From the NCBI GenBank assembly GCA_022801925.1, contig JAAWTG010000026.1:1-36949 (forward strand): a stretch of 36,949 nt of DNA. Direction: 5' to 3'. A model generated the notes under the pieces. That model did no database searches. It was not told where the DNA came from and saw only the letters and a list, made by a program, of their open reading frames with translations. Positions 1-36,949 of the stretch are shown here, one piece after another (the first letter of the stretch is position 1; every line of letters begins with the position of its first letter). The stretch comes from Clostridia bacterium. GTDB lineage: Bacteria; Bacillota; Clostridia; RUG12999. The translations under genes were made by a program, and so were the position numbers.

Positions 1-57
1 CCGAGCATTTTAACGCAGAGAAATCGGAAATTTGCCTTTCAAAATCGGAGTTCGGAT
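1..57 (+). repeat. Dispersed repeat family R3, partial copy at window edge
   Basis: The first bases match, in the same sense, the reverse complement of 25981-26052. Shared blocks are GAGCATTT-AACGCAG and AAATTTGCCTTTCAAAATCG. Other copies lie at 26066-26140 and 31872-31955. The element is truncated by the window edge or has decayed at its 3' end, where the usual GTCAGGCTA ending is poorly kept. No coding potential is seen. Confidence 0.55.
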
Positions 58-261
58 TTGTCGGCTTACCCTAAAGCCATCTACTCCCTCAAACAGTATT
101 TAGTATAGCAGAAAAATATTGGTAAGTCAAGCATATACTGCCAGAAAAAGGCGAAAAATGCAGAAAAAGCGACGTTTTCTCTCCGAACAGGTGCGTCCTC
201 AGACAGGTTTGCGCCGCCGCTATTTTTTCATGCATTTCGTGCCCGCGCATCATGGCAGTGC

Positions 262-297
262 AATTTCGGCGATTGAGGAAATCCGCCGAAATTTTTT
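262..297 (+). terminator. Intrinsic terminator-like hairpin
   Basis: AATTTCGGCG (262-271) pairs perfectly with CGCCGAAATT (284-293) across a 12-nt loop and is followed by a T-run. It would stop rightward transcription entering from beyond the left edge. The rest of 58-530 holds only a dispersed stem-loop at 328-367 and no convincing gene. Confidence 0.55.
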
Positions 298-327
298 CGT
301 GTCCGCGCCGGAAGGATAGCAAAAGTG

Positions 328-367
328 CCTAGTCAAACAAAAGTTGAATATGTTTGCGCCATGCAGG
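328..367 (+). repeat. Dispersed stem-loop family R1, copy E1
   Basis: CAAACA...TGTTTG arms enclose a loop containing GTTGAATA. The stretch is nearly identical over about 39 bp to 3319-3357. Related stem-loops occur at 14260-14286, 19403-19430, 23852-23883 and 27441-27476. Confidence 0.6.
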
Positions 368-530
368 AAAAATTTTTTCGTAAATGCGCACCCGCCAACC
401 GCTTTCCATACCACTTCGTGGCACGCGCACCCTCTGGGGCACACGCACACCCAGTATGCAAAGGAACCCCTTGTCTTACAAAAACTTTTCTCACGCCCGG
501 TTCTATGAAGTCTCTGAGGGACCGCATGTT

Positions 531-1187
531 TTACAATTCATATACCTTAAAATTAGAATATTCCCCTATCATGGGCGCCATTTGGCGAAATCCAATCTTT
601 CCGCCGCCGTGCACAGGACCATATTCCACGCCGTTGTCCTGCCATGCGAAAATAGTGAGGTCGTTTATCATAAACGTTATTGTTCCATTCTTTTTAGTCA
701 GCGTAATATGATATTCTTCCAATGCGTCCGCACAGTCTGGAATGGGATCTGCGCCCTGCACAACAAGATGGTTCCCCGCACTTTTTCGCAAATTACATGT
801 ATGAAACGCGCGTTCACTCTCATATCTTCTGCGGAAATAGGAAATATGGTAGGCGTTGATATCGCCTGAATGATAGAGATGATATTGTCCGTCGCGCATT
901 TGCAGAGAACTGTCAAACAAGTCCTCTCCCCTGCACCCTGCCGCGCTGAAAAACAAGATTGCCAGCCCCGGTTCTTCAATTGGTCGGAAATCCCATTCTA
1001 CCCTGATATCCGCCGGGAAATCCTCAGGACACCATAAAACAAAATTCGATTTCTGACCCAATTCCGGTGGAAGCGCATTTTTCATCCGCATTTTATTTTG
1101 TTCAAAATAAATTTCCGCGCTGCCTTCCAGTCGGAACCCTTTTATATCCTCCGCGCTGGAAAGTGCATTTTCATAAACCAATTTCAT
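531..1187 (-). CDS. DUF1961 (YesU-like) family protein
   Basis: The 218-residue cytoplasmic protein has no signal peptide. From the pattern of Trp/Phe-rich beta strands (FVLWCPEDFPADIRVEWDF near residues 48-66, a YHLYHSGD strand, then HGGGKIGFRQ and a YSNFKVYEL ending) I recognise the DUF1961 family. Its model is Bacillus YesU, a concanavalin-like beta-sandwich encoded among rhamnogalacturonan-use genes. Biochemical function is unproven; carbohydrate binding or processing is inferred. The start is well fixed by GGAGGG 8 bases upstream. It lies downstream of pckG but is separated from it by a strong hairpin terminator, so it is probably transcribed separately. No sugar-utilisation cluster surrounds it. 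Confidence 0.8.
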   Translation of the reverse strand: MKLVYENALSSAEDIKGFRLEGSAEIYFEQNKMRMKNALPPELGQKSNFVLWCPEDFPADIRVEWDFRPIEEPGLAILFFSAAGCRGEDLFDSSLQMRDGQYHLYHSGDINAYHISYFRRRYESERAFHTCNLRKSAGNHLVVQGADPIPDCADALEEYHITLTKKNGTITFMINDLTIFAWQDNGVEYGPVHGGGKIGFRQMAPMIGEYSNFKVYEL

Positions 1188-1295
1188 ATTGTTTTCCCTC
1201 CTGTTCCTCCTCTGTTTTTTGCCCCTTTTACTGCTGTCCGGGCTCTGTATCGTGCGACGCTCCGAACAATAAAAAAGATACCATCTTCTCGCTGC

Positions 1296-1342
1296 GACAA
1301 AAAAAGGGAGACAATTTCCTTTGGAACCGTCTCCCTTTTTTG
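1296..1342. terminator. Bidirectional intrinsic terminator after pckG
   Basis: GGGAGAC (1306-1312) pairs with GTCTCCC (1329-1335), flanked by an A-run on the left and a T-run on the right. It can therefore terminate leftward pckG transcription as well as rightward reads. Confidence 0.8.
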
Positions 1343-1437
1343 TTTTCCGTCAGAGCACTGCACTGTCTGTCAGCAACACACTCTTATACATCGGCATAGG
1401 AATATGAAACGCCATATATGGTCTGTTTCTTTGATTC

Positions 1438-3189
1438 TTATGCAAAGTTTTTCTCCAGTTTTGCCATTTCGTCTTTGATTTCCTGCGGCAGTTTATCACC
1501 GAATTTCGCAAAGAATTCTTTCTGACCTGCAATGTCTTCCACCCAGTATTCTTTTTTCACGCTGAGCAATTCGTCAATCACTTCATCAGAGATATCCAGA
1601 CCGGACAAATCCAAATCTTCTTTTTTCGGCAGGTATCCAATCGGTGTTTCCACAGCGTCCACTTTACCGTCGCAACGATCCAGAATCCAGTTCAGAACGC
1701 GGAGGTTGTCACCGAAGCCGGGCCACAGGAATTCGCCCTGGTCGCCGCGGCGGAACCAGTTTACATGGAAAATCTTGGGCTGGTGCGGAATCTTTTTGCC
1801 CATTTCAATCCAATGTTTGAAATATTCGCCCATGTGGTAGCCGCAGAACGGCAGCATTGCCATCGGGTCGCGTCTTACTACGCCAACCGCTCCCGCTGCT
1901 GCTGCAGTGGTTTCAGAAGCCATTGTTGCACCAACAAACACACCGTGGTTCCAGTCTCTTGCCTGATATACCAGCGGAGCAGTTTTCGCACGACGTCCGC
2001 CAAAGATAATTGCGGAAATCGGCACGCCGTTCGGATTTTCCCATTCAGAAGAAATGCACGGGCAGTTTGCCGCCGGCGCAGTGAAACGGGAGTTCGGATG
2101 CGCTGCTTTGGTTTCTTTGTCGGGTGTCCATTCTCTATCCAGCCAATCCGTCGCATGCTGCGGCGCCGGATCGTCGTGACCTTCCCACCAAACTGTTCCG
2201 TCGTCACGCACACAAACGTTTGTGAAAATGGTGTTTTTCTGTGTACTAATCAGCGCGTTTTTATTCGATTTGGAACTGGTGCCCGGCGCAACGCCGAAGA
2301 ATCCAAATTCCGGATTGATTGCATAGAGTTTGCCGTCTGCCGGATTTACACGCAGCCAAGCGATATCGTCACCGACTGTCCAGACTTTATAGCCTTTCAT
2401 AGTAGCCGGAGGAATCAGCATTGCCAAGTTGGTTTTTCCGCAAGCGCTCGGGAATGCAGCCGTGATATAACGCACTTCACCCTGCGGGTTTTCAATTCCC
2501 AGAATCAGCATGTGCTCTGCCATCCAGCCTTCTTTCCAGCCCAGATAACTTGCAATACGCAGCGCCAGACATTTTTTGCCCAGCAGCACGTTTCCGCCGT
2601 ATGCGGAGTTAACGCTCCAAATGGTGTTATCCTGTGGGAAATGTACAATATAACGGTTTTCGGGGTCAACGTCTTTTTTCGCATGAAGACATTTTGTGAA
2701 GTCGCCGTTTTCACCGATTTCGTCCAGCGCACACTGTCCGGCGCGGGTCATAATCAGCATGTTCAGCACAACATAAATGCTGTCTGTGAGCTCAATTCCC
2801 ACTTTGGAGAACGGAGACCCTTTGGAACCCATGATGAACGGAATCACATACATGGTACGTCCCTGCATGGAACCGTCAAACAGTTTTTTCAGCATATCAT
2901 AGCATTTTGCAGGATCCATCCAGTTGTTGGTCGGACCTGCTTCTTCTTCGGTCGGCGTACAGATGAATGTACGATCCTCCACACGTGCTACGTCGTTTTC
3001 AGCGGTTCTGTGATAGTAGCAACCCGGCAGTTTTTCCTGATTCAATTCCAGTATTTCACCGGACGCTACCGCCTCTTTACGCAGCGCGTCACGCTGCTCA
3101 TCGCTGCCGTCAATCCAGACAACATTCGCCGGTTTTACCAGCGCTTTCATTTCTTCCAGCCAAGTCAACACTTTTTTGTTATTGGTCAT
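1438..3189 (-). CDS. pckG: Phosphoenolpyruvate carboxykinase (GTP)
   Basis: This cytosolic enzyme of 583 residues interconverts oxaloacetate + GTP and PEP + CO2 + GDP. The sequence carries the GTP-class signature FPSACGKTNLAM at residues 246-257, combining P-loop and catalytic Cys250. The substrate-binding stretch around YGGN (197-200) and the conserved NWMDP segment near residue 89 are also present. Length is close to the 580-620 usual for GTP-PEPCK and unlike the shorter ATP-type enzyme. The start is supported by AAAGGAG about 8 bases upstream. It is monocistronic between a terminator at 1296-1342 and a repeat-bearing 300-bp upstream region. In clostridia of this kind the enzyme often runs from PEP toward oxaloacetate in fermentation (malate shunt); that direction is inference here. 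Confidence 0.97.
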   Translation of the reverse strand: MTNNKKVLTWLEEMKALVKPANVVWIDGSDEQRDALRKEAVASGEILELNQEKLPGCYYHRTAENDVARVEDRTFICTPTEEEAGPTNNWMDPAKCYDMLKKLFDGSMQGRTMYVIPFIMGSKGSPFSKVGIELTDSIYVVLNMLIMTRAGQCALDEIGENGDFTKCLHAKKDVDPENRYIVHFPQDNTIWSVNSAYGGNVLLGKKCLALRIASYLGWKEGWMAEHMLILGIENPQGEVRYITAAFPSACGKTNLAMLIPPATMKGYKVWTVGDDIAWLRVNPADGKLYAINPEFGFFGVAPGTSSKSNKNALISTQKNTIFTNVCVRDDGTVWWEGHDDPAPQHATDWLDREWTPDKETKAAHPNSRFTAPAANCPCISSEWENPNGVPISAIIFGGRRAKTAPLVYQARDWNHGVFVGATMASETTAAAAGAVGVVRRDPMAMLPFCGYHMGEYFKHWIEMGKKIPHQPKIFHVNWFRRGDQGEFLWPGFGDNLRVLNWILDRCDGKVDAVETPIGYLPKKEDLDLSGLDISDEVIDELLSVKKEYWVEDIAGQKEFFAKFGDKLPQEIKDEMAKLEKNFA

Positions 3190-3222
3190 GATTCATGAAC
3201 TCCTTTCGTTTTATCGTTTTTA

Positions 3223-3437
3223 TCTATAGCAACCTGCCCGCTGACGGCTGCCGCCGCACATTACGTGCAGGGGGTTACGCTTCTATCTGCCGCTATGGAG
3301 CCAAAAACGTTTCTCATGCTAGGCAAACAAAAGCTGAATATGTTTGCGCCATGCAGGGAAACAACGCCGTCTCCAAAAACAGTTATGGTGAAAACCCTAT
3401 CGTAGCCCTCTTTGCCACTATTCTATAGCAGCCTGCC
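3223..3437. repeat. Segment bounded by 16-bp direct repeats, containing R1 copy E2
   Basis: TCTATAGCAACCTGCC (3223-3238) and TCTATAGCAGCCTGCC (3422-3437) match at 15 of 16 positions and bracket about 183 bp. Inside, at 3319-3357, is the E2 copy of the R1 stem-loop with arms GGCAAACA/TGTTTGC. On the minus strand each direct repeat contains TGCTATAGA, an extended -10-like sequence, so duplicated pckG promoters are possible. I see no gene between pckG and rsmA. Confidence 0.5.
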
Positions 3438-3495
3438 AAATTCCTCTTTTTTTCCTAAAACTTTTTTACGATTTGTGAAAAATATATCAAATTTT

Positions 3496-4350
3496 CTAGT
3501 TATTTCCTAGCAAATTTGTCAGTTTTGCAAATTCCTCTAAACTGAGCCGCTCCGCACGCACGGTCTCAGGCAATCCGATTTGCTCCAGCGCCGCGCGTAT
3601 GACGTCTTTCCCATAGCAGGACATACCGGCAGACAGCGAATTCACCAGCGTTTTGCGCCGCTGCGCAAAAGACGCTTTCACGATTTTGAAAAACAATGTT
3701 TCGTCTGTCCGGACGCTGGGCTGCGGCAGCAAATGAATGCGAATCACGGCGGAGGAAACCTTGGGCGGAGGCAAAAACGATTCCGGCGGCACCTCTGTCA
3801 GCAGTTCCACACTGCCATAATATTGCACCGCAACGGACAGCACACCATAGTCCTTGCCGCCCGGCGGCGCGGCAATGCGCTCCGCCACTTCTTTTTGCAC
3901 CATGACAGTGATGGAGGAAATCCATTCCCGCGCCTCGATGAGCCGCATCAAAATGGGCGATGTGATATAATAGGGCAGATTTGCCGCCACCTGCACCATG
4001 TTACCGCCAAAGTGTTCCTGCACCAGCGCGCCAATGTCCGTCTTTAAAATGTCGCCCTGCACAATTTCCACATTGCGGAATTCCGCCAGCGTTTCGTCCA
4101 AAACGGGCAGCAATTTTTCGTCCAGTTCCACCGCCACCACACGGCGAGCTGACCGGCACAGCCGCGCTGTGAGCACACCGATACCCGGTCCGATTTCCAA
4201 CACGTCCGTCTGCGCGCCGATACCGCTGCCTTCCACAATCGCGTCCAGCACGCCCGCGTCCGTTAAAAAATTCTGTCCCAACGATTTGGCAAACTGTTTG
4301 CCGTGTTTTTGCATCACTGCCCGAATGACTGTCGGGTTTGTTAAATCCAT
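3496..4350 (-). CDS. rsmA: 16S rRNA (adenine(1518)-N6/adenine(1519)-N6)-dimethyltransferase
   Basis: The protein uses S-adenosylmethionine to dimethylate two adjacent adenines in the 3' hairpin of 16S rRNA during small-subunit maturation; loss gives kasugamycin resistance. At 284 residues it has the family's usual length. Visible motifs are GQNFLTD (25-31), SAM-binding motif I VLEIGPGIGVLTARL (50-64), the acidic ELDEKL after strand 2 (75-80), and the catalytic NLPYY (124-128). The start is supported by GGAGGG about 7 bases upstream. No co-directional partner lies close by; the common neighbours rnmV/tatD are absent in this window. Identification is secure. Confidence 0.97.
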   Translation of the reverse strand: MDLTNPTVIRAVMQKHGKQFAKSLGQNFLTDAGVLDAIVEGSGIGAQTDVLEIGPGIGVLTARLCRSARRVVAVELDEKLLPVLDETLAEFRNVEIVQGDILKTDIGALVQEHFGGNMVQVAANLPYYITSPILMRLIEAREWISSITVMVQKEVAERIAAPPGGKDYGVLSVAVQYYGSVELLTEVPPESFLPPPKVSSAVIRIHLLPQPSVRTDETLFFKIVKASFAQRRKTLVNSLSAGMSCYGKDVIRAALEQIGLPETVRAERLSLEEFAKLTNLLGNN

Positions 4351-4510
4351 ACCCTATCCCTCCGCCTGTCTCTTGTCATAGTATTTCTATATTATACCAA
4401 TCTATTCTGCCGCTGGCAAGGAAATTTATAAAAAAGATTTTTCTTTTTTTTGCAACATTTTCCCGCTGCCGATTGTATTATAGGTGAAAAAACAATTTGA
4501 ATGGTAATCT

Positions 4511-4605
4511 TCAGCAAACAAAAGAGAACGCATAGCGGACTTGCTTTTGTTTGCTGAAAGGAGGTTACGAAGATGGCGAAAAACCGTGGGCGCCGTAACA
4601 CATGA
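4511..4605 (+). other. Perfect 14-bp hairpin followed by strong RBS and a 10-codon ORF
   Basis: TCAGCAAACAAAAG (4511-4524) pairs perfectly with CTTTTGTTTGCTGA (4544-4557). The stem is followed at once by AAGGAGGT and, 7 bases on, ATG at 4573. The ORF encodes MAKNRGRRNT and stops at TGA 4603-4605. The same frame then stays open to about 5049 and begins with a hydrophilic stretch rich in Asn, Arg and Ser. This could be a leader peptide or a small basic protein gene broken by a CGA-to-TGA change. No homologue is claimed. Confidence 0.35.
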
Positions 4606-4704
4606 GAAAACTACAAAAATAGCCGAGACCATTCTTACGATAGTCGAAAGCGTTGCATAAGCAAAAGCGAAAGCTTTTTGCCGTGCCGCTTTTACTATAT
4701 ATTA

Positions 4705-4934
4705 GGGGAGGTTCCCACAGGAACCGCTTCCCTTTCATCCCTATTTGGACTGGGGCAGTCGCGCGGGACTGCCCTTGTTCCCTCTATTTTCCGCGCAGCG
4801 GCGCAAAAATGGGAACCAATTCCACCCTTTGCAGCGTCTAACAGTAAGAAGTGTTTCAGGCAGGCGGAACCGCCGCCTGCTTTATACATATTTTCATACA
4901 AGCTACCAAACGGAAAAGGGGGCTGCGGGCAGCC
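4705..4934. other. Cluster of four GC-rich hairpins in a gene-free stretch
   Basis: Four short stems follow one another: GGTTCC/GGAACC (4710-4725), GGGCAGTC/GACTGCCC (4753-4774, then T-rich), CAGGCGG/CCGCCTG (4861-4879) and GGCTGC/GCAGCC (4921-4934). Between 4606 and 5154 there is no ORF with a plausible start and protein-like composition. A half R1 repeat (CTAGGCATAA) is at 5068-5077. The stretch may be a structured leader or sRNA upstream of the sigma-factor operon, or repeat debris. Confidence 0.35.
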
Positions 4935-5154
4935 AAAACAGCGGTTTTTCTTTACAGGTTCCATCGGCAGTCTCCTGATTCGTGCTCTCTATGAACCAAA
5001 GCAGTCATACCTTTTAGCTAAAGGAACCTCACCCCCATACGTTGTGTAGGATCAGGCTTCCTTTTTCTAGGCATAAAAGGATTTATACAAATTCCAAACC
5101 GCATCAGTTTGGCTCTCATCAGGGGATACCACACAAAAGAGGGGGAATGACAAC

Positions 5155-5649
5155 GTGTCCGCGCACGCTTATGAACCGCTTGACAAATACCTGAACGCCT
5201 ATGGGGATATGGTGTATCGGGTAGCATTTTCCTACACAAAAAATAAAATGGACGCTGAGGACGTGGCGCAGGACGTGTTTATGAAACTGCTGTCCGCCCA
5301 TCCGTCTTTTGAAAACGCCGCGCATGAAAAAGCGTGGCTGCTGCGCGTCACCATTAATTTCAGCAAAAACCGCCTGAAAAGTTTCTGGCATACCAAAACC
5401 GGCGCGCTCAGCGATACGCTGCCTTATCAGGACTGTCCGAACGAGGACAGCGGCGTTTTGCAAGCAGTCCTTTCACTGCCTGCCATGCAGCGTCTGGCGG
5501 TTTACCTGTTCTACTATGAAGGCTATTCCACGGCGGAAATTGCGCCATTGATACAAAAAAAAGAATCGACCGTCCGTTCATTGCTGCACCGTGCACGGGC
5601 GGCGCTGAAAGAACAGTTAAAGGAGGACTACGACAATGCGCTCTTATAA
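5155..5649 (+). CDS. RNA polymerase sigma factor, ECF family (SigW/SigV-like)
   Basis: This 164-residue sigma-70 factor has only regions 2 and 4, as expected for the extracytoplasmic-function class. Region 2 covers about residues 7-40 and includes MVYRVAFSYTKNKMDAEDVA, the core-binding and -10-recognition helix. Region 4 covers about 105-160, with a helix-turn-helix around YSTAEIAPLIQKKESTV that would read the -35. The start is GTG, chosen because AGAGGGGG lies 9 bases upstream and no better in-frame ATG precedes region 2. The stop overlaps the next gene by 14 bases, so it is translationally coupled to a membrane protein that is probably its anti-sigma partner. Which signal it senses and which promoters it reads are not visible. 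Confidence 0.92.
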   Translation: MSAHAYEPLDKYLNAYGDMVYRVAFSYTKNKMDAEDVAQDVFMKLLSAHPSFENAAHEKAWLLRVTINFSKNRLKSFWHTKTGALSDTLPYQDCPNEDSGVLQAVLSLPAMQRLAVYLFYYEGYSTAEIAPLIQKKESTVRSLLHRARAALKEQLKEDYDNALL

Positions 5650-6772
5650 AGAATCCATGAACCAAATCGTCATGCCGGACGCGCTAAAAGAGCGCATTCG
5701 CCGGCAAGCGGCGGCAAAGAAAAGCAAAACGGCGCGACCCATGCGCCGGCGGCGGTATTATACGGTTTGCGCCAACATAGCCGCCTGCTTGCTTTTACTG
5801 CTATGCACACAAATGCACCTTTCCGATGTTTGGATTGCTGTGCTGGATGCACAGCCGCCCGAAAATTCTGCACAATTCGTGTCTTCCACGGTTCCACAAC
5901 CGACAGACGCAGCGGAACCACAGACCGGCTCTGCCCAAACACATGCGCCGGTGTATCGTAACAGCGCCGCACCATATGCCGCAGCGCCGCCGAACACGCC
6001 GGAAACCACAGAATCCACCGCCGCAGACAGCGTGCTTTTCCGGTTTTCGGCAGTTTCCGCAGACGAGACGGGCGCGGCGCAGGATAGCGGTTCTCTCTCG
6101 ACAGATATGGCGGCGACAGCCATAGAATCCGGCAGTAATACCTTGGAAACAGCGGAGACAACCGACTCCCCCAACGAACAAAAAAAATCTACACAGACCG
6201 CGGGTTCAGATTCCCCGCCGCTCTTACAGTCGCCGCATCCTTCGTCTTCCTCTGCCGGCGGCACAGTAAGCGGAACCGGTTTTACGGAATCTATACCGAC
6301 TACCGGCGCGGCTTCCGCCACACCGCCGCAAACAGAGCAACAACCGCCGACCGCTGGCAGCGGTGGCGGCGGTGGAAAATTGCCAAACGAACTCTATTCC
6401 GCAAAGAAATTCATGTCCCTTGCTGACCTGCGCGCTGTCTGCGGTTTCGCATTTCGCGCGCCCGGCGCATTGCCGGAAGGCTGTACTCTGTCCGATATTG
6501 CATTGCTCAGCGGTAATATCGTGCAGCTCACCTATGACGGCGCTATGCCCTTCACCTTCCGCGCCGCCCACAGAACCGGCGACGTCAGCGGCGATTATAA
6601 CGACTATGACGAAACGACAGTGCAAAGGGTCGGGACACTCTCCGTATCTCTGCACAGCAATGCAGGATTGGTCTATACCGCCACATGGCAGGACGCGGGC
6701 GTGTGTTATGCCCTTGTGACGGACGGAATATCACAGGACAAACTGCTGTCACTCATTGCCGGTATGCAATGA
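5636..6772 (+). CDS. DUF4367 membrane protein, probable anti-sigma factor
   Basis: The 378-residue protein starts inside the sigma gene after AAAGGAGG. About 45 basic cytoplasmic residues (RRQAAAKKSKTARPMRRRR) precede one membrane segment near residues 42-60 (NIAACLLLLLC). Then comes a very long extracytoplasmic linker rich in Thr, Ser, Pro and Ala, roughly residues 70-245, ending in a Gly run. The C-terminal domain, about 255-378 (from FMSLADLRAVCGF to LLSLIAGMQ), matches the DUF4367 pattern. DUF4367 proteins commonly sit beside ECF sigma factors, so sequestering the sigma factor at the membrane is inferred from context; no zinc-binding anti-sigma motif is visible. The linker suggests a wall-spanning sensor. 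It ends about 60 bases before repeat element R2 copy A. Confidence 0.75.
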   Translation: MRSYKESMNQIVMPDALKERIRRQAAAKKSKTARPMRRRRYYTVCANIAACLLLLLCTQMHLSDVWIAVLDAQPPENSAQFVSSTVPQPTDAAEPQTGSAQTHAPVYRNSAAPYAAAPPNTPETTESTAADSVLFRFSAVSADETGAAQDSGSLSTDMAATAIESGSNTLETAETTDSPNEQKKSTQTAGSDSPPLLQSPHPSSSSAGGTVSGTGFTESIPTTGAASATPPQTEQQPPTAGSGGGGGKLPNELYSAKKFMSLADLRAVCGFAFRAPGALPEGCTLSDIALLSGNIVQLTYDGAMPFTFRAAHRTGDVSGDYNDYDETTVQRVGTLSVSLHSNAGLVYTATWQDAGVCYALVTDGISQDKLLSLIAGMQ

Positions 6773-6810
6773 ACAGAACCGTACTTTGAGACTAAGAATA
6801 ACAACGGTTT

Positions 6811-7095
6811 TTCACAAGAGGCAAAGAGCGGAGAAAAAATAGGCGGGCACGCGTATCCTCCCAAACAGTAAAGGAGGAGCAGACGTGAGGGCAAAGCGGA
6901 GGGTATTTCCCCTAAGAAAAGTAGGAGGAAGAAAACGGGGGCAAAAAGCGAAAGCTATATCCCCCAAGAAAAATAAAGGGGGAGATTTTTGAGTAACGCT
7001 CAAAAATCGGAGGACATTTTCAAGGGGGATTTAGCTGTAGCGATATTCGGGGGACATTTTTCGTTGATACATTTCCGGAGCGCACCTTGGAAAAC
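6811..7095 (+). repeat. Dispersed repeat family R2, copy A
   Basis: The block contains degenerate units built on CCCCAAGAAAAATAAAGGGG (around 6961), and an internal hairpin ATTTTTGAG-TAAC-GCTCAAAAAT (6985-7007). It then reads GGAGGACATTTTCAAGG. Copies B (22122-22290) and C (16185-16300, reverse) share these flanks, but their central stem is GACTTTGTGC/GCACAAAGTC. The pairing is conserved although the arm sequence differs. It fills the gap between the DUF4367 gene and the next terminator. Confidence 0.7.
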
Positions 7096-7105
7096 GAAAT
7101 AAACA

Positions 7106-7147
7106 AAAAAGAACAGGTTTCCCGCATGAGAAACCTGTTCTTTTTTA
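7106..7147. terminator. Bidirectional intrinsic terminator
   Basis: GAACAGGTTTC (7111-7121) pairs with GAAACCTGTTC (7130-7140), with an A-run before and a T-run after. It serves the leftward 3D-domain gene and any rightward reads from the sigma operon. Confidence 0.85.
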
Positions 7148-7176
7148 TTTACAGCGGCTCAATCGACCGCCTGCGA

Positions 7177-8301
7177 TTAATCTAACACATAAACCGTGAC
7201 ATTTCTTCTGCCAAACTGACGTACTTGGGACGCAGATGGGAAGAACAAGTCGATTTTATTACCCTTGATTGCGCCGCCTGTATCGCCTGCAATTGCATAG
7301 CCATAGTCGGCGGTTCCGTCCGTAGACGCAATATATAAACGGGTACCCAGCGGAATCACGCGCGGGTCAACCGCAACCACGCCCGGACCTGCTTTCATGC
7401 CGCTTGCCGTCACACCATAACCAGGCTCGCCCGGGTGTTTGCCGCAGCTTTCATAGGACAAATCATATGCCGTTGCATTACAGGTAATCACGCGGCTATA
7501 GGAAAAACCGCCCGCTGACGCCTGACGCGCCGCGTGTTCGCCGCTACGAGACGACAATGTCTCCGTGCTGCGCATGGGAGATTTCGTGCCATATTCCACG
7601 ATTTCACTTACCGGTTCTGTCACAACACGCTCGCCCACCCAATCTTTGGCAGTCTGTTCGCCGTTTTGCGTGACAACGTTATATACCACTTCTTTTTGTC
7701 CGGCCACACCCTGCTGCACAACATTGCGTGTGCCGCGGTCTAGCTGACTGTTGGGTTTTTCAACTGTTTCATAGGGGATTTCCACATATTCCGCCACTGC
7801 GTCCAGCGCAACGCGCGTCACATGAATTTGTGTCTCCGGTGTAACAACCGTGTCCAGCGCAGGACTGACTACGTCCATTTCGCCCAGCACAATGCTGTTT
7901 TCAATCAAAACATCAGAAACGGGCTTGCCCACTGTGCGTATGCTAACCGCTTCTGTGCCATTCATCAGCGTCAAATCAAACGCCCGCTGAATCACAATGC
8001 TGTCCTCGCGGCGCAGCTTCATGCCCAGCGCCGGAGAAACCTCGTCTTTTTCGTTCAGAACAATGCCTTCCTTCGCCAGCACATCGCCAACGGTCTGTTT
8101 CAATGTCCGAAGCTGCACTTGGTTTTCACCGTCAAACACTGTAACGGCACGCACCTGCATCATCACACTGCCCACCGTTGCAAGCAATGTCATTGCAGCA
8201 AACAATGCCACCCATATTCGTTTCGATACAATCCATTCTTTTGCTGCCGCCAGATTCTGCAACTGAATCTTGGGCAGCTTCATACTTTTTATGTTTATCA
8301 T
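7177..8301 (-). CDS. YabE-like cell-wall protein with DUF348, G5 and 3D domains
   Basis: The 374-residue envelope protein is anchored by a membrane segment near residues 28-50 (WVALFAAMTLLATVGSV). Two DUF348 ubiquitin-like modules follow, about 52-105 and 108-165, each with TVGDVL/PVSDVL and SPAL. A G5 domain spans about 168-240, and a C-terminal 3D domain about 275-374 with VVAVDP, PLGTRL, AGDTGG and KIDLFF, including the family's conserved aspartates. This resembles Bacillus YabE and related peptidoglycan-remodelling proteins; the 3D fold is related to lytic transglycosylases, so a muralytic role is inferred. I chose ATG 8301 because GAAAGGACGG sits about 8 bases upstream; a GTG 45 bases earlier has no clear RBS. 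It has its own promoter at 8426-8454. Confidence 0.9.
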   Translation of the reverse strand: MINIKSMKLPKIQLQNLAAAKEWIVSKRIWVALFAAMTLLATVGSVMMQVRAVTVFDGENQVQLRTLKQTVGDVLAKEGIVLNEKDEVSPALGMKLRREDSIVIQRAFDLTLMNGTEAVSIRTVGKPVSDVLIENSIVLGEMDVVSPALDTVVTPETQIHVTRVALDAVAEYVEIPYETVEKPNSQLDRGTRNVVQQGVAGQKEVVYNVVTQNGEQTAKDWVGERVVTEPVSEIVEYGTKSPMRSTETLSSRSGEHAARQASAGGFSYSRVITCNATAYDLSYESCGKHPGEPGYGVTASGMKAGPGVVAVDPRVIPLGTRLYIASTDGTADYGYAIAGDTGGAIKGNKIDLFFPSASQVRQFGRRNVTVYVLD

Positions 8302-8425
8302 AGTATTCCGTCCTTTCAATCTCTGTCTGATTTCTATATGTTTCACAACGTGGTTTCATCATTCCAAAAGAAACAAATCGGTTACAAAATATTTACTAAA
8401 TTGCTGTCGGGTCCGATTGACCTTC

Positions 8426-8454
8426 ATTGTACTACAAAAGGATTTCAATGTCAA
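8426..8454 (-). promoter_or_regulatory. Sigma-A promoter of the 3D-domain gene
   Basis: Read leftward, TTGACA (8454-8449) and TACAAT (8431-8426) are separated by 17 bases. Predicted start of transcription is near 8419, giving a leader of about 117 nt. No known riboswitch is recognised in it. Confidence 0.8.
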
Positions 8455-8979
8455 CCTCATCAAAAATCTCTTGCAGTAGCTATTTTATTATTCAACATGC
8501 ATAATTTTCTTATTTATATCCTCCATTTTTTATTATTTTCATCAAAGGACAGGCAATTCCTTTGTGAAGAATGTAGTATTTTCCCCTATGACCCTATTAT
8601 ATGCCAGAGGTTTCGTAAAATATACATTTTTGTTACCGAAATGTAAAAGTTCTTCCATTTTTGTGCAATCATTATATTCAGCGCTGGATAAATTATGCAA
8701 CTCCACCAATGTTTGTCCGAAATTGTGCAAAACCCCGCCCTTTGTTTGTATGATTTGTAGAAAATCTTAGAATGTATTTATAAAAGGAAACTTTTATCGT
8801 ATAATAGAATATAATGGGAATTTAATGACTTTGTTTCGGTGAAGAGCGCTTCCTTCACGCGGGAGGGATTTATATTCCGGCGGAATGCGCCGTATGGGCG
8901 CGCCAACCGAATGACGTCAAAAATACATTGCAAAAAAATATGATATGTTATATAGGAAGAAAGTAGGAGTTGGGATTTA
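8455..8979. other. AT-rich intergenic region, no gene seen
   Basis: The stretch between the divergent 3D-domain gene and murC is AT-rich, with short ORFs that lack ribosome sites. A small GC-richer block at 8850-8915 contains a weak imperfect dyad. A murC promoter should lie in the last 150 bases (TTGCAA at 8928 is a possible -35), but I cannot place a convincing -10. Confidence 0.5.
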
Positions 8980-10377
8980 ATGGAGCAGAAATTCGAGATA
9001 GACAATCTACAAAAAGGAGACCGGATTCATTTCATTGGTGTGGGCGGCGTGAGCATGAGCGCATTGGCGGAAATCCTGCTTGTGAAAGGATTTCATGTTT
9101 CGGGTTCCGACCGCGAAACTTCACCGGGCGTGCGTAAACTGGAAAAGCTGGGGCTGACCTTTTATCTGGGGCAACAAGCGTCCCACGTCATGGACGCGAC
9201 ACTGGTGGTCTATACGGCGGCAATCAGCGACGACAATCCGGAATTGGCGGCGGCGCGGCAGCAGGGTATTCAGACCATTGGGCGTTCCGAATTGCTGGGC
9301 GCTATTATGAAAGACTATCCCTATTCCATTGCTGTCAGCGGCACACATGGAAAAACCACCACCACCAGCATGTTGTCGGAAATTTTGCTGGCGGACAGCT
9401 GTGACCCCACGATTTTGGTGGGCGGCAACCTGAAAACCATTGGCGGCAATCTGAAATTGGGGCAGGGACCGTATTTTCTGGCGGAGGCGTGTGAATATTG
9501 CCGCAGTTTTTTGGATTTCTACCCCTATTGCGCTGTGGTGCTCAATGCGGAGCCTGACCATCTGGATTACTATAAAGACAAAGAGGACTATCAAGGCGCG
9601 TTCCGCGATTTTGTGGCGCAGGTATCTTACGACGGTTTCTTGGCAGTGAATGCGGATGACGCGGATGTGATGGACATTGCCGCCGGCGCGGACATGAAGC
9701 TGATTCGTTTTGGTATCACGGCGGAGCATTTGGATGTTGCGGCGCGGAATATCCGGCAGGAAAAGGGCAAAACCTGCTATGACTTAGAGATTCAGAACAA
9801 CGTGTTGACCACCGTCACGTTGCAGGTTTCGGGCAACCACAACATTCTTAACTCCCTTGCGGCGTTGACTGTTGCCTATGGTTTAGGGCTGGATATGCAT
9901 AAATCCGCCCGCGCGCTGGCGAATTACAGCGGCGTTGACCGGCGGTTTCAATATAAAGGACGTTGCGTGGGCGCGGACGTATATGACGACTACGCCCATC
10001 ACCCGACAGAAATCAAAGCAACGCTGTCCGCGGCGCAACAGCTTGGCTACCGCAAGATTTGGTGCGTGTTCCAGCCGCATACCTATTCGCGTACCAAGGA
10101 ATTTTTCGGCGGGTTTGCCCACGCGTTTGAAGGCGTGGATACGCTGATTCTGGCGGATATCTATGCAGCGCGCGAAATTGACGACGGCAGCGTTTCCTCC
10201 AAAATGCTGGCGGGTGAAATCAAACAAAACGGAATTTCCACTTTTTATATGAAAGAATTTAGCGATATTGCAGCATATCTCAAGGAAAACGCCGCGCCCG
10301 GCGAACTGATTATCACTATGGGCGCGGGTGATGTGACAAAGATTTCCGATATGCTGACAGAAGGAGACAGGAGTTGA
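8980..10377 (+). CDS. murC: UDP-N-acetylmuramate--L-alanine ligase
   Basis: This cytoplasmic ATP-dependent ligase adds L-Ala to UDP-MurNAc, the first amino acid of the peptidoglycan stem peptide. At 465 residues it has typical length. Domains in order: an N-terminal Rossmann domain with HFIGVGGVSMSALA (17-30), a central Mur-ligase ATPase domain with SGTHGKTTTT (120-129), and a C-terminal domain with YDDYAHHPTEI near 333-343 and the late GAGD motif. The start ATG follows TAGGAG at about 10 bases. The next gene begins 7 bases after its stop, so the two form an operon. In some Gram-positives murC stands apart from the main dcw cluster, as here. Confidence 0.97.
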   Translation: MEQKFEIDNLQKGDRIHFIGVGGVSMSALAEILLVKGFHVSGSDRETSPGVRKLEKLGLTFYLGQQASHVMDATLVVYTAAISDDNPELAAARQQGIQTIGRSELLGAIMKDYPYSIAVSGTHGKTTTTSMLSEILLADSCDPTILVGGNLKTIGGNLKLGQGPYFLAEACEYCRSFLDFYPYCAVVLNAEPDHLDYYKDKEDYQGAFRDFVAQVSYDGFLAVNADDADVMDIAAGADMKLIRFGITAEHLDVAARNIRQEKGKTCYDLEIQNNVLTTVTLQVSGNHNILNSLAALTVAYGLGLDMHKSARALANYSGVDRRFQYKGRCVGADVYDDYAHHPTEIKATLSAAQQLGYRKIWCVFQPHTYSRTKEFFGGFAHAFEGVDTLILADIYAAREIDDGSVSSKMLAGEIKQNGISTFYMKEFSDIAAYLKENAAPGELIITMGAGDVTKISDMLTEGDRS

Positions 10378-10384
10378 GAACCCC

Positions 10385-11065
10385 ATGGCATTTACACAAA
10401 AGACATTGGAATTTTTAGCAGAGAACCGTATGCGTAACAGCCGCGACTGGTTCCATTCGCACAAGGCGGAATATCAGGCGCATGTGTTGCAGCCGCTGGT
10501 ACAGTTATCCGAAACGCTGGCGCCTGTTATGGAAAAAATGGATTCCCAATTCGTGACCGCGCCGAAAATCGGCAAAACCATTTCGCGCATCTACCGCGAC
10601 ACACGGTTTTCTAAAGATAAATCACTCTATCGGGAGCATATGTGGGTGGTGTTTTTGCGCGACAAGCATTTGTTCACCGACCCGCCGGCAATGGTGTTTG
10701 AACTATGGCCGGACGGCTATTTCTATGGCTGCGGCTACTACAGCGCGCCGTCTAAAATCATGGCGGCAATGCGGCAGCTCATTTTAGAGGACGACAAAAC
10801 CTACCGTGCGGCGCAAAAGGCGATGGACGGACAAACGGAATTTCAAATGGACGGCGAATTCTATAAACGTCCCCACTACCCCGACCAGCCCGCGAAAAAA
10901 CGGGACTGGCTGGAGCGGCGGCACATTTCCGTTTTGCACGCAGGCGCCGATGTGCGCGACGTCTATGACCCTGGTTTGGCGGACCGTTTAATCAAAGGGT
11001 TTGAAACACTAAAGCCGGTTTATGATTTCTTTATTGCCGCGGCAGAATTGTCCAAACGGAGCTGA
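10385..11065 (+). CDS. DUF2461 family protein
   Basis: The 226-residue soluble protein is assigned to DUF2461 (TIGR02453) by its N-terminal TLEFLAENRMRNSRDWFHSH, the SRIYRDTRFSKDKSLYREHM block near residues 68-87, a YFYGCGYY beta segment around 115, and the LKPVYDFF ending. All are family hallmarks and the length is typical. Biochemical role is unknown for the family. It is 7 bases downstream of murC, with GGAG in the murC tail acting as ribosome site, and is followed by an intrinsic terminator. It therefore appears to be the second gene of a two-gene operon; a link to wall synthesis is only suggested by that position. Confidence 0.88.
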   Translation: MAFTQKTLEFLAENRMRNSRDWFHSHKAEYQAHVLQPLVQLSETLAPVMEKMDSQFVTAPKIGKTISRIYRDTRFSKDKSLYREHMWVVFLRDKHLFTDPPAMVFELWPDGYFYGCGYYSAPSKIMAAMRQLILEDDKTYRAAQKAMDGQTEFQMDGEFYKRPHYPDQPAKKRDWLERRHISVLHAGADVRDVYDPGLADRLIKGFETLKPVYDFFIAAAELSKRS

Positions 11066-11105
11066 GACATGCCGCCGGAACCGTCAATATGAATTAAATT
11101 TCTAC

Positions 11106-11152
11106 ATATAAAAAAGCAAACGCCCTTTGCAATGAGGCGTTTGCTTTTTTGT
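11106..11152. terminator. Bidirectional terminator after the murC operon
   Basis: AAAAAGCAAACGCC (11111-11124) pairs with GGCGTTTGCTTTTT (11136-11149), flanked by A-run and T-run. Confidence 0.88.
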
Positions 11153-11215
11153 TTGCTGCCGGAGAAGCTGTCCCGCGTTTTCTCGGGCAGCGTTGCCGTC
11201 CATGCGCGGCGTTTT

Positions 11216-11392
11216 TTACTGTTCGTCCTGCTCTGCCGGTGCATAGTGTTGGCACGCCTTGTCAAAGAAACAACGGTTTTTCAAACGAGGAAACACGCAA
11301 TGACTGTTTACAATGCGATAGTACCGTTTTTTCTCTTTTCGGTAGTGCTGAATGTAATGCCGACAGGTTTCACATGTTTTTTCCTGTTCCAT
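11216..11392 (-). CDS. Small cysteine-rich protein, probable zinc-binding
   Basis: The 58-residue protein has five cysteines in the order CETC at 7-10, then HC, RC and AC-H further on (residues about 31-50), embedded in a basic Tyr/Arg/Lys-rich core. The paired CxxC and later Cys/His suggest a structural zinc site. I am aware of similar short Cys proteins in clostridial genomes but cannot name a family. Start ATG 11392 is chosen because AGGTG lies 6 bases upstream. Two possible starts 6 and 9 bases earlier would overlap that site. It is monocistronic and convergent with the murC operon. Confidence 0.6.
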   Translation of the reverse strand: MEQEKTCETCRHYIQHYRKEKKRYYRIVNSHCVFPRLKNRCFFDKACQHYAPAEQDEQ

Positions 11393-11540
11393 TTTCATCA
11401 CCTCAAAGACAGTATACTTTGAGTATTCTTATTTCGCAAGCTGTTTTGGAAAAAAAGTATCCTAGGAGTAATAATATGTCGGGTAGGAGTAATTTGGCTT
11501 GTTTTTTATGTCGAAACAGACGCATCCGATTTCGACAATA

Positions 11541-11595
11541 AAAAAGAACGCTATGGCAAAAAATAGGGTTTCTTGCCGCAGCGTTCTCTTTTCGC
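11541..11595. terminator. Intrinsic terminator between the Cys-rich and DUF378 genes
   Basis: AGAACGCT (11545-11552) pairs with AGCGTTCT (11579-11586), with an inner GGCAA/TTGCC extension. An A-run precedes and TTTT follows. It fits termination of the leftward DUF378 transcript. Confidence 0.75.
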
Positions 11596-11619
11596 GTCTG
11601 CCGAATTTGTTCCGGCAGG

Positions 11620-11847
11620 TTATTTCCGGCTTTCCACACGGGTGTCGGAAGGCACTTTGTTTTTGAACATAATGGAAATTGTCCAAATACCCGCCAGCGC
11701 AACAACGGTATAAATCAGGCGGCTAATCAGCGAAAGCTGTCCGCCGAACACAGTTCCGATCGCGTCGATACCGAAAATCCCGATAGATCCCCAGTTCAGC
11801 GCGCCAATGGTCACTAAAATCAATGCAATTGTATCAATGACTGTCAT
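11620..11847 (-). CDS. DUF378 family membrane protein
   Basis: The 75-residue integral membrane protein has two predicted helices: IDTIALILVTIGALNWGSIG at residues 4-23, carrying the DUF378 hallmark ALNWG, and ISRLIYTVVALAGIWTISIM at about 41-60. A short basic tail follows. The reading frame extends upstream, but AAAGGAG about 10 bases before ATG 11847 and the domain boundary favour this start. Function of the family is unknown. It is a single gene ended by the hairpin at 11541-11595. Confidence 0.85.
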   Translation of the reverse strand: MTVIDTIALILVTIGALNWGSIGIFGIDAIGTVFGGQLSLISRLIYTVVALAGIWTISIMFKNKVPSDTRVESRK

Positions 11848-12034
11848 TGTGTATAAACTCCTTTGCGAAAAAACTTTAACGTTCCTTTTGACGCAGCAAT
11901 GCGCTGCGCGCGGAAAATTCTTCTCCTGCAAGCAAGACAGATTTTCCTCATAAGCAGTATGTGTATTTGATTCGGTTTTATGCGGCGCCGAATATTTTAA
12001 AATTTGGAAATCTGAAAAAATTTTCAATTTCCTC

Positions 12035-12063
12035 TTGATTTTTTCTTTTATTTATAGTATAAT
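12035..12063 (+). promoter_or_regulatory. Promoter of tRNA-Leu
   Basis: TTGATT (12035-12040), a 17-base spacer and TATAAT (12058-12063) sit 16 bases before the tRNA, as expected for a tRNA transcription unit. Confidence 0.8.
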
Positions 12064-12079
12064 AAATAAAGTTCAATAT

Positions 12080-12166
12080 GCCGATGTGTCGGAACTGGCA
12101 GACGAGACAGACTCAAAATCTGTTGTCAGCAATGGCGTGTGGGTTCGAGTCCCACCATCGGCACCA
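12080..12166 (+). tRNA. tRNA-Leu, anticodon CAA
   Basis: The cloverleaf is 87 nt including encoded CCA. Acceptor arms GCCGATG and CATCGGC pair fully. The anticodon arm ACAGA-CTCAAAA-TCTGT exposes CAA, reading UUG codons. A long variable arm typical of class II tRNAs precedes the T arm, which contains GGTTCGAGTCC. It is a single-gene unit with its own promoter and terminator. Confidence 0.96.
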
Positions 12167-12171
12167 AAAGG

Positions 12172-12208
12172 AAAAGAGTTGCCCGCAGGGTAGCTCTTTT
12201 TCTTTTTG
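12172..12208 (+). terminator. Terminator of tRNA-Leu
   Basis: AAAAGAG (12172-12178) pairs with CTCTTTT (12194-12200), and the stem continues inward with CCC/GGG to a 3-nt loop. A T-rich tract follows. Confidence 0.8.
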
Positions 12209-12265
12209 TATTCGTTGGGACTCGAACAGAACGGCTCGTCGGAACAAGCTTTATATCGCTCGCTC

Positions 12266-12420
12266 CGATTTTTTCACAAAAATCAGAGTTCGCTCATGCC
12301 GCTGTTCCTCCTCTTCCGTGAAAAGTCCCGCGCGGTTCGGCTAACGGCTTGTAAACGCGCCGTTTTAACGCCGATTACCGCGCTAACAACTTTTCACGGG
12401 TATTTGCGCCTTCGGCGCAC
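12266..12420. other. Long multi-part hairpin element downstream of tRNA-Leu
   Basis: An 84-nt imperfect hairpin spans 12316-12399. CCGTGAAAAGT (12316-12326) pairs with ACTTTTCACGG (12389-12399), then GCGCGGT (12330-12336) with ACCGCGC, TCGGC with GCCGA, and AACGGC with GCCGTT around a loop at 12349-12358. Small hairpins flank it at about 12268-12285 and 12405-12419. No gene is seen from 12209 to 12658. It may be a palindromic repeat or structured RNA. Confidence 0.55.
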
Positions 12421-12658
12421 GAATACTGCGTGGTCATAACAACTCGCCAAAAACTTACTTGTTTGTGATAACAAAGAAAAATACGAATGAACAACCTCAC
12501 ATTTCTTTTTTACGTTGCTTCTATTATCTCCTATTTTTCTTTTCTTATCTAAAAATCTTTTCTTTCAAAAATGCCTTTATAGCGCTTTTCTTTCAACTTG
12601 CATCTGTGCGCATAAAAACAATTCTCTCTTTTCAAATTTTCCCCCAAAAACCTTCTGC

Positions 12659-12687
12659 TTGCCAATGGTGAAAAAGTGTGGTAAGAT
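12659..12687 (+). promoter_or_regulatory. Promoter of rlmB operon
   Basis: TTGCCA (12659-12664), 17-base spacer and TAAGAT (12682-12687) lie about 58 bases upstream of the rlmB start. Confidence 0.6.
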
Positions 12688-12744
12688 AGAGGTATATTTA
12701 TGGATAGGATTGCAGTATATATATTAAGAAAGTAGGAACAACCA

Positions 12745-13479
12745 TTGAAAGAAGGACAAATTGAGGGGCGCAATGCGGTGCTGGAAGCGCTGCGCGCCGG
12801 CATGGAAATCGACAAAATTTTTCTCGTGGACGGCAACAAAACGCTGGGCGCAGTGGCGGCGGAGGCGAAAAAACGGCGCATTCCGCTGCAATATGCCGAC
12901 CGGCGCAAAATTGAGTCCATGGCGCAAACACCGGTACACCAAGGCGTGATTGCGCTGTGCGCCGCCGTAGAATATGCGCAGGTGGAGGATTTGCTCGCCG
13001 TGGCGCGGGAGCGCGGTGAAGCGCCGCTGCTGGTGGTGCTGGACGAGATCAGCGACCCGCATAATTTGGGCGCGGTGATTCGGACGGCAAGCGCGGCGGG
13101 CGCGCATGGGGTGATTATCCCCAAACGCCGCAGCGTGGGCGTGAACGCCACTGTCATGAAAGTGTCCGCGGGCACGGCGGCATATACCAAGGTCGCCAAA
13201 GTCACCAACATTGCCGCCACGCTGGAAGAATTAAAACAGGCGGGCATTTGGACGGCGGGCGCGGATATGCACGGCAGCGAAGTCTATACCAAAGCCGATT
13301 TACGCGGCCCGCTGGCGATTGTGATGGGCAGCGAAGGCAAAGGTATCAGCCGATTGGTGCGCGAACGGTGCGATTTTTTGGTGCAAATTCCCATGTCCGG
13401 CCCGGCGGAATCCCTCAATGTGTCAGTTGCCGCCGGTATTCTCATCTATGAGGCGGTGCGGCAACGGGGAGGAGTTTAA
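12745..13479 (+). CDS. rlmB: 23S rRNA (guanosine-2'-O-)-methyltransferase RlmB/TrmH family
   Basis: The 244-residue SPOUT methyltransferase transfers a methyl group from SAM to a ribose 2'-O in 23S rRNA (G2251 in E. coli). An N-terminal substrate-binding domain begins IEGRNAVLEAL. The knotted catalytic domain shows motif 1 DPHNLGAVIRTASAAGAHG (104-122), motif 2 IVMGSEGKGIS (192-202) and motif 3 IPMSGPAESLNVSVAAGI (215-232). The start is TTG, with AGGA about 8 bases upstream; no ATG precedes the conserved EGRNAV block. The GDT1-type gene follows after 6 bases. Family assignment is secure; RlmB versus another TrmH-group specificity is likely but not certain. Confidence 0.92.
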   Translation: MKEGQIEGRNAVLEALRAGMEIDKIFLVDGNKTLGAVAAEAKKRRIPLQYADRRKIESMAQTPVHQGVIALCAAVEYAQVEDLLAVARERGEAPLLVVLDEISDPHNLGAVIRTASAAGAHGVIIPKRRSVGVNATVMKVSAGTAAYTKVAKVTNIAATLEELKQAGIWTAGADMHGSEVYTKADLRGPLAIVMGSEGKGISRLVRERCDFLVQIPMSGPAESLNVSVAAGILIYEAVRQRGGV

Positions 13480-13485
13480 ATCTTT

Positions 13486-14160
13486 ATGCTGACAATCTTA
13501 GTGCAAACATTTTTCATGGTCTTTTTCGCTGAAATGGGCGATAAGACGCAGCTTTTGGTGATGGCGCTGTCGTCGAAATATAAAGCAGGCGCTATCATGG
13601 GCGGTATCGCGCTGGCGCAGACGGTGCTGGGACTGATGGCAGTGTTGCTGGGTAAATGCATTGCGGCATATGTGCCGATGGATTTCATCTACATTTGCGC
13701 GGGTGTGCTGTTTTTGGTGTTTGCCCTGTTTTCCCTGTTTCCTGACAGTGAAGAAGAAAAAGCGGCAAAACGCAGTTTTCGGCTGCCGGCATTTTTAGCA
13801 GTAGCGGCGGCGTTTTTCGTGGCGGAACTGGGCGACCGGACGCAAATCACCACCATGACAAGCGCGGCAACCGTGGGCGGCAGTATGGCGCTGGCTATGG
13901 TATTTCTGGGCGCGTCGCTGGCAATGCTGGCGGCAAACGGTATTGCCGTTTGGTTCACCGTCAAGCTGGGCAAACACATTCCCGAAAAAGTGTTCAAAGC
14001 GGTTTCTGTCATCGTGTTTGCCGCATTCGGTTTTTGGTCGCTTTTCCGCGCCATGACCGGCTATCTGGACGCTATCCCCTTAGCAGCAGTGATGGGGGCA
14101 GTGGCGGCATTGTTTCTTGTCGCTGCATTCGGTATTTTATACAAGCGTAAAAGATGCTGA
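13486..14160 (+). CDS. TMEM165/GDT1 (UPF0016) family cation exporter
   Basis: The integral membrane protein of 224 residues has about six helices in two repeated halves. Each half carries the family signature E-x-G-D-[KR]-T: EMGDKT at 16-21 and ELGDRT at 114-119. These acidic motifs line the ion path. Bacterial members such as MneA export Mn2+, so manganese or calcium efflux is the probable role. It starts 6 bases after rlmB with GGGGAGGAG upstream, so it is co-transcribed with it. No yybP-ykoY manganese riboswitch is seen, as expected for an internal gene. The stop is at 14158-14160, followed by a gene-free 165 bp. Confidence 0.9.
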   Translation: MLTILVQTFFMVFFAEMGDKTQLLVMALSSKYKAGAIMGGIALAQTVLGLMAVLLGKCIAAYVPMDFIYICAGVLFLVFALFSLFPDSEEEKAAKRSFRLPAFLAVAAAFFVAELGDRTQITTMTSAATVGGSMALAMVFLGASLAMLAANGIAVWFTVKLGKHIPEKVFKAVSVIVFAAFGFWSLFRAMTGYLDAIPLAAVMGAVAALFLVAAFGILYKRKRC

Positions 14161-14259
14161 CGTCTTGCAGTTTCCGGCAATCTTGCAAAAGCAGAATTTT
14201 TTTCTGCAAAAACATAAGGATCTCCGTCCTATAAAAACCGCATGAAGTCCGCGTCTTCC

Positions 14260-14286
14260 AGGCATAAGATTCAACTTTCTTATGCT
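14260..14286. repeat. Dispersed stem-loop family R1, copy E3
   Basis: GCATAAG (14262-14268) pairs with CTTATGC (14279-14285). The loop ATTCAACTTT resembles the loop, in reverse complement, of copies E1/E2. Confidence 0.55.
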
Positions 14287-14326
14287 TATACATCAGATAA
14301 AACCAAAGAAAGGATGAACCTATCAT

Positions 14327-14962
14327 ATGACACAGGTACAAAAGCGCATCGACCTTTCGGTGCATGATTTTATTTATCGGGCGATATATGCCCAGCTCAG
14401 CAGTTTCAGCAAACTGCTGTTTCCGTTGTTTTTGGTGGCGCTCTTTGTCGCCGCGCTGATTATCAACCGGCTGACACAGCAGCATTTCTGGCTGATGCTG
14501 CTCGCCGCACTGCCGTTTTTGATGTATTTGGTGTCGCTGGCGTTTTTGATTCCCAAAAATGCGGCGGCGGATTTTTGGAGCAGTTCTTATGCCAACAAAA
14601 AACCGCTGTGTACCATTGACGCGCAGCATGTTACCATTGAACGCGAAAGCGGGAATCTTTCACAAATCCGCTGGCAGGACTTGACCGGCGCATGGGAAAG
14701 CCGCAAATATTTCTATTTTCATATCACCGCGGGCAATTCCATTATTTTGCCCAAACGGCAAATGGACGCGGAAGAAATTCGGACGGTGCATGATTTCATT
14801 CGGGCGCACGCAACGCCGCAAGCGCGCAAAAATCCATACCGCGTGCCGCCCAAACGTCTGGTGCGTAACATTGTGATATTTTTGATTATCGCTATCAGCG
14901 TTGCCATGGTCATTTGGTCGTATTTCTATGCGCCGCAGCTGTTACCGGAGGAATTACGGTAA
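14327..14962 (+). CDS. YcxB-like family membrane protein
   Basis: The 211-residue protein has two close membrane helices, about 26-46 (KLLFPLFLVALFVAALII) and 51-74, then a soluble domain. That domain carries the YcxB C-terminal pattern: CTIDAQHVTIERESGNLSQIRW at 98-119, YFYFHI, and IILPKRQMD near 140. A further helix is at about 181-202. Function in the family is unknown. It has its own GAAAGGA-type ribosome site at a slightly long spacing and follows the GDT1 gene by 166 bp, with the R1 stem-loop between. It ends just before the accessory island. Confidence 0.75.
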   Translation: MTQVQKRIDLSVHDFIYRAIYAQLSSFSKLLFPLFLVALFVAALIINRLTQQHFWLMLLAALPFLMYLVSLAFLIPKNAAADFWSSSYANKKPLCTIDAQHVTIERESGNLSQIRWQDLTGAWESRKYFYFHITAGNSIILPKRQMDAEEIRTVHDFIRAHATPQARKNPYRVPPKRLVRNIVIFLIIAISVAMVIWSYFYAPQLLPEELR

Positions 14963-15004
14963 GGTGAAACCGGAAAGTCTTCTTAAAAATACAGCAAAAA
15001 TTTC

Positions 15005-15033
15005 TTGACATTTTATTTTTTAAGCGGTATACT
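15005..15033 (+). promoter_or_regulatory. Strong sigma-A promoter of the toxI-toxN locus
   Basis: TTGACA (15005-15010), exactly 17 bases, TATACT (15028-15033). Predicted start is near 15040, about 23 bases before the first antitoxin repeat. A strong promoter upstream of the repeat array is the rule in type III toxin-antitoxin loci, where antitoxin RNA must be in excess. Confidence 0.88.
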
Positions 15034-15062
15034 ATATCTATAACGGGTGTTGATTACACACC

Positions 15063-15170
15063 TTATCGGCGTTTCGCTGCCGTTAAATGCGAACGATGTT
15101 ATCGGCGTTTCGCCGCCGGATAAGTGCGAACGATGTTATCGGTGTTTCGCTGCCGATAAAATGCGATATG
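15063..15170 (+). ncRNA. toxI: Type III antitoxin RNA: three 35-37-nt tandem repeats
   Basis: Three head-to-tail units start at 15063 (36 nt), 15099 (37 nt) and 15136 (about 35 nt). Each begins TTATCGGYGTTTCGCYGCCG and continues with an A-containing stretch, TGCGA and a terminal ATG. Each unit can form a stem-loop TTATCGG...CCG(A/T)TAA around a GTTTCGC loop; unit 3 pairs perfectly over 7 bp. Repeat number and length match known ToxI/AntiQ antitoxins (about 2.8-5.5 repeats of 34-37 nt). Those are cut by the toxin into single repeats that block its active site as pseudoknots. Promoter upstream, terminator and toxin gene downstream complete the architecture. The A-rich TAAAT/ATAAG segment is a plausible cleavage site. 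There are no spacers, so it is not CRISPR. Confidence 0.85.
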
Positions 15171-15182
15171 AAAAAGTAATCA

Positions 15183-15221
15183 GTAGAGGGCGGACAATGG
15201 TTCTGCCCTTTACTTCATTTT
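15183..15221 (+). terminator. Attenuating terminator between antitoxin RNA and toxN
   Basis: GTAGAGGGC (15183-15191) pairs with GCCCTTTAC (15205-15213) with one G-T wobble, then TTCATTTT. In type III loci this terminator lets most transcripts end after the antitoxin and a minority read into the toxin. The toxN ribosome site TAGGAG begins right after it. Confidence 0.82.
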
Positions 15222-15231
15222 AGGAGAAATT

Positions 15232-15738
15232 ATGAAAACAGCATTTTACTTTGTTGATGAAACGTATATAAACTATTTGAAAGACTATGAAGTGAAACAT
15301 CGCGGTTTTACTACTGTTCCGGGCGTTATATACAGCAACCGCAAAAAATTTCTTTATGGCGCAGTATTGGAAATTGACAAAAAGAAATATCTTGTGCCTG
15401 TATCGTCATATACGAAAAATCAGCGCGAGAATATGCTGATAAAAATTTCAGACCATCACAAAAATAAAGTTGTCGGTTCTCTAAGGTTTAATTATATGAT
15501 ACCCGTTCCCGATAAATGCTTGCATTTATTTGATTTTAAAAATGACGCCGAAAGCCATGAACATAGAATTTTTATCGAAAAGGAATACCGTTTTTGTAAA
15601 AGTAAGTTATCAGCAATCCAAAAACTTGCAACGCGTACATATCATCGTGTCATCAGCAAAGTTGATGATGAACTTGTTAGAAACAGTTGTGATTTTAAGC
15701 TGCTGGAACAAGCATATGATGAGTTTACGCCAATATAA
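15232..15738 (+). CDS. toxN: ToxN/AbiQ-family type III toxin endoribonuclease
   Basis: The 168-residue protein (Pectobacterium ToxN is about 171) cuts cellular and phage RNA and its own antitoxin precursor. By eye it follows the ToxN pattern throughout. An N-terminal YINYLKDYE (12-20) is followed by YSNRKKFLYGAVLEI (34-48) and KKYLVPVSSY (51-60). Then come a central SLRFNYMIPVP beta segment near 84-94 and the helical tail ending CDFKLLEQAYDEF. Aligned from memory with Pectobacterium ToxN, Y34, K38 and S59 correspond to catalytic-region residues Y29, K33 and S53. TAGGAG lies 6-7 bases before ATG 15232. Codon and base use is AT-richer than the neighbouring rlmB/YcxB genes, suggesting transfer. 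Such systems act in abortive infection; that role is inferred. Confidence 0.88.
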   Translation: MKTAFYFVDETYINYLKDYEVKHRGFTTVPGVIYSNRKKFLYGAVLEIDKKKYLVPVSSYTKNQRENMLIKISDHHKNKVVGSLRFNYMIPVPDKCLHLFDFKNDAESHEHRIFIEKEYRFCKSKLSAIQKLATRTYHRVISKVDDELVRNSCDFKLLEQAYDEFTPI

Positions 15739-15749
15739 ATAAATAACAA

Positions 15750-15796
15750 AACGCCCCATTTGTGAGGTATTTCCTCACAGATGGGGCGTTTTTATG
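15750..15796. terminator. Terminator shared by toxN and the first XRE gene
   Basis: ACGCCCCAT (15751-15759) pairs with ATGGGGCGT (15781-15789), extended by GTGAGG/CCTCAC, with a T-run after and AAAA before. It serves both convergent genes. Confidence 0.88.
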
Positions 15797-15798
15797 TT

Positions 15799-16056
15799 TT
15801 ATTTGTCTGTTTTGGGTTCTTTGCGTCGGTATTCCTCCATGGCTTCCTCGCTCTCCGGCGTGAACTCCAGCAGGTCGTCAATGGAACATTCCAACACCGT
15901 GCAGATGCGGCTGATGATAGAGTATTTTATCATGCTTACTTTATCATGATATAATCCACCTATGGTCACTTTTGAAATACCTGTCTGTCTCGATAGTTCT
16001 GACATATTCATGCGCTTTTCACCCAAAAGTGTTGATAATTTGCTGTGAATTGGCAT
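15799..16056 (-). CDS. Small XRE-family (Cro/CI-type) transcriptional regulator, copy 1
   Basis: The 85-residue protein is mostly a single HTH_XRE domain: LSTLLGEKRMNMSELSRQTGIS (7-28) with recognition helix around KVTIGGLYHD (29-38), then CTVLECSIDDLLEFTP. An acidic tail follows. Its last 35 residues are the same as in the second copy at 16457-16714 except at the very end. The HTH helices differ, so the pair probably reads different operators. GGAAGTGAG precedes ATG 16056. A short hairpin AGTCGC/GCGACT lies in the upstream region (16111-16127). The target is unknown; such short YozG-like repressors often regulate neighbouring accessory genes. Confidence 0.85.
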   Translation of the reverse strand: MPIHSKLSTLLGEKRMNMSELSRQTGISKVTIGGLYHDKVSMIKYSIISRICTVLECSIDDLLEFTPESEEAMEEYRRKEPKTDK

Positions 16057-16456
16057 GTTCTCACTTCCTATTCTCTATTTCACTCTATCCGCAATGTGCA
16101 TTGATAGTCACAGTCGCTACCGCGACTATGATGTACTTTTTGGCGCAAAAAGTACCAAAAACTTTCTGGCGTTCCGATTCGCCCCAAATTTCGCTACGGA
16201 TATTCACCCCTTGAAAATGTCCTCCGACTTTGTGCAAAGCACAAAGTCTCCCCCTCTTACTTTTCTTGGGGTGAATATCCTCCGCTCTTAGCCCCTGCCG
16301 CCCGCGGACGGGAAGGCTTTCCCTACGGGGGACTTATAATCTTCTACGGTAAGCAACCGGAATCGGTTATCTATTCTTTAATGCCGTTCCGCTTTTGAAA
16401 AAAACAAACTCCCCACCGAAGAGGTATCTTCCTCGCCGGTAGGAAGTTTTTATGTT
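16057..16456 (-). repeat. R2 copy C, palindromic repeat and terminator between two XRE genes
   Basis: No gene fits in these 400 bases. At about 16132-16193 is a palindrome (GTACTTTTTGGCGCAAAAAG) followed by ACCAAAAACTTTCTGGCGTT, repeated at 16764-16822. At 16200-16300 is R2 copy C on the minus strand, with central hairpin GACTTTGTGC/GCACAAAGTC. At 16411-16453 a hairpin with inner GAGG/CCTC and outer ACTCCCC/GGAAGT (imperfect), flanked by A- and T-runs, would end transcription of the second XRE gene. Confidence 0.6.
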
Positions 16457-16714
16457 TTATTCGTCTGCTTTGGGTTCCTTGCGGCGGTATTCCTCCATGG
16501 CTTCCTCGCTCTCCGGCGTGAACTCCAGCAGGTCGTCAATGGAACATTCCAACACCGTGCAGATACGGCTGATGATAGAATAGTGTATCTTGTTCACTCT
16601 ATCATGATACATATTTAAAATTGTTGTTTTTGAAATTCCGGTTTCTTTGGATAATTCAATCATTTTCATTCGCTTTTCACCCAAAAGCGTTGATAATTTA
16701 CAGTGAATTGGCAT
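16457..16714 (-). CDS. Small XRE-family transcriptional regulator, copy 2
   Basis: The 85-residue paralogue of the preceding regulator shares length, start (MPIH-KLSTLLGEKRM) and C-terminal half. The recognition region reads TTILNMYHDRVNKIHYS in place of VTIGGLYHDKVSMIKYS. The two genes are also nearly identical at DNA level over their last ~130 bases, so the duplication or a conversion is recent. Its ribosome site is GGAAGTGAG before ATG 16714. A consensus leftward promoter lies at 17004-17032, giving a leader of about 280 nt that contains another palindromic repeat. A near-perfect dyad GTATAGTATAC overlaps that promoter's -10 and is a candidate autoregulatory operator. Confidence 0.85.
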   Translation of the reverse strand: MPIHCKLSTLLGEKRMKMIELSKETGISKTTILNMYHDRVNKIHYSIISRICTVLECSIDDLLEFTPESEEAMEEYRRKEPKADE

Positions 16715-16763
16715 GTCCTCACTTCCTTTTTATTCATTCTATTATAATTTGCTTGAAAGCAAA

Positions 16764-16852
16764 TGTACTTTTTGCCGACAAAAAGTACCAAAAACTTTCT
16801 GGCGTTCCGATTCGCCCCAGACCCCCAACCGGCCCCTGCGGGGAGCTATCCT
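16764..16852. repeat. Second copy of the GTACTTTTTG palindromic repeat
   Basis: GTACTTTTTG-CCGA-CAAAAAGTAC is followed by CAAAAACTTTCTGGCGTTCC and GATTCGCCCC, matching 16132-16193 almost base for base. The loop differs (GCCGAC versus GGCGC) while the stem is kept. Its offset from the upstream XRE start is close to that of the first copy, so it belongs to the duplicated block. Confidence 0.65.
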
Positions 16853-17003
16853 GCGGGAGATTTATTCGCCAAACCTTGTTACGTAAAGCTTCTACAATTA
16901 CTATATCAAAATCAAAAAAAACGATTTCGTTCACATGCATAGAGATGGTTTCAAATCATCTTCCGACAAGCAATTTTCCTATATTTATAGCTACTATGTG
17001 TAT

Positions 17004-17032
17004 AGTATACCATGTAAAAAAGTAAAGGTCAA
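17004..17032 (-). promoter_or_regulatory. Leftward promoter for the second XRE gene, with dyad operator
   Basis: Read leftward, TTGACC (17032-17027), 17 bases, TATACT (17009-17004). The -10 sits inside the dyad GTATAGTATAC (17000-17010), a likely repressor site. Confidence 0.7.
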
Positions 17033-17066
17033 TGGCACAAAAGTATCGGAATATGGTATAAAAGTA

Positions 17067-17095
17067 TTGACAAATGTGTTTATTTGTGGTATTCT
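17067..17095 (+). promoter_or_regulatory. Rightward promoter of the 93-aa hypothetical gene
   Basis: TTGACA (17067-17072), 17 bases, TATTCT (17090-17095). It is back-to-back with the leftward promoter 35 bases away, so one XRE protein could control both. Confidence 0.78.
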
Positions 17096-17151
17096 ATTTC
17101 TAGTAAAACAAATAAAATATCACTTACAAATACCAAAAGGAGGACAAAAAC

Positions 17152-17433
17152 ATGGATGAAAAAAATTTAAAAATTTTTTTGGACTATATCTTAAAAGCCA
17201 CTGCCGAAGAAGAATATAGTATGCAAGAGGAATCTGTTGAATTAAAAGAAGTGCGTCAAAAATGTCAAGAATGTATGAAACGGATACAAGCCGTGCTGCC
17301 GAAAAAACACCAAAAACTGATTTCCGATTTTGACGATGCAAAAAATTTGAAAAGCAGCATTGAATCGGATATTACTGTGGTCATTACCATGCGCTTTCTC
17401 ATTCGGCTGTTGAAATGTCTGGAACTGCTATAG
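17152..17433 (+). CDS. Small helical hypothetical protein
   Basis: The 93-residue protein starts with a strong AAAGGAGG site 8 bases upstream and a consensus promoter. It is predicted almost wholly helical, with charged amphipathic stretches (residues 15-45 and 50-75), two cysteines as CQEC near 38-41, and a more hydrophobic C-terminal helix. The layout is reminiscent of short DUF6809-type proteins of clostridial mobile elements, but I cannot confirm the family. It diverges from the second XRE gene, so it may be that regulator's target. No enzyme motif is visible. Confidence 0.65.
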   Translation: MDEKNLKIFLDYILKATAEEEYSMQEESVELKEVRQKCQECMKRIQAVLPKKHQKLISDFDDAKNLKSSIESDITVVITMRFLIRLLKCLELL

Positions 17434-17572
17434 CCGCCGCAAGACTGATTTATACATTTCTTTTCAGTGTTTGTATTTTTCTTCACTGTTACGGTTGCCG
17501 TCTTGTTTTTTTTCATGGATATGGTAAGATGAATACACCATGAAAAATCAAATGAATCGGGAGGGTGAAATG

Positions 17573-19321
17573 ATGCATTTTCAGGCGGGAATTGTCCACG
17601 AAGGCTACAAAGCCTATTGGGGTGAAAACCACTGGTTGGAGCAGGATATCAACGAATTTTGTTCGGCACAGGAAATCCGCATGACCTGTGCGCGGCAGGA
17701 TTTTGCGGCAGCGCAGGTTTGTATCTATCCAAAAGAGGGCGGCACGCTGACCATTGGCGGTGCGGCGGCGTTTTCGCCGTATGGTGCGCGCGGCGGGCTG
17801 CGGCTGGACGTGCAAATGGACGGATTCGCACCGTTCATGCAGCACATCGGCTATATGGCGGACGACCTCGGCGTGGAGCGGGCGGATATTCTGCTGGCGG
17901 ACGAGACTGTGGAACTGCAAGCCGGACGCGCACAGATGGTATGGCTGGAAATCCCTGTTCCGGCAGACGCTAAACCGGGCGAATATTCCGGCACGGTGCG
18001 CATTTATGAGCATTTCATGTTCGGCGCGGAAACGCCGGCGGCCGAACTGCATTTCACTGTCTGCGTCAAAGACGTATTGTTGCCGGAAAAACCGACGTTC
18101 TATCTGGATTTGTGGCAGCACAACAGCAACATTGCGCGCAAACACGAAGTGCCGCTGTGGAGCGATGCGCATTTTGCCATTATGGAGCGGTATGTTGCGA
18201 CGCTGGGCGAACTTGGACAACGCGCTGTCACCGTCATTGCAAGCGAAATTCCATGGTCGGGACAAAACGCGTATTTAACCGTGAACTACATCAGCGATAT
18301 GTATGAATACAGTATGATACGCGTCACACGCGGTGCGGACGGCGCTTTCTCCTACGACTACAGCATCATGCAGCGGTATATTGATTTGTGCGCCAAATAT
18401 GGCATTGCGGACGAAATTGAAGTGTTCGGACTGTGCAACATTTGGGTAACGGAGGAGAAAGGTTTCGGCGCATGTTCCGACTATCCGGACGGCATTCGCG
18501 TGCGCTATTTGGACGAATCGGACGGCTGTTATAAATTCATGGACAACAAAGCGGACATTTGCGGCTATATCCGTGCGCTGCACGATTATTTCGTTTCCAC
18601 CGGGCAAATCAAACGGGTGCGCGTGGTGGCGGATGAACCGGCAGACGTGGTGAAACACCGCGAACGCATTGATTTGCTCAAAGCAAACGGACCGCAGTTC
18701 CAATATAAAACAGCAGTCAACCACATTGAATTTATTGAAGAATTTCAGGACGACATTCTCGACCTCGCGCCGGTTTTGCCTTTTGCGGCAAAAGAAATCG
18801 AAACGCTGCAAAACGTGCGCAGTAAAAAGGGCGGGCGTGTGACATGGTATGTCTGTTGCAGTCCTAAATTCCCCAACACCTTTCTGGCTTCGCCGCTGTG
18901 CGAAAGCCGATTGATTGGGCTTTTGACATGGTATTTGCAGCTGGACGGATTTTTGCGCTGGAACTACACCGTGTGGCCCGAACGTCCGCGGGAACAAATC
19001 AGCTACCGCAGCGGCATTTGGAGCGCGGGCGACACGAATTTCGTCTATCCCTCCTACGGCGGGGACGTGCTGCTGACGCTGCGCTATAAAATTTTAAAAC
19101 GCGGCATTGGCGACTATGAACTGGCGCGCATGGCGGATTTATCGCCGGAGGACGCGCTTTGGGACAGTATTTTGAAGGAAAAACAAATTGTAAAATTCTA
19201 TGATGAAGATTGGATTGGCAATCCCGACCGCGACTCGGGAAACCCTGCGCGCTGTTATGTCCGCGACTATGCGGCATATGACGCGCTGAAGGAAGCGTTA
19301 TTGGAGAAAATTGAAAAATAA
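17573..19321 (+). CDS. DUF4091 domain protein, putative glycoside hydrolase-like
   Basis: The 582-residue protein has no signal peptide, so it is probably cytoplasmic. An N-terminal beta-rich region of about 160 residues (an immunoglobulin-like module ending ELHFTVCVKDVLLPEKPTF) is followed by a barrel-like region from YLDLWQHNSN near 175. The C-terminal DUF4091 block, about 440-540, contains WYVCCSPKFPNTFL, RLIGLLTWYLQLDGFLRWNY and FVYPSYGG. DUF4091 is related to the C-terminal part of GH123-type enzymes; acidic residues DEPAD near 355 may be catalytic. The substrate is unknown. I chose ATG 17573 because GGGAGGG lies 7 bases upstream; starts up to 33 bases earlier have no such site. It is single, ended by the terminator at 19338-19382. 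Confidence 0.85.
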   Translation: MHFQAGIVHEGYKAYWGENHWLEQDINEFCSAQEIRMTCARQDFAAAQVCIYPKEGGTLTIGGAAAFSPYGARGGLRLDVQMDGFAPFMQHIGYMADDLGVERADILLADETVELQAGRAQMVWLEIPVPADAKPGEYSGTVRIYEHFMFGAETPAAELHFTVCVKDVLLPEKPTFYLDLWQHNSNIARKHEVPLWSDAHFAIMERYVATLGELGQRAVTVIASEIPWSGQNAYLTVNYISDMYEYSMIRVTRGADGAFSYDYSIMQRYIDLCAKYGIADEIEVFGLCNIWVTEEKGFGACSDYPDGIRVRYLDESDGCYKFMDNKADICGYIRALHDYFVSTGQIKRVRVVADEPADVVKHRERIDLLKANGPQFQYKTAVNHIEFIEEFQDDILDLAPVLPFAAKEIETLQNVRSKKGGRVTWYVCCSPKFPNTFLASPLCESRLIGLLTWYLQLDGFLRWNYTVWPERPREQISYRSGIWSAGDTNFVYPSYGGDVLLTLRYKILKRGIGDYELARMADLSPEDALWDSILKEKQIVKFYDEDWIGNPDRDSGNPARCYVRDYAAYDALKEALLEKIEK

Positions 19322-19337
19322 ACAGTGTCTAAACAGG

Positions 19338-19382
19338 CGGGCGGTATCCTGACCGAAAAGGGTCAGGATATCGCCCGTTTTG
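19338..19382 (+). terminator. Intrinsic terminator after the DUF4091 gene
   Basis: CGGGCGGTATCCTGACC (19338-19354) pairs with GGTCAGGATATCGCCCG (19361-19377) across a short A-rich loop, then TTTTGTG. Confidence 0.85.
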
Positions 19383-19402
19383 TGCTTTAAAAGTGCATGA
19401 GA

Positions 19403-19430
19403 CAGGCAAAAATCGAATCTTTTGCGCTGT
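19403..19430. repeat. Dispersed stem-loop family R1, copy E4
   Basis: GCAAAA (19406-19411) pairs with TTTTGC (19420-19425) around a loop with TCGAAT. Loop and flanks (AGGC...GC-C) match copies E5 and E6, but the stem arms are different. Confidence 0.5.
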
Positions 19431-19493
19431 ATGGATATCTCTTTTAAGTGATATTATTTTTAACAAAAAGTTAATCTTTTTTCAAAAAATCTA

Positions 19494-19534
19494 TTGACTT
19501 TTATGCGTTTATATGTTAGTGTATATATATGCGT
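19494..19534 (+). promoter_or_regulatory. Promoter and candidate operator of the RHH gene
   Basis: TTGACT (19494-19499) is a good -35; the -10 is one of several overlapping TA-rich hexamers around 19515-19527. TATGCGT occurs twice in direct orientation (19502-19508 and 19528-19534), flanking the presumed -10. Direct repeats are typical ribbon-helix-helix operators, so autoregulation is likely. Confidence 0.5.
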
Positions 19535-19553
19535 ATAAAAGTGAGGTGAAAAC

Positions 19554-19736
19554 ATGGCGCAAAAAAAGATGGGTCGTCCAACAATCGGAGATAAACCTCT
19601 AAAAGACCGCATTTTTATTTTGGTGGATGATGAGACGAAGGCGCAGTTAAAGAAATGTACCGAAGTGTTAAACACCACACGTTCAGATGTTGTCCGAAAA
19701 GGAATCAAACGAATGTATGACGAACTCGAGAAGTAA
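19554..19736 (+). CDS. Ribbon-helix-helix (CopG/Arc-type) DNA-binding protein
   Basis: The 60-residue protein shows a basic N-terminal arm GRPTIGDKP, then a DNA-contacting beta strand around RIFILVDD (residues 19-26). The two helices are KAQLKKCTEVLNT and TRSDVVRKGIKRMYDEL, the standard RHH layout, here close to antitoxin- or plasmid-type regulators. GTGAGGTG lies 6 bases upstream of the ATG. No toxin gene follows directly; a hairpin at 19738-19785 separates it from the next ORF. Targets beyond its own promoter are unknown. Confidence 0.85.
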   Translation: MAQKKMGRPTIGDKPLKDRIFILVDDETKAQLKKCTEVLNTTRSDVVRKGIKRMYDELEK

Positions 19737-19737
19737 A

Positions 19738-19853
19738 AAAGAGAAGCAGCAATTCCCCTAAAAAAAATTTGCCGCTTCTCCACCAACGCACACCCGTCTA
19801 TAACAACAGACAGGGTACATAAATATTATATATGATATTTTGTCTGTTGGCAA
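19738..19853. other. Two hairpins between the RHH gene and the next ORF
   Basis: GAGAAGC (19741-19747) pairs with GCTTCTC further on (about 19773-19779), extended by GCAA/TTGC; its T-run is on the minus strand. CAACAGACA (about 19804-19812) pairs with TGTCTGTTG (about 19843-19851) around an AT-rich loop. Either may end the RHH transcript or structure the leader of the next gene. Confidence 0.4.
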
Positions 19854-19942
19854 GAGGGTGTGCAAAATTTTTTTAACAAAGAAAGGAGGTATCACCCACT
19901 GCTGCGATATTTTTTCATATATTGGAGATGGGTGGTTACATC

Positions 19943-20251
19943 ATGTCAAACCATTTTGAAAACAGTTTGCAATTCCTCATGGAACAGAGTATTGGGGACG
20001 CCACGCTGCGGCTTCAGGAACAGGACAAGGAATTTCGGCAAAAAACAGGACGGATTGCCGACATTCTTGAAACGCTGGAACCTTTTTTACAAGAGGGCGG
20101 CGATTCACCCTCCGCCTACCACTGGGAGTTGGTACGTGAATATTTCGCACTTTCTTCTGCCGTCTGTGATTTGGAACAAATGGCAATCTATATGCAGGCA
20201 GTTTTCGACTGCACGGCGCTGTTGAAACGATTAGGACGGATTGCGGACTAA
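19943..20251 (+). CDS. Small hypothetical protein, all-helical
   Basis: The 102-residue protein is predicted to be entirely helical, acidic and soluble. Motifs include LQFLMEQSIGDATLRLQEQD and a C-terminal LEQMAIYMQAVFDCTALLKRL. I do not recognise a family; small helical proteins of this sort are common in clostridial accessory regions. Start ATG 19943 is preferred because GGGTGG lies about 9 bases upstream; TTG 19922 and ATG 19928 in the same frame are alternatives. A stronger AAAGGAGG at about 19882-19889 lies too far upstream to serve any of them. A symmetrical terminator follows. Confidence 0.55.
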   Translation: MSNHFENSLQFLMEQSIGDATLRLQEQDKEFRQKTGRIADILETLEPFLQEGGDSPSAYHWELVREYFALSSAVCDLEQMAIYMQAVFDCTALLKRLGRIAD

Positions 20252-20280
20252 AAACCCTAAAGCAAATAATTTTCTATACA

Positions 20281-20323
20281 AAAGGGACTGTAAAAAAACG
20301 AGTTTTTTTACAGTCCCTTTGTT
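20281..20323. terminator. Bidirectional intrinsic terminator
   Basis: AAAGGGACTGTAAAAAAA (20281-20298) pairs perfectly with TTTTTTTACAGTCCCTTT across CGAG. It separates the rightward helical-protein gene from the leftward stalk-domain gene. Confidence 0.88.
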
Positions 20324-20347
20324 ATGATGTTCTTCCGAACAATCCAC

Positions 20348-21916
20348 TCAGCGGGAATAGCGGAAGGTATGCAGCGATTGATATACGCGGTTCATGTCCA
20401 GCCAGTTAGATGTTTGCTCCGGCATGAGAATCTGTGCGAGAAAATATACCGGATTATTCGCTGCCGCGACAACAAAAAAGTAGTTCCATGTATGATAGCG
20501 AACGGTATCCTTCTGAATATTCAGCGCAACCAATTTATATGTGCTGTTTCCAATGATTTCTTTTTGCTGCTCCTTTGATAATTCTACCGATTCAGAGTGT
20601 ACATAATTGCCGCTTTTCTTTAAATCGTCCATGGTACGTGTGGCAAACGCTTCCTGATAGTTTTTATAATAATAATTATTTTTGTCTCTTACCAGAGGAA
20701 TGCGAAACGGCACGATATTCTCAAATTTCGTGAGAACTTTTTCCGGCGCGCATGCCATCACCAGACGGATACCGTCGGGCTGCTGTTCATAGATACTGTG
20801 ACCGGTTTGACCTTTCACAGTCTGGAACGATTCCGGCAAATCCATTTGCCAGCCGTCGTATTTATTCAAAAGATGCTGCGACGCGTTCCAGTGCGGGTCT
20901 TTGGCTTTCACGGCTGCCGCGGTCTGCGGCGTGATTTCCAGCGTGTCTAAAATCCGCTCCATCTCGTCCCATGCAGGCGCGCTGCCCGGCAGCCCCAAAT
21001 TCCCTTGGGGACGCGCCGGTGCGCTTATCTCGTCTGCGCCTTCCTCGTCGCCGGAATCTCCGTCCTGCGGCGACGGCTCCAGCCGTCCATAGCGGACAAA
21101 ATAACCCATGTCCGCCCCTGCCATGTAGCGTTCTTTCAGCAGCGTTTTCCACAGCGGATAGGTAACCGTCACCTCCAGCGTCGTCCAGTCGCCGTTTTCA
21201 TCTGTATCCGTGCCGCCCTCCGACCGGAAATTCTTAGTATCATACCCACTTTTTAAAAAATCCGTCTCCTGCCTGAGCCACTCTTCGCCGGAAACACCTG
21301 TTTCCGCCGCCATGACATAGACAAAATCCACCGTCCCACCGCTATAGTATTTCTCCATCAGCAAGCGGTCTGCGCCGGTGGTTTTCTGCGTCCAGCCTTC
21401 CGGCATGATAATCGATGCGCCGAACCGTTCCATTTGCAGTTTCGTGCCCGTCAGCGTATGGGTGTAGCGCACTAAGACTCCATTTGTTTTTTCATCATAT
21501 TGCACCTGCGCGCCAAAGGTTTCGCTGATGAACCGCAGCGGTACCATGGTGGTGCTGTTTTTCAGCGCGGGCGCGGCAATCAATATTTTTTCCGTGCCAT
21601 TGACATAACAACTTTTGTCGTCAATCATCAATAAAATAGTGCAGTCGCCTAAATAAATGGACACGGAACGGGTCTTTTCCGACCATTCCACCTGTGCACC
21701 GAACGCTTCGGAAATCACGCGCAGCGGTACCAGCGTCGCGCCGTTTTCCGTGTAGGACGGCTCCGTTTGAATCGGACTGCCGTCAATGGTGACCTGCCCG
21801 CTGCCAATGGTCAGGGAAATTTCCGTGACCCTCTCCCGCGCGCCCGCCGGCACACAGGTACCGCCCAGAATGAGCGCCAGACATAGACCAAGCGCCCAAA
21901 AATGTTTGTTTTTCAT
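20348..21916 (-). CDS. Secreted stalk-domain protein with copper-amine-oxidase N1 repeats
   Basis: The 522-residue exported protein begins with a signal peptide (KNKHFWALGLCLALILGG, cleavage probably after PAGA near 26). Residues about 35-150 form a Cu_amine_oxidN1 module made of two homologous halves. Each contains the hallmark VPLR-ISE-FGAQV (near 63-76 and 122-135). The name is historical: there is no copper site. In clostridia this domain acts as a wall or surface stalk. The remainder, about 155-522, has two similar alpha/beta parts (each starting with a PEGW / LPES-type strand) of unknown function, joined by an acidic Gly/Asp-rich linker near 285-310. GGGGAG precedes ATG 21916. No partner gene is directly linked. 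Confidence 0.82.
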   Translation of the reverse strand: MKNKHFWALGLCLALILGGTCVPAGARERVTEISLTIGSGQVTIDGSPIQTEPSYTENGATLVPLRVISEAFGAQVEWSEKTRSVSIYLGDCTILLMIDDKSCYVNGTEKILIAAPALKNSTTMVPLRFISETFGAQVQYDEKTNGVLVRYTHTLTGTKLQMERFGASIIMPEGWTQKTTGADRLLMEKYYSGGTVDFVYVMAAETGVSGEEWLRQETDFLKSGYDTKNFRSEGGTDTDENGDWTTLEVTVTYPLWKTLLKERYMAGADMGYFVRYGRLEPSPQDGDSGDEEGADEISAPARPQGNLGLPGSAPAWDEMERILDTLEITPQTAAAVKAKDPHWNASQHLLNKYDGWQMDLPESFQTVKGQTGHSIYEQQPDGIRLVMACAPEKVLTKFENIVPFRIPLVRDKNNYYYKNYQEAFATRTMDDLKKSGNYVHSESVELSKEQQKEIIGNSTYKLVALNIQKDTVRYHTWNYFFVVAAANNPVYFLAQILMPEQTSNWLDMNRVYQSLHTFRYSR

Positions 21917-21964
21917 ATGTATCGCTCCCCTTTTTTAACAGACGTTTTCTATCTGCTCATCCCT

Positions 21965-22012
21965 AGATATAGAAGTCTCAAGCGTTTCGCGGCGCTTGGA
22001 CTCCCCTATATG
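21965..22012 (-). other. Leader hairpin upstream of the stalk-domain gene
   Basis: Read leftward, TATAG-AGTC-CAAGCG arms pair with CGCTTG-GACT-CTATA around a CCGCGAAA loop, with small bulges. It lies about 50 bases before the stalk gene start and is not followed by a T-run, so it looks like a leader structure rather than a terminator. Confidence 0.4.
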
Positions 22013-22121
22013 ATGTTAGACGTTTTGCACGGAAATTTGTTCCATTTCTTTCCACTCCGGTGAATCCCTCCGCCGCCTGCGGCGCAAATAGCTCTGTGAT
22101 TCGCCTCTCCCAAGGGAAACA

Positions 22122-22290
22122 AAATGAGACGGGAGGCTTTGATGGGGCAAAGAGCGAAAGCTATATCCCCCAAGAAAAGTAAGAGGGCGAGACTTTGTGC
22201 AAAGCACAAAGTCGGAGGACATTTTCAAGGAAGAATACATGCGGAGCGACCCTTGGAGGACATTTTAGGGCGATAGATGCGGAGCGTACC
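22122..22290 (+). repeat. Dispersed repeat family R2, copy B
   Basis: GCGAAAGCTATATCCCCCAA (from about 22154) and GAAAAGTAAGAGGG are followed by hairpin GACTTTGTGC-AAA-GCACAAAGTC (22191-22213), then GGAGGACATTTTCAAGG. Two degenerate units of GCGGAGCG-ACC-TTGGAG follow. Flanks match copy A almost exactly, while the hairpin arms match copy C and not copy A. No gene is seen in 21917-22366. Confidence 0.72.
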
Positions 22291-22366
22291 TTTGGAGAAA
22301 TACGTTGGGCCGGATTCCAAACGAAATCCAGCCCGACGCCGCTTGTGCCTAACCGAATAACCCCCG

Positions 22367-23824
22367 TCACAAGCGAAATAGTTCCCTCTTTCCAACTTCC
22401 GGAATCCCCCATGCCGCCACTGCTGAGAAAAACGGCAGCAACAAATAATTATAGCGGTCCTGCACCTCTATCAGCGCAAACACCATAAAATATCCCAGCA
22501 CAATCACCAATACCGGCAGCAGCGGCGCTCGCTTCATAAACGCCGTCCGCACCGCAGCGGCAGCAAACAGTACCAGTATCATAAACATCCAGCTTTGGCA
22601 CAGACCCTTACGCATAGACTGACTTTTTGCCGATGCATCCTCTCGTCCGCTCCAGCAATAGTCATAAACGCCAAACTGATATTTTATCTTTTCCGCCGCC
22701 AGCCACAGCACCGTCCGCGGGTGTGACAACCGCTCCCGCACCTGCTCCTTCAGCGTGGCTTCATTATGTTCTATCTCCGCGTCCTGTGGGTTCCATTTTC
22801 CAAGCGAATCCGCGTTCAGTCCAACCGCCAATTTATAATTCATGTGCGATTTTGTCATGGGTTCCCGAATCAAGTCGGTGCGCAGCAGCAACGCACTGAC
22901 CGCCGCAGTGGAGCCAAACAGCAGCGCCGCCATGACCAGAATTTCCGCCGCACACTGCGCAAACGCTTTTCCTTTATGCCGCACTCCCTCCGAGCGCAGC
23001 GCATGATATCCGCCGTAACAGGCGAACGCAAGGAGCACCACCAACATTTCCGGACGCAGCAGATTGCTCACTGCGAGCGCCGCACCGGCTGCCAGCGTAT
23101 TTCCCCAGCGGCTGCGCAGCGGTCTTGCATAGAAAAACCACACAGCAAGCAGACACAGCGTCAGCGCGGCATGTTGATTGGACAATACGGAAGTGAAATA
23201 TAACGCCGTGGGATTGACCGCCATCATCATGCCGGCGCACCAGCCCACCCGCGTTCCTGCCAACACGCCGGCAATCCGTTCCGTCAGCAGACAGGTCGCC
23301 GCGCCGCATACGCAAAAACCGAGCTGCAACGTCAAAACACCGCCGCCGGTAAGCCGCAGCAGTCCCGCCTCCGTCAGTACAAACGGCATATGCACCGACC
23401 ACGTCGTGGCATAGAGATTGTTCGGGTCATAAACTGCCGCATGAATCGCCCGCGCGTCCCCCACCGCAAGCTGCTGTGCCAGCCGGTAAGACAAAGCGAA
23501 ATCGTCCACCGGCTCAATCGGCCATATCAACAAAAACAACATCCGCAGAATCAGCGCGGCGGAAAATACAATCGCCGCGCCAACATAGGGGCGCGACTGC
23601 ACATGGCGGGCAAACAGAACCAAAAGCGCAATTCCCATTCCCGCCAGCATACAATACGGCAACGCGTCCTCTGTCGGTTGCTGAAGGACGCCCCAGATTG
23701 CCAAAAAACAGGCGGGCAGCGTCAGCAGAGAAACTATGGCGCTTCCGACATCTACTTTGCCGGACGCAGCCCTGTATATCCAGCCTTGCGGCGCTGTTTT
23801 TTCGAGTGATACCCTCTTTTGCAT
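22367..23824 (-). CDS. GT39/ArnT-like membrane glycosyltransferase
   Basis: The 485-residue integral membrane protein has roughly 11-12 helices. After the first helices the external loop carries the acidic pair PVDDFALSYRLA (D107, D108), at the position of the catalytic Asp of polyprenyl-phosphate-sugar-dependent GT39/PMT enzymes. Helix-rich regions follow, then a loop region about 320-400 (KWNPQDAEIEHNEATLKEQV) and a C-terminal helix pair ending with DRYNYLLLPFF, a motif often seen in this group. It probably moves a sugar from a lipid carrier to a wall polymer or protein; donor and acceptor are unknown. GGAGGG lies 6-7 bases before ATG 23824. It is monocistronic, with repeats on both sides. 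Confidence 0.82.
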   Translation of the reverse strand: MQKRVSLEKTAPQGWIYRAASGKVDVGSAIVSLLTLPACFLAIWGVLQQPTEDALPYCMLAGMGIALLVLFARHVQSRPYVGAAIVFSAALILRMLFLLIWPIEPVDDFALSYRLAQQLAVGDARAIHAAVYDPNNLYATTWSVHMPFVLTEAGLLRLTGGGVLTLQLGFCVCGAATCLLTERIAGVLAGTRVGWCAGMMMAVNPTALYFTSVLSNQHAALTLCLLAVWFFYARPLRSRWGNTLAAGAALAVSNLLRPEMLVVLLAFACYGGYHALRSEGVRHKGKAFAQCAAEILVMAALLFGSTAAVSALLLRTDLIREPMTKSHMNYKLAVGLNADSLGKWNPQDAEIEHNEATLKEQVRERLSHPRTVLWLAAEKIKYQFGVYDYCWSGREDASAKSQSMRKGLCQSWMFMILVLFAAAAVRTAFMKRAPLLPVLVIVLGYFMVFALIEVQDRYNYLLLPFFSAVAAWGIPEVGKRELFRL

Positions 23825-23851
23825 AAGTTACCCTCCTACTGCAGCCGCACT

Positions 23852-23883
23852 TAGGCATAAGAAATTCGATTCCCTTATGCCTA
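23852..23883. repeat. Dispersed stem-loop family R1, copy E5
   Basis: TAGGCATAAG (23852-23861) pairs perfectly with CTTATGCCTA (23874-23883); the loop contains AATTCGATT. From here to 24255 the sequence is AT-rich and I see no gene. Confidence 0.7.
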
Positions 23884-24255
23884 TCCGCCGCCGCATTTTT
23901 TCTGTATCCTATGCATCTTTTGCCACGCACAAAAAAAGTATTTTCTGCACGCGCCCCCCAAAATAAAGATTCTTTTATTCTCTCCTGTCCCACAAAATTT
24001 ATACTTTTTGCAACTGTTTTATGTTATGCATTTTACCCAAAAAGGCTTTTTATTTTCTCGCTTATCCGGCGCATTTGTCCACATCTTTTTTGCTTTCTTG
24101 CCGTTTTTTGCTCCATAGCAAACAAAACCACAGGTTTTGCAAAAAGTATAGTTTCTGTTAATTAGACTCTAACGCACACAAATTTGTTCCATTTTTTGGA
24201 GGTTACTGCAAAATTATCCTACGCGCCGCTTTTTGTCAATATACCAAAATTTTTC

Positions 24256-24306
24256 TTGACATATATAGATAACCGATATATAATATAGATAGATAATCTA
24301 TATATC
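24256..24306 (+). promoter_or_regulatory. padR promoter with overlapping repeat operator
   Basis: TTGACA (24256-24261), 17 bases, TATAAT (24279-24284): a perfect consensus promoter. ATATAGAT motifs at about 24263 and 24283 and the inverted ATCTATAT at about 24296 overlap and follow it. This suggests that PadR represses its own operon. Confidence 0.85.
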
Positions 24307-24333
24307 ATTTTTTGTAAAAGGAGACGAGGTATC

Positions 24334-24681
24334 ATGCCACTGGACAAAAGTTTGCAGTCCGGCAGCACCGCCATGCTGCTGCTGAAACTGCTTTCCGAAC
24401 AAGACATGTATGGCTACCAAATGACGGAAACCTTGGCGCGCCGCTCCGACCGGACGTTTCTGCTCAAAGCGGGCACGCTCTATCCCCTGCTGCACCAATT
24501 GGAAACGCAGGGGTTGGTGGTTTCCTATGAACAAGCGGCGGAAGGCGCGCGCGTGCGGAAATACTATCACATCACCAAAGACGGACAGCGCGCGCTGACA
24601 GACAAACAACAAGAATGGAACCGTTTCACACATGCAGTGAACCACGTTCTGAAAGGGGGCGAATGCTATGCCAAAGCGTAA
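24334..24681 (+). CDS. PadR-family transcriptional regulator
   Basis: The 115-residue winged-helix protein has the PadR signature in its N-terminal 85 residues: LLKLLSEQDMYGYQMTETL (16-34), LKAGTLYPLLHQLETQGLV (47-65) with the recognition helix, and RKYYHITKDGQRAL (76-89) forming the wing and start of the last helix. The short C-terminal helix marks the small PadR subfamily (PadR-s2 type). GGAGACGAGG lies upstream of ATG 24334. Its stop overlaps the next gene by 14 bases, so the two are translationally coupled. PadR plus a HAAS-domain protein is a recurring pair in Firmicutes, in which PadR represses the membrane partner. Confidence 0.93.
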   Translation: MPLDKSLQSGSTAMLLLKLLSEQDMYGYQMTETLARRSDRTFLLKAGTLYPLLHQLETQGLVVSYEQAAEGARVRKYYHITKDGQRALTDKQQEWNRFTHAVNHVLKGGECYAKA

Positions 24682-25978
24682 TCCTGCCGCACAATTTTTG
24701 CTGGACGTTTGCGCGGGTGTGCGCTGGAAAAAAGCGCACGGCGCAATTGCGCAGGAACTGGCAAGCCATATTGACGACCAAACCGCCGCCTATCTGTTGG
24801 AGGGTATGCCGCCGGAGGAGGCGGAACAGCAGGCTGTCCGTCAAATGGGCGACCCTGTGGCGCTGGGGAAACAATTCGACGCAGTCTACCGTCCGCAAAC
24901 TGCCCACGGTCTCATGATATGCATTGCTTTACTGCTGCTTGGCGGCGTTTTTCTGCAAATATGTGTGCTGCCCGGCGGACTGCGCGTTTCGCAGGCAGTT
25001 GTTATGGTGTGCGGACTGGCAATTACTGCCGCCGCCTATTTTATCGATTTCCGGCGGTTATTCGCCCGCTGGACACTGCCCACCTATCTGCTCTGTTTGC
25101 TGCTGTGCGGCTGGCTGTCGCCGGAACTGAACGGCGCGTCTATTCCCCTTTCCTATTTATTGCTGCTTGCGCCGCTGCCGCTGTGCGGCTGTGTGAACCG
25201 CTGCCGTCATCTGAAATGGCGCGGGTTATTCCTGTCTCTTGCCGCCGCACTTTTGCCGCTGGGAATTGCCCTTTTTTTGCACGCTTCGCCCGCGGCGCTT
25301 GCCATAGCAGGTATCAGTTGTTTTCTCCTGCTGGCGCTGGCAGCGGGAACCGGCTGGTTTGCTCTACCGCGCCGGTTGGCGCTTCCGGCGGTTCTCCTGC
25401 CGATTCTGCTGATGGGCGTTTGCTGTGTCGTCTCCTTTTCCCACCGGCTCCTGCCGGTACTGTTTCCGGCGCAGGACCCGCGCGGTGCAGGATTTTTCCC
25501 GCTGACCATTCGTTCCATGCTGTCGGACGCGGTGTTGATAGGCCCCGGGGCGGTGTTTGCGGATATACCGAACAAAATTCCTGTGTTTCACGACAGTTTT
25601 ATGCTGACGTGGCTGATTGCCCGCTATGGCTGGATTGTCGTGGTACCTGTCTGTGCGCTGTTCCTGTGGCTAATAGGACGCGGCGCGGTGCTTGCATACC
25701 GGCAAAACAGCTTTTTCGGAAAACTTTTGTGCAGTGCCGCCATCAGCGTGTTTTCTCTGCAATTTCTCGCCTATTTATGCGCCAACTGCGGGCTTTTGAT
25801 TTCGACGTATTTCCCTTTGCCGCTTCTCTATGGCGGAAACTATTCCACGCTGGTGAACCTGCTGCTGATGGGCGTTTTGCTCTCCGCTATCCGTCACGGC
25901 AGCTTGTATACCGACGCACATATGCCGCAGCCGTTATTCGACTATGCGGACGGCACGCTGCATGTGCATTTGAAATAG
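24668..25978 (+). CDS. HAAS-domain fused to a SEDS (FtsW/RodA-like) membrane protein
   Basis: The protein has 436 residues. Residues about 12-75 form a HAAS / permease-prefix domain (ELASHIDDQTAAYLLEGM, QAVRQMGDPVALGKQFD), the cytosolic module usually encoded next to PadR. About ten membrane helices follow. The last third resembles SEDS glycosyltransferases: IPVFHDSFMLTWLIARYGW (about 303-321) lines up with the PE-x-x-TDFIFA-x-x-G region holding the catalytic Asp. FPLPLLYGGNYSTLVNLLLM (about 380-399) matches the PLPFISYGGSSLL-type motif. A wall-polymer polymerase or a regulated derivative is inferred; the motifs are diverged (HDSF for TDFI). It overlaps padR. No cognate class B PBP is adjacent. 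Confidence 0.78.
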   Translation: MPKRNPAAQFLLDVCAGVRWKKAHGAIAQELASHIDDQTAAYLLEGMPPEEAEQQAVRQMGDPVALGKQFDAVYRPQTAHGLMICIALLLLGGVFLQICVLPGGLRVSQAVVMVCGLAITAAAYFIDFRRLFARWTLPTYLLCLLLCGWLSPELNGASIPLSYLLLLAPLPLCGCVNRCRHLKWRGLFLSLAAALLPLGIALFLHASPAALAIAGISCFLLLALAAGTGWFALPRRLALPAVLLPILLMGVCCVVSFSHRLLPVLFPAQDPRGAGFFPLTIRSMLSDAVLIGPGAVFADIPNKIPVFHDSFMLTWLIARYGWIVVVPVCALFLWLIGRGAVLAYRQNSFFGKLLCSAAISVFSLQFLAYLCANCGLLISTYFPLPLLYGGNYSTLVNLLLMGVLLSAIRHGSLYTDAHMPQPLFDYADGTLHVHLK

Positions 25979-25980
25979 CC

Positions 25981-26140
25981 TGACACTTCCAATTTGAACA
26001 CCGATTTTGAAAGGCAAATTTCCCGCAATACTGCGTTGAAATGCTCGCTAATAAAACAAGCCTATCAAAGACGACAATCCGAAAGATGCCGAAATATCGC
26101 CGTTTTAGGCGGGTTCAAATCGGAAGCGTCAGGCTAAACA
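25981..26140. repeat. Two inverted copies of dispersed repeat family R3
   Basis: 25981-26052 (minus sense) ends with GTTCAAATTGGAAGTGTCAG. 26066-26140 (plus sense) reads GACAATCCGAAAGATGCCGA and ends GTTCAAATCGGAAGCGTCAG-GCTA. The second is nearly identical to the reverse complement of 31872-31940. The two are head-to-head here and fill the gap after the SEDS gene. Confidence 0.65.
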
Positions 26141-26165
26141 AAAAACGGCTGTATTCCATGCCGCA

Positions 26166-26204
26166 AAAAGAGGGCGCCCTCAAAAGAGGCGCCCTCTTTT
26201 CTTC
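26166..26204. terminator. Bidirectional terminator after the padR operon
   Basis: AAAAGAGGGCGCC (26166-26178) pairs perfectly with GGCGCCCTCTTTT (26188-26200). From here to 26549 the DNA is AT-rich with no gene; a half R1 repeat (GGCATAAGAG) is at 26454. Confidence 0.88.
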
Positions 26205-26549
26205 TTTCAGCGATACTATTTTCGCCAAAAAACGACATTTTTTTCATATTATTATTTCTAGTTTGTAAAACTATTTTTAAAACAATGGCTGAAAACAGCT
26301 TTCCATACTACTTTTTATACCGCTGTAAAATAAATTTTTCTTCCTGCCAAAATTCTACAAATTTTGCGCTCTTTTTTGGTTATACTAGTAGTTATACATA
26401 TAAACCGTCAAATTATACCAAAGAATGATGTCGGTTTTAATCGGCAAGCGACAAGGCATAAGAGAGACACTTTTTGCTCCCATGCGCAAAATGCTTCCGT
26501 GCATCGCCGCTCCGTGCAATTCCGCCAAAAAAGAAAGGAAGAACAAAAG

Positions 26550-27017
26550 ATGAAAAAATGTAGTATCCTGTTGTTGGTACTCACGCTGCTCCTGAGCGGA
26601 TGCGGCACGCCAACGCAACCAGAAACGATTCCCAGCCCGTCACCCACCATTACGCAGTCGCCGACGCCCACACCCACGCCGACTCCGACTCCTACGCCAA
26701 CCGAAAAACCGACTCCGCCACACACACAAGCGCCCACGCAGGCTCCCACTCCCAAGGTAACACAGCAGCCCGCAGCGGCGGCAAACAGCGGCAGCAGCGC
26801 GGCTTCCGGTTCGTCTGCCGGCAGCGCTTCCGGCGCAGCTGCAAACGGAAAAGCGGCACAACCTGCTTCGGAAAAACAATCCGCTACGGTCTACATCACC
26901 AAAACCGGCAGTAAATACCACCGTTCCGGCTGTCGGTACCTCAGCAAAAGCAAAATCGCCATTTCCCTGGAGGACGCTAAAGCGTCCTATGACCCGTGTT
27001 CTGTGTGCAAACCGTGA
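26550..27017 (+). CDS. Lipoprotein with Thr-Pro linker and Ada-like metal-binding C-terminus
   Basis: The 155-residue exported lipoprotein has signal peptide KKCSILLLVLTLLLSGC with lipobox LSGC, so Cys18 is the lipidated residue. A low-complexity spacer follows: (TP)n at about 38-50, then Ala/Ser/Gly-rich to about 110. The C-terminal domain (about 115-155, VYITKTGSKYHRSGCRYLS to YDPCSVCKP) has the HxxxC...CxxC pattern seen at the end of many Firmicute exported proteins and nucleases, related to the Ada zinc-binding fold. It probably holds the domain off the membrane to bind metal or a ligand; the role is unknown. Start ATG 26550 follows AAAGGAAG. The frame is open 186 bases upstream but non-coding in character. 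Confidence 0.85.
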   Translation: MKKCSILLLVLTLLLSGCGTPTQPETIPSPSPTITQSPTPTPTPTPTPTPTEKPTPPHTQAPTQAPTPKVTQQPAAAANSGSSAASGSSAGSASGAAANGKAAQPASEKQSATVYITKTGSKYHRSGCRYLSKSKIAISLEDAKASYDPCSVCKP

Positions 27018-27033
27018 TATATTCTTACATAAC

Positions 27034-27083
27034 ATAAGCAAAAGAGCGCCAAACTGCACGCGGTTTGACGCTCCTTATGCCTA
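27034..27083. terminator. Terminator after the lipoprotein gene
   Basis: GAGCG-CAAAC arms (about 27047-27057) pair with GTTTG-CGCTC (about 27063-27073), extended by ATAAG/CTTAT. The hairpin fits intrinsic termination, although the T-run is short. Confidence 0.6.
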
Positions 27084-27141
27084 AGGGTGGTCGAAACAGC
27101 CACCCTTACTTCTTATGTGTTGTCCTTTCATAGCCAAAAGC

Positions 27142-27410
27142 CGCCGGAACCTGTCACGAGGGGGACTTCAGAGACTGTAAACCAGTCTCATGTCCCCCTC
27201 GTGGACTCCCCCTAGTTCGGGACGCAAGTTCGCATAAAGCCCGCATTTTATGCGGGCTTTCCGTCCCGCAAAGTGCAAAAAGTCAGGCACATGTCCTGAC
27301 TTTTTGCGTATTTTATGGAAGGGGTAACCCCCTTCCCAACCCCAGTTCTAGCATACCGCCCAGTTTTGTCTACAGTCTGATCCGCCGGAACCTGTCCGGC
27401 GGCTGATTTT
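27142..27410. repeat. Array of five successive hairpins bounded by a 15-bp direct repeat
   Basis: CCGCCGGAACCTGTC occurs near 27141-27155 and again at 27382-27396. Between and including the right copy are five stems. H1: CACGAGGGGGAC/GTCCCCCTCGTG (27155-27203) with inner GAGACT/AGTCTC. H2: CGGGACG/CGTCCCG enclosing AAAGCCCGCAT/ATGCGGGCTTT (27218-27268). H3: GCAAAAAGTCAGG/CCTGACTTTTTGC (27275-27307). H4: GGAAGGGG/CCCCTTCC (27317-27336). H5: CCGCCGGA/TCCGGCGG (27382-27402, then T-run). No protein-coding potential is seen between 27084 and 27521. Confidence 0.75.
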
Positions 27411-27440
27411 TTGAAATGTGAAACATCAAACCCTGCTCTG

Positions 27441-27476
27441 CCTAGGCAAACAAAAATCGAATCTCTTATGCCTAGG
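27441..27476. repeat. Dispersed stem-loop family R1, copy E6
   Basis: CCTAGGCA (27441-27448) pairs with TGCCTAGG (27469-27476). The left arm continues as in E1/E2 (AACAAAA) and the right arm as in E5 (CTTATGCC), so it looks like a hybrid of two subtypes. The loop contains ATCGAAT. Confidence 0.65.
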
Positions 27477-27521
27477 CGCGGAACGGTTTCACAACCGCTC
27501 CTACTGTACCTTTTCGGCAAA

Positions 27522-28154
27522 TTATTTTGTGCCAAACAAACGGTCGCCCGCGTCGCCCAGACCCGGCACGATATATCCGTGGTCGTTGAGTTTTTCGTCC
27601 ACCGCGCCGCAATAGAGCGGCACATCGGGATGGCTGCCCGTGAGTTGTTCAATCCCCTGTTTGGACGCTAAAATACACATAAACCGAATATGTTTGCAGC
27701 CTTTATCTTTCAAGAATTGAATCGCCGCGCTGCCGCTGCCGCCTGTTGCCAGCATGGGGTCTAATACAATGATTTCCCGTTCCTGAATATCCACCGGCAG
27801 CTTGCAGTAATATTCCACAGGTTCCAGCGTTTCCGGGTCGCGATACAGTCCCACATGTCCGACTTTTGCCGCCGGCACTAAACTCAGCATACCATCTACC
27901 ATGCCCAGCCCTGCCCGCAATATGGGTACAATCGCCAGTTTCTTTCCCGAAATGACATTTGTTTTTGCAATGCCGACCGGCGTTTCAATTTCCACCTGCT
28001 TCAGCGGCAAATTGCGCGTCACTTCATAGCCCATCAGCAGCGCAACCTCGCTCGTCAGTTCACGAAATTCCTTCACGCCCGTTGTTGCCGCACGCATCAT
28101 GGAAATTTTGTGTTGAATCAGCGGGTGATCCATAATCATTACATTGTTTGCCAT
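27522..28154 (-). CDS. upp: Uracil phosphoribosyltransferase
   Basis: The 210-residue cytosolic pyrimidine-salvage enzyme makes UMP + PPi from uracil and PRPP. The sequence shows the N-terminal [13 protein letters not shown], the [13 protein letters not shown] block near 75-87, the PRPP loop [15 protein letters not shown] (about 128-142) and the C-terminal uracil-binding [13 protein letters not shown]. It has the usual length. I start at ATG 28154 because AAAGAGGG lies 9 bases upstream; the ATG 9 bases earlier touches that site. It is monocistronic, with a small membrane-protein gene about 100 bases upstream. No PyrR-type leader was recognised. Confidence 0.97.
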
Positions 28155-28255
28155 CGTTCCCATCCCTCTTTCTGTTTCTTTTTTCTTCGGTGTTGCCCGA
28201 TTTTTTATTTGTCCATTCGCTTTCGTGTTCCCAATATATATTCTAAGCTAAATAT

Positions 28256-28423
28256 TTATTTGTCCTTTCTGCTCCGGCAGTACCCAAAACATATGATAGT
28301 CCATAAACCGGGAATAGCTGCGTATCCTGCATTTACTTCCCCATGATTTACAGTCACATATGCACCTCCAATAAATGTGAGTATTAAAGATATTATCCCA
28401 AAAATCAATACTGCTTTTTTCAT
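28256..28423 (-). CDS. Small membrane protein
   Basis: The 55-residue protein has two hydrophobic segments, AVLIFGIISLILTFIGGAYV (4-23) and AAIPGLWTIICFGYC (about 35-49), and a basic tail SRKDK, consistent with a two-helix hairpin with its C-terminus inside. No family is recognised. GGGGGATA lies upstream of ATG 28423; an in-frame ATG 15 bases earlier has no site. It lies between upp and rpiB, leftward like both. The 28424-28582 stretch before it holds nothing notable. Confidence 0.6.
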   Translation of the reverse strand: MKKAVLIFGIISLILTFIGGAYVTVNHGEVNAGYAAIPGLWTIICFGYCRSRKDK

Positions 28424-28582
28424 GAGTATATCCCCCACTGCGATTTTTATGTCGTATATTTATGAGTAATCCGGAATAAATATTCAAACTATCCGCTCGG
28501 ACATACGAAGTCGAATTGGGACTTTTTTTATTTGCAATCCGCAGCCCCTCTGCTTCCGTGGGCGGTGGAGCGTCTGCTAAAT

Positions 28583-29023
28583 TCAGTTCTGCGTTTCCAG
28601 CGCAGTAATTTTGTCCACGCGCCGCTGGTGCCGTCCGCCCTGAAATTCCGCGTCCAGATAGGCGCACAAAATCTCTATTGCCAGTTCTGTACCGGTGATA
28701 CGTCCGCCCAGCGCAATGATGTTGGCGTTGTTGTGCTCCCGTGCCATACGCGCGCTGTAGGGGTCGGTGCAATGCGCCGCGCGGATACCATTTATTTTGT
28801 TCGCCGCAATACTGATACCAATGCCCGTACCGCATATCAAAATGCCGCGCTCCGCGTCACCCGCCAAAACAACTTTTGCCACTTTCTCCGCAATGTCAGG
28901 ATAATCCACGCTTTCGCCGGAAAATGTCCCGCAATCCTCCGTTTCATATCCGTTTTCTTCCAAAAACTGCAACAACTGTTCTTTCAGTTCATACCCGCCG
29001 TGGTCGCTTCCAATTGCAATCAT
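28583..29023 (-). CDS. rpiB: Ribose-5-phosphate isomerase B
   Basis: This enzyme of 146 residues interconverts ribose 5-phosphate and ribulose 5-phosphate (some family members act on allose or galactose phosphates). Motifs are IGSDHGGYELKEQL at 4-17 with catalytic-site Asp/His, the CGTGIGISIAANK loop at about 65-77 bearing the base Cys, and HNNANIIALGGR near 97-108. Length is typical. It overlaps the end of tsaB by 4 bases (ATGA type), so it is the last gene of the fhs-tsaE-tsaB-rpiB operon and translationally coupled. It feeds the pentose phosphate pathway and PRPP for nucleotide synthesis. Confidence 0.96.
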   Translation of the reverse strand: MIAIGSDHGGYELKEQLLQFLEENGYETEDCGTFSGESVDYPDIAEKVAKVVLAGDAERGILICGTGIGISIAANKINGIRAAHCTDPYSARMAREHNNANIIALGGRITGTELAIEILCAYLDAEFQGGRHQRRVDKITALETQN

Positions 29024-29736
29024 GCCTTTGTTCCTCCCTGTTTTTCACGCCGTTCTTTTTCCTGTTCCGCCTGTGATTTACGCAAATATTCCGGTTTCAG
29101 CAATTTACCGTCCGCCGCTTCGCCCGCTTCCAGCGCGCGTTTTGCCGCCCATGCCACTGACGACGCCCGCGGCAGCGACAAATGCGGCGGCGCAAACCGT
29201 GCCGCGCTGCCCAACCGTTCCGCCAGCGTCTCCCGATAGACCGCCGCGCCGTCGCCCAGCAAAAAAACCGGACGTTCCAGTTCTTTCAACCGGTCGCACA
29301 GCGCGTCCACCGTGACTGCCTGCGGCGGAAGCAGTTCCTCCGGCGCGCCGTCTGTCCGGCAGTATATTGCCGCAAACGCCTGACGGTTGCGCGCGTCCAG
29401 CAGCGGGCAAATCACGTCCGCACCGGGCAAATGATAGCACAATGCCTCCAGCGTATTCACGCCCACCACCGGTTTGTTCTCCGCGAACCCCAGCGCTTTC
29501 ACGCTTGCCACGCCAATGCGCAGTCCTGTGAATGAGCCCGGGCCTTTTGCCACCGCAAACGCGTCAATGTCCGCAAGCCCTATGCCGCAGTCCTTCAGCA
29601 TGGTGTCCAGCAGCGGCATGAGCCGCTGGGAATGCGTCAGTCCATGGTTCACCAGATATTCCGCCTTTAGCTGCTCGCCGTCCAGCAACGCCGCGCTGAG
29701 CGCGCCGCCGGAGGTATCAATCGCAAGTATCTTCAA
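29020..29736 (-). CDS. tsaB: tRNA threonylcarbamoyladenosine biosynthesis protein TsaB
   Basis: The 238-residue ASKHA-fold protein dimerises with TsaD and, with TsaE, forms the t6A37 tRNA-modification complex. It carries the N-terminal MKILAIDTSGGALSAALLDG, then HGLTHSQRLMPLLDTML (34-50), and the signature AVAKGPGSFTGLRIGVASVKALG (about 63-85). It overlaps tsaE upstream by 20 bases and rpiB downstream by 4. The canonical next genes rimI and tsaD are missing; rpiB follows instead. Arg/Lys-rich tail EKERREKQGG is poorly conserved. Confidence 0.95.
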   Translation of the reverse strand: MKILAIDTSGGALSAALLDGEQLKAEYLVNHGLTHSQRLMPLLDTMLKDCGIGLADIDAFAVAKGPGSFTGLRIGVASVKALGFAENKPVVGVNTLEALCYHLPGADVICPLLDARNRQAFAAIYCRTDGAPEELLPPQAVTVDALCDRLKELERPVFLLGDGAAVYRETLAERLGSAARFAPPHLSLPRASSVAWAAKRALEAGEAADGKLLKPEYLRKSQAEQEKERREKQGGTKA

Positions 29737-30160
29737 ACCCGTCTGCCCCTTTCACCACGATTTCGCGGCAGTCCGCGCTGACGCCCAGATTTTTGCTCAA
29801 ATAAACATCGATCACACGTCCTTCCGGATAGGTGCTGACCAAATCCGGCCATTCAATAATGCTAACGCCGTTTTTGCCGATGTTTTCATATAGACCCGCC
29901 TCGTAGACTTCGTTTTCGTCCTCCAGACGGTACAAATCAAAATGATAGATATCCACCCGCCCATGATAGATGTTCATGATGGAATAGGTGGGGCTGGACA
30001 CCAAATCTTCACTTTCCAGTCCGCGCACCAGTCCGCGCGCAAACACAGTTTTACCTACGCCAAGGTCGCCGTGCAGCCGCACCACATCCCCCGTCTCCAG
30101 CCGCTGCGCCAATGCGCCCGCGATTTTCTCCGTATGCTCCGCCGATGTGCTGATAATCAT
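29717..30160 (-). CDS. tsaE: tRNA threonylcarbamoyladenosine biosynthesis ATPase TsaE
   Basis: This small P-loop ATPase (147 residues) stimulates turnover of the TsaBD complex in t6A synthesis. Walker A is GDLGVGKT at about 31-38. Further landmarks are SPTYSIMNIY near 57-66, HFDLYRLED near 74-82 with the Walker-B-like Asp, and IIEWPDLV near 100. GGAGGA lies upstream of ATG 30160. It begins 11 bases after fhs and overlaps tsaB by 20, so it is co-transcribed with both. Confidence 0.95.
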   Translation of the reverse strand: MIISTSAEHTEKIAGALAQRLETGDVVRLHGDLGVGKTVFARGLVRGLESEDLVSSPTYSIMNIYHGRVDIYHFDLYRLEDENEVYEAGLYENIGKNGVSIIEWPDLVSTYPEGRVIDVYLSKNLGVSADCREIVVKGADGFEDTCD

Positions 30161-30171
30161 GGTTTTCCTCC

Positions 30172-31845
30172 TTAAAACAGCCCTGTAATTTTGCCGTCGT
30201 CCGTCACGTCAATGCCGTCCGCCGCCGGCACTTTGGGCAGTCCCGGCATGGTCATAATGCTGCCGGTAATCACCACCAAAAATCCCGCGCCCGCACTGAT
30301 ACGGACTTCCGATACATGCACCGTGAACCCTTCGGGCCGCGCCAACAGCGCCGGATTGTCCGTCAGGGAATACTGCGTTTTTGCCATGCAGACCGGCAGA
30401 CCGTCCAGTCCCAAATCCTGCACCTGCTGCAAATTGCGTTTTGCCGCCGCGGAAAATTCCACGTCCGCGCCGCCATATACCTCCTGCACAATACGCCGGA
30501 TTTTTTCTTCCACCGGCAAGTCCAGCGGATAGAAATAGCGCAGCTGCGGCGCGTCTGCCTGCGTGAGTTCCACCACTTTTTTCGCCAACGCTTCGCCGCC
30601 CGCGCCGCCTTTTGCAAACACTTCTGTTTCCACGCAGTCCACGCCAAGTCCGGCGCAGTAGTCCTGAATTATTTGTATTTCCTCCGCCGTGTCGGTCGCG
30701 AAACGGTTGAGCGCCACCACGACCGGTACGCCTGTTTTTTTCATATTTTCTACATGTTTGCCGAGATTGGGCAGTCCGCTTTTCAGCGCCTCCGGTGCGG
30801 CTTCTTTCCACGCGCCTTTTTTCGTCTGCCCGCCGTTATACCGTAGCGCCTGCACCGTTGCCACAATCACCACTGCCGAGGGATTCAGTCCCGCCATACG
30901 GCATTTGATATCAATGAATTTTTCACCGCCGAGGTCTGCGCCAAAGCCCGCTTCCGTCACCAGATAGTCCGCCAGTTTCAGTCCCAGCTGCGTGGCGCGC
31001 ACACTGTTGCAGCCGTGCGCAATATTGGCAAAGGGCCCACCATGCATGAGACAAGGCGTATGTTCCAGCGTCTGCACCAAATTCGGTTTCAGCGCGTCTT
31101 TCAGCACTGCCGCCATGGCGCCTACCGCGTGCAAATCCGCCGCCGTAATAGGCGCGCCGCTGTGGTTATATGCCACAATAATGCGTCCCAGCCGTTTTTT
31201 CAAATCCGCCAAATCCGCCGCCAGACACAGCACCGCCATAATTTCCGATGCCACGGTAATCTGGAAACTGTCCTCCCGCACCACGCCGTTCACTTTGCCG
31301 CCCATGCCAATGACAATGTGACGCAAAGCGCGGTCGTTCATGTCCAGCGCGCGTTTCCACACCACGCTGCGCGGGTCGATGTCCAGCACGTTACCCTGCT
31401 GCAAATGATTGTCCAACAGCGCCGCAAGCAAATTGTTTGCCGTAGTAATGGCGTGAATGTCGCCGGTGAAATGCAAATTGATGTCCTCCATGGGTACGAC
31501 CTGCGCATATCCGCCGCCTGCTGCGCCGCCTTTGAGCCCGAACACCGGCCCGAGCGACGGTTCCCGCAGCGCAATTATTGCGCGTTTGCCAATGCGGTGC
31601 AATGCCTGTCCCAACCCGACTGTCACCGTCGTTTTTCCTTCGCCTGCCGGCGTGGGGTTGATTGCCGTCACCAGCACCAATTTACCGTCCGTCTCGTTTG
31701 CCAGACGTTCCATGCAGCTATCTGAAATTTTTGCTTTGCTGTTTCCATAACATTCCAGTTCTTCTTCCAAAATGCCCGCCTGCCGCGCAATTTCAGTGAT
31801 AGGGTGCAATTTACATTCCTGCGCAATTTCAATATCTGTTTTCAT
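30172..31845 (-). CDS. fhs: Formate--tetrahydrofolate ligase
   Basis: This cytosolic enzyme converts formate, ATP and THF to 10-formyl-THF, the entry of one-carbon units for purines or, in acetogens, the methyl branch. Its 557 residues match the single-domain bacterial form. Landmarks are [18 protein letters not shown] (65-82), [20 protein letters not shown] (about 95-114), [12 protein letters not shown], and the C-terminal [19 protein letters not shown] precedes ATG 31845. It heads a four-gene leftward operon with tsaE, tsaB and rpiB. The upstream gap holds an R3 repeat rather than a recognised THF riboswitch. Confidence 0.98.
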
Positions 31846-31871
31846 GCTTTTCCCTCCTGACTGTCTATCCT

Positions 31872-31955
31872 AGCCTGACGCTTCTAATTTGAACCCGCCT
31901 AAAACGGCGATATTTTGGCATCTTTCGGATTGTCGTCTCCCGTAGGCGCCAGGCT
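31872..31955 (-). repeat. Dispersed repeat family R3, complete-looking copy
   Basis: Read leftward it gives GACAATCCGAAAGATGCCAA, ATATCGCCGTTTTAGGCGGG and ends with AGAAGCGTCAGGCTAG. It is nearly identical to 26066-26140. A CGCC/GGCG hairpin lies in the middle. It occupies most of the gap between the thioesterase and fhs. Confidence 0.7.
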
Positions 31956-31960
31956 AACCA

Positions 31961-32326
31961 CTATTTTGCCAAAAACCGTTCCCTGTCCACAATCACCCGT
32001 GTGTGCGCGCCTTCGCCAATCAGTTTTTCCCCTTCCCACGCCTGCACATGAAACGACAGTTTCCGTCCGTCTGCCTGCAAAAGTTCGCTTTCCGCCCGCA
32101 CCCGTGCGCCCGGCTTGGTTGCCGCAATATGGCGGATATCCAACGCAGTTCCCACCGTGGTAGACCCTTCCGGCAGCGCGGCTTGCACGCTCTGCGCCGC
32201 CGCACCCTCCATCAATGCTGCCATCTGCGGCGTGGCAAACACAGGCATGTCGCCGCTGCCTACCGCGTCCGCACACATCTGCGGCGTGACGAGGACTTCT
32301 TTTTCTCCTTTGATTCCGGTTTGCAT
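31961..32326 (-). CDS. FlK-like acyl-CoA thioesterase (hotdog fold)
   Basis: The 121-residue single-domain hotdog protein begins with the fluoroacetyl-CoA-thioesterase-like pattern CADAVGSGDMPVFATPQMAALMEGAA (about 18-43). It includes the conserved GSG, ATP-x-M and Glu of the active helix. TVGTALDIRHIAATKPGARV (about 57-76) brings the conserved His. It probably hydrolyses a small acyl-CoA; specificity for fluoroacetate is not implied. Start ATG 32326 is supported by AAAGGAG about 10 bases upstream. It lies just upstream of fhs in the same direction, but the R3 repeat intervenes. Whether they share a transcript is unclear. Confidence 0.85.
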   Translation of the reverse strand: MQTGIKGEKEVLVTPQMCADAVGSGDMPVFATPQMAALMEGAAAQSVQAALPEGSTTVGTALDIRHIAATKPGARVRAESELLQADGRKLSFHVQAWEGEKLIGEGAHTRVIVDRERFLAK

Positions 32327-32695
32327 GTCCCATTCGCTCCTTTGTTTCCCGTTTGAAAACAACTCCGGCGGCCGTTTTCCAAAAATGAATCAATCTGCAA
32401 AAAATAGTTTCACCAAGACCACTTCATTTTTTGCCTATTTTTTCCTATTAACACTTTCCATTATCTTAATATCTATAGTATATACCAAATCTTTCCCGCT
32501 TGCAATCCTTTTTTTCTTTCCGCTGCCGCGGAATTCTAAAAAAAATGTTCCATATTCCGAAATACCGTCCACCCGTCGCGCCCGAACGCTCATTTTCGAC
32601 AAAGATTCTTTTCGTTTTGTGGATATTGTTTCGCAAATTTGGATACAATATCGCTAGAATTTTGTAAATTGTTACAGTTGTTCTGTTTTTGCCTA

Positions 32696-32725
32696 TTTAC
32701 AAATAAATCCAATTTATGATATACT
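32696..32725 (+). promoter_or_regulatory. Promoter of the solute-binding lipoprotein gene
   Basis: TTTACA (32696-32701), 18 bases, TATACT (32720-32725), followed by a half R1 repeat (AGGCATAAGAG at 32729). The leader to ATG 32843 is about 110 nt. The wider gap 32327-32842 holds no gene. Confidence 0.65.
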
Positions 32726-32842
32726 AATAGGCATAAGAGAGGCGGACAACGCGAAAAGTTCGGCTTTTTTATGTCCGGCTATCAAAACAGTTTGCCGTAC
32801 TGCTTGTGTGCGGCGGCATATGAAAAGAAAGGAAGGATTACC

Positions 32843-34471
32843 ATGAATTTGAAACAAATTCTCTGTGCAGGCGTAGCGGCTACCATGCTGGCTGCTTCAC
32901 TGACCGGCTGCGGCGGGAAGACAAACAACAACGCCTCTACCGGAAACGATTTTGACAACCTCAAAACAACAGGCGAATATCCCATGCAAACAGACGTGGA
33001 ACTCACCTGGTGGGTTGCGCTGAACGGAAACGTTGCGGCACATTCCCAGAGCATGAATGATATTCCGATGACGCAGTATCTGCAAGAAGAAACCGGTGTG
33101 AAAATTAATTTCCAGCATCCGCCGACAGGTCAGGAAACCGAAAAATTTAACCTGATGATTGCCGGACGCGATCTAACGGACATTATTGAAACCAACTGGT
33201 CGAACTATCAAGGCGGACCGTCCAAAGCAATTGCGGATAAAATCATCATTCCGCTGAACGAAGCAGTGGAAAAAGTGTCTCCCAACTACAAAAAGTTCTT
33301 GGACGAACATCCGGATCACGCAAAATACTTAAAAACAGACGATGGCGATATATATGAATATGCATTCGTACGGAATCTGGAAAAAGCCAGAACCTTCATG
33401 GGTTTCCAGGTGCGCAAAGACTATCTGGAAAAAGCCGGTCTGGAAGCGCCGGAAACCATTGCGGAATGGGATACCATGCTGCGCAAATTCAAAGAAATGG
33501 GTATCGAAATCCCGCTGAATATCCGCGTGGATAACGACAACTCCAAACTGGTTTCTCCGTTTGCCAGCGCGTATGACATTGTGCTGAATTTCTATATTGA
33601 TGACGGAAAAGTGAAATTTGGTCCTTATGAAAAAGCGTTTGCCGACTATGTTACCCAGCTCAACACTTGGTATAAAGACGGATTGCTGGACAAAAACTTC
33701 ACCGAATATAAAGACAGCAAACTGCTCAACGCAAACGTAATCGGCGGAAAAGTCGGCGCAACCTATGGTTACGGCAGTTCCGACTTTGGAAAATGGTATA
33801 CCGGTATCACAGCGAACGACCCGAACGCGGACTTCGTTCCGGTAAAATATCCGGCGAAGAATAAAGGCGAAACACCGTTCTACGGACAGAAAGAAAACAT
33901 CATCACAGGTCTGGGTGCAGCCATTAGCACCACCTGTAAAGATAAAGAAATTGCAGCGCGTCTTTTGGACTATGGCTACAGCGAAAAAGGTCGTATGCTT
34001 TATACCTACGGACGTGAAGGCGAATCCTATGAAGTGGTTGACGGTATTCCGCGTTTCTTAGACAAGGTGACGGATACGGCTCAAAACGGCGGATTGTCCC
34101 AGATGCAGGCGTTAGGTAAATATACCCGTACCGCTTTCAACGGACCATACTATATCATTCGTGACGAAAACGATTCCTCTTTGGAAGAAAAGAATCCGGC
34201 TTGCGTGAGAGATGCTAATGCAGTTTGGTCGCAGACAGACGCAGATAAACACAATCTGCCGATGCTGTCCCTGACCACAGAAGAAAACACAGAACTGAAC
34301 AACATCATGCAGGATATCAACGTATATCGTGAAGAAAAGCTGTTCAAATTCATCTCCGGCGACGAACCGCTGACGAATCTGGAACAATATTTCGCACAGC
34401 TTAAATCAATGAACATTGAACGTGCCATTGAAATCCAGCAAGCAGCTTACGACCGGTTTATGAACAGATAA
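32843..34471 (+). CDS. Extracellular solute-binding lipoprotein, ABC transporter family 1 (LipO/YtcQ-like)
   Basis: The 542-residue exported lipoprotein has signal peptide KQILCAGVAATMLAASLTGC with lipobox LTGC at 19-22. The mature part is a family 1 binding protein, with early VELTWWVALNG, YLQEETGVKINFQHPP near 80-95 and LMIAGRDLTDII. A hinge region has the FPxxxY-type WYKDGLLDKNF around 285. Length and sequence are closest to LipO/YtcQ proteins that capture complex oligosaccharides (inference). GGAAGGA precedes ATG 32843. The usual two permease genes and sugar enzymes are absent on both sides, and a strong terminator follows at once. It must work with a transporter encoded elsewhere. Confidence 0.93.
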   Translation: MNLKQILCAGVAATMLAASLTGCGGKTNNNASTGNDFDNLKTTGEYPMQTDVELTWWVALNGNVAAHSQSMNDIPMTQYLQEETGVKINFQHPPTGQETEKFNLMIAGRDLTDIIETNWSNYQGGPSKAIADKIIIPLNEAVEKVSPNYKKFLDEHPDHAKYLKTDDGDIYEYAFVRNLEKARTFMGFQVRKDYLEKAGLEAPETIAEWDTMLRKFKEMGIEIPLNIRVDNDNSKLVSPFASAYDIVLNFYIDDGKVKFGPYEKAFADYVTQLNTWYKDGLLDKNFTEYKDSKLLNANVIGGKVGATYGYGSSDFGKWYTGITANDPNADFVPVKYPAKNKGETPFYGQKENIITGLGAAISTTCKDKEIAARLLDYGYSEKGRMLYTYGREGESYEVVDGIPRFLDKVTDTAQNGGLSQMQALGKYTRTAFNGPYYIIRDENDSSLEEKNPACVRDANAVWSQTDADKHNLPMLSLTTEENTELNNIMQDINVYREEKLFKFISGDEPLTNLEQYFAQLKSMNIERAIEIQQAAYDRFMNR

Positions 34472-34508
34472 ACCGCCCTCGTTTACGAAAACGTATATTA
34501 TATAGAAA

Positions 34509-34547
34509 CAATCCCCCATCTGAACGACAGATGGGGGTTGTTTTTTT
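34509..34547 (+). terminator. Terminator after the solute-binding gene
   Basis: CAATCCCCCATCTG (34509-34522) pairs perfectly with CAGATGGGGGTTG (34528-34540) across AACGA, then seven T. Confidence 0.92.
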
Positions 34548-34638
34548 CGGTAAGCTGCATGTGCCGTAATAACGGTATGTAAAAAGCTGACCGACTTCTA
34601 TGAATATTTCTGAAATGTTATATTAGCATATAAAAAAC

Positions 34639-34668
34639 TTGAAAGTTTCAGATACTATATGATATAAT
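34639..34668 (+). promoter_or_regulatory. Promoter of the fic gene
   Basis: TTGAAA (34639-34644), 18 bases, TATAAT (34663-34668). The start of transcription is near 34675, giving a leader of about 145 nt. Confidence 0.72.
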
Positions 34669-34681
34669 ATATGCAAAGCAT

Positions 34682-34731
34682 ATACCCTCTCCCCTCAAGA
34701 GCACATACGCCTTTTTTGGGGGAGAGGGTAT
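34682..34731 (+). promoter_or_regulatory. 13-bp leader hairpin upstream of fic
   Basis: ATACCCTCTCCCC (34682-34694) pairs perfectly with GGGGAGAGGGTAT (34719-34731); the loop is 24 nt and contains a T-run. It begins right at the predicted transcript 5' end and is not followed by a T-run. It may stabilise the mRNA, act as an attenuator, or be a repeat. Confidence 0.55.
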
Positions 34732-34818
34732 TATATGAATCAAAAAGCGCCGCCTCGCCACACATAAGAACGCACGGGTCGTCGGAGATGGACACATCAA
34801 CATAAAGAAGGTATTGTT

Positions 34819-35544
34819 ATGGATTTTCAGAAAATTTTAGAAAAAAAGCAGAAATATGAACAGAACAAATCTAACATCAATGCTGATACACTTTCTTCCT
34901 ATGAAAAAGATTTTGAACTCAAATTTACACACAACTCCACTGCCATTGAAGGCAATACACTCACACTCTTGGAAACAAAGGTCATTTTGGAAGATGGTGT
35001 TGCCATCGGCGGCAAAACGCTTCAGGAAATTTATGAGGTCACAAACCATAAAAAAGCATATGAATATGTAAAGAAATGTATTACGCAGCACAAATCTTTA
35101 ACTGAAAACATTGTTAAGGATTTACACGCCATATTGACCGAAAATATCATTGTCGGCGGTATCTATAGAAATCAGGAAGTGCGTATCAGCGGCGCAGGTT
35201 TTACACCTCCTGCCGGAAACGAAATGTATATACAAATAAAAGATTTTTTTCAGCAGCTTCAAAACAAGTCCGATTTGAACCCGATAGAACTCGCCGCCTA
35301 CACACATGCTGAATTTGTACGGATACATCCGTTTATAGACGGCAATGGACGCACAGGCAGGCTGATGATGAATTATCAACTGCTTTCCTATGGATTCCTG
35401 CCTGTTTCTATTGCAAAAGAAACACGGCTTGAATACTATCGTTCGTTAGAAGCCTTTGCAGTAAATGGTGATTTGCAGCCATTCGCCGCATTGGTCGCGG
35501 CTTTAGAGGAAGAACAATTGGACGAATATTTGAAATTGGTCTAA
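34819..35544 (+). CDS. Fic family protein (AMPylase-type)
   Basis: The 241-residue protein carries the catalytic Fic motif HPFIDGNGRTGR at 170-181 (HPFxxGNGRxxR), which uses ATP to AMPylate a target Ser/Thr/Tyr (other Fic proteins transfer other phosphate groups). An N-terminal inhibitory helix motif STAIEGN at 40-46 fits (S/T)xxxE(G/N), so it is a self-inhibited, class II-like enzyme and needs no separate antitoxin. A flap region near VRISGAGFTPP (121-131) is visible. Start ATG 34819 has a modest GAAGG site. It has its own promoter and terminator. Composition is AT-rich, like the neighbouring XRE genes, and the target is unknown. Confidence 0.93.
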   Translation: MDFQKILEKKQKYEQNKSNINADTLSSYEKDFELKFTHNSTAIEGNTLTLLETKVILEDGVAIGGKTLQEIYEVTNHKKAYEYVKKCITQHKSLTENIVKDLHAILTENIIVGGIYRNQEVRISGAGFTPPAGNEMYIQIKDFFQQLQNKSDLNPIELAAYTHAEFVRIHPFIDGNGRTGRLMMNYQLLSYGFLPVSIAKETRLEYYRSLEAFAVNGDLQPFAALVAALEEEQLDEYLKLV

Positions 35545-35553
35545 AAAAATATC

Positions 35554-35598
35554 AAAAGCACCGATTGCCGTTAAAACGGTCACACCAGTGCTTTTTTA
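35554..35598. terminator. Terminator between fic and the double-XRE genes
   Basis: AAAAGCAC (35554-35561) pairs with GTGCTTTT (35588-35595), with an inner CCGT/ACGG stem. A-run and T-run on either side allow use in both directions. Confidence 0.8.
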
Positions 35599-35620
35599 TT
35601 TATTATTTTATTATGTCTTG

Positions 35621-36070
35621 TCATTTCTCAACAAAACCCACAAGGTAGTCTAATGACACGCCAAACAAATCCGCAAGCGCAATCAATCGGGGCAAGGACG
35701 GCTCTTTTTCTGCACGTTCATAACTTACATAAGTGGATTTAAACGCCAGCCCAATTGCTTTAGAAACCGTTTCCTGTGTCAATTTACGTGCTTTACGCAA
35801 CTCTTTCACTCTGACAGAAAATGGCGTGATATTCTCTACATCATATGTCCCGCTAATCGTTCGCCTTTCATCTGTTCTTCCTGTCAAATAATCTATAGAA
35901 ATATCAAACGCAGCTGCTATTTTAATAAGAACGGAGATTGGCGGAAAAGATTGTCCTGCTTCATAATTTTGATAAGAAGAACGTTTAATGCCCAAAATTT
36001 CTCCCATTTTTCCCTGCGTTAACTTATGCTTTTTTCGCATACAACGTAGCCGTTCAGATAAAATCGACAT
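35621..36070 (-). CDS. Double-XRE-domain transcriptional regulator A
   Basis: The 149-residue protein is made of two complete HTH_XRE domains in one chain. The first (about 4-62) contains HKLTQGKMGEILGIKRSSYQ and ends DISIDYLTGRTD. The second (about 84-146) contains RKLTQETVSKAIGLAFKSTY and ends GVSLDYLVGF. Single-domain XRE proteins of 70-120 residues are common; two tandem intact HTHs are less so and suggest binding to two half-sites as a monomer or bridging of sites. AGGAGG lies about 10 bases before ATG 36070. It is the second gene of an operon, 13 bases after regulator B, which has the same architecture. Confidence 0.88.
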   Translation of the reverse strand: MSILSERLRCMRKKHKLTQGKMGEILGIKRSSYQNYEAGQSFPPISVLIKIAAAFDISIDYLTGRTDERRTISGTYDVENITPFSVRVKELRKARKLTQETVSKAIGLAFKSTYVSYERAEKEPSLPRLIALADLFGVSLDYLVGFVEK

Positions 36071-36083
36071 GTTGTCTTTCCTC

Positions 36084-36521
36084 CTAATTGCCAAAAACGT
36101 TATCTATACTAAATTTGTAAAATTCTACTAAATCCATAAAACTTGCATATGATGGAATTGTTTGACCCAACTCATATTTCTGGTAAACAGATGTGCTAAT
36201 TCCAACAGCAACAGCAACCTCTCTCTGTAAAAGTTCTTTCTTCTTTCTTTCATTTTGCAATGTTGCAACTAAAATAGACTTAATATCTTCAGAAAATTTT
36301 TTCGATATTGTTTTCTTCTCATTTGTTCTTGCACAAAGATAATCTAGCGATACATGAAAAATATTTCCTAACTGTATCAGCAACTCAATCTTTGGTTTTG
36401 TGCGACCATACTCGTAATTCTGATAAGATGATTCACGAATCCCTAGCATATCAGCAACTGCATGTTGTGATAAACCACTTTCTTTTCTTATTTCGTATAA
36501 TCTTTTAGCAAAACAATCCAT
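36084..36521 (-). CDS. Double-XRE-domain transcriptional regulator B
   Basis: The 145-residue paralogue of regulator A also has two HTH_XRE domains: about 4-62 (SGLSQHAVADMLGIRESSYQ, HVSLDYLCARTN) and about 80-143 (KELLQREVAVAVGISTSVYQ, FSIDNVFGN). The SSYQNYE recognition segment of domain 1 is shared with regulator A, so both may bind related operators. The longer open frame to 36839 is not used: AAAAGGAG lies about 7 bases before ATG 36521 and the upstream residues are not protein-like. It sits at the left side of a face-to-face promoter pair at 36551-36610. Confidence 0.86.
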   Translation of the reverse strand: MDCFAKRLYEIRKESGLSQHAVADMLGIRESSYQNYEYGRTKPKIELLIQLGNIFHVSLDYLCARTNEKKTISKKFSEDIKSILVATLQNERKKKELLQREVAVAVGISTSVYQKYELGQTIPSYASFMDLVEFYKFSIDNVFGN

Positions 36522-36550
36522 TTTGATTTCTCCTTTTTCAAAAAAAAGGC

Positions 36551-36579
36551 TTGACACACCATCTAAACTGTGGTATGAT
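36551..36579 (+). promoter_or_regulatory. Strong rightward promoter next to the double-XRE genes
   Basis: TTGACA (36551-36556), 17 bases, TATGAT (36574-36579). It fires away from the XRE operon into the short unit 36587-36829. Confidence 0.82.
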
Positions 36580-36580
36580 A

Positions 36581-36610
36581 TAAATACCTTAACCGGAGTA
36601 ATATTGTCAA
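36581..36610 (-). promoter_or_regulatory. Candidate leftward promoter of the double-XRE operon
   Basis: Read leftward, TTGACA (36610-36605), 18 bases, TATTTA (36586-36581). The -35 is perfect and the -10 weak. It directly abuts the -10 of the rightward promoter, so the two transcripts overlap at their 5' ends. Confidence 0.5.
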
Positions 36611-36829
36611 AACCGCAACATATCACAAAAAATGGCTCTATCCATTTTGGGAAATCCCCCTTGTGACGGACAGACTTTTCCCAAGATGGCGCAAAAATTC
36701 CCCAAAATTTAAGCACAAAAATAGAGTTGTTTAAAGGCAAGTGGTATCTGCGTTTTGAATAAGTCCCTGCCCCAGCAGGGATATCGCCTGTCATGGGCGG
36801 ATTTGCGAGGTTCGCCCGACAGGTTTTTA
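36587..36829 (+). ncRNA. Short structured transcription unit with possible 20-codon ORF
   Basis: A predicted transcript of about 240 nt runs from the rightward promoter to an intrinsic terminator. The terminator is CCTGTC-GGGCG (36787-36799) pairing with CGCCC-GACAGG (36813-36823), then TTTTT. Inside are hairpins AAAATGG/CCATTTT (about 36630-36649) and TCCCTGC/GCAGGGA (about 36762-36779). CCGGAG with TTG at 36604 five bases on could start a 20-codon peptide ending TGA. It may be an sRNA, a small-peptide gene or a remnant. From 36830 to the window end I see nothing. Confidence 0.5.
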
Positions 36830-36949
36830 ACATGGACATAGTAGTTCACTTTTTATTGTACTAAAATTTTGCCGAAAAAGCAAGATTTTTCTGGGATTGG
36901 TAATTTTTTGCACTGTCCCATTTAAATATAACGAAGACAATAAAAAAAC

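Follow-up and report, generated by a model that had tools for sequence, protein, structure and literature searches.

The window, meaning here the whole analysed stretch of 36,949 nucleotides from a Clostridia bacterium, contains two convergent genes, an ORF on the plus strand (26364–27017), whose listed start may lie too far 5', and a minus-strand gene (27522–28163) with a product that we take, from its sequence alone, to be a uracil phosphoribosyltransferase (upp), both of which are syntenic in the sister species G001. The 3' end of upp faces an inserted non-coding element of 226 bp (27156–27381), whose structural model lies on the minus strand, co-directional with upp, and which leaves no room for a transposase gene. 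The five hairpins that the first-pass annotation had described here are all present with perfect arms. On the minus strand these comprise P3 (27155–27203), with an outer stem of 12 bp (27155–27166/27192–27203, arms CACGAGGGGGAC/GTCCCCCTCGTG) and an inner stem of 7 bp (27171–27177/27183–27189); P2 (27218–27268), with an outer stem of 7 bp (27218–27224/27262–27268), an inner stem of 11 bp (27236–27246/27250–27260) and an unpaired 3' side, TATGCGAACTTG; P1 (27275–27307), with a 13-bp stem (27275–27287/27295–27307) and the loop motif GGACATGTGCC; and H5 (27317–27336), an 8-bp hairpin GGAAGGGG/CCCCTTCC (27317–27324/27329–27336) that stands between P1 and the terminal repeat and is common to the window element and the copies in G041; the last hairpin, of 8 bp, lies at 27382–27389/27395–27402. 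The 15-bp direct repeat reported with them, CCGCCGGAACCTGTC, is likewise present (27141–27155 and 27382–27396), although it starts one base further left than had been given. The two copies, neither of which has a strand assigned, are the left and right target duplications and consist of the 5' arm and loop of a terminator, which survives intact on the plus strand as the palindrome CCGCCGGAACCTGTCCGGCGG with its CTGATTTTTT tail (27382–27412) and serves the plus-strand gene; hairpin 27382–27402 with the T tail was identified as an intrinsic terminator by pattern scan. The element also displays a terminal inverted repeat, AGACTGTAGACAAAAC (27363–27378, minus strand), the first 14 bases of which are identical to the end of an IS1182-family element at locus L254.

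Folding of 27130–27420 gave −130.6 kcal/mol for the plus strand versus −80.9 ± 4.9 for shuffled sequences (z −10.1) and −140.3 for the minus strand (z −8.4), none of 200 shuffles folded as well, and the hairpin array is beyond chance. An Rfam search over the window at the gathering score found no family at the hairpins, in line with the earlier statement that no known ncRNA family fits, its sole match in the whole window being a tRNA at 12080; permissive thresholds gave only weak matches at chance level. A separate short dispersed repeat, TGCCTAGGCAAACAAAAATCGAATCTCTTATGCCTAGGC, was observed at 27439–27480, with partial matches at more than 10 places in the window genome (G000) and others in G001; it looks like a second small insertion, since the orthologous upp site of G001 is without it.

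When G001 was searched with window positions 26350–28400, both flanks were found together on one contig (C23) and the inner part elsewhere (C26). The site on C23 (L059/L137) is empty, the uninterrupted palindrome CCGCCGGAAACTGTCCGGCGG lying between the same two genes in a sequence that reads AAAAGCCGCCGGAAACTGTCCGGCGGCTGATTTTT, and relative to it the window is longer by 226 bases, which lie between the two copies of CCGCCGGAACCTGTC. The element copy on C26 (L010) is 97% identical and stands just past the apparent end of a gene that we presume to be groEL. A 226-bp mobile element has jumped into the terminator palindrome CCGCCGGAACCTGTCCGGCGG and copied half of it. The first-pass annotation had proposed that a four-hairpin element inserted into CCGCCGGA-ACCTG-TCCGGCGG and duplicated half of this palindrome, and the single palindrome between the same genes of G001, together with the nearly identical copy elsewhere in that genome, bears the proposal out; the uninterrupted palindrome that it suggested seeking in a close relative is thereby found, and its suggested search for the element elsewhere in the genome returned dispersed copies in G000. 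As the five bases that close the left duplication, CTGTC, agree with the beginning of the terminal repeat as well, the true target duplication may measure 10–15 bp. The other end of the window copy is degenerate and keeps only CTGTC of the repeat, while the copy at L010 reads CTGTCAACAAA, CTGTCAACAAACTGTCACGAGG there; to judge from these sequences, this end of the window copy may have arisen by loss of 11 bp between direct repeats, or the target may have supplied CTGTC. Matching ends were observed in the G041 and Agathobaculum desmolans copies, and several G000 copies are without the terminal-repeat motif.

Window-type copies are located at intrinsic terminators, which were repeatedly observed to be duplicated in half or in whole. 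Orthologous empty sites revealed duplications of 15 bp for the window, 13 bp for L005 and 31 bp for L007, each of them half or all of a terminator hairpin; at L011 in G002, a full 29-bp terminator stands on both sides, and some empty sites in this more distant genome show no clean duplication. The copies of A. desmolans have exact flanking duplications of 12, 13, 24, 29 and 33 bp, again terminator halves or wholes, which brings the overall range of window-type duplications to 12–33 bp, all or half of a hairpin. The end ACTGTCGAAAAA had 48 matches in A. desmolans versus 1 for the reversed control, and the 50-nt stretches just outside it contained a stem without mismatches, 8 bp or longer, in 19 of 29 cases versus 5.7% at random (17 of 27 once two stretches reading into the element's own hairpin were dropped). 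One more window-type end, in G000 where contig C94 terminates, lies directly against a hairpin whose arms are AACGC/GCGTT.

The element is one member of a large family of mobile elements that share a conserved folded core and are found in gut Clostridia. Copies related to the window region occur at several places in the genome with 77–86% identity, and the loop motif GGACAYRYGCC is found 45 times in G000 versus 8 times when reversed as a control, in most cases with complementary arms around it that vary in sequence and with another hairpin after it; the P1 loop motif GGACATGTGCC is conserved family-wide while the stem varies. A covariance model of the P1-P2-P3 core (R1), built from 14 B-type copies with the window element left out, matches the window element at 27155–27309 on the minus strand (84 bits, E 3.4e-21). 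Among the matches listed, R1 recorded about 58 in G000, about 54 in G001 and about 26 in G002, approximate counts in which some matches are weak or partial. The copies are probably undercounted in the draft assembly, because several G000 contigs end in or near them, namely C94 (at its end, 125186–125207), C96, C69 and C18. R1 had no match in the other genera of the window's family, and among 148 sampled genomes of the class it matched five of other families (G017, G026, G041, G042 and G081). A pattern scan of named genomes for the P1 hairpin AAAAGTCAGGACATGYGCCTGACTTTT located it chiefly in Agathobaculum, above all in A. desmolans ATCC 43058, and also in Butyricicoccus and Saccharibacteria; most of the Clostridia loci so found were then recognised by the covariance model as members of the family. 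The Saccharibacteria contigs (L141, L149, L151, L155, L156, L172 and L174) carry the P1 hairpin AAAAGTCAGGACATGYGCCTGACTTTT alone, often shortly past a stop codon, as if it were a terminator. Blastn matched no plasmid or phage record, the P1 pattern did not occur in the viral contigs searched, and the literature on terminator-targeting MITEs, Agathobaculum repeats and IS1182 offered no name for the family, only the precedents of IS1272 and MITEs.

The IS1182 transposase family NF033551 was located at 30 loci in 291 genomes of the class, five of which (L253, L254, L258, L259 and L267, with L258 a more complex, tandem case) have readable ends and a terminator-like palindrome on both sides. At L254, AGACTGTAGACAAAGT stands at both ends, inside duplicated terminator copies AAAGAGACCATTTATGGTCTCTT, and the terminal repeat AGACTGTAGACAAA equals one end of the window element in 14 of 14 bases; L253 has the matching ends ACTGTTGACAAAG/ACTGTAGACAAAG with a terminator on each side, L259 likewise has matching ends between terminators, and the end CAGACTGTCGAAAAAC of L267 matches the A. 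desmolans ends. Such ends are not present in all IS1182 loci. Of two IS1182 elements in A. butyriciproducens, the one at L247 has ends, GACTGTCGCAC, unlike the A. desmolans repeat and the one at L250 has a related end, CTGTTGACAAAGT. No NF033551 transposase was found in the draft assemblies of G000, G001, G002 and A. desmolans; it may have been missed in the genus, since draft contigs tend to break near copies, or may have been lost. The lack of a cognate transposase is no bar to a MITE remnant in a draft genome, and the IS1182 assignment is provisional. The P1-P2-P3 core was found in none of the autonomous IS1182 loci examined, and its origin as a simple deletion relic of an IS1182 element was rejected for that reason.

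B-type copies have the core in common with window-type copies and lack this terminal repeat. One of them, G000:C94:29259–29421 (L073), inserted at another type of target: it is bounded by an 18-bp duplication, CTGTATTTATTGTATCAT, and the site is cleanly empty in the two sister species. Several more stand next to sequence similar to TATTATACCAT, which on the opposite strand looks like a −10 promoter box. Judged by these sequences, the core moves in two or more kinds of element, because the B-type copies are without the terminal repeat and one of them has its 18-bp duplication at a different site. Long nested modules between P2 and P3 were observed in some B-type copies, such as L047 (1500–1950), L050, L026 and L101, where the motifs AAGAAAAGTAAGAGGAGGAG and GGGGGACATTTTC are repeated within successive complementary arms. 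Several B-type copies, at G000:C85:8660, C49:8320, C87:1439 and C55:54314 (L084, L085, L086 and L077), lie directly past the ends of genes whose C-terminus (..DLFDVTLDELLGR..) we take to be that of an XRE-type regulator.

Strong covariation was observed in the stems of the core. Pairing holds for 99.1% of cells in the alignment of B-type copies (A1), where both sides have changed in 22 of 39 pairs and 0 of 500 shuffles came as high on either measure. In the alignment of window-type copies (A2) the figures are 98.4% and 18 of 58 pairs, covariation beyond every shuffle and every slid version. Because relatedness alone can lift sequences above shuffles, it is the number of double changes that counts most. 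The inner stem of P2 alone has 7 of 11 pairs changed on both sides. On the modelled strand (the minus strand of the window), G-U cells exceed A-C cells by 29:4 in A1 (p 1.1e-5) and by 24:2 in A2, or by 14:4 and 13:2 as pair types, all counts and the p value being taken without phylogenetic correction. This asymmetry favours RNA, or single-stranded DNA of the modelled strand, because no strand difference would be expected of a palindrome maintained solely as double-stranded DNA. The structured-RNA reading that the first-pass annotation had offered as its other possibility gains partial support in this way, from the covarying stems and from G-U far above A-C on the minus strand. All 10 window-type copies that could be scored have their nearest upstream gene on the strand of the core, a count that includes orthologous insertions and represents about eight or nine independent ones; the orientation could come from target polarity alone, and Agathobaculum and B-type copies show no orientation bias.

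The inserted element parts the minus-strand terminator hairpin from its original T tail, and on that ground transcription of upp can be expected to read through into the element, in the direction of the model. P1 is GC-rich and terminator-like, with A5/T5 flanks (scored on the plus strand). Because the stems covary, one strand tolerates G-U but not A-C and every scorable window-type copy lies in sense downstream of a gene, we infer, at somewhat short of even chances, that the core works as a 3'-UTR RNA, where it would most simply give the disrupted gene a new terminator or new 3'-end hairpins; by bringing its own 3'-end hairpins, the element would limit the harm of its insertion. P1-P2-P3 may also, though this is less likely than not, constitute a new structured RNA class and as such be the unit that is conserved: two or more kinds of mobile element would carry it, one with IS1182-like ends at terminators and the B-type with other ends and targets, host genes would transcribe it in their 3'-UTRs, and a function such as termination, RNA stability or transposition control would select for its fold across Clostridia.

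The likeliest identity of the window element, which we hold with good confidence, is a non-autonomous, MITE-like element of a terminator-targeting IS1182 subgroup, with a core that may be a 3'-UTR RNA. Mobilisation of a MITE by some other DDE transposase family that the genus still possesses would accommodate the failure to find an IS1182 transposase there, and the search covered one DDE family; the terminal repeat and the terminator duplication are nonetheless found together in IS1182-family elements of the same class, and this explanation is improbable. The variable length of the duplications, the strand-specific tolerance of G-U and the CTGTC microhomology between target and element end would also suit a bacterial SINE-like retroelement, whose folded RNA is reverse-transcribed into nicked target DNA. 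However, the ends of window-type copies agree with the terminal repeats of IS1182, whose elements duplicate terminators too, while no A tail was seen and RVT_1 matches numbered none in G041, which carries copies, and one in G000; mobilisation by reverse transcriptase was dropped once the terminal repeats matched IS1182 and is considered highly improbable. Hairpin-rich, strand-specific structure is likewise a property expected of IS200/IS605- or REP-type elements, which a Y1 transposase moves as single-stranded hairpins, but these are not known to make a target duplication, and with duplications of 12–33 bp seen in window-type copies such an element has, for those copies, very little to recommend it. 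A stationary structured RNA or regulatory element with a coincidental 15-bp repeat would agree with the strong covariation and the strand asymmetry; the empty orthologous site in G001 rules it out for the window copy, and with the dispersed copies and repeated duplications it is the least credible account of the locus.

For the favoured MITE-like element of the IS1182 subgroup, mobilisation in trans by an IS1182-type transposase is most likely on sequence grounds, and we infer that such an enzyme moved the window copy. The transposase would recognise the terminal repeat (C)AGACTGT[C/A/T]GA[A/C]AAA, and would cut one strand at the foot of the terminator hairpin and the other within or beyond the hairpin, and gap repair would then duplicate half or all of it; cuts staggered across the hairpin at these presumed positions would explain the variable duplication length. 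HEARO and IscB omega RNA, as well as other mobile-element RNAs, are structured RNAs with many copies without an ORF, and the window family is comparable in placing a putative structured RNA in a mobile element with many ORF-less copies; unlike them, the window element has no Rfam match at the gathering score, and it has a target duplication and IS1182-like ends. With the IS1182 family it shares a target that is a stem-loop structure and not a sequence, as in IS1272 (PMC5678879), and some Clostridia IS1182 members have the same terminal repeat and lie between two terminator copies. IS1182 elements differ in having a transposase and, in the loci examined, no P1-P2-P3 core, and IS1272 replaces the stem-loop without duplication (PMC5678879), whereas window-type elements duplicate half or all of it. 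Prokaryotic MITEs, such as QMITE2, BOX, RUP and SPRITE, are similarly short, non-coding, dispersed, intergenic and flanked by duplications, with transcripts that are predicted to fold and, for SPRITE, a terminator-like character (PMC10969869); the window family is unlike them in that its variable duplication is the terminator itself, and in that its covarying three-hairpin core spans bacterial families and elements with different ends.

The family provides a natural data set for structure-directed transposition, in which terminators are duplicated whole or in half and empty sites are available. In the published model of IS1272, joining at the 5' foot (pathway b) predicts duplication of the whole stem-loop (PMC5678879), and the window-type outcome corresponds to this pathway, whereas IS1272 itself shows stem-loop replacement. 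Cultured A. desmolans ATCC 43058 carries the family in quantity, which makes these ideas testable. Insertion into terminators represents a way to land beside genes without breaking them, and, should the core function as RNA, RNA databases would gain a new family and hundreds of gut Clostridia genes would possess a mobile, structured 3'-UTR.
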